This document shows, piece by piece, positions 1 through 64,000 of a stretch of DNA of 64,000 nucleotides. The notes beneath the pieces were generated by a model, which was given only the letters and a program-made list of their open reading frames with translations, ran no database searches and was not told where the DNA came from. Source of the DNA: Taxawa tesnikishii (nom. ined.) (Eukaryota > Ascomycota > Dothideomycetes > Dothideales); NCBI GenBank assembly GCA_030247885.1, contig JAPDRO010000001.1, forward strand, positions 868,001 through 932,000, given 5' to 3'. Within the stretch, counting starts at the first letter, position 1; every line of letters begins with the position of its first letter. Made by a program: the position numbers and the translations under genes.

Positions 1-8
1 GCAAGACC

Positions 9-1798
9 GTGTCTACTCATCAAAAGCGCGACGTTGACCCTTCTCTGCTCTACCCAACACACAATTTCTCCGTCCCGGTCGACCATTTCCAGAATGAGAC
101 GCTGTACGAGCCTCACACTAACGCCACGTTCAACCTGCGCTATTGGTTCGATGCCTCTTACTACAAGCCGGGCGGCCCTGTCATAGTACTGCAATCTGGT
201 GAGACGGACGCTACGGCACGTCTCCCTACCTGCAGAAGGGTATTCTCGCACAGCTGGCCCAGGCTACGCACGGAATCGGTGTAGTTCTCGAACATCGCTA
301 CTACGGCGAGAGCTTCCCGACACCTGATCTGAGCACGAAGAACCTGCGATTCCTCACGACCGAGCAGGCTCTCGCGGATGAGGCTTACTTTGCCCAAAAC
401 ATCGTCTTCCCCGGTTTTGAAGACGTCGACCTCACCAGCAAGACTACTGCGTACATCGGATATGTGAGGTTTCTTTGCTTGGTGTCGCTTGTCGTATAAT
501 TTGCGCTAACGGATCGTAGGGCGGCAGTTATGCCGGTGCCTTCAATGCGTTCTTGCGAGTGCAATATCCCGACGTATTCTTCGGCACCATCTCCAGCTCT
601 GGCGTGACTAAGGCCATCTATGACTACTGGTCAGTCGGTTGAGTTGAATAATAAGAGCCCTCGGTATGGCTCTTGGGTGAAAGAGGGACTGACAAGGGGA
701 CAGGGAGTATTTTGAGCCAATCGCCGAGTACGGACCACAAGACTGCATCACTGCTCAAAGGACCATCACTCACATTGTCGACAATGTTCTGATCGGCAAG
801 AACGAGAGCGATCTCACGCTCCGGCTGAAGACGGTCTTCGGTCTGGAGAATGTCACTTACACCAACGATTTCGCCAACGTCCTGACTCTCGGTATCGAAG
901 GCTGGTAAGCTGGACGCATCAACTTGCTACCTGCTTGCAAATCGCTGATTCAGGTCGCAGGCAATCGCGGAACTGGGATCCTGCCGTCAATGACCCGTCC
1001 TTCTACGAGTACTGTGGAAACCTCTCATCGACCGAACAACTGTTCCCTGACACGGCTGGCCTGGCGTCCACCGCTGCTTCTCTGATTCAGGCAGGCGGTT
1101 ACAAGGCCACTAGTTCGCTGGTGAATCAGATGCTAAATATGATTGGATGGTTGAACCAGACGTACGTTGCTCCATGTGCGAAGGGTGGCGAAACTCAGGA
1201 CGAGTGCTTCACCACCCACAATGCCACACACTACTCGCAGGACGATATCTCACAGTCGTGGCGCTCCTGGCCGTACCAATACTGCACCGAGGTAAACAGC
1301 CTTCGCTTCCGGTGACTCAATGTGTTCTCTGATGATTGGCATCTAGTGGGGATTCCTGCAAACCGGCTCTGGTGTGCCTAAGAACCAACTACCCATCGTC
1401 TCGCGCACTCTCGACCTGGCCTACGAGTCCATCATCTGTGTCGAGGCCTTCAACATCACGACACCCCGAATACGGACCGCGTGAACAAGTACGGCGGCTA
1501 CGACATCTCGTACCCCCGTCTCGCCTTCATCGACGGCCAGCAGGACCCGTGGCGGCCTGCGACTCCTCACGCGTTCGAGCAGGGCGCTAAGCCCAGGAAG
1601 AGCACGGCCAGCGAGCCGTTCATCCTGATTGAAGGAGCCGTGCACCACTGGGACGAGAACGGTTTGTTCCCTAACGAGACGACGGCGAACTTGCCCCCTG
1701 CCCCGGTTGCCGATACGCAGAAGAGTGAGGTCCAATTTGTGACTGAGTGGATGCAGGAGTGGAGGTTGAGGTGTTTGATTCAGGGTGGGTGTTCATGA
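9..1798 (+). CDS. Serine peptidase family S28 (Pro-X carboxypeptidase type), 5' partial
   Basis: Secreted or lysosomal-type exopeptidase that removes residues after proline. The start and signal peptide lie upstream of the window; position 9 is only the first in-frame codon used here. Five exons: 9-463, 520-629, 704-904, 961-1291, 1347-1798, with GT-AG introns of 55-74 nt, giving about 517 visible residues. Seen motifs: GETDATARLP, HRYYG, the nucleophile motif GGSYAGA just after intron 1, DGQQDPWR (Asp) and GAVHHWDENG (His), all in the order expected for S28. Two single-base deficits break the frame: the C run 224-226 (between RLP and YLQKG) and the C run 1464-1467 (between ITTP and NTDRVNKYGG). 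One added C at each gives an open frame of 1551 nt. Family call is firm; the breaks are probably assembly errors, though a young pseudogene cannot be excluded. Confidence 0.88.
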
Positions 1799-2762
1799 TT
1801 GGTGATGGATTGACGAGTGAGACGAGGTAATGAAGGCGCTGGTGCAAGTAGTATCACTGTACGTGAAGTTGGAAGGAAAGGGGCTGCTGACCTATCTTCG
1901 ACGATGAGCCCATCCAATATGCACATGTGCTCGAATCACCAAACGAGTGCTTCGCCTTCCTCCGTCTTTCTGTGCGCCCTTGTATTTTCACATGGGGTTG
2001 TTTCTTCGAAGTGCCACACGACAGCTGTGGAAGACCGGCGAGAGAAGACACGTAAACGCAATCGACGTTGAACCGCAAGATCAGAGCGCTCTGCGTGAGG
2101 GTCTTCACTCCAAGCTCGACATGTGTCTTCTGCGGGAGATCTGTTCTCTCTTTGCGAACGGGTGCACAAGGCGATTATCTATCTGGCCCCTGGAAGTTAC
2201 CGGCATGGCCAGTCCCAGTTATCGTGAGAGCGGGACCCTCCTGGCACCAGCCCTACAGCCCTACAGCCCTTGAGCAACCACACTCTATCTAGCCCTACAA
2301 GGTACGGTGATGCCGCGGTTAGCTCGCGGCAGCACCCACCGTCCAGACCTTCCTTGGTGAAGAACATGTTGATCATGTCCTCAATCACTGTGTAATCTTT
2401 TTGGACATGTCAGCAGACGGATGGGCGGTACGCGATCCTGCGCGCTGGGCAGAGCATGATTCGAGTTGGAGACCACCCGAAGGATCGGCATCCCTGCGCA
2501 AGACGTGGGAGCTCGAACAACGAGCGGCATGTAGCCGAGCTGCTAGAGCACCGAACCGCACATGGCTAAATTTAACCGCCTGCCTGCGGACACCCACCGA
2601 GAGCTTTACAATCAGTCGAGTGCAGCTTATATCTCCGTCTTAGTGCATGGTACAACATGCGCTCTGAAATATGCCTATCTTCGAGGATGCTATGTGTCTG
2701 CATTGCAAAGGAAACAAAACCGCTGCTTTTATGACGTTGTCGCCCGGGTTCAGCTTCTGACG
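1799..2762. other. Intergenic, no gene seen
   Basis: Holds the 3' flank of the peptidase gene and the promoter of the Zn2Cys6 factor. An in-frame upstream ATG at 2562 would add 67 residues to that factor, without any recognisable domain. I see no RNA gene, repeat or conserved reading frame. Confidence 0.5.
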
Positions 2763-4989
2763 ATGGCACTAAAGAACAGCGAGGAGGTCGGAGGAGCCCA
2801 GCAAATCACACGAAGGACTGTCACGGGCTGTATAACTTGCAGGTTCGTGAAACCGACGTCACGGCTTCGAGCGTTGTAGAGCTGACCGTTCATCAGGATA
2901 CGGCGCGTTAAGTGTGACGAACACAAACCAGCATGCCAGAAGTGCGTAAGTACCGGGCGCAAGTGCGACGGGTACATCAATGCCAGCCTCCCTCGCAAGA
3001 GGAAACCACCTGCGGCGCAGAAGTTAAAAGGGTCCGTTCCGAGAGAGTCGTCGTTGTCCGGCGAGACTCCAAATACGCTCCGAGTGCTGGCGCCATCGAT
3101 AAACGTCTACGCGGGGCCGGAGGAGGTACGATCATTTGATTTCTTTCGGCACTGCACTGTCAAGACGACGACCATGTTCTTGGAGTCGGACTTCTGGTCT
3201 AGCATCGTGCTCCAAGTAAGCCAGTCGGAACCAGCAGTGAAGTACGCATTGCTAGCACTGAGCGCACTCCACGAGCGGCAACTGCAGAATGAAGGCTTCC
3301 CGCTGCTCGAGGACACTGAGTTGTCCGGACTGGCTCATTACAGTCAAGCGGTCAGACACACCAACAGACTGATCGCGATGGCGAACAAAGACATCGAAGA
3401 CAAAGGTCAGACAGAGAAAGCTCTTGTCGCCGTCATCCTGTTCGTGTGTTACGAAAACGCTCGTGGTGAATACCAGACGGCGCATATGCACCTGAAGAAC
3501 GGCCTGCGCATCCTGCACGACCGCAGGGGCAAGTGCCATGGGCCTGCTTGGTCTGATTCGAGTGATGCGGCCAGCCTCGAACGCGTGTTTGCTTCACTGG
3601 ATCTTCAGGCCATGACATACTCGGACGATTCCTCGCCGTGGATTCAAGATACCACGTCCGGACATGCGGTAGAGGTGCCGACCGCGCTTCCCGTGAGATT
3701 CGCCAGTTTCAATCAAGCTTTACATGTCCTGATCGATATTGGACGCTCGATGTTATGGCTGGGCGCAGCATTTGAGGGGATGAAGCCCGATGATAGAGAG
3801 GGCTACAACAATGCACTGGCCAAAACCGATTATGCCCGGGCCGTCCTGGTACGATGGGAGAGATCGTTCCGCGCCTTCAAAGCTACCCTAGTGGCCAGGT
3901 CGAAGGGCGAAGAAACGTACAACAACGACGCCAGTAATGTTCTGGGGATATGGTACACCTTTGTAAAGCTCTTTATCGGTCCGGGCTTCCAGTTTTCTGA
4001 AATGGTCTGGGACGACCACGTCGCTGATTTCGAGCGTATCGTAGACATGGCCGCGTCGGTCTTGCAGAGCCGGAAGACTGCAAGGGTTATCTCTACTTCA
4101 TATCGCGAGGAGTCTTTTGCTCTGGAGAGCTCGGGTAACGTCATTGTGCCATTGTTTTACGCTGGTCACCACTGTCGAGATCCGAAGGTCCGAAGGAAGG
4201 TGCTCGTCCTGCTGGCCAACCTGAACAGGCGTGAGGGCGTGTGGGAGAGTCGGAGTGCATCAAAGATGCTGGAACACATCATACGAATAGAAGAGGGCGG
4301 GCTTGAAGTGCTTACCGTATCAGACATTCCTCTTCACAGGCGGATCAAATACATCGAGAGTATAGAACACAGGACAGGAAGGGAAAGAAGACTGAAGGTT
4401 GCTTACTGCATTGAGACCAAGGAATGTCGAGGCAAAAGCGGTTAGTGTTCGATCAGAAATCTCGGTTCTGGAGTACTCGATGTAACTGACGCACTAAAAC
4501 CCAGCGGAGGCCGCAGCCGAATATCAGGAATGGGTCCGCCGACCTCAACCCAAAATGGACTACAGCCGGATCCTCCAAAACGCTGGTTGGGAGATTTGGG
4601 AGGAGTGGATAGACATTACTGCAGGAAACACAAGGGTATGTCCAGGACACAGACCGGATGCAGGTATTTCGTCAGTTGTAACCAGCGATAACAGCGCCAC
4701 CCTTCGGAAGCTGCCAGCGATAGCGTTCACTCCTTCGGCTAGATGTACAGCTGCCTCTGTTTCAGAGAGAAAGGGGTCAGCCGAGGCGCCACGGTCGTTC
4801 CGAACCAGGAAAGTTTCTCAACAGTCAGCTCGAATGCCCGGCCGCATCACGCGCCAACATCACCACCTACTCCCTAGACGAGCAAAGATGCGTTCCGGTA
4901 TGCCGGTCAGGGTCGCGCCGAGTGAGGTTGTGGGCGGAGACGTAGGATCGGATGGGTTGGTTCGGCGTCAGAGATGGCTGGCGTTCTAG
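2763..4989 (+). CDS. Zn(II)2Cys6 fungal-type transcription factor
   Basis: Nuclear DNA-binding regulator of unknown target. Three exons: 2763-2842, 2897-4440 and 4505-4989, about 702 residues. Intron 1 splits the zinc cluster: CITC at the end of exon 1 joins a basic segment at the start of exon 2, giving the full C-x2-C-x6-C-x6-C-x2-C-x6-C pattern, followed by a basic linker (PRKRKPP). The next 400 residues resemble the middle region of many fungal C6 factors (SDFWSSIVLQ, EPAVKYALLALSALHE) and lack an obvious classical fungal_trans motif. Intron 2 is inferred because it joins to a segment with GWEIWEEWID, a common C-terminal signature. The last 110 residues are low in conservation character, so the true 3' end may be earlier. 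Start chosen at the ATG nearest the zinc cluster. Confidence 0.85.
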
Positions 4990-5378
4990 GCTGGAAAGAG
5001 GAGATGATGTGGGTTACATGTATGGAGTTGACGCTGTACTCGTTTAGGAGAAAGAGTAAACGGCTTCAAACTATGTTATTATGAAAGTACTGCGGTGCAA
5101 AGGCTTTCGGAAGAGCTAGTGGTTATGCTTACCTTTTTGATTCTTTCCTGACGTAAAAACCGTGACATCGTCGTCCTCAACGTGACTGCGAGCCGCAAGC
5201 CGTGATGCAGTCCACATTCGACACGGTGAGTACTCCAGACGGGAAAACTGGAGAGGTCTATGGGATTGGCCATGCTCGCGACGTTTTCACGATCCAATCA
5301 AATGGCTTTCATGCATATAATACAAGGGCCGTGACTGCCGTGTCACGCCAACGTCGTCACAAAACACAAGTTCGCGCC
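4990..5378. other. Convergent intergenic spacer
   Basis: Short region between the 3' ends of the Zn2Cys6 gene (plus) and cardiolipin synthase (minus). It should hold both 3' UTRs. Nothing else seen. Confidence 0.5.
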
Positions 5379-6406
5379 TTAGCGACCTTTCTCACTCACT
5401 TCGTTTGCCTTGCTGTCCTTTGTCAGTGCCAACCACGCAGCAACAGCCACAACACTGCCAAATGTGATCCCGATAATCGCTCTGCCCCTCTGTCCCTGCT
5501 TCGCTTTCAACTTCTCATCCGTTCCCAAAATCTTGACCGCATCCTTCAAAAACGCATAGCTCAGGCCACTCCAAACGGTCGTGCCGGCGACCAGCCACTG
5601 GAAGTACGCCATGAGGTTTCCCAGATCGATCCCTTGCAGGCCCAAGTCCGCCATGATGCCCAAGTGGTGGTTGTCGGCAGTAACGACGGGGAGCGCTAGT
5701 GTGCTCCCCACAAGCACGAGCTGCAGGAATGTGTTGAACTTTGACATGGCGGTCGGATGCACCTCGGCGCTCGGAAGGCTGAAGTCCCAGTACCGCCCAA
5801 AGGTTTTGGGGCTGGGGAGAGATGCGTAGCGGTAGTAAATCGCGGCTATTGCTAAGGAGACGTCGCGGCCAAGGATCAGTGTTGCTAGAGATGCTGGTGT
5901 ATTGTTAGCACGCTGTGTCAAATGTGCTGTTGATGCAAACAAAGGGCACCAGGTGCCACATTGCGAGGCTTTCGTGAGCCAGCAAAAGGAACGCGTGACC
6001 TCATTGTGTGCAAGCGAAGAGACGTGAACTTACCTGGTAGAAGGCCGTTCATGGCTAGCGTGACAGTCACCACAGTCATAAGAGCTTTATCCGCCATTGG
6101 ATCGATTACACTGCCCACAACAGTTTGCAGCTTGAAGCGGCGCGCCATCCAGCCATCAACGAGGTCCGTGATTCCCGCATAAGTGAAGAGAGCGAGCGCG
6201 TACTTGTGTTGGTCGTGCAAGATCAGATACCCAATAACTGGCGTCGCCACCAGCCGGGAAGCCGTAAGAATGTTTGGAACGTTATAGATGTTTTCATGTG
6301 GTGTCACGGAGGACAAAGAGGATTTGACGCGTGCGCTGAGCTGCCTAGTGCGTTCCTTGGTGGCTTCAATGCCCTGTTTGAGAGGAGTGGCTGAGGTATT
6401 GGGTTG
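5379..6406 (-). CDS. CRD1: Cardiolipin synthase (CDP-alcohol phosphatidyltransferase), 5' end unresolved
   Basis: Makes cardiolipin from CDP-diacylglycerol and phosphatidylglycerol in the mitochondrial inner membrane. Two exons are clear, 6406-6034 and 5893-5379, separated by a 140-nt intron that begins GTAAGT; together about 295 residues. Exon 1 contains YNVPNILTASR and the complete family signature: DGWMAR, eight residues, G, three, D, three, D (ending DPMADK). Exon 2 continues with ILGRDV, YYRY, DFSLPSAEV and several hydrophobic segments. The upstream boundary looks like a 3' splice site (CTGAC then GTGTTGTAG) at about 6407, so at least one further 5' exon, probably with the mitochondrial presequence, lies between 6410 and roughly 6850. 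I could not place its ATG. No frameshift is seen. Confidence 0.87.
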
Positions 6407-6409
6407 CTA

Positions 6410-8276
6410 CAACACGGTCAGCACAACAAAACGATCGGTCAGATGCTCTTTGGTCTGCAGAGCCGTGTGTCCAGTTCATTAGCGAATGGGTAGAGACAAA
6501 GAGGGAGCGCCTTCCCTCAAGGTGAGCCGGAAGCTCACACGCCCCCAAGCGGGCCATTGCATGGAGAGGAAAAGCAACTATAATGGCACACGTGCCGGCA
6601 GGGTTCATGTCCTTTATCACAGACTCGGCCCAGTGTACCAGAGACTGCAAACTGAATTGCTGTGAACTTATCCCACGTACTTTGTTGTCGTTCTGTGCAT
6701 TAAACGACTTGTCCTTAGTGGGACCTGGGCTACGATCGGCGCCGTACCGCTGTATAGATCTGAGGGCTGTAGTTGAAGGTCTAGTGCCCAATCAGTTCGG
6801 CAGCCACGGCGGACGGGAATGGTTCGTCTTACTGAGACGAGGCTAGCCCGCAGAGAGTTGTTCTCCTGAACGCCCTTGTGGTGCGGGCGGTATGGAGCTG
6901 TGTCCCTATATGAGAGTGCAGGTCACGACAGCCCCGAATAAAGGAGGGGTACGCTGATCGCGATTGTGATGCCACAGCATATCTCGGACAGGCGCTAGAG
7001 ACGGCAGCGATACGCACGCCCGACCTTGTCAGTGTTGTGGTTGCCATTACTACCCAGCCATGTCGTTGCTTGGTTTACGGTGCGCTGCTGCTTCACAGCA
7101 CGTGAGAGGGCGTTCGCAAGGTGAAGTCTTGGCGTTGCTCGAAGCATCGAGCAACGGCAGATGCCGTAAAAGCCAAAACAAGGCATTGAGCGTGGGATTG
7201 TAAGGCAGTGGGGCGCAGCACGGTAGATACGATACGGTGGATCGTCATTTGTCCCTGCTTGGTTTTCGTATCGCAACAGCGGCGCCACAGCAGTGATCCT
7301 AGCAGGGGCACATATACCAATCCTGGACCATGCGCATTGCCGGACGACGGGGTAAAGTAAAAGAATAAAGGGGGTGAAGTGCGCGAGGTCAGGCAGCCTG
7401 CAAGATCAACACGGATAACGCGACTTGACAGGCAGGGTTCATGGCGCCGCCGTCGCACACACGCACACACGTACACACGTACACACGTACACACGTACAC
7501 ACACACGCACACACGCACACACGCAACTGCAGCACGTGCTCGATGCGATGCGCCAGCCGGCGGTCCCCGGTTATGGCTTGCTGATCGGCGTGTCTAGAAC
7601 GAGCTTGATCTCCCGTCTTGTCCAACGTCGCTCGTGCTCTCCGAACAGCTGTCACGCTGCGACATACTTTCGGCTCCAGGTGGAGGCGCACAAGATGCTT
7701 TGCACCACCTCGAGTCCGGCAACGACTTGGAAGTGAGCCCACTGCCCTACTATACTACTGCCCGTTGAGATCGACTCTCTTTCACTCCTTTCGTTCCCAA
7801 CTGAGCAATCCGAACCTTCTTTCGGTGCCCTTCGCTGATTATCGACCGATTTATGTGATTTCTGAAAAGACTGTATGCACGTTTTACATCAGTCGTTGCC
7901 GTTGTTCATGTGAGACAGCTGTTTCAGGGGCGCTTGCAGTGGTTGCGGTACAGTCTCGTATTCTCTCTCAATGCTCTCAATGGCACAACTGAAGAGTCGG
8001 TGGGGAATACATGTAGCCCGCCGAACTGGTGCACCTCGTTCCCTTTGACGGCGCCACTTTTCCCTTCTAGAACGTCATCACGATGCGCAATCATAACACC
8101 GTGTCTGCTACTGTAGATGGCACGAGGGAAAAAGTGAAGGGATGCGGTCCGCGAAGTTCGCGGCCACAGATTGTCATTACGCCGTTTACTCTCGTACATC
8201 CTGTTTTGTTTCGTAACAAAAGACCGTCCCAATGCAAGAATTGCTCCACTTAACGCCTCTCCTCCATTGTCACGTC
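6410..8276. other. Intergenic region, probably including the first exon of CRD1
   Basis: Should contain the missing CRD1 presequence exon and promoter, and the 3' UTR of the WOPR gene. A CA-rich microsatellite sits at 7455-7525. No other gene is supported. Confidence 0.45.
7455..7525. repeat. CA-rich microsatellite with ACACGT units
   Basis: About 70 nt of alternating CACACACG and GTACACAC units, imperfect dinucleotide/octanucleotide repeat. Lies between CRD1 and the WOPR gene, in no supported coding frame. Confidence 0.9.
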
Positions 8277-9500
8277 TCACGAGAGATGTGTGTATGGGTC
8301 TCGATAGTTGTATGAGCCGTAGTGTTGATTTTGAGCCTGGTAAGTGTTGGTTGTCGGATATGGGGCGGGCATTGTCGCGTAGTGAGAAGCCACACTGCCC
8401 GGCTGTGGCCATGCAGAGGTCGTTGGAACTGAGGTGTACATGGTACTTGTGGCTGTCGCACTCGGGCTCTGGTAGGCTGAGGATGTCCCTGGCACACTCG
8501 GGCTCTGGTAAGCTGTGGACGTGCCTGTCGCACTCGGGTTCTGGTAGGCTGGAGAGGTACCTGGCGCGCTCGAGCTCTGGTACATGGTATTCACAGCTGT
8601 TGCGTTCGGGCTCTGGTAGGTTGGAGAGGCGCCTGTCGCACTATGCAGACCGTACATCGACATGCCTGAATGATGATGAGGCGCGTATTGACGGGCTGCT
8701 AACGACGCGTATGCTGGAGAATACATGCCCTGGAAGATGACGCCTGGGTGCGCCTGCCCGATGTTGTCCACAGCGTAGTGCTCGTTTTCCTCGAGTGGTG
8801 CTCGGAAGTTCTGCTTGAGGTACAACTCCGGACGGATGGTAACTCCCTGGAGAACCGGGTCGCTTAACGGGCGCTGCAGTGTCCTAGACTTTACCTCCTC
8901 CACTTTGTAGTAGGAGACCAGGTGGTGAGAGATTCCATTGACGTTGATGCTCATAGTCTTCTTAACCAATCCATCCGGGCGGAACCCGTAGGAGTCCACC
9001 AACGACCCTATCAGTTGTCGTTCCATCTCCTTGTCTGGGTTGTTTTCTTGCTGGCTGGATGTATCTGGTTTGACTTCCTGGGTGACCGGGTTAGGCGTGG
9101 GCGGTGTTGGTGGCATGTTCACCTCTGCTTCGGTTTCATCAGAACCTCGTCGTCCGTTGTAGTCAAGTTGCGAGGATCTCTTCCGCTTCATGGCGCGCTT
9201 CTTCTCGCCAGGTGGGAAAGGTTTTTCCAGTTCGCGGTAGATAAGGAAGTTGCCGAGGATTCGACTAGGGCTCCATGCTACTCCGTCCGTCCATCTTTTG
9301 ATGCCGGACGCGTTTTCTTCGTAGATGAAGATGCTGCCGCTTTTGATGAGGTTAGAGCGCTCCCGGTCGTGTGGTCTCCTGGGCACATGGTGCAGCTTTC
9401 CGCTTAGGCAGGCTTCGAATAGGACGAGGGCATCCATGCTGTTGTGCACAAATCCATGAAACGTAGGCACAAGCGGCCCGGATCCGCCGTTACTGGCCAT
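8277..9500 (-). CDS. SGE1: WOPR-family transcription factor (Gti1/Pac2; Wor1/Ryp1/Sge1 type)
   Basis: DNA-binding master regulator; relatives control white-opaque switching in Candida, yeast-phase growth in Histoplasma and effector or development genes in plant pathogens. Single exon, 407 residues, no intron. WOPR box A is at residues 13-95 (TFHGFVHN, ALVLFEACLSGKL, RSNLIKSGSIF, RWTDG, WSPSR, FLIYREL, followed by PPGEKKRA). Box B is at about 160-220 (LVKKTMSIN, HHLVSYY). The order, the K-P-F-PPGEKKRA segment and the glutamine/serine/tyrosine-rich tail place it in the Sge1/Ryp1/Wor1 clade and not Pac2. The tail holds at least five copies of a 12-residue repeat around YQSPSA encoded by 36-nt units (8461-8640). 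The very long gene-free upstream region fits a heavily regulated gene. Clade assignment is by eye. Confidence 0.9.
   Translation of the reverse strand: MASNGGSGPLVPTFHGFVHNSMDALVLFEACLSGKLHHVPRRPHDRERSNLIKSGSIFIYEENASGIKRWTDGVAWSPSRILGNFLIYRELEKPFPPGEKKRAMKRKRSSQLDYNGRRGSDETEAEVNMPPTPPTPNPVTQEVKPDTSSQQENNPDKEMERQLIGSLVDSYGFRPDGLVKKTMSINVNGISHHLVSYYKVEEVKSRTLQRPLSDPVLQGVTIRPELYLKQNFRAPLEENEHYAVDNIGQAHPGVIFQGMYSPAYASLAARQYAPHHHSGMSMYGLHSATGASPTYQSPNATAVNTMYQSSSAPGTSPAYQNPSATGTSTAYQSPSVPGTSSAYQSPSATATSTMYTSVPTTSAWPQPGSVASHYATMPAPYPTTNTYQAQNQHYGSYNYRDPYTHLS
8461..8640 (-). repeat. 36-nt tandem repeat inside the WOPR gene
   Basis: Copies of the CTCGGGCTCTGG core start at 8461, 8497, 8533, 8569 and about 8605, a constant 36-nt period. 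They encode 12-residue units of the type YQSPSATGTSTA in the C-terminal tail, so copy-number change would keep the frame. Confidence 0.85.
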
Positions 9501-11026
9501 CGTGAGAGACGCGTGTCTTTGGTAGACGTGGTCTACAGACTTAACAGACGCGTCGCGTTGGAAGCTCGCAGAGCGTGTTTGTGTAGCGTTGTAGAAGAAG
9601 CCGTTAAGCTAGAATAGTGTCGTGTTGTAGTACTGAACTTGGATCGGCCGAACTGTATACAATGTCAGTTTGAGGTTATTGAGAAAAGTCTAGAGAAGGT
9701 GCAGCGTACGTGAAATACAAAATATGGTGGACAATGGAAGGGGCGCGGAGAGAAAGTCAATAATAAAAAGGCGCGGAGGCAGTGAGGCAGTGCGGCTGTG
9801 CGTGTGCGTTCTTAGTCGACCCGCTTGACCCAAGGACAGTTCTCGGTTGACCCAAGGATGCCGGCAACTGCTACATTGGTACCGAACGGGACACGGTATG
9901 TGGTGGGAAACTCAAGGTTGTCAGGTGCGTGAGGGGAAAGAGTTCGACAACCGGGTTTATGAATGTGCAGTGGAGCCGTATTTGGCACAGTTGGGAGGGG
10001 ATATAGCAAGCACGGTGACACGGGGTGGCTCAAGCCGTGCGCAACCCCACAATCGACCATTGACAAAGGAAGTGCCAAACTTACTTTGATTTGCTTGGGA
10101 GAGATGATTGGCGCGCCGATCAAGGGATGTGCTCTCAAGGTTAAGGTGCAGGCCTGACAGTGAATCGCTGAGTCGTGGCAGTGAGCCAGAGTCCGGAGAA
10201 GCGAACTTAAATGTTAAATGCACTCACAAGAATGCGATGTGATGTGACGGGCAAGGCAGCAGGACGCGAGATGGCGCAAAGACAGGGAGGCTAGTGAAGC
10301 GCTCGATGCTTGTATCTTGCTCAGAGCGAATAGCTGGCTTGCGAGATGAATCGGTCACCGGCGGTCCCAAAGAAGCAGGAGTTAAGGTTGAGTTTTTGTG
10401 ATAATCGTAGGTTCCAGGGGCAGGTCCGGAAGCCTTTTTGCTCGAGCGAGCGAAGAATGGAAGGTGCGACGTTGAGCGCAGCTGTCTGAGAGCACGCCCG
10501 GTGTAGGTTGGAATCTGGAGTCTGCGCAGAGAGATGCTGACACTGGCACACGATGGGAATATGATGCTGGTCGGTCCGAATGAACGGGAAGTTGACTATT
10601 GCTGCCAGAGTTTGACGGTCAAGTGTAGTTTCCGCGGGTGCAACTGGCGACCGGAGCTCTAATCTGACTTCTGCTTCACGACGGATGTGGTGCGGCAGCT
10701 GCAGGCACAAGGTTTGCAAGTACAAGTCCGAGGTCGAGGTTGGAAGTGGCAGCAGGAGGGGTGATAAAACGGCCGTTGACAAGAAGAGCCGCGGGCGGTT
10801 CAGACGACTTTCAAATACTAGCTGACCAGGTCGCATTGGACGCTTGCTCCACGACGGAAGGCGCTGGCGGACGATCGCACTTGGCGTAGTCGGAGGGAGA
10901 TGGGCGGTGCTAAGACAGCAGGGTACCGGAGGCACTGCGTAGGGCAACGGGCACACTGCACACTGCACTGCACCACACGCAGACGGTAGGGCCGCCGTTC
11001 TGTTGTAAGCGTACCTGCACCAAATG

Positions 11027-11052
11027 CAAGCAAGCAAGCAAGCAAACAAACG
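11027..11052. repeat. (CAAG)n tetranucleotide repeat
   Basis: Five to six CAAG units followed by CAAA units, in the long region upstream of the WOPR gene. Confidence 0.8.
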
Positions 11053-11530
11053 AGAGGGATGACCCGCCAGTGACCTCTCTGATGCCTTGCCTAACCGTGT
11101 GAGCCTTTGAATGACATGATCAGAGACGTGTGTGCCGGTGCGGACAACGGCGCCGTTGCTGGGCCTGCGCCGGGGTCGCGTGTTATGTTACGTGTCTCGC
11201 AGAAGCAGATACACCACTCCGAATTCACCGCGAACACGCCTACGTCGGGTCCAGCAGCGTTGCGCGCGCTGCTTGCGCGCTGGGCGGAACCTATCCAACT
11301 CGAAATGGGCGCACAGGCAATGCACTGCATCGTGTTGGCCCGCTTCTCGTTGGTCGGACCTTTTTCCTAGCCGCGCCCACGCTGGATGGGCTCAGGGCAA
11401 GTTCCGTACCCTAGCTGCCTCCCACACGATCCGGGTCGACTATCGATACCGCTAGTTGGGCGATTGAGGACATGGTCGTCGCCCTGGGGCCTGCAAGACG
11501 CACGCGCCATAGGGTTCGCCTTGCTGCACT

Positions 11531-11588
11531 GGTGCTGGTGTTGGTGCTGGTGTTGGTGCTGGTGCGCCCCCACCACCACCACCACCAC
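11531..11588. repeat. GGTGCT/GGTGTT hexamer repeat followed by (CCA)n
   Basis: Alternating GGTGCT and GGTGTT units run directly into a CCA tract. The two halves are partly complementary (GGTG with CACC), so a hairpin is possible in the upstream region of the WOPR gene. Confidence 0.75.
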
Positions 11589-14500
11589 TCACTGCCCAGC
11601 TCTGAATTGCGGCCGCCAACCAGGCATCTTCCTTCCACGGTTCCTGCACCTTGACCCTTCCGTTCCCTTCCCTACCTCCGGGCCCCCTGCAAGCTACATC
11701 GCGCTATTGTGTAACAGCACACCAACGCCTCTCTCACTTACGCAGACTTGCGCGCGGGCAGGCGGACCTTGTCACTAGCCTGTGTGAGCCAAACAGCCCT
11801 ACCAGCTTCCCGTGTATCAAGTCCCGGTCCCTCGTCGCATCTGTACCTCCTGCCCTGATTCCCTGCTTCGGCTTGCCCACTTCGGCCGTTGATCCAAAAG
11901 CTTTTGTCTCGCCGTTGGCCTCCCGCCGCCCAAAACGGCACTCTAGTGTAGTCAAACTTCTGTGCGACAGGGGAACACGTCTGACTTGGGCGTGCCAACA
12001 GGCTAGCAGCATCAGGTCGGGTCAAGGCATTTGTGTTCAGCGCTCGACTGCGTCGCCATCACCCTTGGCGGTTTGAAATGTACACGCCTCCACCCCGCGC
12101 ATCTCTCTCAGACGCGGCAGGCATGCCACCTTGTTAGTCCCCTATGCATGCCTTGGCCTTGCGTGCCTGCAAGCCGCAGATTCGCCTCTTCCCGAGTCCC
12201 CGGGAGACCATTGTGTAGTGTCCATGTCTCATGTCACTGGAATTACGGATGCGTCTTTGGGTCTTTGTTACTTTAGACACCTTCCTGTCTCAGCTCTTCG
12301 CGATCAACTATTGACAATATTGATACCAATCCCCCGTAGCCGTCATTTACCGCCAACGCCCCGTTCCGCCTCGGCACCTTCAAGGCTCCCATCTTCGACA
12401 CCACGCTTTCGCTGCGACATGACGTTGATCTTCAATTAGCAACGGCGACGAGGCTGCTGAAGAGGTCGACGGCACCGGCTACGGAGCTGCATTGGCCACC
12501 ACATACGCCACTTGTTGCCCACGCCGACATGAGGCCACTTTGATGGAAGCGGTGGCTGGGGACTCGTAGTTAGAATCTGCGGAGCGATGGAGTAGGTCAA
12601 GGGGCTGGCAGCACGGGGGCTACCACGGTCTACGGAGCACTCTCGGGCCGGTCGGTTGTAAAGATGGGGGTCGAGCTATTCTTTGCTCGTGTTTTGTACA
12701 TTATGGTATTTCGGATGCTTGCCTGCCCGACTTACATTCGTTCGTGTTATACAAATAGCAACTGTCTATTTGTTATGGCCGTTTACAGGGCGGAGCAGAA
12801 GAGGGTCCAGAACCCTGCCGAATCTCCGAGCCCTCTGTTGCACATGGACGCCATTGGCGTCAGAGATCCGTGAGCGCTGCGCTGCCCCTGCATGGCCGCG
12901 CCAAATTTGTTGACATGACGAAGCTCACCACGTTTGCGGACGACAGTTGACATCCGATAGCCGTATACACACCCGTTTACGCGCGTGGGTCCACGTACGT
13001 GTTCGTTCACATCCACTAACGTCGAATGACTTCACCTGCACAGGAAGGAACCGAGGGTCTGGCCAAACAACGTGACAGCAACGCCCATGGCGCTCAGTCC
13101 TGTAGTTTGTCCCGTGTGTCGGGATGGTGGGCTTGAAGTGACAGCAACGTATGGCACGGCAGGGCTGCGCCAAGCATCGAAGAATTTCTCTGGAACATGC
13201 AGTAGGCAGTTCCAGGGCGTGAACGGTCGCTCCCAGATATTGCCCAATCCAGACACGCAGCTGTCATGACGCGTTCTCTTGTATCTCAACAGCTAGCGTA
13301 CGGGAGAAGATATCTTGCAGTAGGGCTAGGAAACCCGTCGGCCTTCCTCGGTCGCGAAGTCTCTTCGCTATACTTGTACGTAAGCCTGCAGCAGCGGCAG
13401 GGCTCAAGGAAAGAGCGCCATCACGCTCAGGTCGCTGCCAACAACAACAAGGAGAGAACCGGAGTCGGGGCAGGCAAAAGATGTGCTTGGCAAACGGCCA
13501 GCATCGGCGTTGGAACCCGATCATCTCATCTCATCCGTATCTGAAACATACCCCTTCAGCTGACTCGTATTATTCGACGTCGCCTTCGCCCAACGGTCTC
13601 CAGTACCGCCAAACCCCGACACTTACCAATCGGATGCTGACAGCAAACGTGGATGCGGCATGCGGTTGTTTTTGCGTCTTCGTGTTGATCGCAGGCAAGG
13701 CATCTCTGTGTGTCTACTGCAGTGGTCTAGACTCCTCGGAGGCAATCCCCTAGAATGCATGTTGGGCGCATGAGACTTGCTCGTGTATCTTCAACAACAT
13801 CGCGTTACTAGATGAACGGTGCAGCCCCTAAGTGATCTCTCCATTGCTGCTTCCCAGCAGCGACACGGCCGCCCTTCAACAGTTGCTTCATCTGCTCCGA
13901 CAACGGAGACTGCCGTTGTCGCCCTGCTCGCTTTTTGACACGGAGCAGAGAGCTGGACTTGTGACAACCGGCCCAGCGGATCGACACGCGGGAGATCTAC
14001 AGTGTGACCGCAACCTAAACGTGTGGTCACTTGCATATACGCAAAGCGGCCTTACCACGACACTTCCTAAACCACACAGGATCAACAGCGTAGAGGCTAA
14101 GCGACCGGAGTGCTTCTTCCGCCCGTCCTTTGATTATGAGCTGTGCAAAGCCGGGCCTGCGTCGAAGCCTTCGGCACGCGGAAACTGCCTCTCACTCGCT
14201 CGACATCATCTCCAGCCCAAGCTGGATGGTAGAACGACCGTTTGCTGTCTGTCTTTTCGGCATTTCGCTGTGCATCCTTTTGATTGTCCAGCAGCCAAGC
14301 AAGCACCGCCGCTCAAACTTGGGGAACCGACTTCAAAGAATTGTTGTCAAGAAGTGAACAGAGCCAACCAGGCATGTAGGCCAGCAGAGCAGTGAGGCCA
14401 TCCCAGGCATCGAGGCAGCGGCGGTGAGATTACCGAAGCCGAGCACACCGATCGACCAACACTGCAGCTTCATCAGTGCTTCCTGCAAGCATCCAAGCAA

Positions 14501-15753
14501 GGAACGCAGCAACCAACATTCCTAGAGCTTAAAGATGGTCAACCGGAGCGAGCCAGTCAATGCACATCAATATGTATCCAGCAGAAGGCAGCTTAGCCGA
14601 GATATTTGATTCGTAGACGTGCATCCTCCTGGCTCCTTGTGCAAATCCCTAATGCGGCAAGTAGCGCTTACAAAGCACGTCTAATCTCGATCCATCTCTC
14701 TGCCAACCCCAAACGCCTTTTCGGATTGCTTACCAGGAATTGCCGCTAAAAAGCAAGGTCTCGGGGTAGACGCCGTAGCAAAGTTGGGAGGACGTCTAAG
14801 GTTAATGGCATTAAACTCATATACTTTGTAAGCTTCGTATGAGACTGACTCAGTAATCCATCTGTCAGAGCAGATTGAATTCATATCGAAAAGTAAATCT
14901 CCGTACCTCATCGTCTCTCCTTGACAATGTAGCATGCAGATGCAGCATGCAGCATCCTATGTCGCCGCAACACCAAACCATGCACACTGCTGCATGAGAA
15001 GCAGGATCATGCCCACCATGGGTCCCCCGCCGGCGCCCCCCTCCCCCTCCATCTAGATATGACGCGGATTGCTGGAGTAACGCATGACAAACATCGATTG
15101 CTTCGGGGCAAAAAACAACCCACAACCAATTGCTCGAGGCAGGAGTCAAACACGGGAAACCGGTACTGCTCGGCACCAGAAGCAGTAGATCACTTCGACA
15201 GAGTTCTGATACCTAAAGTCACGTTGTTACCCCCTTTCTCGGTGTTTGCTTTACCACCATTCGGAATTGCCGATAACCCAACGAAATAACGAGATTAACA
15301 GCAGTCACGCTATTAACTGATCGTCATCGCGTGAGACGTTCTGTTCCACGTGCTCGCCATGCTGCTGTCGTCGACTTTTGACGCCAACTGCTTATCTCAT
15401 GAATCAGGCCATCTCTCGAGGATCACATGAAAACGAATGCTCGTCAAGAATCATGAGTCATTTTACGTGATGCTCGAAGAGGGTATGATTTATGAGATAA
15501 CCAACTGCCGAGTTCTTGGGTGTGGCCATGAATTTGCTTCTTGAGTGATGTACAGTCAACGAAACCTACGCAATGGCTTGTACCTGTCGACAACCGACCC
15601 GTGATCTAGAGCTCTCGTGCACCCAGCAGACGGGCATCATTCCACCCGCCAGCCAACCCCTTCCGGTATGCAGTTTTCTCTCCCTTTGCCCTCAGTGTAC
15701 ATACCCTGCTGTCCACGAATACAATTCCAGCCTCATTGATCGCTACCTAACTT

Positions 15754-18567
15754 TCACTCCACCTGATCCATCGCCTCTGCCGTCTCCGCCTTTGCCTCAC
15801 CGTCAGCATCAGCGTTCGCCGCAGCAGCAGCAGCCGCCGCCTGCGCCGCCTCGAAAGCAGCCTGGACGGCCGCCTCGCCTACAGAAGCTTCCTCGACTGC
15901 GGCCTTCCTTCTCCAGACGCGCGCCCATCTCTCGCCCCAGGTCTGCACAAGGCTCTGTTCAGGGCTCTCACCATCGAAGCGCTCAATCATCTCATCGTTT
16001 GCCGCGCTCGCCACACCCGCCACGGCGTCGTCAATGGCGGCGAATAGCTCCCGCATGCTCTGGCGCTCGCTCGCCAGCGTCTGGTCCAAGATCGCGCGCT
16101 GGTCCGCGGGCAGCGAAGGGTCGTTGCGCGCCTGCACGATGCCGCGCGCCCGGTTCGTCACCTTGGACATGGTCGAGTTGACCAGTTCGTAGATATAAGG
16201 ACGGGCGAGTGCGCGTCCGCGGTCCAGGTGGTCGTGCAACGCCCACTCGATAACGGACATGGGCGTGATAATGGAATAGTTGAGGAGCATGCTGACGAGG
16301 TTGACGGCCACGCCTGGCTGGTCCTTCCAGTATTCCACCACGCTGGTGATGATCTGCCGACGGGCGGCTTCTGATCGAGCGCCGACGGCCAGTAAGCGGT
16401 CCTTACAGCGGTCCACGTACGAGAGAGCGTGACTAAGGGACTTCGAACCGATGGCACAGATTGCAGTCATGTAGGCATCTGTGCTCGGTATGAGGTCGTC
16501 CGTGACTCCGTGTTCTGCTGCCAACCTCTGGATCTCGTTGAGTACTCCCTCAATTTCGTCCTCTGATGCCTTCTTCCGAAGCAGCTTCTGCACCTCCCGT
16601 CCCTGCTGAGCATAAGGTGTTTGGTCGTTGTCGTACTTGAAATCAGGTGTGTCCTTATCTTTGGCCTCGGGGATCAATGGTTTGATCTCGGGAGGAAGAG
16701 TATCACGGATGCGCTTGGCGAACGCTAAGCGGATTTCTTTGTCAAGAGCGCCCAGAATGAAAGCCTTCTTCGGCTGAAGCTCTGATCGCTCAACCTCATC
16801 GACCCTAAGTCAAGTTAGCTCCCATGATCTGCCGCCATGGCGGGGTCACAAACCATTCTGTCCATTTCCACCTGAACTCGTAATTACTCAGGTGGTGGGC
16901 AAACCAGTCCATGTAGCGATATGCCAACTCCATATCCATGACATCAATGTTCCGGAACAGGAAGCGAATGGCCCTACCGAGCGTTGGTGCTATCGCCGCA
17001 GGCGCGATCCTGCAAGTTTCCGTGATGACTGAGTGGTAGTAGACAAGCCGATGCTCAGGTGCTGGCAACTGGAAGATCTGTGAAAAGACGGCATCGATGA
17101 CCATGTCTTCCGGCTTCCATGTTGACCTGCCTTCCTCAACGTCCCTCAGCTTGTCGAACATGGTCGCCCGCTTGACGAAGGTACCCGGCGCCCAGAAGCA
17201 ATCGATTTCGGTAAGGTATTTTGCAGCCATGTTGCGGTTGTAGTCCAGAACGTTGATCGTGTCTACGATCGCCTCCCGTATGATGGATGAGGCGATGTCA
17301 CTGGTCGGAGGAACAGACTATACACTCATTTAACAATACAACATGCAGAAGGTTCCATGAAACTTACCTCGACGTCCTGGTCCGCGAAGAGCGAAAAGTA
17401 GATTTCTGGGAACAGGGCCCTTGAGCCTGGGTTGACGGTGGATGGCAGTGTTATCGTAGGAAAGCATGTTTCGCTGGCGCTTTGGCTTCTCCGTCACCGT
17501 TCTCATTCACGCCGGTCATGGCCACATCCGGGCTGAAGATCCTGGGTATACATGAGAGCTTCCAACCGTTGCTTGCCTCGTTTTGCAACTGCTGCTGTAA
17601 GATGCTAAGGAGACTCGGGCATGCCATCGGCTTCGGGTCGCTTTCTTTGGTGGGATAAGGATCAACGAGCGGCTCAAGGGCATGGGCGGCGGAGGCTACA
17701 ATGCCCGTCCTTTCCAACAGCTCCGTGACCTTCTCTTCCAAGCCAGTTGCTGACGATGCCATGAGGTAAGGAATTGTGAAAAGAATGATCTTGACAAGTT
17801 CAAGACCAAGGACCTGGATCCATCTGTTAGCAGAGCCATTGCTTCGGTAGGACGAAGACTGCGCTTACGTCTTCCGACGAGGCCGTTTGAAGGTCTACAG
17901 CCTTGTTGAACAGTTCATCCAGCACGGTGAAGATGCCATCGTCGTTGTAGATTCCTTGCATGCAGGCCAAGAACCGAAGACCGAGTTTCACCGTCCTCCA
18001 GTTGCCGGCTTCCACATGTACCTGGATATACTCGCCAACTCTTGTCAGGACCTCCTGCGCAACCTCTCCCTTCTGGTTGTTCGCGTGTAGTACGATAGCA
18101 GCAACGAATGGAATCTTGAAGGGCTGTTCGCTAACCAAAGCTGTAACAAGCTCGGTGAAGTTCTTGCGCACGTACTCGTCCTCGTAATTATCTATGAGGA
18201 GTTTCGCAAGGCTGGAAGCCTGTTCCGCGGGATCTCTCATAGCCTTTGGACGCGTCAGTCGCGCGAATTTCTTGTATATCCATACTCTCAGCTTACGGAT
18301 TCAGCGATGGTCAACAGCTCCTTGGTCATCCTACTTCCAGGAAGGTCACGACGGCTGTGATAGCGGCGCCTCTGATCTGGACGCTCTCCTCGGTCGTATT
18401 CATCATCGTCTAAAGCAATACATCAGCAATTGCACCTTACTTGTAGTGTCGCGACGCCGAAACATACCTCTTTGTCTTCTCTTGCGGTTGTTGTAGCCGC
18501 GTCCTCCTCCTCCTCCGTATCCTCTGTCACCCCTGTCGTCGCGATTGCGCGATTCCGCGTCGGCCAT
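15754..18567 (-). CDS. CBC1: Nuclear cap-binding protein large subunit (CBP80)
   Basis: Large subunit of the nuclear cap-binding complex; with CBP20 it binds the 5' cap of nascent mRNA and links to splicing and export. Six exons: 18567-18468, 18409-18297, 18243-17869, 17813-17368, 17317-16854, 16804-15754; introns 49-58 nt. About 849 residues. Seen: Arg/Gly-rich basic N-terminus with NNRKRR (nuclear signal), MIF4G-type segments LLIDNYEDE, QPFKIPFVAAIV, LFTIPYLMASSA, FSQIFQLPAPEH, LGRAIRFLFRN, WFAHHLSN, TPDFKYD, LSHALSYVDR and RRQIITSVVEYW, and an alanine-rich acidic C-terminus. A one-base deficit at the G run 17459-17460 (plus strand) breaks exon 4 after KHAF; adding one base continues PTITLPSTVN to RALFPEIYFSLFADQ and gives exactly 2550 nt. 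An in-frame ATG at 19065 could extend the N-terminus by 166 residues. Confidence 0.92.
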
Positions 18568-19065
18568 TTTGCGCTTCGGGACCTCACAAGCTGGACCGTA
18601 GACTGGACGGTAAGAGTCCCTTTGATTTCCTGGCACGTAATGGCTGTATGATCCGCGAATGCACGAAGCTGCAGCTCCCTCGGCTCGCTCGGCAAGCGTC
18701 CCGGCCCTGTTGCCTCTTGGCGCTGTCGGCACGTGAACGCGATTGAGATCTACTTCTGAAACCAACGAAGCCAACAGGTCATCTGTCACGGCAGTCCCTT
18801 GGGACTTGAAAGTCGTGTTGATAGTTTGAATCTGCCTCTGCCCTGACATCTCGACCTCATGGTTTTTGTACGACTGAATATCGAATGACTTCTCCAAGGC
18901 GATTATCTCGCTATAGTCAGACTTGATGGAGGTGCTTTCCGCTCCCTGCTTCGTCTGTCGCGGAGTCTGGATATCCTGGTTGCTGTATGATTGAAGATTG
19001 AAGAACTTCTCCAACGAAGACACATTCTGGTCTGCCATAACAGCGTCTTCCGGCTCGGTAGCCAT
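18568..19065 (-). other. In-frame open extension upstream of CBP80 with a duplicated motif
   Basis: From an ATG at 19065 the frame stays open, without introns, into the accepted CBP80 start at 18567, adding 166 codons. Two copies of a roughly 15-residue motif occur 39 residues apart: LEKFFNLQSYSNQDI and LEKSFDIQSYKNHEV. This argues for translation. CBP80 relatives as I know them start near MAD followed by Arg/Gly-rich sequence, so this may be a lineage-specific extension, a separate small protein or a leader with chance coding look. Confidence 0.4.
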
Positions 19066-20129
19066 GTTCGATGCCTTCTGTTTCCCGTTGGTAGTATCTC
19101 GATACCTTGGTATGCGTGTTATGGTATTATGGGAGGAACAAAATGAAGAAGAAGGTTCTCTGTATCCTTCGAGGATGCTGGTTGTGGAGTGGTGGAAGAG
19201 AAAGGCTGGGAAGAGGAAAGAGGAAAGGCTTTCTGTTAAGATGATGAAGTTGGAGCGCCTAGTGAATGGCAGATGGTATTCAGCAAAGAGTGAAGAAGTC
19301 TGTGTAAAATGTCAATCACAGCTCGGTCACCTACTGCGGTAGACTGAAAGACAAGAAGTACCAATGGGCACTAACATGGTCTCCTTCCGTACGCCTAGAA
19401 GAAGAAGGCACGAGTGACCGATAAGGTCAACTGCCTGAGCTTCCAAGTGTGATCTTCCAGCCTGATCTTCAATGAACACAGAGAAACACGAGACGAAGAA
19501 GAAAGATAAGAAACACAGATTGCAGAGAAACGCATCAATATGTCTACCGATCATGGTGTCATTCGCCCTCGTCAGCCGACAAAAAACCTTGCGGCTCCAT
19601 CAGGCAAATAGCCGATGCACGCCTTGTCCAGTCCACGCACCCTTGCAAAAACTCGTCGTCGAGTGAAAGCGCTTCATTCCAATCTGGAAAGTGACATTTT
19701 TGCCCAATGAGCCACTTGAACATCCCTCCAAACCACCCATTGTCACGCCACTTTCCCTTCCTCCTCCCTTGCAAAGGCCCGAATCCCCCATCTCCCTCTC
19801 GACGCAGCGTGAAGCACAGTACACGGGCCTGGATATGAAAACAAGAAACATCTACGCAAGCAGCCCGTGCATCAAAGACGTTGTGTGAATGAACAAGTCT
19901 CCCGAAGAAGTCTCGTTGTCTCATCTTTTCCCCCGAGTTCAGAAATACCATGGATGCGATATTTTGAGGGGAAACCCACCGGAAGCATGCCGACGACGCC
20001 GAGTTGAACGAAGCCTTCGCTGAACGCGTCGAAGGCGCAATGTGCACGCAGGAACTCGTATGCACCGCTAAAACGACCTCATAATCGGACTTTTTGTCAT
20101 TTGAAGAGACGAATGAAAGAAGATTGGAC
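19066..20129. other. Intergenic, no gene seen
   Basis: Promoter of CBP80 and 3' UTR of the GSK-3 gene. Purine-rich GAAGAAG stretches occur near 19490. No supported reading frame or RNA gene. Confidence 0.5.
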
Positions 20130-21645
20130 TTAGTCCAAGCGAGCGATCATCGACTCCTTTGACATCGGTTGGAGGTTATCAATATCGAGACCCTTGGCCG
20201 CCAAGACGGGACGAATGTGTGATGGGACCAGCTGGTGGTTGAGATGGGGCGCGATGGAGAGTTCTGCCAACAGTTAGCTTGCTTCGTGGAAAAGTTACCA
20301 TTGGGGAGACACTACCGTGAAGGGTAAAGTTGAAGAGTTCTGGTAGGTCCTTGTTGGGTCCGTTGGGATGACGGGAGTCTGGAAGCCTGGTCGCTGGGTC
20401 CCTGAGCTCGTCGAAGAATGGGTGGACCATCGCATCGATGGCGGACAGCCTCTGAGTAGGTGTGTACTCCAGGAGCTTCGATATCAAGTCGATAGCATTA
20501 GGGTCCGCCTTGCGGAATACCTGCGTTCCTGTCAGAGAAATGTAACACTGACATTGGGAACAACAATTGTTACCTTGTTGAATGGGTGTGGCTTGATTTG
20601 AGGGAATTTGTGCTCCATATAGTTTGGGTTCATGGTGCGGATCTGCTCCCGAGTAGGGGTTCCAAGAACCTTGATGATTTCCACCAACTGGTCGATACCA
20701 GATTCACCTGGGAACAGTGGTTGACCGAGCATCAGCTCTGCCATGACACATCCTGTGGACCACACATCTAATGTCCGGTTAGCAGAATTCCTGCTGGATG
20801 TCACGTGAAAGAACGCTTACCAATCTTGGTTGTGTAATTGGTTGCTCCAAAGATCAACTCCGGGGCTCTGTAATATCTTGAACAGATGTAGGAGACATTT
20901 GGCTCATTCTCAACCAGGATCTTTGCGCTACCGAAGTCGCAGAGCTTCAGGATGCCGCTGTTGGGGTCAAGGAGAAGGTTCTGGGGCTTGATGTCACGGT
21001 GGCAGATGCCTTGTGAATGGATGTATGCCAGGGAACGGAAGAGCTGGTAGATGTACAGCTTCACCTCGAGGATAGGCATGGTTGTCTTCATTTTGTTGAA
21101 GTAGCGCGACGCTCTGTAGACGGTCTCTGGCACGAACTCGAGGACCAGGTTGAGATACACCTCATCTTTCTGCGACTGATTGTTCAGCGTGGTCCCGTCA
21201 CATGTGAAAACGGTCTGTCACCCACCCTCTCGCCGTTCGAGTAATAGAACGCCTTCAGCTCGACAATGTTCGGGTGCCGGACTATCCGCATGATCTGGAG
21301 CTCTCTGTTCTGCAGAGTGTCAGCGCTTCGATACAAACATACAATGATGGCAGATGACGCATACCTTGAAGCGCTTGTCTTGGAGCACGCGCTTGATGGC
21401 CGCATCCTCTCCGCTGGGAGAGAGCTTGGTCTGGAAGACGACACCAAACGAACCGTTTCCGACGATCTTGCACTGTGTGTACTGCATCTCTTTTGTTTCA
21501 CCAGTCAAGCCGTCCTGTACCTTTTCGCGAATCACCTCTGTGCCTGTTGTCAGCCTTCCGGTTCGGGCGTGCTTGCCAAGACGACGCAAACATCCTCACC
21601 TCCCATGCGTAGGCTCGAGAATGCCGAAGGCCTGTTCGACGACAT
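20130..21645 (-). CDS. GSK3: Glycogen synthase kinase 3 family Ser/Thr kinase
   Basis: Shaggy/GSK-3 protein kinase with roles in growth, stress and development. Seven exons: 21645-21600, 21537-21365, 21309-21226, 21175-20821, 20767-20574, 20520-20316, 20263-20130; introns 50-62 nt; 396 residues with no frame break. Seen: glycine loop VGNGSFGVV at residues 41-49, ATP-binding lysine 64 (AAIKRV), [10 protein letters not shown] catalytic loop, DFGSAK, the activation-loop tyrosine in [13 protein letters not shown] that is autophosphorylated in this family, DVWSTGCV, and the GSK-typical [15 protein letters not shown] and [12 protein letters not shown]. The short N-terminus ([15 protein letters not shown]) matches filamentous-fungal orthologues. 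Every splice join keeps the frame and the sum is a multiple of three, so the model is secure. Confidence 0.95.
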
Positions 21646-24018
21646 GGTTGCGTGTGCTTGCTTCGGAGGCTCGCAGCGTTGTTTGTGCGTCACCGTGAGT
21701 ACGGAGGACTGTAATCGAGGAGGTGGTGAGAGAAGCGGGGAGCGCAGATGATGAAGTCCGTGGCGGGCAGTGACAGGCAGCAGCGTCAATTGAGCTCCTG
21801 ACCGTTGTTGTCGACGGTCGGGAAGCTGTAGTGCGGTGCGGCGGGGTGAATGCGCAGTAACGGTGCTGGGGTGGTTGTGTTGCTGCTGTGGTAAGGGCTG
21901 AGGAGGTGTGGTGCGTGGTGTGTGTGTGTGTTGATTCGGTTGACGGGGGCCCTTGTCGCTAAGCTAATGCGGAGAGTTAACAAGGCAGCTTGGGTAGAAC
22001 AGAGCAGAACAGAACAGCTGAAGGGAGCCGCGTGGTGCTTTGGCGCCTTTCGTGGATGAGATCTGGCAGAGCAGCGATGGGGGCGGTGTGTATGAGGGTC
22101 TTTGTTCAGGTGCTGTGCTGTGCTGTGCTGTGCTGTAATCGCGGAGAGAGGCAGTGGGTTGTTGGTGGACGGACAGAGACCCCGCTACCTAATAATCGCA
22201 GAGAGGCCCAGCTATCCGAACTAACTTCGGCTCGCACCTGACCACTTTTGCTCGTGCCCGCAGCCCAGCAGTTTACGTACTTTTGCGAGTCAAGGCTGCT
22301 TTTTGCGGCGCGTGTTTCGTGCGAGTATTGCAGTGCGCTCGCGGCTGGTGTTGTTGTGCGTGTTTCTGTCTGCAGAAGCCTTTTCTGCCACATGCAATAA
22401 TTACACAGCACAGCAACAGCAACAGCATTCGGTCTGTTGGCTCAGACGACAGACACGGCGCGGCCTCTCTGCTCACTGACGCTGGCGTAAGACGAAAAGG
22501 GCCTGCGTTCACGTGGTCTTCTGAGCGATCCACTTCCCTTAGTCTCACGCGACGTTCATTGGTTTCTGCCCGCAGCGGCCTGTTGTCAGTGGCTTGCATT
22601 GCACAGCACTCCGAAACACCACACGAGACGAGACGGACGTCTAACAACATGTACAGAGCCAGCCACTAAGCGCCTGACAACAATCGCAGTAATGACGACG
22701 GACTGCAAGCTCTGTAACAAAACGAGCACAGTGGCACTGCAGTGCATGTTAAGGGAAGAGGCCATAGATAGAGCGAGTGCGTGCTGCGCTGCCGTCTCAC
22801 TCCTGCACCGCTCCCAATCGAGCTACCTAATACCGTCCCGCCCGTTCGTGTGGCAGAGAGCGCTCGCGAACGTCGCGCATCTAGATCCTTTCAACGCTTT
22901 GTGATGTCCAACAGCCAGTAACAGCCGACCTGCGCTTCTTCCTACGAAACGAACAGCTGCCCGGCACACGAGCTGCCGATTTTGGCGCATCCACATCAAC
23001 CCCGCCATATGCAACAATATAGTAGAGTACGTCAGGTTCCGTTGCCCTTCGCTCGAATCCTACCGTGATCATGGAATGGCATGCATGCGATCCATGTCGG
23101 CTCTAACCAGCCCGGGTTACGGCATCACCTCACTCGCATGAACAGCTCGAGCCTAACCAATAGGACGGTAGCAAGCGATCCCTCCCCGTCGACCTGCATC
23201 ATCAGGAGCAAGGTACCAAGGCGAGCGAATCTGCTGCACCGCTGCAGCGAATCATCAACCGCAGGCCTTGCTGCACCGTATACATGTATCTTTTCCAAAG
23301 TCTCGCACAGCGTGCCTCGTGATCCAGAAAAGGAGCCCGCCCGGTCAGCCAAGCACAGCTCATGACCAACACGTAGAATATTTCGGGCAAACCGGAAAAC
23401 TGTTCAGGCAATGGGGTTGGTCGGTTTTGCCAGAATCTCAACAATTTCCCGTAGATCGTCGAGTAGATCTTGCGATGGCCGACGTACTCACCCTAAGCAC
23501 TGCTTTGTTCACACCTTAATAGAGCAGACGATGCAAAAGATCCATGCTAGACGCTTGTGCACAAGACCTAGCCGACAGTATACCTGCTTAGCATTCATGC
23601 ACATGTATGTATATACATGCATAAAGATAGAGTCCTTGTATTGCTCTCCTAATCGTGGCGGCTGTGAGTTGAACAATTGTGGCAGCCGGATAGTGTTGCA
23701 CACCTCGAGTTTATCAAGCAAGCAAGCAGGCGCGAGGCCCGCCATCTGACGGACAAAGCTCCGCAGCTGGCAGGGCGCATAAGAAGACCTGCCGTTGACC
23801 TTCTGCAAGACGCCTGCTGCCGCTTTGCGCGACGAAACACAGCGTCTCGCCAAGGTCGTGACTGCCTCATAAGCGTTTACCGACGCACACGATATCTCAG
23901 ACCAGTTGTTCAGAGAGAGCGACCATATAGCATGGATCCAATATCCAATATCATCTAAACATTACGCATGATCGTCACTCCGTTCGTTATACATGCCATC
24001 AGTCCCTCACTCTTACTC
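21646..24018. other. Intergenic, no gene seen
   Basis: Leader and promoter of GSK3 and the 3' flank of the Slp1-like gene. A short (CTGTG)n repeat lies at 22111-22137. Small open frames on both strands have no recognisable content. Confidence 0.5.
22111..22137. repeat. (TGCTG)n pentanucleotide repeat
   Basis: Five tandem TGCTG units in the upstream region of GSK3. Confidence 0.85.
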
Positions 24019-26974
24019 TCATCTGATAGCAAGCGGACTCTGCGGCCTCACTACCTCGCCCGGCCAGGCAGGCGCAATCTTGACGCCTTCTTCTCTAGTC
24101 CCACTCGGCGTAGCCGGACTGCTCTGTGTCCCCTTCGGCAGCGCGTGCGCCTTGTCCGGCTCTGCAACACCGTCACCGCCTGTGCCACCTTGCGCCACAG
24201 CATCAGCCGCATCCTGCAACTCATCGCCCTCGCTCTCGGCTTCATCCGGGCTCGTGGGGGTAGGCGGTTCGAACTGCAAACTCGGTCTCTGTCTGCCCGC
24301 CGAAGCGTCGTCATACGACACATCGTCGGACGCGTTGCCATCGGTCGCACTGCTGTGCCAGAAGCCGCTTCGGCGTCGGAACCTGGCCGGGCTGCCATGG
24401 TCGGGCGATGGACTGGTCGGAGGACTGTAGTACGGTGACCGTACGGCGGATTGCGACCTGTTGACGATTTGCTGGAGCAGAGGGAGTTCCAGCGCACTGT
24501 TGCCCGAACGCCCGAAGAGAAGGAAGACCAGACACATCATCAGAAGCGTTGACTGCACGATAGCCATACGTTTCTGGAACACGAGCTCGTCGGCTAAGAA
24601 GGTCAAACGTGAACTGAGCGCGAACATCTCGCGTTGATATTGCTCTCGATGGTTTTCCAATTCGATGATTGTGCTTTGCCATAGCTGATCGTATTGCTGC
24701 CGGAATCCTTCGAGTTCCGTCACGACGGTAGAGTTCAAGTTCTTGAGGAATGTCTCCGCTTTGAGAATTTGCCGCTTCTCAACCTTCGAGAATGCGTCGC
24801 GAAGAATGCGAGATTGCTCTTCGATATACTGAAGCGATAGCGTTGCGTTGCTCTCGAGCATCTGGAGGCGTTTGTGTATGGATTTGAAGAACGATTCTTG
24901 CGTTGTCGGATTAGCCTGCGGTGCAGGCTGTGTGGATGTGCCTTGCCTGCTAGGTTCCGAAGAGGCAGAAGACGACTTGCTCGAACCCTGGGCGGCTTTG
25001 GAGGAGCTTTGAACAGATTTCGAAGAGGTGTGCTGAGGCCTGCCGGATTCTTGCGAGGACGAAATCCCCTTGGTGGTGTTGCTCTGTGCAGTGCCTTGAG
25101 ATTGGCCATGAACGGGCTGAGACGCATCCAAGGTAGGTATACTACTGGCCGTACCTGCAGACGATGCGAGAGCAGAAGAAGTCTGAGATGCATCGTGGAT
25201 GCTAGTATCGGACATCGCACTCTTTGACTGGGATGTAGAAGGGGTGGCGAAACTTTGTTTGCGTTGCCTGCATCCGAGTTTGGGAGTTTCGCGAGCTCTG
25301 TGCTCGACGGCTGTACGTAGACAGTAGGAGAATCGACCGTGATTTTAGATTGAGAAGTGTTGTTGACACCTTCTCCGGAAAGCTGGCTGGGCATAACAGG
25401 CGTGTTGATATTTTCCTTCTTCTTATCGAGGTCCAATGATGGCGTCTCTACGATCCTTGTACTACTGGTTTCATGGCTTGATGCATCCTTGGCTACCGAC
25501 GCGCCATGTGAAGGCTTGTCAATGACCAAAGATGTAGCGGAATTGACAACAGACCGTTCAGCAGGATTGGCCGCAATTGCAGCCTCGTCAGCGGCCTCTG
25601 ACGACTCCGGAGGCTCCTGTTCCACCGTCCCCACGACCGCAGCATCCACCTCCTCAATCTCCGGTTCGTCAGAGTCTTCACCTCTCGAAATTTGCTCCTC
25701 ATGCCGAAATTCCTCCATCATAGTCGTTCCGTGCACGCGAAGCAAACTCACAGGACAGTAATATTCGCTGCCATAGTGAGTCAGAAACTCGACTCTGAGG
25801 TATCTGGCCCATATCAGAGAGTGCTCAATCAAAAGGCCTGCACACCACGGCTGTTCCTGGCCTCGAAGACTCCTAACTCCTTCCAGCGGTCTGGCTTAAC
25901 CGGATACCTGTCCGAGACAGATACGCGGAAGGTGCGGAATATGGAGGAGAAGAACTCATAGTTGGCCAGTACGACGGTGTCGATCAAGATGTCGTTGCAC
26001 AGCTCGACGATCAAGAACTTGTTGGAGACACCACATGGATTGAGCATGTAGCTGTCCTTGTTCTCAATGAGCACAGACGAAGCAGACTTGCATTCCGGAT
26101 TCGTCTTGAGTACAGTTGCTGCGCAGTCGAAGGAGGCGTAGTTGGTGCGCTCCTTGCAGGTCTTCCCAGCATCCTTGCTCCGCACGACCTGGTCTAGGGA
26201 GATTTCGGTCCTCGCACGACCAGATGCTGAGGGATTCGCTTCATTGGTTCGCTTTTGGCCTTCACCCCCTTCCTCTGATCGCGAGCCGCCTCCAAATCCA
26301 CTGAAATCTAGCTCGATCTCCGTATCTTCTCCCAACACATCAAGCGCGTTGTTGATTCCTGGTCGCTGTCGTCCTTGCTTGTTCCCAGAGCTACGCTGCT
26401 GTCCTACGTGCTCTGGTGATTGTCCAGCTTTTGCAAGGTTCTGCTTTTTCCATTCCTCAAACGAAAGAAAGTTGGCGTTGTCAAGCGGCGAATCCGTTTC
26501 CGTCTCTTCTTCTGTCCCAATGGTCGAGGCAGGCGTCGTGACCGTACTGGTCACGACCGTCGGCTGTTCGGGTACATTGCTTGTGGTGATTCCTGTTGCT
26601 CCAGGATTGCTAGTTGCTGCGGGAAGTTCTTGTATTGGTGGTGCAGATTGAGATCCCGAGGAAGGTTCTGCAGCGGGCGTGCTGTTCGTGTAAGTGCCTC
26701 GGGATGCTGTGTCTTGAGTTCCTGACGAGCCCGAGGAAGTGCTAACACCAGGCCGGCTGGACGCCAAACACTGTTGCGGCAAAGCGTGGGTGATATAGTT
26801 GACTGTTCCAGATCCGCAGGTTGACTGGGTGCTCGAGAGATATACTGAAGAGCTCGGAGGAATGTCGAGCCTGGAGTGGTCGGCGCTGGTGCCGTTATTG
26901 ATACCTGTACTTTGCGCCTGAGCATTAAGGAGCAAAAGAGTCCAGGCAAAGCTATAGCAACATGGTTTCCGCAT
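24019..26974 (-). CDS. SLP1: SUN-like ER membrane protein (Slp1 type)
   Basis: Type I membrane protein of the ER; yeast Slp1 with Emp65 protects folding proteins. Single exon of 985 residues once two one-base deficits are repaired. Seen in order: signal peptide (residues 1-21, ending LLLLNAQAQ), Ser/Thr-rich lumenal spacer, FLSFEEWKKQN motif typical of this family, SUN-like domain at about 255-430 (NYASFDCAA, LIENKDSYMLNPC, FLIVELCNDILIDTVVLAN, RVSVSDRYP, WARYLRVEFL, YYCPVSLLRVHGTTMMEEF), a second Ser-rich linker, a coiled-coil segment (FFKSIHKRLQMLESN to about LADELVFQK), a membrane segment (LLMMCLVFLLF) and a Pro/Ser-rich cytosolic tail. Breaks: A run 25831-25834 (after GVQAF) and G run 25241-25244 (after KVSPP), plus-strand coordinates; each needs one base. 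Confidence 0.9.
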
Positions 26975-27701
26975 TTCCTAAGCACATTGTTCGAAGCAAG
27001 CGGTAGGTATCTTTGCCGCAGTTTTTCGGTAGTTACACAAAACGTGTGATGTGAAAGAACGGCTAGAACAGGAGCTGACAACTGCTGTCTTACACAGTGA
27101 AGCCCGAGTTTCCGAATCCGGGGAGCAATCAATGCAGGGTCTCGGTGCGAACCGACGGCACAGGAAGGTGCGGCAGCAAACCACGCGCTTGGGATCGATG
27201 AAACTTCATGGCACAGTATGTTTCCTACTCTCTGCACGTGTAGGACACGGAAAAGTGGCATGTAGGACGCCTTAGGCATACCATGTACGCCTAAAAACAG
27301 GATATCGTAGGAATGCGAAATCTTCATTTAGCGTCATCAGGCGTAATGTAGTCTAAACCGCAGCTGCACGTTGGTCTCCAAACCCAACTATGCCACGCTG
27401 TAGCGATCGCAACCCTGTAGTTCCCACAGCCCGTGATCATGCTCGCTTCTCAATCACCACCAACGCCATGCAAAAGAATGTGCTGAGAACTCGCCGCAGA
27501 TGCTGGGATTCGAAGGCAAGGAAGCAGTACAATAGGGGTATGCAATGCAGAAAGCGGAAGCCGAAACGCTCAGGTACCCGTCGCTAAAGCACGAGTCTGA
27601 CCGCGCAAAGAGAGTCGTCAAGAGGGGCCGGGCGTCCATGATGGGCGACGCATCGCTCTGTATCAGACGCCGTGCCGGGTCGTGTTGCATGTGAAGTCCT
27701 G
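26975..27701. other. Intergenic, no gene seen
   Basis: Promoter of the Slp1-like gene and 3' UTR of the Sat4-like kinase gene. No other feature is supported. Confidence 0.5.
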
Positions 27702-29408
27702 CTACAGGCCTTCCTCACCAGCCTTGCAGACCTTGATGCCCTTTCCCCATTCAGAGTTCAGGACTTGGTGAGCGCTGATACGGCGGCTGGCGTTCGGATC
27801 GAGGATCGAGTAGATCACGTTGCGGCATCGCGCCTGTAGGCAGCAATTGTCAGTCCCATTTCGGTTGGAACAAGAGACCTGAAAAGGACTTACTCTATGC
27901 AATGACTCAATCGGACCGTATCCCGCGTCACTCTTGCGACCCTGTACATAATTTTCGTAAAACTCATCTTCGTCCCGTTTGGCGACACGCCACAAGTGTC
28001 GGCCGGTCCTCATGGCCATGTAGATGACACCACAGGCCCAGACGTCAACGGCTCGAGGATCGAACTCTTTCTCAGTGTATTCCTCGGGCGCGATATATGG
28101 TGCGCTTCCGCAAAGACCAGCGGTCATGTGCGGCTCAGTTTCCCAAGCCATTCTGAAGCATTCGCCATTACCGAAATCGGTGATCTTGAGTGCACCGCGA
28201 GTAGTAAGCAGGAGGTTCTCTGGTTTGAGATCGCGATGCGCCACACCCATCTCGTGGATGTACTCGACACCACGCATAAGCTGCAGAAAGTAGCAGTCCG
28301 CTTCTAGAACCTCCAATTTCCCCGCAGCGAGAACCAAGGAGTACAGGTCACCACCGGCGCAGAACTCCATGACCTCGCAGTAGTCGCCTTTGGCGTCCGC
28401 TAGCAGATCCAATGTGTGGATGACGTTGGGGTGGCGAAGCGAGGAGGAAATGCAGAACTCAGAGTTCAGTCGTTTGCTGTACTTCTTTGCATCCTCCTGC
28501 GGTCTTCTCCGAAACTCCTTGACGGCGTAGAGTTGCTCGTGATTCGAGTTGTTAGGGTCCGTCTTGTGCGCTATTCGCACGATACCAAACGCGCCACGCC
28601 CGACGATTTCCTGGCATTTTCCGTATTTCTGGACAAGGGTTGCTGTAGCGTTTGGTCCGCCCTTCTGGTCCGATGCTACTTTGTTCTTTTCACTCTTCAT
28701 CTGCTCGACCCAGCCAGCCATGAGCGACAACGGCTGTTCTTCATTGTGCTCTTTCTTCTTGCCGGTCAAGAAATCCCGGACCATATCCGAAAGTTTTTCT
28801 TGTCTCTTGCCGCTCTTCAGCATGTGATGGTGGATGCCGTCTTCGTCAATCCAGAAGCGTCGCGACACTGGAGCTTGCTCATCCTTCCTGTCCCTTCCCT
28901 TCTCGCTTCCACTCCTAGTGACGCCGCCGTTTGCGGTCTTGGTCTTCTCTGCCTGTGAGAAAGACGATTGTCGCGAGGTATTTATGGGTCTCTTGGGTTG
29001 AGGAACGGCTGGTGCTGCTGCCGCGACTTCCTCTACAGGATCTTCGACCGCTGTCTCTGGCACCTTGTCCGAAACTCTCTCTCTAGCCGAGGCCTCCCTA
29101 AAACTCTCGTTCGAGTCTTTGGAGGAAAACATCCGACTCAGGCGAGATGTGAAAGTAGGCTTCTTCGGCAGGCCAGCGGGACGCACATCGCCGTTAACGG
29201 TGCTTTTAGCATTGCTGGGGGAAGCGGCTGGCGGTAGTGAAATTTTGCCTTCTTGGGAGCTGAGTGAAGAGACGGAGGCAGTGGGTGCGGGTGAGGGCTG
29301 AGGGCGCACCTCTGTGCTCGGGGGTTGCTCGTTGTTGTGCTGCCCATGGCTGGTTGCTGTTTCTGAGGATGCTGTTGGATATGTGAATCCTTCGGTTGGC
29401 GACGCCGC
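27702..29408 (-). CDS. SAT4: Ser/Thr kinase of the NPR/HAL5 group (Sat4/Hal4-like), 5' end unresolved
   Basis: Fungus-specific kinase; yeast Sat4/Hal4 and Hal5 stabilise plasma-membrane transporters such as the Trk potassium system. Last exon 27833-27702 follows a 60-nt intron (27834-27893); the main exon runs from 27894 upstream. Seen: Ser/Pro-rich N-terminus, FWIDEDGIHHHMLK and LSDMVRDFLTGKK preceding the kinase, glycine loop VGRGAFGIVRIA, AVKEFRRR, SSLRHPNVIHTLDLL, EVMEFCAGGDLYSL, HRDLKPENLLL, ITDFGNGE, GSAPYIAPEEY, DVWACGVIYMAM and ILDPNASRRISAHQVL, all matching the Sat4/Hrk1 subgroup. No ATG is found in the right place: where related proteins begin MAASPT the sequence reads ATA GCG GCG TCG CCA, or a CATAG 3' splice site lies there. 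The first exon may be beyond the CAA/CAG repeat at 29447-29513. Confidence 0.88.
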   Translation of the reverse strand, partial: AASPTEGFTYPTASSETATSHGQHNNEQPPSTEVRPQPSPAPTASVSSLSSQEGKISLPPAASPSNAKSTVNGDVRPAGLPKKPTFTSRLSRMFSSKDSNESFREASARERVSDKVPETAVEDPVEEVAAAAPAVPQPKRPINTSRQSSFSQAEKTKTANGGVTRSGSEKGRDRKDEQAPVSRRFWIDEDGIHHHMLKSGKRQEKLSDMVRDFLTGKKKEHNEEQPLSLMAGWVEQMKSEKNKVASDQKGGPNATATLVQKYGKCQEIVGRGAFGIVRIAHKTDPNNSNHEQLYAVKEFRRRPQEDAKKYSKRLNSEFCISSSLRHPNVIHTLDLLADAKGDYCEVMEFCAGGDLYSLVLAAGKLEVLEADCYFLQLMRGVEYIHEMGVAHRDLKPENLLLTTRGALKITDFGNGECFRMAWETEPHMTAGLCGSAPYIAPEEYTEKEFDPRAVDVWACGVIYMAMRTGRHLWRVAKRDEDEFYENYVQGRKSDAGYGPIESLHRVSPFQVSCSNRNGTDNCCLQARCRNVIYSILDPNASRRISAHQVLNSEWGKGIKVCKAGEEGL

Positions 29409-29446
29409 TATGACGAACACCTGGAGTCGGGCAAAGCCCGCTGTGA

Positions 29447-29509
<63 letters not shown>

Positions 29510-29513
29510 CTGT
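29447..29513. repeat. (GCTGTT)n and (CTG)n repeat at the 5' end of the Sat4-like kinase gene
   Basis: Ten GCTGTT units followed by four to five CTG units. On the minus strand it could encode polyglutamine or an Ala-Thr repeat, but it more likely lies in the leader or a first intron, because no start codon connects it to the kinase. Confidence 0.9.
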
Positions 29514-31381
29514 AAGACTGAAAGCTGTGCTTTGAAATGGCCAGATGACGACGACACCGGGGCCCAAAAGGGCTTAAAGCCACAAGCCGGATGTGCAGGA
29601 AAAGCTTGGAGGACGGCTGTGTGAAGTTGGTGTGTGGTGTGGTGTGGCGTGGTATTGCTTCTTGAAACGGCTGACAAAACCGGACGCCGCGGGAGTGCGA
29701 AATTGAAGCAAAGTTGGCTGGAGGCGCAGGAAACCCTTGAGTGTATGTTTCGTTTCTGCTGACGGACGTGTTTCGACGTGGCGAGGGGGAAAAGCCAAGA
29801 GCAGAGGGCAGTTTGACGGGACTGCAGGGCCGAGTCCAAGTACTTGAAGACCTGAGGGATCTCAGTCAAGGGGGATCTCTCGTCCAAGTCAAGTCACGAT
29901 GAGGAACAATCGGGGTAAATTAGCGGCAACGTGCTTGCTCCCCGCAGTCTAGCCTCTGATGAATTAATTACTATGAGCGATTTTTTGACAGTGATAAATA
30001 ATCGACCGGCTGCCGCACTCGCTGGAAAACTGCGCGCTGATCTCGTAACAGCCATTGGATGCAACCTCGTCGCCGGAATGAGCATGAGCATGAGCATGAG
30101 TATCAGCATGTGCGTGCGCATCAGCATCAGCATCAGCATCAGCATCAGCATCAGCACGAGCACCAGCATCGAGCTGGCTGGCTTGCTTCACCATCACCAT
30201 CGCAGCAGTCGCACACTCCATCATCGACAACCAACGGACGATCACGCTGCACCGCAGAGACTCTGTGCCGCGGTGTCTGGCGTCGGGCGTTCTGGTGTCC
30301 ATCCCTGCTGATGCTTGTTGCAACCCTGACGTGGTTTATGTCATGCGCACGTGGTTCGGCTGATTCGACAATCCCTTGTTCGCAACCCCTATAAAAAGGG
30401 AGACGGCAGACGCCCTCACCGCCATCTTCACATGCGGTATCTCGTTGCGGCTCCATTCTCGTTCGCTGCCGCGTTGAGGCCAGCCTGGCATGTACGACCT
30501 TGAAAACACCGCTGTTCTGCTGCTTGTCTGACTAGGCGTGCTGCCCGCGTTTAGCGCGCTCTAGTTGCAGAGTATCCATCAGGTACCTGGAGCTCTCAAG
30601 CCACAAGCCGGGCTGAAGGGTAGGGTGTGGTGTGGTGTGCTTAGCAGCCGTGTCCCGCAAATGGGCACGAGACCCGTTATCCTGATGTTTTACTCACGTC
30701 CGACCGAATAAAATGGTCGTCTGTTCTGCGAGACCTGAACAAATATAAGAAGGGACCCCAAAGCCACCATGACTGTGGGTACGGCATGCAGGATATAGGC
30801 GCCAAGACAGATAAGAGGCCGCTTGACTGACTGCCTACGTGGACTTGAGGTGAAGTGACAGAAAATGCCTCACAGCGTGTCTCGACCTCACAGTACATGG
30901 AGCGGCTCTTTCATCGTCACCACCATTGATGCGGACAGAGTGTCACTGTGATTGCAGACCCTCAAACAGGAATTGAACAACTCCTCCCAATGACTGGCTG
31001 GGGCTGGATTGATAATCCATCCACGTGATATCAGGAGGCAAGGTGGAGCGCAGTACACGTGCGGAAGAGCGAAATGCTGCGCCCAAGGAAGCGACGTAGC
31101 CGCTGTTGTAAACGCGGTTCTTGTTAAAAGAAAGTATTGGCGGTCGAACATCACAAGACGTGCCTTTCGCCTCCGTTGCTCGCACGGTATTCGCATGTCG
31201 TGCCGTATGATACAAGTGCCCACTTAGAAAATCGCCATCGACACAGCAGAGCTGAGATGTGTCCTACCCCTGTACCAAGGAGACCAAGCACCGTCTAGGT
31301 GTCTCTTCCCAAATACGATACAACCCACCGCCGAGGTTCAATGAATCATAGTAAACTTCCGCTCGTCGAAGCTTTGTTTCC
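29514..31381. other. Intergenic, no gene seen
   Basis: Upstream region of the Sat4-like kinase (with the possible missing first exon) and 3' flank of the mtSSB gene. Contains the hexanucleotide repeat at 30078-30173. A TATAAAA box-like string lies at 30390-30396 but I cannot link it to a gene. Confidence 0.45.
30078..30173. repeat. (GAGCAT)n / (CAGCAT)n hexanucleotide repeat
   Basis: A block of GAGCAT/GAGTAT units grades into seven or more TCAGCA units and ends with CACGAGCACCAGCATCGAG. Open in several frames (His/Gln or Ser-Ile repeats), which is expected of any hexamer repeat and is not evidence for a gene. Confidence 0.85.
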
Positions 31382-32060
31382 TTAGGACTGACCGATGCCA
31401 CTGAGTGGCTCCTCCGCAGCGGAGTCCTTGTCGGACTCTACTCCAGAAGTCTCGGTTGGGTTTCTGTTCTGGGGCCTGCTCAGTGCCTCGAAAGAGCCTG
31501 GAGTCGATGTATTAGATCAGCGCTTCGGCGGTTTGCAAAGCATCAGACTCACGTTGTATGAGGTTCAAACGGGAGACGTTCCTGCCATCGTCCGTCGTAA
31601 ACGTATCCATCCGTGCATCAGCATCGAGGTACATGAGCGAGCTGTATAATCCAATAATTAGCACCTCCCACTATTCATGAGCGTTCCGACTCCCTTCTAG
31701 CCTTTCCCCTGATACTCTCTCCAATATCCATAAACACCCCTGCTCTTGCAGTCACAAACCCTTTAACGACGCTACTCACCCCTTCGGCATGCTCAACAAC
31801 ACGTCTCTAGATCCGCCCGCATCCATGAAGCTCGCAACCTTGAACCAACTCGTAGCTCTGTTTCCGCTCTCGTCTCTTGGTCCAGTGCTGACACCCAAAG
31901 AGTACCTTATCATCTCACGGCCCGTTGAGGTTGCTGTGAGCTCTGGCTGGTCTGCGAGGCGTCCAATAATTTGCATACGCGCGAGGGAGTGAGCGGGGGA
32001 TGTGGAGAAAGCGCGCGCGGCGCTGGTGCCGGAGCGTGGAAGGGAGCGAAGGGCGAACAT
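31382..32060 (-). CDS. RIM1: Mitochondrial single-stranded DNA-binding protein
   Basis: OB-fold protein that binds single-stranded mitochondrial DNA during replication. Three exons: 32060-31780, 31641-31553, 31497-31382; introns of 138 and 55 nt; 161 residues. Seen: basic N-terminus with Ser and Arg and no acidic residues (MFALRSLPRSGTSAARAFS), a mitochondrial presequence, then IIGRLADQPEL, GREMIRYSLGVS, SWFKVASF, the join KGSLMYLDADARMDTF and the C-terminal NLIQRSFEALSRPQN; the last 25 residues are acidic, as in other mtSSBs. The start at 32060 is the first ATG before the presequence. A (TTC)n repeat lies about 170 nt upstream in the leader. Frame is intact throughout. Confidence 0.93.
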
Positions 32061-32536
32061 GTTGGCAGGTTTGAGATGTTGGAAGGGAAAGACAAAGGAG
32101 CGAACGGCGCGATGGACCGAGTAAGAGTACAAGGTGTGGGAGTGTCATGATCGGTGGTGTCGGAGCTGTCGCGTCGACGCGCCAAGACCTTCGCGAATCT
32201 CTGATACAGTGTTGGCGCGTTTTGAGCCTCTTCTTCTTCTTCTTCTTCTTCTTCTTCTTCTTCATGCCTTCAGCTCAATCACTATCCGACAACATACCAT
32301 CTTCACGAGTGCGTACGAGCAACTCTTAGAGGTGCTTTATACCTGACTGTATTCTCATCATGCTGCACCACCATTACCGCCACAACTATGGTTATACAGC
32401 TTCAACACTCGTCGACAATGCACTGCACGTAAAGAAGTTTGTTTGAGTATTCAGTTGCTGCTTCTCTGCGAAGCTTCGAGGTATTGTTGTACAATGATGT
32501 CTCTTGTCGTAACACGTTCATCTCCAATAACCGAGT
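32061..32536. other. Intergenic with (TTC)n repeat
   Basis: Promoter of the mtSSB gene and 3' UTR of the next minus-strand gene. Apart from the TTC tract at 32228-32263 nothing is seen. Confidence 0.5.
32228..32263. repeat. (TTC)n trinucleotide repeat
   Basis: Twelve TTC units, GAA on the strand of the mtSSB transcript, in its leader or promoter. Confidence 0.95.
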
Positions 32537-32997
32537 CTACTTCTTCTCGGTGGCTGGCCTACTTGGGCCGTCAACAGCCTTCTCGACCTGGCCGGCAAGA
32601 CCGTCCTTGGAGGCATCGAACTGGGAGCCGATGGCTCCGTCCTTGGAGAAGGGGCCGCCAACCTGAAGAAACGATATTAGCATTGTTTTAATCGTGTGAT
32701 GCAGATGGTGGGTATGCATACCATCTCGCCAACCTGGCCGATGGCACCGTCTGGGTTGAACTGCTTGCCAATGGCACCGCCGGAAGAGACAACGGATGGG
32801 TTCTGCAGGCAGATGTTAGAGTCGGGTTTACAAATTCAATTGATGGACTGAAGTACCTGAGGATTGGTGCTCTTGGCCTCACCAGCGGCCTGGGTATTCT
32901 CTTCGATCTTCTTGTCTGCCATGTTTCTTACGCGAAGTGCTGCTGGTCTGAACGCAGAGGTCTTGGTAGCGGTGTTTCTGGTGATAGTGCGAAGCAT
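32537..32997 (-). CDS. Small, probably mitochondrial, glycine-repeat protein
   Basis: No function known to me. Three exons: 32997-32857, 32802-32722, 32662-32537; introns 54 and 59 nt; 115 residues with clean splice joins. Residues 1-25 (MLRTITRNTATKTSAFRPAA) are basic and hydroxylated with no acidic residue, a likely mitochondrial presequence. The rest carries a degenerate repeat with the core GAIG: GGAIGKQFNPDGAIGQVGEMVGG and SKDGAIGSQFDASKDG. Similar short fungal proteins with GAIGKQF and GSIGG repeats exist in many ascomycetes, as I recall. The high Gly, Lys, Gln content and the lack of hydrophobic core suggest a disordered, perhaps stress-protective protein; this is inference. Confidence 0.8.
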
Positions 32998-34761
32998 TGT
33001 AGAGATGTTATATGTGTTCGTAGATGAGAAGAGAAGAGGTTCTTGTAGATGTACGACACTTATATTCAGGTACTGGTGACGACACTTGACGTGATGGGCC
33101 CCCTTGTCGCCCGCATACAGTTGTTCCTGATGTCATGTAAAGCACGGATGATTCGATGGAACTCCGCATCTCGTTCGTCTTACCCGCAAATCGAATGCCA
33201 TTGTCGAATGGGGAAAAGGCGACAAAAGCAAGATCTCCCGAAAGTATATCTGTGTCTTGTGGCCCGGAGTGCATCAATATCGCCGATCCATGTCTTTGAT
33301 CTTTATGCGTGCATCCCACTTGTGGAGGCATGACAAGCTCGCGCACAGTGTTGACATGGCATATGAACGCCTCCAAGCCCCATCCTTCGATACTGGCCTC
33401 GTTATGGCAAAGCATCGTTCTCCATTGACGTCTACCGCCGGGCGAACAGTCCAAGCGATGATTGAGACACCGCTATTGATAGCCTCTTGGGACCCGTTAT
33501 GTCCACATCAGGACAAGCACGCCATTCACGACCCGTCAACATGCTACAGGCAATGGGACGCTTGTCAACCGCTTTCCGTCGGAGAAGCACAGACTGCATG
33601 AGTGTCGTCAACGTTGAAAGTCTTTACAACAATCACACGCACTGCACGACGCCCTCAGTTGCTCGTCCGTCACTTAGGGGCACGTTTGATGAAGCGGCAA
33701 CGATGCAGGCGACAACCCAGGAGCGGATACTAGGACGGCATACTGCAATACTGAATTCTATGTCCTTTTAGGAACATACCGAGTGTCTAAGCGGGGAGCA
33801 TGTTCCGCCCACCGCGTCCGCTGGTCCGAGTTATGGCTGAGATTTTCGAGTACAGATTCCACAACGACTGTCATCGTGCTGCATAACAAAGAGATGGTCT
33901 GCGCCCAGAACGAGCAAAGAAGTACATGGCATATATCGGGAGTAACAGAGAGATGGCTTCACCGAAGATGTGTTTGCTATGGCGCTTGCAAAGAGAAGAT
34001 TGCTTGCATTGCATACTCATGTCAAGATAGCATGTCCAAAGCCAAGTCAGAATGAGTTGATGGTTGGTACGGCTCTCATTCCGATCTGCGGCCCTTCGAT
34101 CGATCCGTGAGATTATACTGGCCAATGCAGGAGATCGATGGCACGTTTTGACTGCGAAATCTCGTCATGAAGAGGTGGGTGAACAGTAGTGGGCAGATGT
34201 AACAAAGCACCGGAGCATGGCTCTGCGCTCATAGCACCAAAGCGCAAAGCAGGGCTAGCCTCAGGGCGAAATTTAGGCCACAGAAGGTAAGTCCGCCTGT
34301 GAAAACCTACCTACATCTATCATCATTGGCTCTCGAATTTCTTTATCGTTTCTGCGTCATGAGCCAAGTCACGTTTCTGTCTCTCGAGCATGGTGGTTGG
34401 CGATGTTGCAGCTATTCATGTCTTGGTTATTGACAACCAAATCCGGAAATCGGTTTCAGCTCCCATCATATACACCACGAAAACTACAGAAATCTCCACA
34501 ACTTGGAGAGCTTAAGCGTCATTTCTCGTTACTTCGTCTCTCAATACTTCTCGATTATTGACAGCATGCATCGTTCTTACTGTGTCGACTATGCAGTATT
34601 GCTCTATTGAGCTTATTGACTATTGTCAGTCACAGGGTGTATCTGTTACCTCTTAACAGTCTCTCTTGCTCCTGTCCAAATTGACTGTTCACTCTCTTCT
34701 TTCCCGGGATCAAATACACGATCACATTGCGTCTCAAGTCTAAGTGTACCACTTCGACGAA
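32998..34761. other. Divergent intergenic region, no gene seen
   Basis: Shared upstream region between the small repeat protein gene (minus) and the STE3 gene (plus), 1.76 kb. Open frames up to 148 codons on the minus strand near 33100-33450 carry no recognisable motif. Confidence 0.5.
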
Positions 34762-36155
34762 ATGCAGGACCCGAGTGCTGGAGCGAACGCCCCTCAGGGC
34801 AGCATCGACTCGCCCTACCCTTTGGCAATCTTCGTTGCTGTTTTCAGTGCTCTACTCTGCTTGCTTCTAGTCCCACCCCTGGTGTGGCATTCCCGCAACC
34901 GCAACATCGCAGGGGTTGCCCTTGTGATATGGACCATCATCCCGAGTTTCATGGACTCCATTAACAGCATCATCTGGTCCAATGACGACACCCAAAATTG
35001 GTACAACGGACATGGGCTCTGCGATGTGGAGGTCAAGTTGATCGTGGCTATTTCCACCGGACACTCGACCGCAACCATGTGCATACTCAGGGACTTGGCG
35101 AACGTTCTGAATACTGAAAGAACAGTTGTTATGCCGACGAAGTCACAAAGACAGAGAGCATATGCGCTGGACGTATTCTGGTGTCTCGTTATACCAATAA
35201 TCACTATGATAGCGCATGTATTGGTCCAGCCCAACCGCTTCTACGTTTTCGGCATCAGCGGATGTACCGCCTCATCGGACGGTACCTGGGTTTCACTTGT
35301 TCTCCTATACATGCCGCCACTGCTCTTTACCATAGCAGCTGCTTTCTATGCTGGTGAGTATCGTGCCGTCTCTACCGCAACATGCTGACGATTCTCGGCA
35401 ATAGTGCTCACCATCCATCGCCTGCGGATTTACAGACAAACCATCTCCTCCATTCTCGAGCAGTCTAGGACCACCAGGTCCCGCTTCCTACGTCTCTTCA
35501 TCCTGTCGGTCTTGCTCGTCGTCGTCTTTGTCCCTGTCCAGATCTACGTCATGTACACTAATCGACCACAAACGAACTGGGGTTACTCTTGGTCCCGAAA
35601 CCACGAACCAGCGGTCTGGTCACATAACTGGTTGTTCCCCTCAGGCGGCGAGTTGCTCGTCGATACTTGGCTCCACCTGACGCTTGGGGCTCTTGTGTTC
35701 ATCTTCTTGGGCGTGGGCAGGGACGCAAAGGCGATGTATCGATCATGGCTGCTCGCTCTTGGCTTCGATAGGCTGTTCTCTGGTCTCCGGCACTCTAGAA
35801 GGAGTCGTCAATCAACGAGCCGCTTCTCGTTCGGAAGCCGGGTCAAGCTGTTCAGCAAAGTCACCACAGGCCAGTCGACTGCTACTACAGACTCTCGGTA
35901 AGTCATACTCCAAGAGTTGACTCGGTGATAACCTTGCTCACTGCAAACAGATCATATCCTTCACCTCAGAACATCTCGAAGGAGTTCGGACCCAATGCAC
36001 GTGTTTTCTCACACATGTCAGAAGACTCGACTCTCGATACCATCAAGCCCACTGCCACGGACGGTATCATGTCAAGGCCGCGGGACATTATCCCCTTGGA
36101 AGAAGTTATCATTAGAAAGGACAAGAGTCAAATGGAGGGCAGCGAAGATACGTAG
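34762..36155 (+). CDS. STE3: STE3-type G-protein-coupled pheromone receptor
   Basis: Seven-transmembrane receptor for the farnesylated a-factor-type mating pheromone. Three exons: 34762-35353, 35405-35897, 35951-36155; introns 51 and 53 nt; 429 residues. Seen: an extracellular N-terminus of about 20 residues, TM1 (PLAIFVAVFSALLCLLLVPP), RNRNIAGVALVIWTIIPSF typical of STE3 TM2, GHGLCDVEVKL with the conserved Cys, TATMCILRDLANVL, RAYALDVFWCLVIPI, QPNRFYVFGISGC, a TM5 FAAAFYA-like segment, RFLRLFILSVLLV before TM6, and DTWLHLTLGALVFIFLGVG as TM7. The 160-residue cytosolic tail is Ser/Arg-rich. The call to STE3 and not STE2 rests on the TM2-TM3 signature and the RFYVFGISGC loop. It is not next to any mating-type gene here. 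Confidence 0.93.
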
Positions 36156-36516
36156 AAGGTTTATTGCAATAGACAATTCATAAGGGAAGGACGACGGAGG
36201 CGTGCCAGATACATGCCCGGCTGCTTCATTTCACCGAGCAAGCCAACGTATGCCACGTAGCAACTTCATTCTTTGTTTTGTATACCATATCGAAATAGCA
36301 CTGGAAGACGAGAATGTCTGTCAATTGACAGATGATGTGCCTGGATCTTCTGATGACATATGGCTCTATCTGCCCCGCCATGTGCCCCGCCTGGCGCTAT
36401 CTCCCTCGGCCTTCTTGCCCGAATATACCATCATATAAAAACCGTTTCAGCAATCAATTGCGTGTGTTGAACAAAACAGACTGCGAGAAGCCCTGAGCCA
36501 CACGGCTGAAGCCAAC
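36156..36516. other. Intergenic, promoter of the hydrolase gene
   Basis: 361 nt between the STE3 stop and the hydrolase start. A TATAAAA string at about 36435 sits 80 nt before the hydrolase ATG and could be its TATA box. Confidence 0.45.
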
Positions 36517-37948
36517 ATGCCTCTTCAGTCAGACCTCACCCTCGATGCGGCCAAGTTTGCGTCTTCGGCTATCAGCAAGCAGACTGCAGCATACAACGAC
36601 AAGTTGATCAAGGTTCAGCAGGGTATTGCGAAATGGTGGGAGGCAAGTTGCAAACGTTGTCCCCTTATGACAAACGACGGCGTGAACATCTTTGGTTGGA
36701 CGGGTTCTCACTCCAATTTGTCCCATCTGGTGATCACCTCAAAGTACCAACCGACTACGCTCTACTTGCAAGTCACGTGTCCGATTGACTTACTCCTTTC
36801 CCATCTCGACATTGATACACACTCTAACAGATGCTTCGCGGCAGGTCGGCCCAGCCAAATATCGCCAAATGCGTTGGAACGGCGAAACACCGTACCTTCA
36901 TCTCACTCACCTGCCATTACCTTTCCCCCAACGCTGACCAAAGCTCTCCAGCCTTCCTAAACCCGTCGTCCTCGAGAACGGCAAGAACATCACCCTCCCA
37001 AGCCGTGACCGTGGACGCACAATCCCATGCCGACTCTTCGCACCCAAAGAAGGGAACCCCAAGGGCGTCTTCATGCACATCCACGGCGGCGGCTGGGTTC
37101 TGCAGTCCGAGGCTTACCAGGTATATCGTTCCAGCACTTCTATCAAGGCCCCTCTCGTTTCGCGCAACTGCTCTAACAAGCGCGAGGGCTGACGTGTAGG
37201 ATCCAATGCTCGACTTCATGGCCCAGCAATGCCAACTGACGGTCATATCCGTCGGGTACCGTCTTGCGCCCGAAGACCCCTATCCCGCGGGCAACGAGGA
37301 CTGCTTCGACGCCGCAGAGTACCTCGTCGACCACGCCGAGGAGGGGTTCGGTGCCAAACTGTTCTTCATGGGCGGGGATAGCGCGGGTGGACATCTCTCC
37401 GTCGTGACGGCGTTCCACCTCCTCAACACCCGACCCGAGTTTGCGTTCCAGGGACTGGTGCTGAATTTTGGTTGCTACGACCTGGCGGGATTTCTGCCGC
37501 AGGCGCATACGTTCGATATGGATCTGGTGCTGGATAGGAAGATTATGAACAAGTACGTTGCTCGCGTATGGAATTCTTGCACAGGAAGGAAGAGGGCTGC
37601 ATGCGCTAATGGTGGTATTGTGATAATAGGTACATCGAGGCGTATTTGCCGGGGACATGTGAAGCAGAGAGACGCTATCCCTCCATTTCGCCCATCTTCG
37701 CGGATATGACGAGGTTGAGGCTTCCGCCGGCCATCTTCACGTGCGGGACCCTTGATTGCTTGCTCGATGATACGGTCTTCATGGGCGCGAAGTGGGCCAT
37801 GAATGGTGCGGAGTCCGTCGTTAAGATTTATCCTGGTGCGCCGCATGGGTTTGTGTTTTTCCCTGTGGGCCAGTGCGATGGGACTGAGGAGGCCTTGGGA
37901 GATATCAAGACCTTCTTGACGGAGCATTCGAACGTCGATGCCCTGTAA
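36517..37948 (+). CDS. Alpha/beta hydrolase of the hormone-sensitive lipase (HSL) family
   Basis: Probable esterase or arylacetamide deacetylase-type hydrolase; substrate unknown. Five exons: 36517-36642, 36845-36891, 36952-37120, 37200-37552, 37630-37948; 337 residues, sum a multiple of three. Seen: oxyanion-hole motif HIHGGGW, nucleophile motif GGDSAGGHLS (Ser), GTLDCLLDD (Asp) and GAPHGFVFF (His), in the order and spacing of the HSL family; VGYRLAPEDPYP is also family-typical. Intron 1 is odd: it is 202 nt and begins GCAAGT after GAG, a GC-AG intron, with CTAAC near the end. No signal peptide, so probably cytosolic. Exon 2 (47 nt) is inferred from the frame and from KYRQMRWNGETP, which fits relatives. 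Confidence 0.88.
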
Positions 37949-38046
37949 TATGCGGATGAGCAAGCTGCCGTATGAACTCGAAGGGTCGTGTCAATCGTTT
38001 GCGGTGCTGGGCCGTCCCGATTCATGACTAGGGTGCCGAAGTGCCC

Positions 38047-39468
38047 TCAATCGCTCTCGTCATCGCTTCCATATCCCACAAGCGGGCCTGCGGGCTTGTC
38101 TGGTGCCTGTCTCGTTTGTGCATTCGAACCAGCCGTGTATCCTTTTAGTGCCTGCAATGTCGAGCCAGACAGTATACCAGAAGGCGCCTCAGCTGGCTGT
38201 TTAAAATGCTCCACCATCAGCGGGCCCTCGTCTTCGTCTTCGTCTTCCTCTTGCATATCGCCAGCCTCGAGCAACTGTTGCTGTTGCGGCGCTTCTAACC
38301 TTGCCTTTTCCGAAGCATACCAAACGCCGTCTGGTGCCTCGTAGCCCTGGAGGCCAAAGCTTCCCTCGACCTTTCTCCTCTTCCTCGCTTCTTCCCAGCC
38401 CTCTCCCCGTCCTTCGATCTCGGCTACGTATTCCGCAGGCAGCGCTCTCCGGATTGCCTCAGCTGCTTGCTCCTCGATCTTACGTGCCTCACGCTTCTGC
38501 GCAAGCGGGTTTGGATCCACAGTTGCCCAGCGTACGTTCAAAGTCTCTTCGTGGTCGAGCGCTTGGTGCGCCATGGCTTCTTTGGCAAATTCGGCATTGG
38601 CTAGGTGCACGTATGTCACGAAAGCCACGCCTCGTGAGGGCAATACACGTACTAGCACGCACGTCAGTAAACTACACTCGGACTGATTTGATGGTACGAG
38701 AGAGCACTTACTCCGCTCAATCTGACCCCACTCTTGGAAATGCCGAGCCACAACCTCTTCAATGTCGTCTGTGACGTGTATCCTGCCGACGTAGAGGGTC
38801 CTGTTGACTCGCATGAAACTTCCGACACCGCCCATATCATCCCTGTAATCGCTGAACTTGTCGCGTCCGAAGCTGTTTCGCAGGTCAGTATTCGTCGTGC
38901 TGGTTTAGAACGTCGTGTCAGATGGGGTTGTGTACCAGTCGACGTTACTGGGGAAAATGTCTCCCAATCCTCCCTCTTTCTCCACTCTAGCGTTCGGCAG
39001 CCGGTGCAGATACTCGCAATCCTGTCCCTTAGGACACAGTCCGCGGGCAAAGAACAGGCAGAAATACGCGCCAGGCGTTCTGTCGGCCTTTGTGTATCCG
39101 GAGTCCAGCGCAACGTTACAGCGGCCCTTTGCGGCATGCTTTGACATGTAGGCATCCTCGCGGTCGCCGCCGGACCACTTGTTGTACCAGATGTTGAAGA
39201 CGGTGCCTGTCTGCGGGGGCGGCTCGGTTTTGAAAGTTGCAGGGTCTTGCTGTGGCCGTGCTGGTCGCCGCTTCTTCTTCACGATCTTCTTGACTTTTCT
39301 CTTGCCTTCGGTGCTTGCGATGGCGCTGCCGTCTGGGTTGGTGGTGGTGGTGGTGGTGAGAGCAGTCGCGTCTGCAGAGGCATCGGTCGGGTTGAACGCC
39401 TCCTCTACGATTTGGTCGGCGATGGGCGCACTTGAGCTCTCTGTGGGTAATGTTTCGATGTCGGCCAT
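38047..39468 (-). CDS. CWC2: Pre-mRNA-splicing factor Cwc2 (CCCH zinc finger plus RRM)
   Basis: Component of the Prp19 (NineTeen) complex that contacts U6 snRNA in the activated spliceosome. Three exons: 39468-38936, 38872-38712, 38651-38047; introns 63 and 60 nt; 432 residues. Seen: Torus/zinc-finger part with FNIWYNKWSGGD, RCNVALDSGYTKAD, and the CCCH finger YFCLFFARGLCPKGQDCEYLH; after the first join CFGRDKFSDYRDDMGGVGSF, the connector typical of Cwc2; then the RRM with RTLYVGRIHV, EEWGQIERIRVL-like RNP region and RGVAFVTYVHLANAEFAKEAM. The C-terminal tail has an acidic run and ends GYGSDDESD. The stop after SDTTF in the unspliced frame is inside intron 1 and not a break. Confidence 0.95.
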
Positions 39469-40318
39469 GGTGTGTGGTTGTTGCAGTATGGAAAAGGTGG
39501 GTGGATGGTTCTGCGCGTTCGTAAACCTCTACTACCTATCGCGCATTGGGTCTTGAGCAGTCACGGGGCGGGGGCCTGACTCGCGCTTTGCCGCACCTGC
39601 CGCACGCTCAGCAGATCCGGAAAAACTCTTGAGTCAGTCATACACAACAAGCCCAAGCTCTCGGCCAAGCAAGCCGAAGCAAGCCATCTAGCTTGATGCC
39701 ACTCATCACTCTCTGGCTCACCTGCACAACAACACACACCGCACAACGTTCTGTTCGATGTTCGTTCTGTGTCGTGGAGAGATGTCGGTATGGACGCCTC
39801 TGTGCAGAAGTCGGCACCACTCGACAGCCTTCGACAGCCTTTGACGTGGCTCAATGTCTGACTGCGTGAAGTTGCAGCATCTTTCCTCCGCCATGATCGG
39901 GTGAAAGAAAACAGCCCAAGGTGCCAGGGAGAGACGCGTCGTGACGTCTCGCAACATCGGTTAAATGGCCTGCCTACCTCAAGACACTGCGACCGTTGCT
40001 GACAGGCGCTTGTCGACAACAACGAGAGCCCCTCGCCGGCCTTCGCCTTCGTTTCTGTGCCGCATTCCCATTTCCCCAAAGTCGAGTTCCCCGCTCTATC
40101 CCGGATCTGCACTGCAGGTACGACCTCGTCCTATTTTTCCGTCCTCCGACGTGGCCATGTTCGGTCTAATGTGCCACGAGAAGGACCTGCCTTGGTCCTC
40201 TGTACTCTCGCCTTAGACGAAGCATAAAACTCCCGCCATCCCATGCCATATCGCACGCTGCCTTTGTAGGTGTTGTTGTTCCCTTCGTTGGTAGGCACCC
40301 GTACATACGTCTCCAACC
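39469..40318. other. Divergent promoter region between CWC2 and the GH78 gene
   Basis: 850 nt shared upstream region. No RNA gene or coding frame supported; CT-rich stretches around 40030-40150 look like core promoter of the plus-strand gene. Confidence 0.5.
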
Positions 40319-42557
40319 ATGCTCCCCATGTCACCCCGGGCTTCTAGTGCCCTGCTGACATCCATTCTTGCTGTGGCCAATGTTGTTAGTGGCCAGTCTT
40401 GCTGGCGCAACACCTCCTGCACCGGCCCCGCAGACACTGCTTTCCCTGGACAGTGGGAGTCGAACATCTACTCGCCCGCTTCCCGCAATGTAGCACCTGC
40501 GTCCATTCTCTCCCTCGCCAACGCCTCCGTCATCTCTGCATGGCCTGGCCCAGCAAATCTTCAGGGTAATGCCTCTGCTTTGGTCTTCGACTTTGGCAAG
40601 GAAGTGGGAGGCATTGCCTCCATCAACTACACTGCAAGCGGCGCCGGTGCTCTGGGTCTCGCATTCACCGAAGCGAAGAACTGGATTGGACTCTGGTCAG
40701 ACTCGTCCAACGGCAGGTTTACATATGGCGATGGCGCCATCTACAGCAATTTCACCGAGTCCGGCCATTACAGCTACACAATGGACCTGCCGCATCTCCG
40801 TGGTGGTTTCCGGTACCTGACGCTCTTCCTCATTACCAACGACACCGCCACGAGCCTCAACATCAGCGGCATCGACTTGGAAATCGGGTTCCAGCCCACC
40901 TGGTCCAACCTTCGTGCCTATCAAGGCTACTTCCACAGCAACGATGAAGATCTGAACAAGATCTGGTACAGTGGTGCATACACCCTCCAGACCAACAATG
41001 TTCCTGTCGACACCGGCCGCTGGATTCCAGCCTTGCAGAGTGGTTGGGCCAATAACGGCACGCTTGGTCCCGGTGACACCATCATCGTTGATGGCGCGAA
41101 GAGAGACCGTGCGGTTTGGCCAGGTGATATGGGCGTTGCTGTGCCATCCACCTTCGTCAGCACCGGCGACCTGGACAGCGTGAAGAATGCTCTCCAGACC
41201 ATGTATGATCACCAGGTGCGCAACTCGTATCAAAGTGGATGCGTCTGTTGCAAGCTGACAACATGCAGAACAAGGACGGTTCCTTCCCTGAGGCCGGTCC
41301 ACCGCTTCTCCAGCAGAACTCGGACACATACCATATGTGGAGCATGATCGGCACTTACAATTATGTCCTCTTCACCAACGACACCGCTTTCCTTAACCAG
41401 AACTGGGCGAAGTACCTCGCGGCTATGGAGTACATTTACGGCAAGGTTCACCAGCCGTCTGGATTGCTCAACGTGACCGGTACCCGTGATTGGGCAAGAT
41501 GGCAGCAGGGCTTCAACAACAGTGAGGCCAACATGATCCTCTACCACACCCTGCTCACTGGCTCTGAGCTCGCCACATGGGAAGGCGGCAACGGTAGCCT
41601 CGTCGCCACCTACACCTCGCGTGCCGCCAACCTCAGCACTGCCATCAACCAATATTGTAAGCCTTGCTCCCCTGGGTCTAGCAATTTGAAGTTTACCTGT
41701 GTTGATCCCACTGAATAGGCTGGGACGGTTCCTACGGCGCGTTCAAGGACAACGCCACAGCAACGACTTTGCACCCACAGGATGCAAACAGCATGGCGGT
41801 CCTGTTCGGCGTAGTGCCCGCCTCATCAGCCTCCAACTCTCGCGCGCAGTCTATCTCGCAAAAGCTGACACGCAACTGGACGCCCATCGGTGCGGTGGCT
41901 CCCGAGCTACCCGAAAACATCTCCCCGTTCATCTCCTCGTTCGAGATCCAGGCCCACTTCACCATCGGGCAGACTAGTGTGTATTCCACTTTTCGACGTT
42001 CCCGTCAATCACCTACTAACTTCCTGCCCAGACCGCGCCCTCGATCTCATCCGCCGCAGCTGGGGCTGGTACCTGCACAACCCAAACGGCACCGAGTCGA
42101 CCGTAATCGAAGGCTACCTGCAGAATGCGACCTTCGGCTACCGCTCTTCGCGCGGCTACAGCTACGATGCCTCCTACATCTCGCACGCGCACGGCTGGTC
42201 CAGCGGCCCCACCTCCGCGCTCACAAACTACGTCCTCGGCCTCTCCGTCACCGACCGCGCCGGCAGCAAATGGTCCCTCAAGCCTCAGTTCGGAGACTTG
42301 ACCAGCGTGCAGGGTGGCTTCACTACCATCTTGGGCAAGTTTGAGGCCGGCTGGAACGTGACGGGTGGGGGAGGGGATACACTTTGACGTGGAGCACGCC
42401 CGCGGGCACGCAGGGAAGCGTCGTGTTGCCCGCACTTCCGAGGGGCGGAAGTGGCAGGGTGAAGTTGGATGGGAAGGTGATGAAGAACAAGCTGGTCAAG
42501 CAGGGTGGCCTGGCCATGACTGTTGCGGGTGGCAGCCACACGGTTACTGTGTCCTGA
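40319..42557 (+). CDS. Secreted GH78-like alpha-L-rhamnosidase (six-hairpin glycosidase)
   Basis: Extracellular plant-polysaccharide or glycoside-degrading enzyme; specificity not provable here. Four exons: 40319-41215, 41269-41656, 41719-41976, 42032-42557; introns 53-62 nt; about 689 residues. Seen: signal peptide (first about 25 residues, ending VVSGQS), many N-glycosylation sites, an N-terminal beta-sandwich region with FDFGKEVGG, then (alpha/alpha)6-barrel motifs: LNKIWYSGAYTLQTN, the acidic motif VDGAKRDRAVWPGDMGV common to GH78, FPEAGPP, YHMWSMIGTYNY, TGTRDWARW, and near the C-terminus SYDASYISHAHGWSSGPTSALTNYVLG and a C-terminal beta domain. One base is missing in the G-rich stretch 42366-42376; adding one G continues GYTLTWSTPAGTQGSV to the stop at 42557. 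KRDRAVWPGD gives strong family support. Confidence 0.88.
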
Positions 42558-43725
42558 AACCAGAGCGTGCGTGGAAAGGGGTTCTGCGAGGTGGACGATC
42601 GATCGTTGAAGGAGATGACTGGGCTGGATTGTCATGCATGCATGTATGCAGTCAGACCGCGGAATAACGAGTGGTATGATGTCAATTTTAGTGCCAGTCT
42701 TGCATGGCTCGTCAATCTAACGCACCTCGTTCACCAAGCTGTTACCACTACTAACCTGTTCCATCAACGACCAGAAAGCGAACAGTTCGGTGAAAACTCA
42801 AGCGAGCACTCATGTAGAGCTTCAGTAGAGCTAAAGATGGTGCATTAGTGAAGCTAAAGTAAAACTCGAGTGGAAGCCAAGGTAAAGCTTGAGTGAAGCG
42901 CAGATGAAGTACGACAGTTGCTGTGCTCCGAATATTAGTGATAGATTAGCACGAGTCCAGTAACAAAGTTCAAATCCCGGCTCACCAAAACTCCATCCAC
43001 CATTATGGGTGATCTTGACGAAGGGCGGGAGACGGAGAGGCTGGGTACAGAGTGTTCGGAAGCAGTGCTTGAGACGCGAAAGAGCATACGTAATACATTG
43101 TCTAAGAAGATTATTAAAATGGTACTCCGATGTGCCCCTTTCATCCACAAGCGGAAGGGGAAGACCCAAAGAAAACTTGGGTGCGAAACATGTACGATGA
43201 AGAGACAAAAACAAAAATAGAGGTTCATCCAACTGGGGTAACGAGGTCGAGAATTAGAAGAGACAGAAAGACGCCATGCAAATGATTTCACTCGAAAACC
43301 GTCGTCGCCGTTCGCCCATCCAGACCTACACCAGATCCACCGTGGGTAACAATGAAAGAAAGTTTTGCCATTCTCGAGGGATATTTTCAAACAATGTCTG
43401 CGTTCTTCGCTTTTCCACCTTTCCATTTTCTCGTTTCCAAACAATCTGTGGGCGCATACAAGGTGAAAACAGGGTGTGTTGTACGAGTTAACGAGAGGAC
43501 TCATTCGTGTTTGCATCATGTGTCGGGAGGGTGACCTCCATACTGGGGGAATGTGGTCTACTTTCGTAGCGGTCATTGTCTTGTCGTTCGTCGTTGACTT
43601 CGTCAGAGGCACAGATCTTGCTAAGATAACAAAATCAAGCGCCTGATGCTTTTCGTTCGTGGCCAGAAAAGGGGAGTCGTAAGTTGCGGTCATGTCGTTC
43701 GTTGTTGACGGAGAGAAGGAGAGGT
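42558..43725. other. Convergent intergenic region, no gene seen
   Basis: 3' flanks of the GH78 gene (plus) and the Pin4-like gene (minus). An open frame of 252 codons (43693-42935 minus) is present but shows no domain and lies in the expected 3' UTR of the Pin4-like gene. A purine-rich stretch with repeated GAAGC/TAAAG words is at 42810-42910. Confidence 0.5.
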
Positions 43726-45595
43726 CTACTCGACGGTAATCTCCACACCACTGGACTGCTGAGAAAGCTCGTCGCTGCCGCGTTGCATGTGGCCGTTCTG
43801 GCGGCGCGAGAAGCCGGTGCCACGCTCAGGGATAGGACCGCGTGGCTGTCTGGATGGCTGGCCGCGGTCGCGGGATTGTTCATCGAGGTTCGTGCTGAAG
43901 GAGCGGTGTCCGCCGATAGGACCAGGGTTCTCACGATCCCAGGACATCATACCTCGGAGCCTGTTTGGGCTACCAGCAAATCCAGAACCGAGGGTCATGT
44001 TGCCGAGCCCATTAATAATACCTTCCTCGCGAGAGCTCATTGATGTGGCGTTGGTAGGAGTGGCGCTTGCACCACTCTCACGGGCATATTCCGCGAAACG
44101 CGAAACATTCGTGCTAAGGGTGGCTGGGAAGCTGGCAGTAGATGGAACAGGCGATGGGGTGTAAGAGCGCAAGTCAGCAAAGGACTTCGCTGCGCGGAGG
44201 TTCTGACCCGCTGTGAGATTGTTGTTGTTGTTGTTGCTGCTGGATTCCTGGAATCCACCAAAGTATCCAGAGCCTTGATGCCTCAATCCGTAGAAACCCT
44301 CGCCACGAACATCGCTAAAATCTGTCGTTGCAGCACGGTTCAGTGCGCGACGTTGTTCGGTCTGAAGCGCAGTAATTTGTGGCATGGGAGGGCTGAGCCT
44401 TTGGCGTGCCTGCTCCTTGTAGACGTGAACAGCACGTTGGTCAGCGTTACCCTTGGACATGTGGAAGAGTCCCAGATGGTGAGCCAGGGTGTGGACGATC
44501 CTTCGCTGGGGCGGAGAGAGATTGGACGGGAAAACCAGAACATCTCTAGTGTCATCTTCCTTAAAAACGGCAATCCTGGTATAGAACTGAAGAGTCTCTG
44601 GATCGTTGAGGTCGACATCTGGGAACGTCAGCGAGGCCGGTTGTGCACTGTGTGGGAAAGAATTACCTGGCTTCATGTTTCTCGCAGACACCGGAGACGG
44701 TGAGGTCGCAGGTATGTGCGACGACAGCGATGACATCGACGGCTGGTTCTGCAGAACAGATGCAGTGATTGGCCTGTGCTGCTCCTCGAGCTGTCCTCTC
44801 CGTTCTCTCTTCTCCCGTTCGATCCTTTCGCGCTCAGCAGCCGGCAGCATCTTCTTGTACTCCACTCTCAGCTTCCTTCCTTGCAGTTCAAAGTGATTCA
44901 TGTTTTCAATAACCATAGCCGTCTCGTCGGGAGAAGTAAAGTTTGCAAACGCGAGGCCTCTGAAGACACCGTTGTCGAAATGGTAGTTGAAAGCGTATGG
45001 CAGTGGAAGGCCCATGTCTGTCATCAATGCCACAAGCTGCTCTTTCTTGACTGCAAAGGGGATGTTCTTGATGACGATCGCAGTAGGAATCAGTTCTTCG
45101 TCAGTCTCGGTGCTGAGAGGGTCAGATCGAATGGAGGAGGCGCTCATGACTGGTCCACTGAATCCCATCAGTCCAGAGGTCTGCAGGGGTTGGTCGAGCC
45201 ATCCCTATGCATTTCGTTAGCTGTGCACCCTAGGAACCTCCTGCACGTTGCTTTCTTACCGATGGCAATGCGCTACGGCCTCTGGTGGCAGACTTCATGC
45301 GGTTTGTGGCGCCGAGAGCGGAAAGGTTATTGGAACCGAAAGCGGAGCTGTTCCAGGTTTGAGCACCCATATCGTATCCTCCGTAGTTGCCTTGTATCGT
45401 TGCGTTCATACGTCCGCCGAACCGTGGATCGTCAAAGCGTGCAGCAGGTTCGTCAGACTGGTAGAAGCTGGATTGCGGTTGAGCAAACGAATCGAAGTGA
45501 CGAGAACTCTGGCGATGCAGCTGTGGTTGGTGTCGCTGCAGGTTGGGCGAGCGATTTGGATTCTCGTAATACATGTTGGGGTGATGAGCGCTCAT
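43726..45595 (-). CDS. RRM and R3H-type RNA-binding protein (Pin4/Cip2-like)
   Basis: RNA-binding regulator related to S. cerevisiae Pin4 and S. pombe Cip1/Cip2, which act in cell-cycle and stress-linked mRNA control. Two exons: 45595-45260 and 45204-43726, intron 55 nt, 604 residues. Seen: a Gln/Asn/Ser-rich N-terminus, GWLDQPLQTSGLMGF before the RRM, RRM with AIVIKNIPFAVKKEQL (RNP2) and RGLAFANFTSPDETAMVIENMN (RNP1), a charged linker with AERERIEREKRERR, then the R3H-like segment DPETLQFYTRIAVFKEDD and PPQRRIVHTLAHHLGLFHMSKG, followed by a long Ser/Asn/Arg-rich tail with an Asn6 run. The start is the first ATG of the open exon. The frame is intact. Confidence 0.9.
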
Positions 45596-46190
45596 GACTT
45601 TTTGATGGAAGAAGAGGTCTTAGCTGTCGTAAAACGTTGCTGTAGTGATAGATGAGCTGGAGGGCCAGACTCGAGACGTCGAGGAATATGAACCGTGCAA
45701 CAGGTAGTTGAAGAACGAGGGTGTGATACGCAACCGGAGGCAGCTATGACGGGCAACAACGGCAGTATTAGACGGTGTTGCGGCGGTTTATTGGTGGTAT
45801 GTTGCGTGGGGTAGGCTCTTGAATGCTCCTTCGTTAGTCGTTGCTCGGCGTGATCTCATTAGCCAGGTACGGATAAGGAACAAAGAACGGGCGGCAGGCG
45901 CGGCGCGCGGGTCGCTGGCCTGGGTTGTTGGTGTTGACGCGGTCTGCGCGACGTTGGGGGTGGTGCGTGGCCGTGAGAGATGATGTTGCAGCGGTGCTGG
46001 TGGTGTCGTTGGCGAAGCAAATTTGAGAAGAGAGGCGTGCAGCGGAGCAGTCTCAGCCTGGGCTGGGTTTAGGCTGCGTGGAGCTTGGTTGGATACAGCC
46101 AGCCAGCTTTCAGCGCAATGCAATGACTGACGGGCCGTTACACGCTGACCGCGGGGATGTTCGAATCAGGCTTGCTCTGCCTGTGTGCTG

Positions 46191-46233
<43 letters not shown>

Positions 46234-49052
46234 GATGGGAAGACAGGCCACTCGATGGGGCACGAGCGCCAGGGAACGGTTTCTCGTGATGAGGAGAGTC
46301 TCAGTGTGACTGAGAGATGAACGAAAAAGGAGTGTGGGAGTCAGTCCATGGGAGAAAGATTAATCGTCAGGAGGTCGCTATGATACAGGGGCCCGATTTT
46401 AGCACTAAATTGACACGACCAAAAACTACACCGGCCCAAAACAGCCTCCTCTGCTGCGTGACCCACTACCGCTGCTGCTGCTGCCACCATGGCCTGCTTT
46501 CCTGCTTTCTTGCTTTCCTGCTTTCAGACGCTTGCAGACGTGCGACAAGACCTGGCTCTGCGACACGGCGAATAGACGCGACCAGCAGGCCCGGAAGACC
46601 CGCCTGTGTCAGTGTGTAGCAACGCCCACGGTGTAGACGCAGCCCCATTGGAGAGGCAATACATGCTTCGGAGTGCCGGCTTGGTGCGGATCTGACACTC
46701 ATGATTAGCCCAAAATCTGTCCATCTTGGCCCTAGCCCCATGCTCGTGCCTCTCTGCAGCACCTTGAAGACAACGGCGGATGATGGTAAGCTTGACAGGA
46801 ACGGTTAGGATGGCACCATTACGTGGGAATACGCGGCTCACTCCCGCGAGCACGAACACGGCCAATGCGTCGAATTTTCCACCATCGTGCCGCGTGTCTC
46901 CTGGAGACTCCCGAGCAGTAGTGCCCCATCATCCGTCCCGTCGACCTCCCTTGATGCTGCAAACGTGTATTTCGCTGTTGCGTCCATCAGCCTGCCTGTC
47001 ATGTCGAGGCAGCGTTGCACGCCGCTCTTCTTCACCTGCAAATAATTCTCCACAGGAATAAGACCGTTTTGGCGGGGACGCTAGATGCCGACCTTATGCG
47101 CGTCGCGCATGCCCGCATGATGAGATTCATTGGCACCGGTTGACCTGTTGCCGGGGTGGTGCGTTATTGGGCAGCAAGAAAGAAAAACCCGCCGACTGTC
47201 TTGCTTTTTGCGACTCGGGTTCGGTGTATACCAGCACAGATGTCTCCGATCCGGCCGAACGATGCGGTAGAGCAGAGACAAGGTGAGGCTTTCGCCCTCC
47301 ATCTGCATCTCATCATCCATCACCGCACGGCCCGAGCCCCTCACTGTACGTACCATGACAAGTACCGCGAACGATGCCCTTGATAGCGCATTCTTGCATC
47401 CATCCGGTCGGGTTTTCTTCTCCACAACTGAAGCAGACCGCTTGTTCCATGTACCTGCACTGAGGGTCACCCGCAGTAGACCCGACAAGAGGCAGCGACA
47501 TGGACGTGTTTGAAGCGAGCCTTGACCTCTCTGACCTTCGCCCACGAAACAACACATCTCACCTTGCCTTGGATCGGATTCCTGCATCTGTTCCGCCTGC
47601 GGCACCGCCTGAATCAGTGCTGGTATGCAGCCACTTATTGTGGTTCTATGCAGGTAACCGCCCGAAGGTAGCTGTCGTTGAGGGGAGACGGAGAATGTGA
47701 CAGGTCGACCAGGGTTCCCTGAGATGCAAGCTCCGTGACCAATCGAAGGGTAGGAGCCTCTTAGCTCGAACACCGCCCTGTTGGCCGATGTGCGAGCCGC
47801 AAACTTAATAGAGCGACTTGCCCGCATGAGCACATCGTCACCTGACTACAAGGGTACTGTTCGAGATGGCGGACTCGAAAGTATCTCTTCCTTCTGGTGC
47901 ATGTGTCCTTGCTTGTTTATGCAAGTTTCTACGTTTGTGCCATGGCGAGACTCTTAACAGCGCCACGCGTACGACAAGGACAGTCGTCAAGCAGAAGAGT
48001 GATTTGAGCGTTGAACGCTCAGAACGATATCCTACTCTCAGTTCATGATCAACCTAGCTTACCATGCATGCGACACTCAATCGGAACTGAGGTCCCTATT
48101 GTGCCGTCCATCAGCATCCGCTGCCAGCATCAACACCTTTGTTGTTAGCCAAGGTGGGTTCTTTAACGCAATACTGACAGTCGAGAACAATCTCAGTCTA
48201 GCCTGGGCTGCCAATACATCTGGGGTTCAAAATCTCCCTTTTAATGTATGAGATCTCATCGCGCATCAGTCGATCCACCCACTGTATGAACAACTGACAA
48301 CTGCGGTTTAGTGTTGGGTGTCTCTCGGTATCGAGATTCATCTTGAGTTGTTTCAGCAAACGAAGACTCCGTAAAGGCGCGGATAGGTTAGGTCAGCACC
48401 TGTCTCTAAAGGACCTTCATCCCTCCGTGCAAACGCCCCTAAAGTGCCATTCATATCCGCAGATAACACATCACCCGTGGATATGTATCAGGAAAGCGAT
48501 ACAGACGACGTAGGAGATGAAGCGTTACGCTCTACTTAGGACCGCCAAGCATCTCATGCCGAAGCACACAGGCTTACAGCAGTGCTCTGCGACATGTTCT
48601 ACACCGCGGAGGCTCGAGGTACAGGGCTGCTGCCATGTTCAAGACATTATGCAGGGTCTCACAGAAAACCGGAACGATACGCTGCTAGCTTCTTCAATAG
48701 TCTTAGGTCTGTCCGCGTATCTTGCTACCTGCTCTTTATGCAGTCTACAGTTGGATACCTGATTCCTTTGCTACTCATCCCTTCTTCCAATACATTGTCG
48801 TCATCTCCAGCACATCCGATCTTTCATCCTTCTCATCCAATAACAAAGCCGGAACGTCCACGTTCTCACTATGTTCCATGAAGAGTCTGGCCGACACCGA
48901 TATGAGTCTCCCGTAAATCTCCATATCCTCAGCCCTATCCAAAGTCTCTTGCGCAGCTTCCGTTGCATCGCCCAATCTCTTCCGTTCTCTGGCACATTCC
49001 CTCGCTCGTTTACTGTGCATAGTTAGCGTACCGTACCCGGAAGGTGTCGCCA
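45596..49052. other. Gene-free region, about 3.5 kb
   Basis: Upstream region of the Pin4-like gene and 3' side of the SRR1-like gene. Contains a (CTG)n repeat at 46187-46233. The longest open frame (47833-47081 minus, 250 codons) has no domain and no start context that stands out. I see no RNA gene. Confidence 0.5.
46187..46233. repeat. (CTG)n trinucleotide repeat
   Basis: About 15 CTG units with one CTA interruption, roughly 600 nt upstream of the Pin4-like start codon, probably in its leader or promoter (CAG on the transcript strand). Confidence 0.95.
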
Positions 49053-49495
49053 TTACATTTTTGGAGACAAAGCGCACCAGTCTGTTGTCAACCCATCCAA
49101 CTGCGCCTCCACATCATTTCCGATGTATATTACGGGATCGGTCTTGACCAGGATGTGCTGATATTGCGACTCGATTGGGGCTGCAGGTGCAAAGACCAGA
49201 GTTGAAGCATCGAACTGCGGTACCGCCTGATTCTCCTCCGTATCGTTTTTCTTCAGCACGACGATCCCTTCCCTCAAGCTCTCGAGGAACCCGTGATCGG
49301 CGTCCGTGAAAGCAGGCTCCTGGAACAGCACTGGAATCTTCTTCCCTACTGTCTCTTCCATTACTAATGCGTTAGCACACACGCGCACATCAACCGTCAA
49401 CCTCCCCATCCCTCATGGACGGACTCATCTGAGTCGACGAGGCTGGAGAGCCACTTGAAGGCGAGCTTCCCACTTGCGAGACTGTCCCTCGACAT
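49053..49495 (-). CDS. Short SRR1-like domain protein
   Basis: Fragment-like member of the SRR1 family, whose plant founder acts in circadian and light signalling; fungal roles are unclear. Two exons, 49495-49402 and 49363-49053, joined over a 38-nt intron (GTTGAC to GCATTAG with GCTAAC), give 134 residues in frame; the alternative is one exon from an ATG at 49409. Seen: PVLFQEPAFTDADHGFLESL, matching the SRR1 core (cytosine-rich family motif QDPxF/QEPAFT), then FDASTLVFAPAAP and PVIYIGNDVEAQL. The N-terminal CLGxGS part of the domain is missing, so it is either a short lineage-specific form, a truncated copy or a gene with an upstream exon I cannot find; a TAG stop lies 48 nt before the ATG. 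Confidence 0.6.
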
Positions 49496-50073
49496 GGCGA
49501 TAGGTCTCTCCGTACTCTTCCCCGTGCAACGGAACTGCTAGTAAGTGGGAGGTAGAGGGTGGAAGCATGTTTCTATACAAACGCGGAGGGTTGAGCAAGC
49601 ATGCTGCCGAAAGGGATGAGTGGTGTTTCTAGATGTCTGAAGAGCTTTGTGAATAGACCATGGACGGTGAGCGAACGCAGGAGAGGCCGTTGTGGATTCC
49701 GTCAGAAGCCTCGTGATTCTTTGGCCTTGTTTGTGAAGAAGGAAGGGTTTCTAGGACACAGTTTGATACGCAGCCGGGAGGGATAACGCTCGAATAGAGC
49801 AGGGCGGGAAGAGAAGACGCGGTGCCAGAGTGGACAAAATGGGGTATCTATGCAGAGACGGGTATCTACAAGTCGGTCCAGCTACGCAAATTGCCCAACC
49901 CTGACCGTCCATGGACGGAAAGCTAACATCTATTTAAGAAGGTTCCCAATCACCCGAACGCCTTATGTCCACCTAGCAGTTCTGATTCTGCATCCCCATC
50001 GTCCCGATTTTTCCACCTTACGCCAATGCCATCCGGTATACTCATGCCAAACCTTCACGTGCCGCCAAAACGC
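49496..50073. other. Intergenic, no gene seen
   Basis: Promoter of the SRR1-like gene and 3' flank of HSF1. Confidence 0.5.
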
Positions 50074-52417
50074 TCAAGCACCTACCTTTCTCCTCTTGGG
50101 CGGCGTTTCACCCTCTACACGGTCGGATTCAGCCTTGACCGTGGCAGGACTCGTGGCCTCACTGCTGACGCTCTCCACCCTCCCACTGCTGGCTTGCTCC
50201 TGCGGCTCGCCAAAGACGTCGTTGTTGCCCGTGTTGAAATCCCAATTCAGGCCCGTATCGTCAATGTTCAGGTTTGCATTGTCGACGGTCGCAAAGTCGA
50301 CGTTTTGGGAATCACCCGTGCCGCTGGTGGGAAAGTTGAAGTAGTTGTTGTTTGTGTTGTCGTTGAGAAACTCGTTCAGGTCAAAGGCGCCTGGTGCGCC
50401 GAGGTCGTCGTAAAGATTGGGATCGTTACTCAGGGACGGCGCGTTAGGAAGGCCGGGGATGGCACCGGTTGGACTCAGGGGCTGAAGACGCCCAGCTAGG
50501 TCGGCGACTTTGCTGTCTTGCTCCTGCTGTAGCTTGGCGAGCATGTCGAGTTGTTGCTTTGTCTGCGCGAGGCCGTCGAGGCTTGGCATGGGCGGCGGGT
50601 TGGGCGAGGTCAGCGCATTGTTCGTTCCAGGTTGGGAGCCGGCGATCATGGAAAGTACGCTATCCCGTTCTTGAGGTGTCAAGGGTGTGTTGCCGTTGGC
50701 ATTCTGGTAGTGATCAAGGGCGGAGTTGAAGTCGAATGCGGGGTTGCCCGTGACGTTGGATGGGGACCCGCTGTTGGCGTTGACATTGTTAATCAGGCTC
50801 ATCATGTCATCACTCTCCGGGAAGGAGTTCAGAAGGTCGGGAGTTGGGGCGTCATCCTTGATGGCGGGGCTGACGGAGGCGGGAGGCGGTTGTGTAGAAA
50901 TACTACTTCTCGCCCCGCGGAGGCATTCCGTGGGGTTGTTGCTTCGTTTGGTGGACTGACAGAAGTTCGTGCAGAGTTGGGTGCGGTGAAGGCGCTTCCA
51001 GGTGGTCGCAGAGTCTGTCCGCTTGTTGCTGCTGCTGCTGGTGGCGGAAGCAGTGCGAGCGGCTGTCTCCGATATCGTTGTAGCCGGTTGCTGCTCTCCG
51101 TGCTTCCCTCAGCAACATCCCCAACATCCACGACACTGCCCTGTTGTTGGTTTTGCTGAGGTATAGCATTGCCGAACATGTTCATCATGTTTGGACCTGT
51201 CCCATCAAGGCTCCGGTTGTAGAAGGTAGCCAAGAAAGTGAGGATTGCGTTGATGGAATTTTCGTGCCGATCATGGAGAGCCTGAAATGCCGTGGCTTGC
51301 CGGTAAAACTGTTCGTTTTGTTCCTTGAGCTGTGCAATCATTTTGGATATCACGCTCTGTTGCCGCTGCAACTTCTGTACTTCCTGGCGCAGGGTGGAGA
51401 CTTCTGACCGGGGCACGGTGACGAGATCTTGGCTTTGACCACGGACTGGGACAGGCCGAGAAGCCTCGTCAGCTTCCGGAGAAGCTCTCCGCGCCTCGTC
51501 ATCACTTTCACCATGATCTTGGGTCTTGATGCCGTCTCTTTTCCTCTTCGACCCTCCTGATTTCGACGCAGGCTTCTGTATGAGCCAAAGAAGCTCCGGC
51601 CGGCCCCTCTGGAAATACTCATGCCAGTACACGCTCGGGTCCTTGACCTTCTTCTCAGCCGCCTTCATAGAGTTTGCGTTCAAACCAACTCGTTTGTGGA
51701 AGCCGTACATGTTGAGCTGGCGAACGAAAGAGGCGTAATTGTTGTGCTTGAAGAGCTCTGGGATTAGCGTCCGAGCAAACTCGTCCTCGTCCAGTACTAT
51801 GAACGATTGTCCGTCATCCGACCATCGTATCAGTTCTGTGTTCTGTGTTGAGTCGAGGAAACTGCGAAAACGTATCAGCGTGCTGCTTCTCCCAACGCAG
51901 ATCCTGCCCACCTCCAGAGTTTCTGCACAAATGGCGGTATTTGTTTGCGTTTTGCCTGTGCGTCCTTCTTCGCTACTGCTGCCCTCTGATCCAGTTCCCG
52001 CTCGTCCTCGTCCATGTTCTCCCAAGCACGATCTGGAGTTGGTCCCGGGTTGTTTCCAAACACATTCCAGTGATCCTGTTGATGCCCTCCTCTTCTCGCC
52101 GCCAATTGCTGGTTGGTATTCCGCCGTACGAGCTGGTTCGACTGAGGCAGCGGTGCGGGCGCAATATTTGCTCCGTAGATTTGCGGCTGCGCTGCGTTTG
52201 CTGCGGCAGAGTAGATATTTGAGTCGTATGCGGTAGGGTCGGAGTACTGATTGGCTGCATTGCCGAGCTCTGAGGTGAAGTTGTTGAACTGGTCTTCTGT
52301 GAAATCCTGGACCTGCGGATACTGGGTACCGGGCTGCGGAGCAGACGGCTGTTGGTGTGGAACCATAGGAGATGCGCCCGGCGCGGGTCGTTTGCGGGAT
52401 GCAGGCTGAGCCTGCAT
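50074..52417 (-). CDS. HSF1: Heat shock transcription factor (Hsf1)
   Basis: Trimeric activator of heat-shock genes through nGAAn elements. Two exons, 52417-51912 and 51861-50074, intron 50 nt; 764 residues after one repair. Seen: N-terminal ASRKRPAPGASPMVP typical of filamentous-fungal Hsf1, a Gln/Asn-rich activation region, IPPFVQKLWSFLD at the splice join, the winged-helix DNA-binding domain with IRWSDDGQSFIVLDEDEF, LIPELFKHNNYASFVRQLNMYGFHK (recognition helix FVRQLNMYGF), the oligomerisation coiled coil (SEVSTLRQEVQKLQRQQSVI), and an Asn/Asp-rich C-terminal activation tail ending PPKRRKVGA. One base is missing in the C run 50913-50916 (plus strand): with it, NASAGARSSISTQPPPASVSPAIKDD continues into DLLNSFPESDDMMSLI and the total becomes 2295 nt. 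An alternative first exon further up is possible. Confidence 0.92.
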
Positions 52418-53353
52418 GGTAGAGGGCGCGAGCGAGTCTGGGAAAATGCTGGGTCCCGCCAAAGCGATGCGATGCGGGAGCGGGAAGTCGGTTTGTGGTG
52501 AGTTAAAAAGGTCCAAATTGGATTCTTTGACGAGTCGCGGAGAAGAAGTTGGTGGTAGAGTCGGAATGAGTCAACGACAAGACGCGAGCCTTTTGTGAGT
52601 ATCAAGTGAGCGACAGGCCAAAAAGCAGACAGCAGAGTGGTTCCAGCGGCACCCGGCGGAGCAGGCTGCGGGGTGTCGCGACTTTTGTATGCGCTTCCTT
52701 TCAACGGTGATGTGGTATGCGATAGAGAGCTTCAGGCGTTTCTAGTCGCTTTCCCTTGTCTGCGCACGATACGGTTCATTGACAGAGAAGAGGAAGCGAT
52801 TCCTCCGGTGCGAAGATTACTTTGTTGTACAGCGTTGGTGGGTTTCTGGGGATTACCGACAGCACTTTGGCAAAGCACGGTAACAAAACCGGGCTTGGTG
52901 ATGTGTTGGATGTGGATCAGGCAGAGCTTTGTGGTACGTATCAACGAAGCAGAAGCGGCGGCGGCGGCAGCAGCAGCAGCAGCAGCGTCAATGGGTGTTT
53001 CAAAGCAACGTGCACGCGCGTCTCTTGGAACAGCACAAGAAGAGCATGATAGATGTTGTCCAGGTCCCACTCCGGTCATGCCACTACCGCGACTTTCCTC
53101 ATATTAACGTTTGCGACTGTACAAAGTCACGTCACCGAAAGTCAATCGGCTTGCGGAGAAACCCACGCCTCCGTTCGCCGTTCGCCGTTCCCCTTGGAAG
53201 CCAGTAGTCGTTCAGTTCTGGATTTTGCAATCATGTCGTGCCTGACACCTGTCTATTGATGCACATTCATTTACACCATTCGTAGAGCATGCGAGATCCC
53301 ACAGCTTCTCAGATCCATCGATCGTCATATCAGCCAACACCATCCCTCCGTAT
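52418..53353. other. Intergenic, no gene seen
   Basis: Promoter and leader of HSF1 and 3' flank of the TOS1-like gene, with a GGC/AGC repeat at 52955-52987. Confidence 0.5.
52955..52987. repeat. (GGC)n(AGC)n trinucleotide repeat
   Basis: Four GGC units followed by about six AGC units, upstream of HSF1. Confidence 0.85.
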
Positions 53354-55049
53354 CTAAGAAAGCGTAACCGTCGAGACATCGGATGGCGCGGCGATCAGAC
53401 TGGCATAATCCGCCGCGCTCAGAGCAGAGCCAAAGTTGAAGCTCGAATCAAGATACTTGATGTGAGCCTGCTGATTATTGAGCACGACGGCCGCTTTGAC
53501 AGTACCCGAAGTTGGTCTGAGGAAATAGTCCGAGTCGCCGCCAGCCTGGTTACCGTGAATGCAGCTCGTCATGCGAGTTTCGCCGCTGCTCAGCGTCTGC
53601 CGATAACACGAGTCAGCAAGTGTCGCGACGAACCATCATGGACAATTTTGCCTACCTCGAAGACGTCAAGCTCTCCGCAGCCGTTGGTGTTTCCCCAGCA
53701 GGTGCAGGAGCCGTACTGTTGCGTTCTTGGTATAAGAGCGTTGAGCATCCAGATCGCGGGCTGGTTGCTTCCCGAAGCGTCGTTGGGCATAGAGAACTCG
53801 AAGAGGAAAATCTTGGAGCTGCCTTTGAAGCCATGGTATGCGGGAATGCCGGGCCGGTAGTAGCCACATCCTCCATCTGAGCAGGAAGTAGATGTAAAGA
53901 GTGCAAGCTGCAAGATTGGTCAGCGACTTGTATAGACAGACAAATTGGGCTAGCCCTGCGAGCTGCTTACCTCAACGCTTGATGGAAGCGACATGTCAGC
54001 CAGTACCTGTGGCGACGACGCTGCCTTGGAGCCATCGCGTGAAGCATAAGAAAGAGAGCTTCCGAAGTAGGTGGACCAGACACCGGACACACTTCCACCA
54101 CCCATGGTGTTCAGGAATGTGACACCCTGAGCAGTGCCTGCTGTCGAGCTGTAGTACGAATTCCGGGTCCAGGAACTGCCTGTTGCGGAAGGTTGTGCAC
54201 TGGACGCAGAGCTGCTTGCTGCTTTGGAAACTGAAGAGGTGCTGCTCGCCTTAGCAGAAGTGGTCAGCGTTGTTGCACTCTTGTTTACGGAGCTGGCTGT
54301 GGTGGACGAAGTCTTCGCCACAGCCGCCGAAGAGGTGCTCGATGTGACCAGGCGCGCTCCGTAAACGTTGCCGTTGTAACTTGGAGCCATAACAGAACTC
54401 TTCATGTAGCACGCTCCGCCGCCGCTCACATAGCTCACATCGACGCAGGAACTAGTCGCGGCGCACTTGTCGATGCACGCGGAGAAGCTGGATGTATATG
54501 CCATGCCAATATTTCCCGCACGATCGAAGCCGCATTCAATGTAAAATGTCTTGCCATTTGAGATATAAGTGGTACTGTTGGAGCCTGGGCAGGCAACGGA
54601 TGTTGCGCGCTCTCCGAGCTTATTCGAGTCGGCATGATCATGCTTGTGGGCGTGCCTCTGATGACTGTGCAGATGTGTGTCCCTCTTCGCTTTAGAAGAG
54701 GATGATGTAGGGGTGTAAAATGCGAACTGCTTGAGGTAAAGTGGGCCCCTGAGGTGTATGGAAAGCTGCACGTGTCAGTATCACGTTTGCCTAAGCACTT
54801 GGTCCCGCCTACTTCTTCGTCAAAAGGGGCGATTGAGCCTGAGTAGCTGGTTGATGTGAACTCGCACGCTCCAGTACTGTCGTTCATGTAAGAGACTCGG
54901 TTGTAGGACCCCGCCTTTCCGAAGTTGGAGTAAGTGATCGCATCCACCTGGCTGCAGTACCAATTTCCATTGGACTGAACACAGGAGGTCGCACTGGTCA
55001 GTCCGGCCAAGCTTGCCGAGACTGCAAGAACTGCGGCTTTGTAGAGCAT
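53354..55049 (-). CDS. TOS1: TOS1-like cell-wall protein with an inserted cysteine-rich module
   Basis: Secreted wall-associated protein of the TOS1 family, a putative glycosidase. Four exons: 55049-54813, 54765-53971, 53907-53656, 53596-53354; introns 47, 63 and 59 nt; 508 residues, all joins in frame. Seen: signal peptide (residues 1-21), N-terminal DUF2403-type part (CVQSNGNWYCSQVDAITYSN, GSIAPFDEE) joined to LSIHLRGPLYLKQFAFYTP, a His-rich stretch (HLHSHQRHAHKHDH), a Cys-containing apple/PAN-like module (ACPGSNSTTY to YGARLV, residues about 125-205), a Ser/Thr/Ala-rich linker, then the DUF2401 catalytic-like part: WSTYFGSSLSYAS, LPSSVELALFTS, GYYRPGIPAYHGFKGSSKIFLFEF, DASGSNQPAIWMLNALIPRTQQYG, CTCWGNTNGCGELDVFE. 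The motif GCGELDVFE holds the acidic pair expected of a glycosidase. Confidence 0.9.
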
Positions 55050-57043
55050 GTTGTTGGGCAAGTAAGGGGTATAGTAATATGTGAAACGAACTGGACTGGT
55101 AAGGAATGACTTGAGTCTGACGGTCCCAGACTGACAGAACGAACAAGAGACAAATGAATGACAAGAACGAAGACGGTGCCCGATCACATTAGACAGCTAC
55201 TGGGGCGCTCAGCTCGTATATAAAGAGACGCGCAACTACACCTGTATGTCTTCGACTGCGCCAGTCAAAGTCAAAATGCCGAATAAGATTGTGGCTCCAC
55301 GACAAAGGCGGGCCGTGACCAGGGATCATACTACAGCAGAGTTCCGAGACGGCGAAAGGCACCTCCACCTAAGTGTTAGTGTTGGCCGTTGGCGAGCTGA
55401 AACAGCGACATCCGAAACAGGCTCGGTTGACCTATAGCGCCGGTAGTGATAGAAAACTCCCCACGTGGAAGATGGGGGCGTTAGATGCGCTTGAACTCTA
55501 CCAACCACATCGCCACTTGGCAAATGACATTCTTCTGGCTGCGGACCGTCAACAAGGCTGGAAGTCTAGACTTGAGCCGTTACTGGGTCCACAGCTCTCC
55601 GAACCATGTACGCATACGCAGCGTGTGCTGTGAGATGCCGTATTCCGAGTGTTGCGGTATGCTGCTGGGATAAACACTATTGCCTGTAATATAGCTAGAG
55701 ATACGCTTCACCATTATTAAAAGTGTAGAGACCTGGCATAGTAGCCAGTCGCTGAGGTTGTAGGCTGGTCAGCACGCGGTGAGTGAGGAAAAGACGTGAT
55801 TGATGGCGGTGGTTGCAGCCAGCCACAGCACGTTAGATCTGCAGGGGCTAGGAGCTAGGAGACAGCTGAAGTAAAAGATGCATATCACTACGTAGCCGCC
55901 GGCTACAGCTAGTCGCTCTTCCGAGCTAAGAATCAGGATACAGGCTTTACGGTGCTAAGCTAGATCTAAACATTGTTGTTCAGAAACCTATAACTCTATA
56001 GCACAAGCACTACGACGTAATATACGTTCGCTGTGTTTTAGTGCTAGATTTTCTGAATTCATTGATGTTAACGTCGCGTAATATACTTACAGACATGCTG
56101 TGTAGACCGTCGGGTTCTCTTTGCGTGAGCAAGCGGCTTTATAATAATCGGTCTTGATTCTTAGCTCGACTAAGCGAGTACACGGCAAATCCAAATGTTA
56201 CGTATTCCAACTTCTGGGCCACAGTAGCGCGAAGCCTTCGGGTTAACTTTTGAATTCTACCAAGTAGCAGTCCCTCAGTTGAACAGTCCTGTATACCTGC
56301 TATACTTACCTACTTCACGACGGAGAAACGATTGAAATCTTGGTCAGGTGCTCGAGTATGGCTTAACTATCCGATCTGCCATGCACGAGAAACACGATTA
56401 CCTACAAGTACGACATACCTGAGCTCAGTCCCGACTCCGGCGCTGTTTCGCAAAGACATGAGTGAGACCGACACGACAAAGGCATCATAACCCTCGTCGT
56501 CCAGAAGGGGCAGGCGACCGCTCATGAACAATCTCGTTGGTGTGCCAGGATGAAGGGCGACGACTCTGGACTGGGACAACTCGATTCCGGGTTGTCGTCT
56601 CAGTATAGGAGGCAAGGTACAAGCGGAGCGCCTGTTCGAGCGGGCTAAATGGGTTGGCTGGAGCGGATTGGATGACCTGACTGAATGATGATCCGCCGCT
56701 TCCTGTACATGACACCACTTGGTGGTCACGACAAGGGAATTGCAACCTTTATCCATGCACGACCTACTCTCCTCCTACCAGTTCGGGGTTGTCGGCTCCG
56801 CTCCCCGTGAGCTTGATGGTGCGAGTCGCGTAGAAGGAAGGCGCGAGTGTTCGTCTTCGTCTGCCTGCTCTTGACTTCAGCTCTTCTTCACTAATTTTCC
56901 TCGTGCCGACCTCAGAACACTTTAGACCTAACACCATCTCACATTCTCCTCTCATGCGTTTCTTGCAGGCTTTCCTATCGTTATGGCATCTTGTACCTTC
57001 GGCTCATGTTGGAAAGGGGCGTACTGAACTGTCGACATACGCA
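55050..57043. other. Gene-poor region with AT-rich segment
   Basis: Promoter of the TOS1-like gene (TATATAAA at 55217-55223) and then DNA without a supportable gene. The stretch 55640-56340 is richer in A/T and in TA steps than the rest of the window. Confidence 0.5.
55640..56340. mobile_element. Possible decayed repeat or transposon relic
   Basis: About 700 nt with many TA dinucleotides, repeated words such as CGTAATATAC (twice, near 56015 and 56078) and CTAGAT/CTAAGC, and no reading frame. Composition shift from the surroundings is by eye. It could be a RIP-mutated element end; I found no terminal repeats or coding remnant. Confidence 0.25.
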
Positions 57044-57600
57044 ATGACGGCCGTGTATCAGCAGTCCGTCGCTTCTCCCGGCACTACATTTGCCTCAGTT
57101 GATCTGACAGGCCACTCACCGCCACGCTTACCAGCCATCGACACCAGCAACGCTATGTTCAGTCAGTGATGAAGCCGTTCATATACTCTCTTCTTGTTAT
57201 AAAGGCAGAAGAACGACCATCTCCTCTCCGGACAACAGTGACTCTTCGCGAATCCTGGCTCTTCGCCCTGCAGCTCAACTTCAACTGTCGCCTACATCCG
57301 CCAGAGGCGGGATGCCGGACTCCCATCGTCTTCGCCATACCCGCTGCCAACAATTACCCCTCCATCCTACACCGGCGCCGGCGCTGCCGCTACGATGTCT
57401 GCCATGGCGCAACACGCAATTCAGCCTCACTGGGAGAAAGACAGACCTGACTTGCCGCGTCTTTACAGGTGCCCTCTCTGCGACAAGGCCTTCCACCGTC
57501 GTGAGCACTAGAATCGTCACGGCCTCACGCATACTGCCGAGAAGCCGCACGCCTGCCATGGGGTTTGTGCGCAAAAGAGGCCGCCGTAGGTGCTCCTGCA
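57044..57600 (+). pseudogene. Decayed CreA/Mig1-like C2H2 zinc-finger gene
   Basis: The frame through 57440-57590 reads [23 protein letters not shown], then a TAG stop, then NRHGLTHTAEKPHACH. This is the first zinc finger and the start of the second of the carbon-repressor CreA (normally [31 protein letters not shown]). The stop replaces the CAG glutamine of EHQTRH by one C-to-T change, and HIRTHTG has become HGLTHTA. After HAC the second finger is lost. Upstream in the same frame a Pro/Ser-rich stretch ([34 protein letters not shown]) resembles the CreA N-terminus; an ATG-led segment at 57044-57169 may be the older start, which is weaker. A functional CreA would be elsewhere in the genome. 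Confidence 0.7.
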
Positions 57601-59600
57601 TACCTGCCGTGATTCCTCTTGCCACGGTTAGTTCCTTCAACATTAGCATCGCTACCTCCAACAGTGATTGCATACGTACGCATTTGTAACGAGATTTATA
57701 CGCCCAAGCACTCTAGTCCCGTTGTCATCTGTCTCTTGATACAGACTGTTTAACGACTCACGTCCCCGGGCTCCAGCAGCCGCTTGAGATTATTGAGCGA
57801 AAAGGTGTGCAGGGCACCTTTCTCGTCATGCTGTGATCAGGCGCTGTAAGATCTCGGATGCGCCATTTCGTGCGTGAGGTCGTTTGCTCCGTCATGCAGC
57901 TCTGAGCCTCCACTTGGTGGGATTGCTCACGAAGACACATTGGCAGGTGGGAGGGAGAGCCGGATTGCTACGAGACTTCATGTCATTGACAACACTTGTC
58001 ACACTGGTATACTGCGATCTTCATCCGCAATGGGAGGGCAAGACAGTCCAATAGGGGAAGACCTATGTCAGATGCTGGGCGTTCCGGTGCATTGCCACAT
58101 TCTGATGAATCGCTGGCTTACGAACAAATGTACAATCCATCATGTTACGAAATGATCCGGACGAGATCGGACTCTTTCATCGATGACCCCTAGATGCTCC
58201 GCAGCGATCATCCTCCATTTCAACATTCGATCTCATAACATCTTCCCGTGTCACTGTTACCCGTGAGATCGGATTATCAGCCAAGCCTCCTTCGCCACCT
58301 TTACAAACCGAGGTTGCTGGTACTCAGTAACCCTGAGAGTCTTCAATTGTCGTTTCGTTAGGCTTGGCCGCCGATTGTCTGGTTTGGTCCAGATCCCGGA
58401 AATCACCTGCCTTATTAGGCCAAACCTTCTGTACCACAAACGATGGCGTTGTTACTTGTATTTTGTAACGACAATCCAAATGCTCTTATCGCTTGGTCTT
58501 TGACGAGATCTTCAATACTTCATTGATCAGTACAGGATGTCGTCCGGAGAACTGCGGAAGCCCAGGAGTACGGTCAAGTTGGGAACTGAATGTTTTCGAT
58601 CCGATGCTTATGCGTGCTTCGCCTCTGGGTCTCGTCGCTTGTGCGTGCTTCGCCTCCGGGTCTCGTCGCTTGGCTACACGAGGCTCGCAGTGAACGCTGT
58701 AATTGGCGTTGTATGAAACCGTATGCATTCTCATCGCGCAATGGGTGCCATATGCCCCAGTCATTTTGCCAACGACAACGAGAAGGTTGCGCATCGGCCT
58801 CGTGCACCGGAGTGTGATTGCTGGATTAGGAGAAAGGTTTCAACGGGTCGGTCAGTTGTGACACAACACAAACAGCCTTACCAGACTAAAAGTGTCTCCT
58901 TTTGGTTTCAGCCTCGGTATATAAACATTTCCTGGTCTTTTCATTGCTTTATTTCAGGCCAAGCCGGCCTTCGCAACGTCTATGCAGTCAATAGATGCCA
59001 GCCGAAAGCATCATTTCCCGGTCATGCCAAGGGCAGTCCGTGAGGAGAAACACTGTCCGGCGGTGCTGAACTCGCTTGCTAAGCCGCTTGCTGAGATATC
59101 TGCAGCAAGAGTTACTTGGCGCTGGCCAGACTCTCGGCCCATGAACTCAATCTTCAACGTTGTCCAATCGATATGGGTACCATCATGATACGAAGCCACG
59201 TGCCAAGGCCACTAGAGGGGCCCCAGGTTTCGTTTACCCCAGCAAGTCCTCCCGCCTGGGGTTGGATCCACATGGCCATCCGACACACCCCAGCAAGAGG
59301 CAACAACTGCTATGGCGATTTTCGTGACCGAGGCTCCCAAACGGGTGGTTCCAGCCTGGATAGACTCCGGCATCTCCGCTATCAGTTTTCGGATGGTGTG
59401 GCCTCACCAGTAGGTGGCTCCACACAAGCATGGGGTGCGTTGACCTGGCAAGATATATATTCACTCTTCCCCACGAGGGAGCGCCTGCTACTCAAACAGT
59501 TTCTCAACCCACAGCCTACCAGAGCTTGTCTCTTACCCTTCGTTATCCGATCGGAGTTCATTGCCCCGTCCTTCATTCGCTACTTTCTAACAAACAAGAC
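57601..59600. other. Intergenic, no gene seen
   Basis: Region between the CreA-like relic and the MFS gene. Holds a 30-nt tandem duplication at 58611-58671. A TATATATTC string at 59453 lies about 150 nt before the MFS start codon. Confidence 0.5.
58611..58671. repeat. Tandem duplication, 31-nt period
   Basis: Two copies of a 30-nt unit beginning TGCGTGCTTCGCCTC and ending GTCTCGTCGCTT, at 58611-58640 and 58642-58671, differing at one base (CTCTGGG against CTCCGGG), separated by one G. Confidence 0.9.
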
Positions 59601-61399
59601 ATGGATTCCCACGAGATCAAAGAGGACACCAAGGCCGATTTCCTCGAGCGTGTAAAGTCTGCCGACTCTGATGCCATCAACGATGCCCGTATCGAACGTT
59701 TCACCCCAGAAGAACGGAAGAAAATCATGAGGCGCATCGACAGACGGCTTGTGTTGACCTTGGGTTTTCTCTACTGTGTGAGCTTGATGGACCGTACAAA
59801 CACCGGTATCGCTGTTGTTGCTGGAATGGGTACGGACCTCGTCCTGATCGGCGAGCGTTACTCCATCATCGTCCTGGTCTTCTTCATCACATACGTCCTG
59901 TTGCAGCCCCCAGCTACCGTCATTCTGCGTAAGATTGGGCCGCGAGCATTCCTTCCAACCATCACCATTCTGTGGGGCGGAACCATGATCGGCATGGCTT
60001 TCGTCAAGCACTGGACCCAGATGATCCCTCTTCGGTTGCTCCTCGGAGTGTTCGAGGCTGGCTTCTTCCCAGGCTGCGCGTATCTTCTCAGGTTGGTATC
60101 GGATATCGTCCTGGGCTTGTTCTTCGGCTGACTCGAAGGATAGTTGCTGGTACCCACGATACGAGCTGCAGAAACGTAATGCGGTCTTCTATCTTATAGG
60201 TTCAATGGCATCTGCCTTTTCCGGAATTCTTGCCTACGGCTTCAGCCAGATGTCAGGTCTCGGCTCCGGTGACGGCCTCGGTGCGCATTACGGTCCAACC
60301 AAACTCAATCCAACTGCTCCCAGCGGCATCAGGCCGGGTATCTCCGGCTGGAGGTGGATTTTGTAAGTCAACTTACATGTCCACTGTAAGATAACGACTG
60401 ACGACATGGATTAGCATCATGCAAGGCCTTATCACCTGTCTCATCGGTCTAGCAGCCTATGTTTTGATTGTTGATTTCCCGTAAGTCATCATCGATATTG
60501 GGAAAATGGAGAAGTGTTGCTGACGCCGAGATAGAGAGCTTTCCACCAAGTCCTTCGGCCTGAAGTTCTTGAACGAGGAGGAGGCAGCGTTCATCGTTGC
60601 GAAAATCGAGAAAGACAGACATGACGCGATCCCTGAAGAGTAAGTGGCATCTTTTATGTTTTTCGGCTACTGCTTACCATTGTTGTAGCTTCAAGATCGG
60701 CAAGTACCTCAAGAACGCTCTTGACCTCAAGGTTTGGGGCTTTGCGGCGTTGTTCGGCCTGACGACCACCTGCACGTATGCCATCGCATACTTCCTTCCC
60801 ATCATCCTTCAGGCGGGCATGGGCTTCAGTACTGCTGCTGCGCAATGCCTCATCGCGCCTCCCTATGTCCTCGCCGCCATCGTCATGTTCACAATTGCGT
60901 GGTACGGAGACAAGTGGCACATTCGGTCTCCTTTCATCATTTTCAACGGCTGCCTGTGTCTTCTTGGTAAGTCATGCTTCTTCGCCCGTACATGAGTTTC
61001 CACGCACTAACCAACAACCCAGGCCTTGCCCTTCTCGGTTTCGTGGAAAACGTCGGCTGCCGCTACTTTGGCGTTTTCCTTGCCACAACCGCATGTAATG
61101 CCAACATCCCCTGTGTTCTGACCTGGCAAGCAAACAACATCCGTGGCCAGTGGAAGCGTGCCCTGTGCTCTGCTACTCTCGTTGGAGCTGGCGGCATTGG
61201 CGGTATCATCGGAGGCACCGTCTTCAGGGACCAGGACAAGCCCGGCTACCGCCCTGGAATCTATGCGACTATGATTGCCAGCGCTCTGATCGTCGTCATC
61301 ACCTTGGCGCTTGATCTGAAGTTTATGCGGGCCAACAAGCGGGCCGCAGCTGGCGGCAAGGTCATTGAAGGTCTGAAGGGATTCAGGTACACTCTGTAG
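59601..61399 (+). CDS. MFS transporter, anion:cation symporter family (allantoate/nicotinate permease type)
   Basis: Plasma-membrane proton symporter of the Dal5/Tna1-like group; the substrate, probably an organic acid or vitamin anion, is not readable from sequence. Six exons: 59601-60091, 60144-60362, 60415-60480, 60535-60639, 60689-60966, 61023-61399; introns 49-56 nt; 511 residues. Seen: cytosolic N-terminus with [28 protein letters not shown] (TM1 and the DRTN motif), loop 2-3 [50 protein letters not shown] (ACS-family signature), GWRWIFIMQGLIT, and in the second half [25 protein letters not shown] and [14 protein letters not shown]. About 12 hydrophobic segments. Frame and joins are intact. 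Confidence 0.92.
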
Positions 61400-62019
61400 A
61401 GCACCATAGTCTGATAATGCATGTCGTTCGTTCTTTCTCCGCAAACTGAAGTGCTTTCATTGTTCCAACACTGAAAGTGCGGCCTAGCTTTTGAAATACT
61501 GTGGTAGCTTTACGTCTGATTAATGATCAAATTCAAAGGCGATTTGGCCTTTTCATATGGCGCTCCATGGGCCGAGGGAGGTTCCGCAGCCCCTCCATCA
61601 AGTTATCGTTACATACCCGCACTTGTGCTACGTCCCATGCCTCTGCTTACACTCCCTTGTTACGAGAAGCGCCACTTTTGCGAGACGCCTGCGCTGCATC
61701 CAGCAGGGTCCATTTCAAGCAGCATGCCGCTAGGCCGGATGTCCATACATAGTAGAGGGTGGAAAGGATGAAGTCGGAACCGTTGGTGGAGATCTCCGCA
61801 GGCGTAATCGGGTGGAGAAGAGACGCGCGGGAAGTCACATACCGAATCTGGACCTCTTAATTACTCACACTCACTCGCACACCGTTGTGACTCTCCAGCT
61901 GTCATGTTCACGGTTGTTGCCATTGTTCCGTACGAACTGTGACTACCTGTTACTCTACTAACTGTACATACCTTAAGTCTTTCCGCGAAGTCCGCGCACC
62001 TCCTCCTCAAAGCCTCATC
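61400..62019. other. Intergenic, promoter of MCT1
   Basis: 620 nt between MFS gene and MCT1, both on plus. An in-frame, non-ATG open frame precedes the MCT1 ATG but has no start codon. Nothing else seen. Confidence 0.5.
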
Positions 62020-63273
62020 ATGGACAGCTCCTACAAACGCCTCACCACAACTCTCTTCCGATTGGGTGCTAGCCAGGAGATAGTCCTTCCTCGGACGCTT
62101 CTAACTTCCGTCAGGCGCGGCAAGTATGGCCGCCGCTGGGCCTCATCCGCAGCAGCAAAGAAGCGACCACGAACTGCCCTTTTCTTCCCAGGCCAAGGCG
62201 TACAACGCGTAGGCATGACCGAAGACTGGCTATCTGCCTTTCCCCGAACCGTCAAGCCAATCCTCGATGAGATTGACGACACCCTTCAACTCCCACTCAG
62301 TAAGATCATTGCAGAGGGCCCGAGCTCGACCCTTACGGCGACCGAGAACGCGCAGCCGGCGATCATGGCGACGAGCATCCTGATATTACGCGTCCTGGAG
62401 CAGGAGTTCGGGTTCAAGACTACGGAACGAGTGGACGTGACGCTGGGACATTCCCTGGGTGAATTCGCGGCCCTAGTCGCGGGAGGCTACCTGCGCTGGC
62501 ACGACGCTCTCACAATGGTTCGCAAGCGTGCCGAAGTGATGGCGCGCATCTCGAAAGAGGCTTCCGAGCAATCAGGTGGTGAGGTGGGGATGGTAGCTGT
62601 GATTTGCGAGGTCGGCGACCGGGACCGGATGATCAGTGAGATACACGAATTTCTGGGTCATGGATCTCCCGGCCACAAGTCCGACAGTGGTCAAGACAGC
62701 GACCTACCCAGTGTAGAGCAAGTTCTCATTGCGAACATCAACAGCAAGAATCAGATCGTCTTGAGCGGGAATATCGAGAGGATCAAGACGCTGTTGACAC
62801 ATTTGGCGCAGTTTGGCGGGCACGATCCCCGGGCTGTAAGGCTCAAGGCAGACAGTCCATTTCACAGTCCCTTGATGCGGCCAGCTGCAGAGGTGATGGC
62901 ACAGATACTGGATCGTCCTAGTCAGGTCGCCAAGGACGAAGACGTGGTTACCTTCCCAGGTCTCATGCCGTGTATAAGCAATGTCAGCGCAAGACCTTTT
63001 GAGAGCAGAGCGCAGCTGAAGGACCTGCTCGCGCGGTCTTGCGTTGAAACCGTGCTGTGGCACAGCAGTATACAATATTTGCACCAGGAAGAAAAGGTCA
63101 GACGATGGATCGGAATCGGACCGGGGAAGGTGGGCAGGAATCTTGTGGGCAAAGAGGTCGGCATGAAGGGCGCTGTAAAGGGTGGAGGTGTCTGGGGAAT
63201 TTCGCATCCGAAGGAAGTTGAAGACTTTCTCAAGGCATTGAACGAGACGGAGAACATCGAAGAAGACGAGTGA
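62020..63273 (+). CDS. MCT1: Mitochondrial malonyl-CoA:ACP transacylase (FabD type)
   Basis: Transfers malonyl from CoA to acyl-carrier protein in mitochondrial type II fatty-acid synthesis, which supplies lipoic acid precursor. Single exon, 417 residues. Seen: basic presequence (residues 1-48, including RTLLTSVRRGKYGRRWASS), TALFFPGQGVQRVGM, the substrate-binding TENAQPAIMATSI, the nucleophile elbow GHSLGEFAALVA, RKRAEVMARI with the conserved arginine, VLIANINSKNQIVLSG, the second catalytic histidine in DSPFHSPLM, and the C-terminal GIGPGKVGRNL. The start at 62020 is the first ATG that gives a presequence. An insertion of about 20 polar residues (GHKSDSGQDSDLPS) sits between the two halves of the ferredoxin-like subdomain. 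Confidence 0.95.
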   Translation: MDSSYKRLTTTLFRLGASQEIVLPRTLLTSVRRGKYGRRWASSAAAKKRPRTALFFPGQGVQRVGMTEDWLSAFPRTVKPILDEIDDTLQLPLSKIIAEGPSSTLTATENAQPAIMATSILILRVLEQEFGFKTTERVDVTLGHSLGEFAALVAGGYLRWHDALTMVRKRAEVMARISKEASEQSGGEVGMVAVICEVGDRDRMISEIHEFLGHGSPGHKSDSGQDSDLPSVEQVLIANINSKNQIVLSGNIERIKTLLTHLAQFGGHDPRAVRLKADSPFHSPLMRPAAEVMAQILDRPSQVAKDEDVVTFPGLMPCISNVSARPFESRAQLKDLLARSCVETVLWHSSIQYLHQEEKVRRWIGIGPGKVGRNLVGKEVGMKGAVKGGGVWGISHPKEVEDFLKALNETENIEEDE

Positions 63274-63468
63274 CGAGGTCAGAATGGATGCGAAAGCAGG
63301 ACTGTTCACCTTTCCCTTCATGGAAGATAACCCTCAAACCGTTCACGTTTGCAACTGTCCCTGGTCAAACGTACAAGCTGGGTTCGGCTACACTTTGGTA
63401 GCGCCGAAAGAGTATAAGCTGTCGACTTTGCAGATTGCTTCAACAGCAGCTGACCAATCAGCTTTCAT
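63274..63468. other. Spacer between MCT1 and the tRNA-Leu-like gene
   Basis: 195 nt holding the MCT1 3' UTR and the 5' flank of the tRNA-like gene. No further signal. Confidence 0.5.
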
Positions 63469-63669
63469 GACGAGATGGCCGTAAGTTCACCTTACCACTT
63501 GCATTCTCAGTCATATCCTTACAAACCATCCAGGAGCGGTCCAAGGCGCTGTCTCAAGGTGTCCCGATTTTGAAACCGACAGTCCGAGAGGGGAAGCCAA
63601 GCTGACGTTCGAACTCACATCAAGTTCTAACGTTCTCAACAGGCGTGGGTTCGAATCACACTCTCCTCA
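63469..63669 (+). tRNA. tRNA-Leu(CAA)-like gene with intron-like insert in the D arm
   Basis: 5' acceptor GACGAGA (63469-63475) pairs 6 of 7 with TCTCCTC (63662-63668), discriminator A 63669, and TTTT at 63677-63680 ends Pol III transcription. TGGCC (63476-63480) is followed by a 53-nt insert (63481-63533), then GAGCGGTCCAAGGCG; without the insert this is a perfect tRNA-Leu D arm and A box. Anticodon stem CTGTC (63549-63553) pairs with GACAG (63578-63582), flanking CAAG and a short segment containing TTTTGA that can pair with the anticodon, as in normal Leu(CAA) introns at 37/38. The anticodon loop is one base short. The B box is GGTTCGAATC (63648-63657), T stem with one mismatch. About 50-60 extra nucleotides lie between the anticodon arm and T arm. 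Functional gene or relic is undecided. Confidence 0.65.
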
Positions 63670-63676
63670 ACATCTC

Positions 63677-63680
63677 TTTT
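63677..63680 (+). terminator. Pol III T-run terminator
   Basis: TTTT eight nucleotides after the discriminator base of the tRNA-Leu-like gene, the usual distance for a Pol III terminator. Confidence 0.6.
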
Positions 63681-64000
63681 ATTGTGTGTCTCCTCATACA
63701 ACAGCTTCCTTTATGGATATTTTGCACTTTCATATGATTCCAATCTCCGTAACACATGACAACCAACGCAAAGAAACGCCTGCACCGGCGTTGACTAGCC
63801 TATCATCCGACCTGTATGGTCTCCATTGGTTAGGGTACGTGCTTGTGCCCTTCATCTTTCGCGTTCCATGTTAACAAAGGAACAGATTCCTCACTTTCAT
63901 AGCTCTTCCTGATCCGAAGCGGCCGGCGTCCAATTACCCACCACGGAAATCGATTTTTCCTTTTCTGGACTAGGTGTTATGAAGTGTTTCTACGGTGGAA
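63681..64000. other. Window end, no gene seen
   Basis: 320 nt after the tRNA-like gene; no supported feature. Confidence 0.5.

Follow-up and report, generated by a model that had tools for sequence, protein, structure and literature searches.

The genes of nuclear tRNAs are known to carry introns mostly at position 37/38, where they are handled by the tRNA endonuclease. Inserts in the D or T arm are mostly supposed to mark pseudogenes, with exceptions in algae, according to PMC4090602. The window, that is, the whole stretch of 64,000 nucleotides that was analysed, holds a tRNA-Leu gene whose D stem is interrupted by an insert that looks like an intron of an mRNA gene. It is to be asked whether a spliceosomal intron can reside in a tRNA gene, whether other genes of the same genome share this feature, and whether such an insert is removed from the transcript or simply inactivates its host.

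The interrupted tRNA-Leu gene of the window

The insert in the D stem (63481-63533) is 53 nt long, starts with GTAAGT, carries CTTAC 11 nt from its end and terminates in CCAG. When position 63480 is joined to 63534, TGGCCGAGCGGTCC is obtained, and the A box and D arm of a tRNA-Leu are restored, just as an earlier note on this DNA had stated. A single-deletion scan, in which the intact paralogue of contig C10 served as the reference and for which the second insert of the gene had been taken out by hand beforehand, also returned 53 nt with the same boundaries, with an ambiguity of a one-base shift. This second insert (63592-63642), which lies in the variable arm, was absent from the earlier note. 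The features of the locus are as follows:

61939..63273, + strand: neighbouring open reading frame for a malonyl-CoA:ACP transacylase (MCT1-like), given as context only; MCT was confirmed by a PDB search
63469..63480, + strand: exon 1, tRNA-Leu(AAG)-like, with the acceptor 5' strand GACGAGA, T8 G9 and the D-stem GCC (from alignment to intact and split paralogues)
63481..63533, + strand: insert 1, intron of spliceosomal type at tRNA position 12/13 (GTAAGT...CTTAC...CAG)
63534..63591, + strand: exon 2, with the remaining D arm, the anticodon arm (C33 replacing U33) with its canonical intron, and the start of the variable arm (from alignment)
63560..63576, + strand: 17-nt canonical tRNA intron, position 37/38 (from comparison with the intact C10, C12 and C16 copies, its exact ends deduced from the anticodon stem)
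63592..63642, + strand: insert 2, located in the variable arm and homologous to the second intron of the C31 copy; donor GGAAGC, with the branch motif CTAAC and CAACAG kept
63643..63668, + strand: exon 3, T arm with the B box GGTTCGAATCA and the acceptor 3' strand
63677..63680, + strand: TTTT, candidate Pol III terminator

The anticodon had earlier been read as CAA, which is shifted by one base. Pairing of the anticodon stem CTGTC/GACAG, read by eye, places AAG at positions 34-36, and the intact relatives read CTGTC-TT-AAG in this region. ARAGORN shifts the anticodon as well, to CAA for the joined window copy and to TAA for the Leu(AAG) relatives, the intact ones included. In the raw window, neither ARAGORN nor Rfam at its gathering threshold called a tRNA, as is expected if the gene is interrupted.

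The copy lacks the conserved mature body, the U33 and the paired stems of a functional tRNA gene: 7-8 of its 79 mature positions are changed, C33 stands in place of U33, and the pairs 52-62 and 3-70 are mismatched as read by eye. Its B box is one base off the GGTTCGANYCC pattern. In addition, the donor of insert 2 now begins with GG, so normal splicing of this insert would not be possible. Since the mature body has decayed and the donor of the second insert is lost, the window copy, with one good intron and one broken, is probably an inactive, dead remnant. A dead copy had been foreseen as one outcome by the earlier note, and for the window locus alone this is probably correct.

Leu(AAG) relatives of the window copy

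The same assembly, consisting of 29.4 Mb in 34 contigs, was searched with positions 63440-63690 of the window as the query. Leu(AAG) relatives were found on C31, C10 and C8. A pattern of the Leu D arm led back to the C10 copy and, in addition, to intact copies on C12 and C16. The copies on C10, C12 and C16 have the usual 37/38 intron and no other. The C8 copy carries a GTAAGT..TACTAAC..AAG insert at a D-stem position identical to that of insert 1 of the window. The C31 copy possesses two inserts, GTGAGT..CTAAC..CAG in the D stem and GTAAGT..GCTAAC..CAG in the variable arm.

The second insert of the window is 68% identical to the second intron of the C31 copy, against a 95th percentile of 56.5% for shuffles. 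The first introns of the window, C31 and C8 copies are 59-64% identical to each other, slightly over their shuffles (95th percentiles of 56-58%). An introner element was also considered, for the window inserts only, and rejected; the query matched nothing beyond the Leu(AAG) relatives, and the near-identical copies by which such an element is recognised were not seen.

Split tRNA genes across the genome

Ten split tRNA genes with 12 inserts in total, including the window copy, were identified in the genome:

Leu(AAG), three genes: C1 (window), C31 and C8
Leu(CAG), one gene: C29
Leu(CAA), one gene: C31
Ala(UGC), two genes: C3 and C32
Arg(CCU), one gene: C29
Val(AAC), one gene: C15
Gln(UUG), one gene: C31

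The claim that insert 63481..63533 is of spliceosomal type and resides in a tRNA-Leu gene away from 37/38 is upheld, and it extends to nine further tRNA genes. The survey was based on two B-box patterns, which gave 148 sites; when the mitochondrial-type contigs C25, C26 and C28 are set aside, 140 remain. A reversed control of the B-box pattern gave 108 sites, and many of the sites are thus chance matches. Letters were at hand for 84 of the nuclear sites, and 83 of the 140 were examined, as the sequence of one (L137) ends too soon past the site. These 83 sites comprise 36 intact tRNA genes (called by ARAGORN in the unmodified sequence), 9 split genes and 38 that are neither. Seven of the nine split genes were recognised automatically. 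The others are the Val gene on C15, which was misread by ARAGORN as Trp, and the C31 Leu gene, which was missed by single excision because it has two inserts. The window copy is the tenth, its B box lying outside the search pattern; the B box GGTTCGANYCC is kept in nine of the ten.

None of the 38 non-tRNA sites was rescued by a single motif-based GT/GC-AG excision. A pattern for further genes split at 15/16 gave two matches, both already known, and its reversed control pattern gave two as well. Intact copies are present for the split Leu (three families), Val and Gln genes. An assembly error as the source of the inserts was rejected by inference, since the inserts differ from each other, are found on seven contigs (C1, C3, C8, C15, C29, C31 and C32) and have splice motifs in common. 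Among the intact tRNA genes, it was also observed that 32 of 36 have an intron at the canonical position according to ARAGORN, the exceptions being three Arg(ACG) genes and one labelled Arg(TCG).

Anatomy of the inserts and the effect of their excision

The 12 inserts are 51-57 nt long and are bounded by GT/GC-AG, except for the second insert of the window. The donors are GTAAGT, GTGAGT, GTAAGC, GTACGT, GTTCGT, one GCAAGA and the broken GGAAGC of that exception. A GT/GC donor with G at +5 together with an AG acceptor is present in 11 of the 12, again with the same exception, and a branch motif (CTAAC, CTGAC, TTAAC or CTTAC) is found 9-12 nt from the end in all 12. The combined splice motif, defined as GY..G, then YTNAC 9-12 nt from the end, then HAG, is present in 11 of the 12 tRNA inserts, including insert 1 of the window, as against 40 of the 895,244 intervals of 51-57 nt on both strands of the window; these 40 may include genuine mRNA introns. 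With the tRNA numbering done by hand, the inserts occupy seven positions: 5/6, 12/13, 15/16, 16-17/18, 19/20, 25/26 and the variable arm. None of these spliceosomal-type inserts is at the canonical 37/38 position. The use of seven positions suggests several separate intron gains.

When the inserts are left in place, none of the ten split genes is called correctly by ARAGORN (two wrong calls and eight without any). Upon excision, a tRNA with a cloverleaf is obtained in all ten. The expected isotype and anticodon are given in six, and in the remaining four the label is one base off: the three Leu(AAG) copies appear as Leu TAA or CAA, and Leu(CAA) appears as SeC(TCA), a label that its intact paralogue receives too. 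In all seven split genes for which an intact paralogue exists, a GT/GC..AG boundary is among the deletions by which the paralogue is best restored, the number of equally good placements being 1 to 14 per gene.

Constraint on the mature tRNA bodies

The split genes other than the window copy show 0 or 1 mature difference in 70-79 positions when compared with their intact relatives, and their canonical introns differ at 1-10 sites. The Leu gene on C8 against the C12 copy has 0/79 mature differences and 6/17 in the canonical intron; for Leu(CAG) on C29 against C23, the values are 0/77 and 10/30. Three further comparisons are uninformative as little has changed in them, with Fisher p values of 0.15-0.5: the C31 Leu gene against C10 (mature 0/79, canonical intron 1/17), Leu(CAA) against its intact paralogue (1/79 and 1/32) and Val against C12 (0/71 and 1/13). 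Arg(CCU) had no paralogue to be compared with. The comparison of a young split gene with an intact one cannot alone prove function after the insertion, and gene conversion could be another cause for the likeness of the mature parts.

For Ala(UGC), two places were hit when the joined gene was used as the query, and a pattern of the Ala anticodon arm led to the same two as its best-scoring candidates. Both of the genes so found are split at 19/20. Their mature parts differ solely in one base pair, G7-C66 in one and A7-T66 in the other, which is a compensatory change spanning the intron. Their spliceosomal introns are 69% identical, and 6 of the 16 sites in their canonical introns are different. 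One partner of the 7-66 pair lies in exon 1 and the other in the last exon, so that it is probably the joined Ala(UGC) product which has been under selection. Among the individual cases, Ala(UGC) speaks most strongly for constraint.

For Arg(CCU), a single full-bodied gene was found, and it is split (C29). In both the Ala and the Arg searches only the best candidates were scored, and a divergent intact copy could have escaped. The Ala anticodon-arm pattern found no Ala(AGC) gene either, though one is expected; thus, the pattern does not show every Ala gene. There is also a second, truncated Arg(CCU)-like copy (L134, C12:566010-566260), which is preceded by the intron-like acceptor TTGCAG. It looks like a truncated pseudogene and is probably a dead relic of the split Arg gene.

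Other polymerase III genes and terminators

Three U6 matches were observed (C19:390845-390903, C23:1835706-1835764 and C33:874318-874378), each covering positions 1-66 of the 105 of the model; the site labels L133 and L132 belong to U6 loci. In the two U6 genes that were read, those on C19 and C33, CTGCACT is separated from AAGGATGACAC by a GTAAGC..CAG intron; the two introns are 56 and 51 nt long. The sequences of these introns have diverged, and one of the two has the branch site CTGAC, which fits the motif used for the tRNA inserts, and the other CTGAT, which does not. The SRP RNA matched its whole family model with no interruption, and a general invasion of Pol III genes was rejected on this ground.

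The earlier note had held that an intron of spliceosomal type would be new for a Pol III gene. This is not supported, because the U6 and U3 genes of fungi are known cases (PMC5832005), and U6 of the present genome is another. The element that would be new is the tRNA as host of a spliceosomal intron, and not the Pol III gene as such.

A T4 run within 25 nt downstream is present in 7 of 10 split genes, as compared with 32 of 36 intact ones. No T4 is found within 60 nt in three split genes (C8 Leu, C15 Val and C31 Gln), as against one of the 36 intact genes; these three may thus be recently dead or dying, or may be transcribed differently. The D-stem insert of Leu(AAG) interrupts the A box.

A proposed explanation and its alternatives

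It is held here with good confidence, on the strength of the sequence comparisons, that the window contains a decayed Leu(AAG) copy, that spliceosomal introns have repeatedly entered tRNA genes, and that in well-preserved copies they are most likely removed by the spliceosome. The ancestral gene of the window would have had two U2-type spliceosomal introns, in the D stem and the variable arm, besides its 37/38 intron. Such introns would have been gained repeatedly, at seven positions and in seven isoacceptor families so far. Directly observed are the inserts with their splice motifs, the agreement with intact paralogues and the conservation of the mature bodies. From these observations, we infer that the well-preserved split genes are transcribed by Pol III and that the spliceosome would remove the inserts from the primary transcript. 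The cloverleaf could then form, the end-processing enzymes would act, and the tRNA endonuclease would finally cut out the canonical intron; the order of these steps, and the inactivity of the window copy, belong to the same inference.

The most economical explanation, by analogy with what is accepted for fungal U3 and U6, is that the spliceosome acts at least on the Ala and Arg precursors. It is on balance probable that it is even required for some tRNAs, Ala(UGC) and Arg(CCU) being made only from genes with spliceosomal introns in the D loop. Since each of the other split families also has intact copies, the split copies could be dispensable, except those of Ala and Arg.

The introns might instead land in tRNA genes, prove irremovable from Pol III transcripts and inactivate them, so that the split genes would be young pseudogenes. 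The window copy, whose mature body is changed at 7-8 of 79 positions and whose second donor is broken, would fit this, as would the truncation of the Arg-like L134, the three split genes without a nearby T4 run, and the existence of intact genes for the three Leu, Val and Gln families. This is nevertheless considered unlikely, because an insert is present in both of the Ala(UGC) genes found and in the sole full-bodied Arg(CCU) gene that was found, because a compensatory change is seen in the Ala pair across introns that have themselves diverged, and because the splice motifs are retained in 11 of 12 inserts. The T4 run kept within 25 nt in seven of the ten genes, the GGTTCGANYCC box in nine (one base off in the window copy) and the retained mature identity also argue against a different proposal, in which the split loci lie inside longer noncoding RNAs of Pol II and are spliced there, with the tRNA released or not. 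Though the absence of T4 within 60 nt in three split genes and the A box of Leu(AAG) broken by its insert are in keeping with transcription by Pol II, this proposal appears distinctly improbable.

Lastly, the inserts may be non-canonical introns cut by the tRNA endonuclease by way of a bulge-helix-bulge (BHB) motif, as in archaea and Cyanidioschyzon. Their D-arm and variable-arm positions do resemble the ectopic introns of those lineages described in PMC4090602. The BHB motif was tested at the junctions as a 3-nt bulge, a 4-bp helix and a 3-nt bulge; in the one strict register used, the 4-bp central helix was found in none of the 14 inserts (U6 included), the best having 3 of 4 pairs. As 11 of the 12 tRNA inserts have the full set of spliceosomal motifs, cleavage of this kind is judged very improbable.

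Comparison with known systems

Removal by the spliceosome, which is the explanation preferred here, has its closest precedent in the introns of fungal U3 and U6. The U6 RNA of S. pombe, for example, is spliced. U3 is called a polymerase III transcript in PMC5832005, and its genes in fungi have GT-AG introns with CTRAC branch sites at several positions, some with two introns. The same paper names U6 introns as a known case and states that, apart from U3 and U6, no small structured RNAs are known in which an intron is often present. The likeness is in the small structured RNA hosts, the GT-AG boundaries and the CTRAC motif, features which the two U6 genes read here display likewise. The difference is that here the host is a tRNA, many isoacceptors and positions are involved, and a second splicing system handles the same RNA. 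The split genes also carry a canonical 37/38 intron, but the inserts differ from it in their position and signals, having donor, branch and acceptor motifs.

In the nuclear tRNA genes of Cyanidioschyzon merolae and in those of algal nucleomorphs, ectopic introns likewise occupy the D arm and further arms, with several in one gene. As described in PMC4090602, those of C. merolae depend on BHB motifs and the splicing endonuclease, and the inserts of the Guillardia nucleomorph are 3-24 nt long. The inserts described here are 51-57 nt long and have mRNA splice motifs, with no BHB found in the strict register.

Outside mRNA genes, spliceosomal introns are also known in the rDNA of fungi. A title of 1993 reportedly speaks of an mRNA intron in nuclear 18S rDNA. 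These introns resemble the present ones in being outside mRNA genes, but their host is a Pol I rRNA and here it is a tRNA. No report of spliceosomal introns in tRNA genes was found in the literature covered, namely titles and the openings of abstracts, most subscription journals being outside its scope.

If the spliceosome clears tRNA precursors, the divide between mRNA splicing and tRNA splicing would not be strict, and two unrelated splicing systems would act in turn on one pre-tRNA. If the spliceosome is required for some tRNAs, the translation of certain codons would depend on the machinery of mRNA splicing, and the U6 RNA of this machinery would itself need to be spliced. The split genes, being very small and having unsplit duplicates with which they can be compared exactly, could also serve for the study of intron gain. 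The annotation of eukaryotic genomes could pass over such genes, since the detection of non-canonical introns by tRNAscan-SE 2.0 is described for archaeal tRNAs only in the available part of PMC8450103.

Additional observations in the genome

A Ser-like T arm with the acceptor 3' strand, whose 5' half is unrecognisable, occurs on the minus strand of C11 (L097, C11:419830-419840); it is possibly another split or broken tRNA-Ser. The assembly also holds two different mitochondrial-type sets of tRNA genes, one on C25 (80 kb) and the other on C26 and C28 (25 and 15 kb). No long reading frames were seen in the two mitochondrial-type stretches examined. The two sets may represent two mitogenomes, contamination or artefacts of the assembly; C25 is partly present in inverted duplicate.
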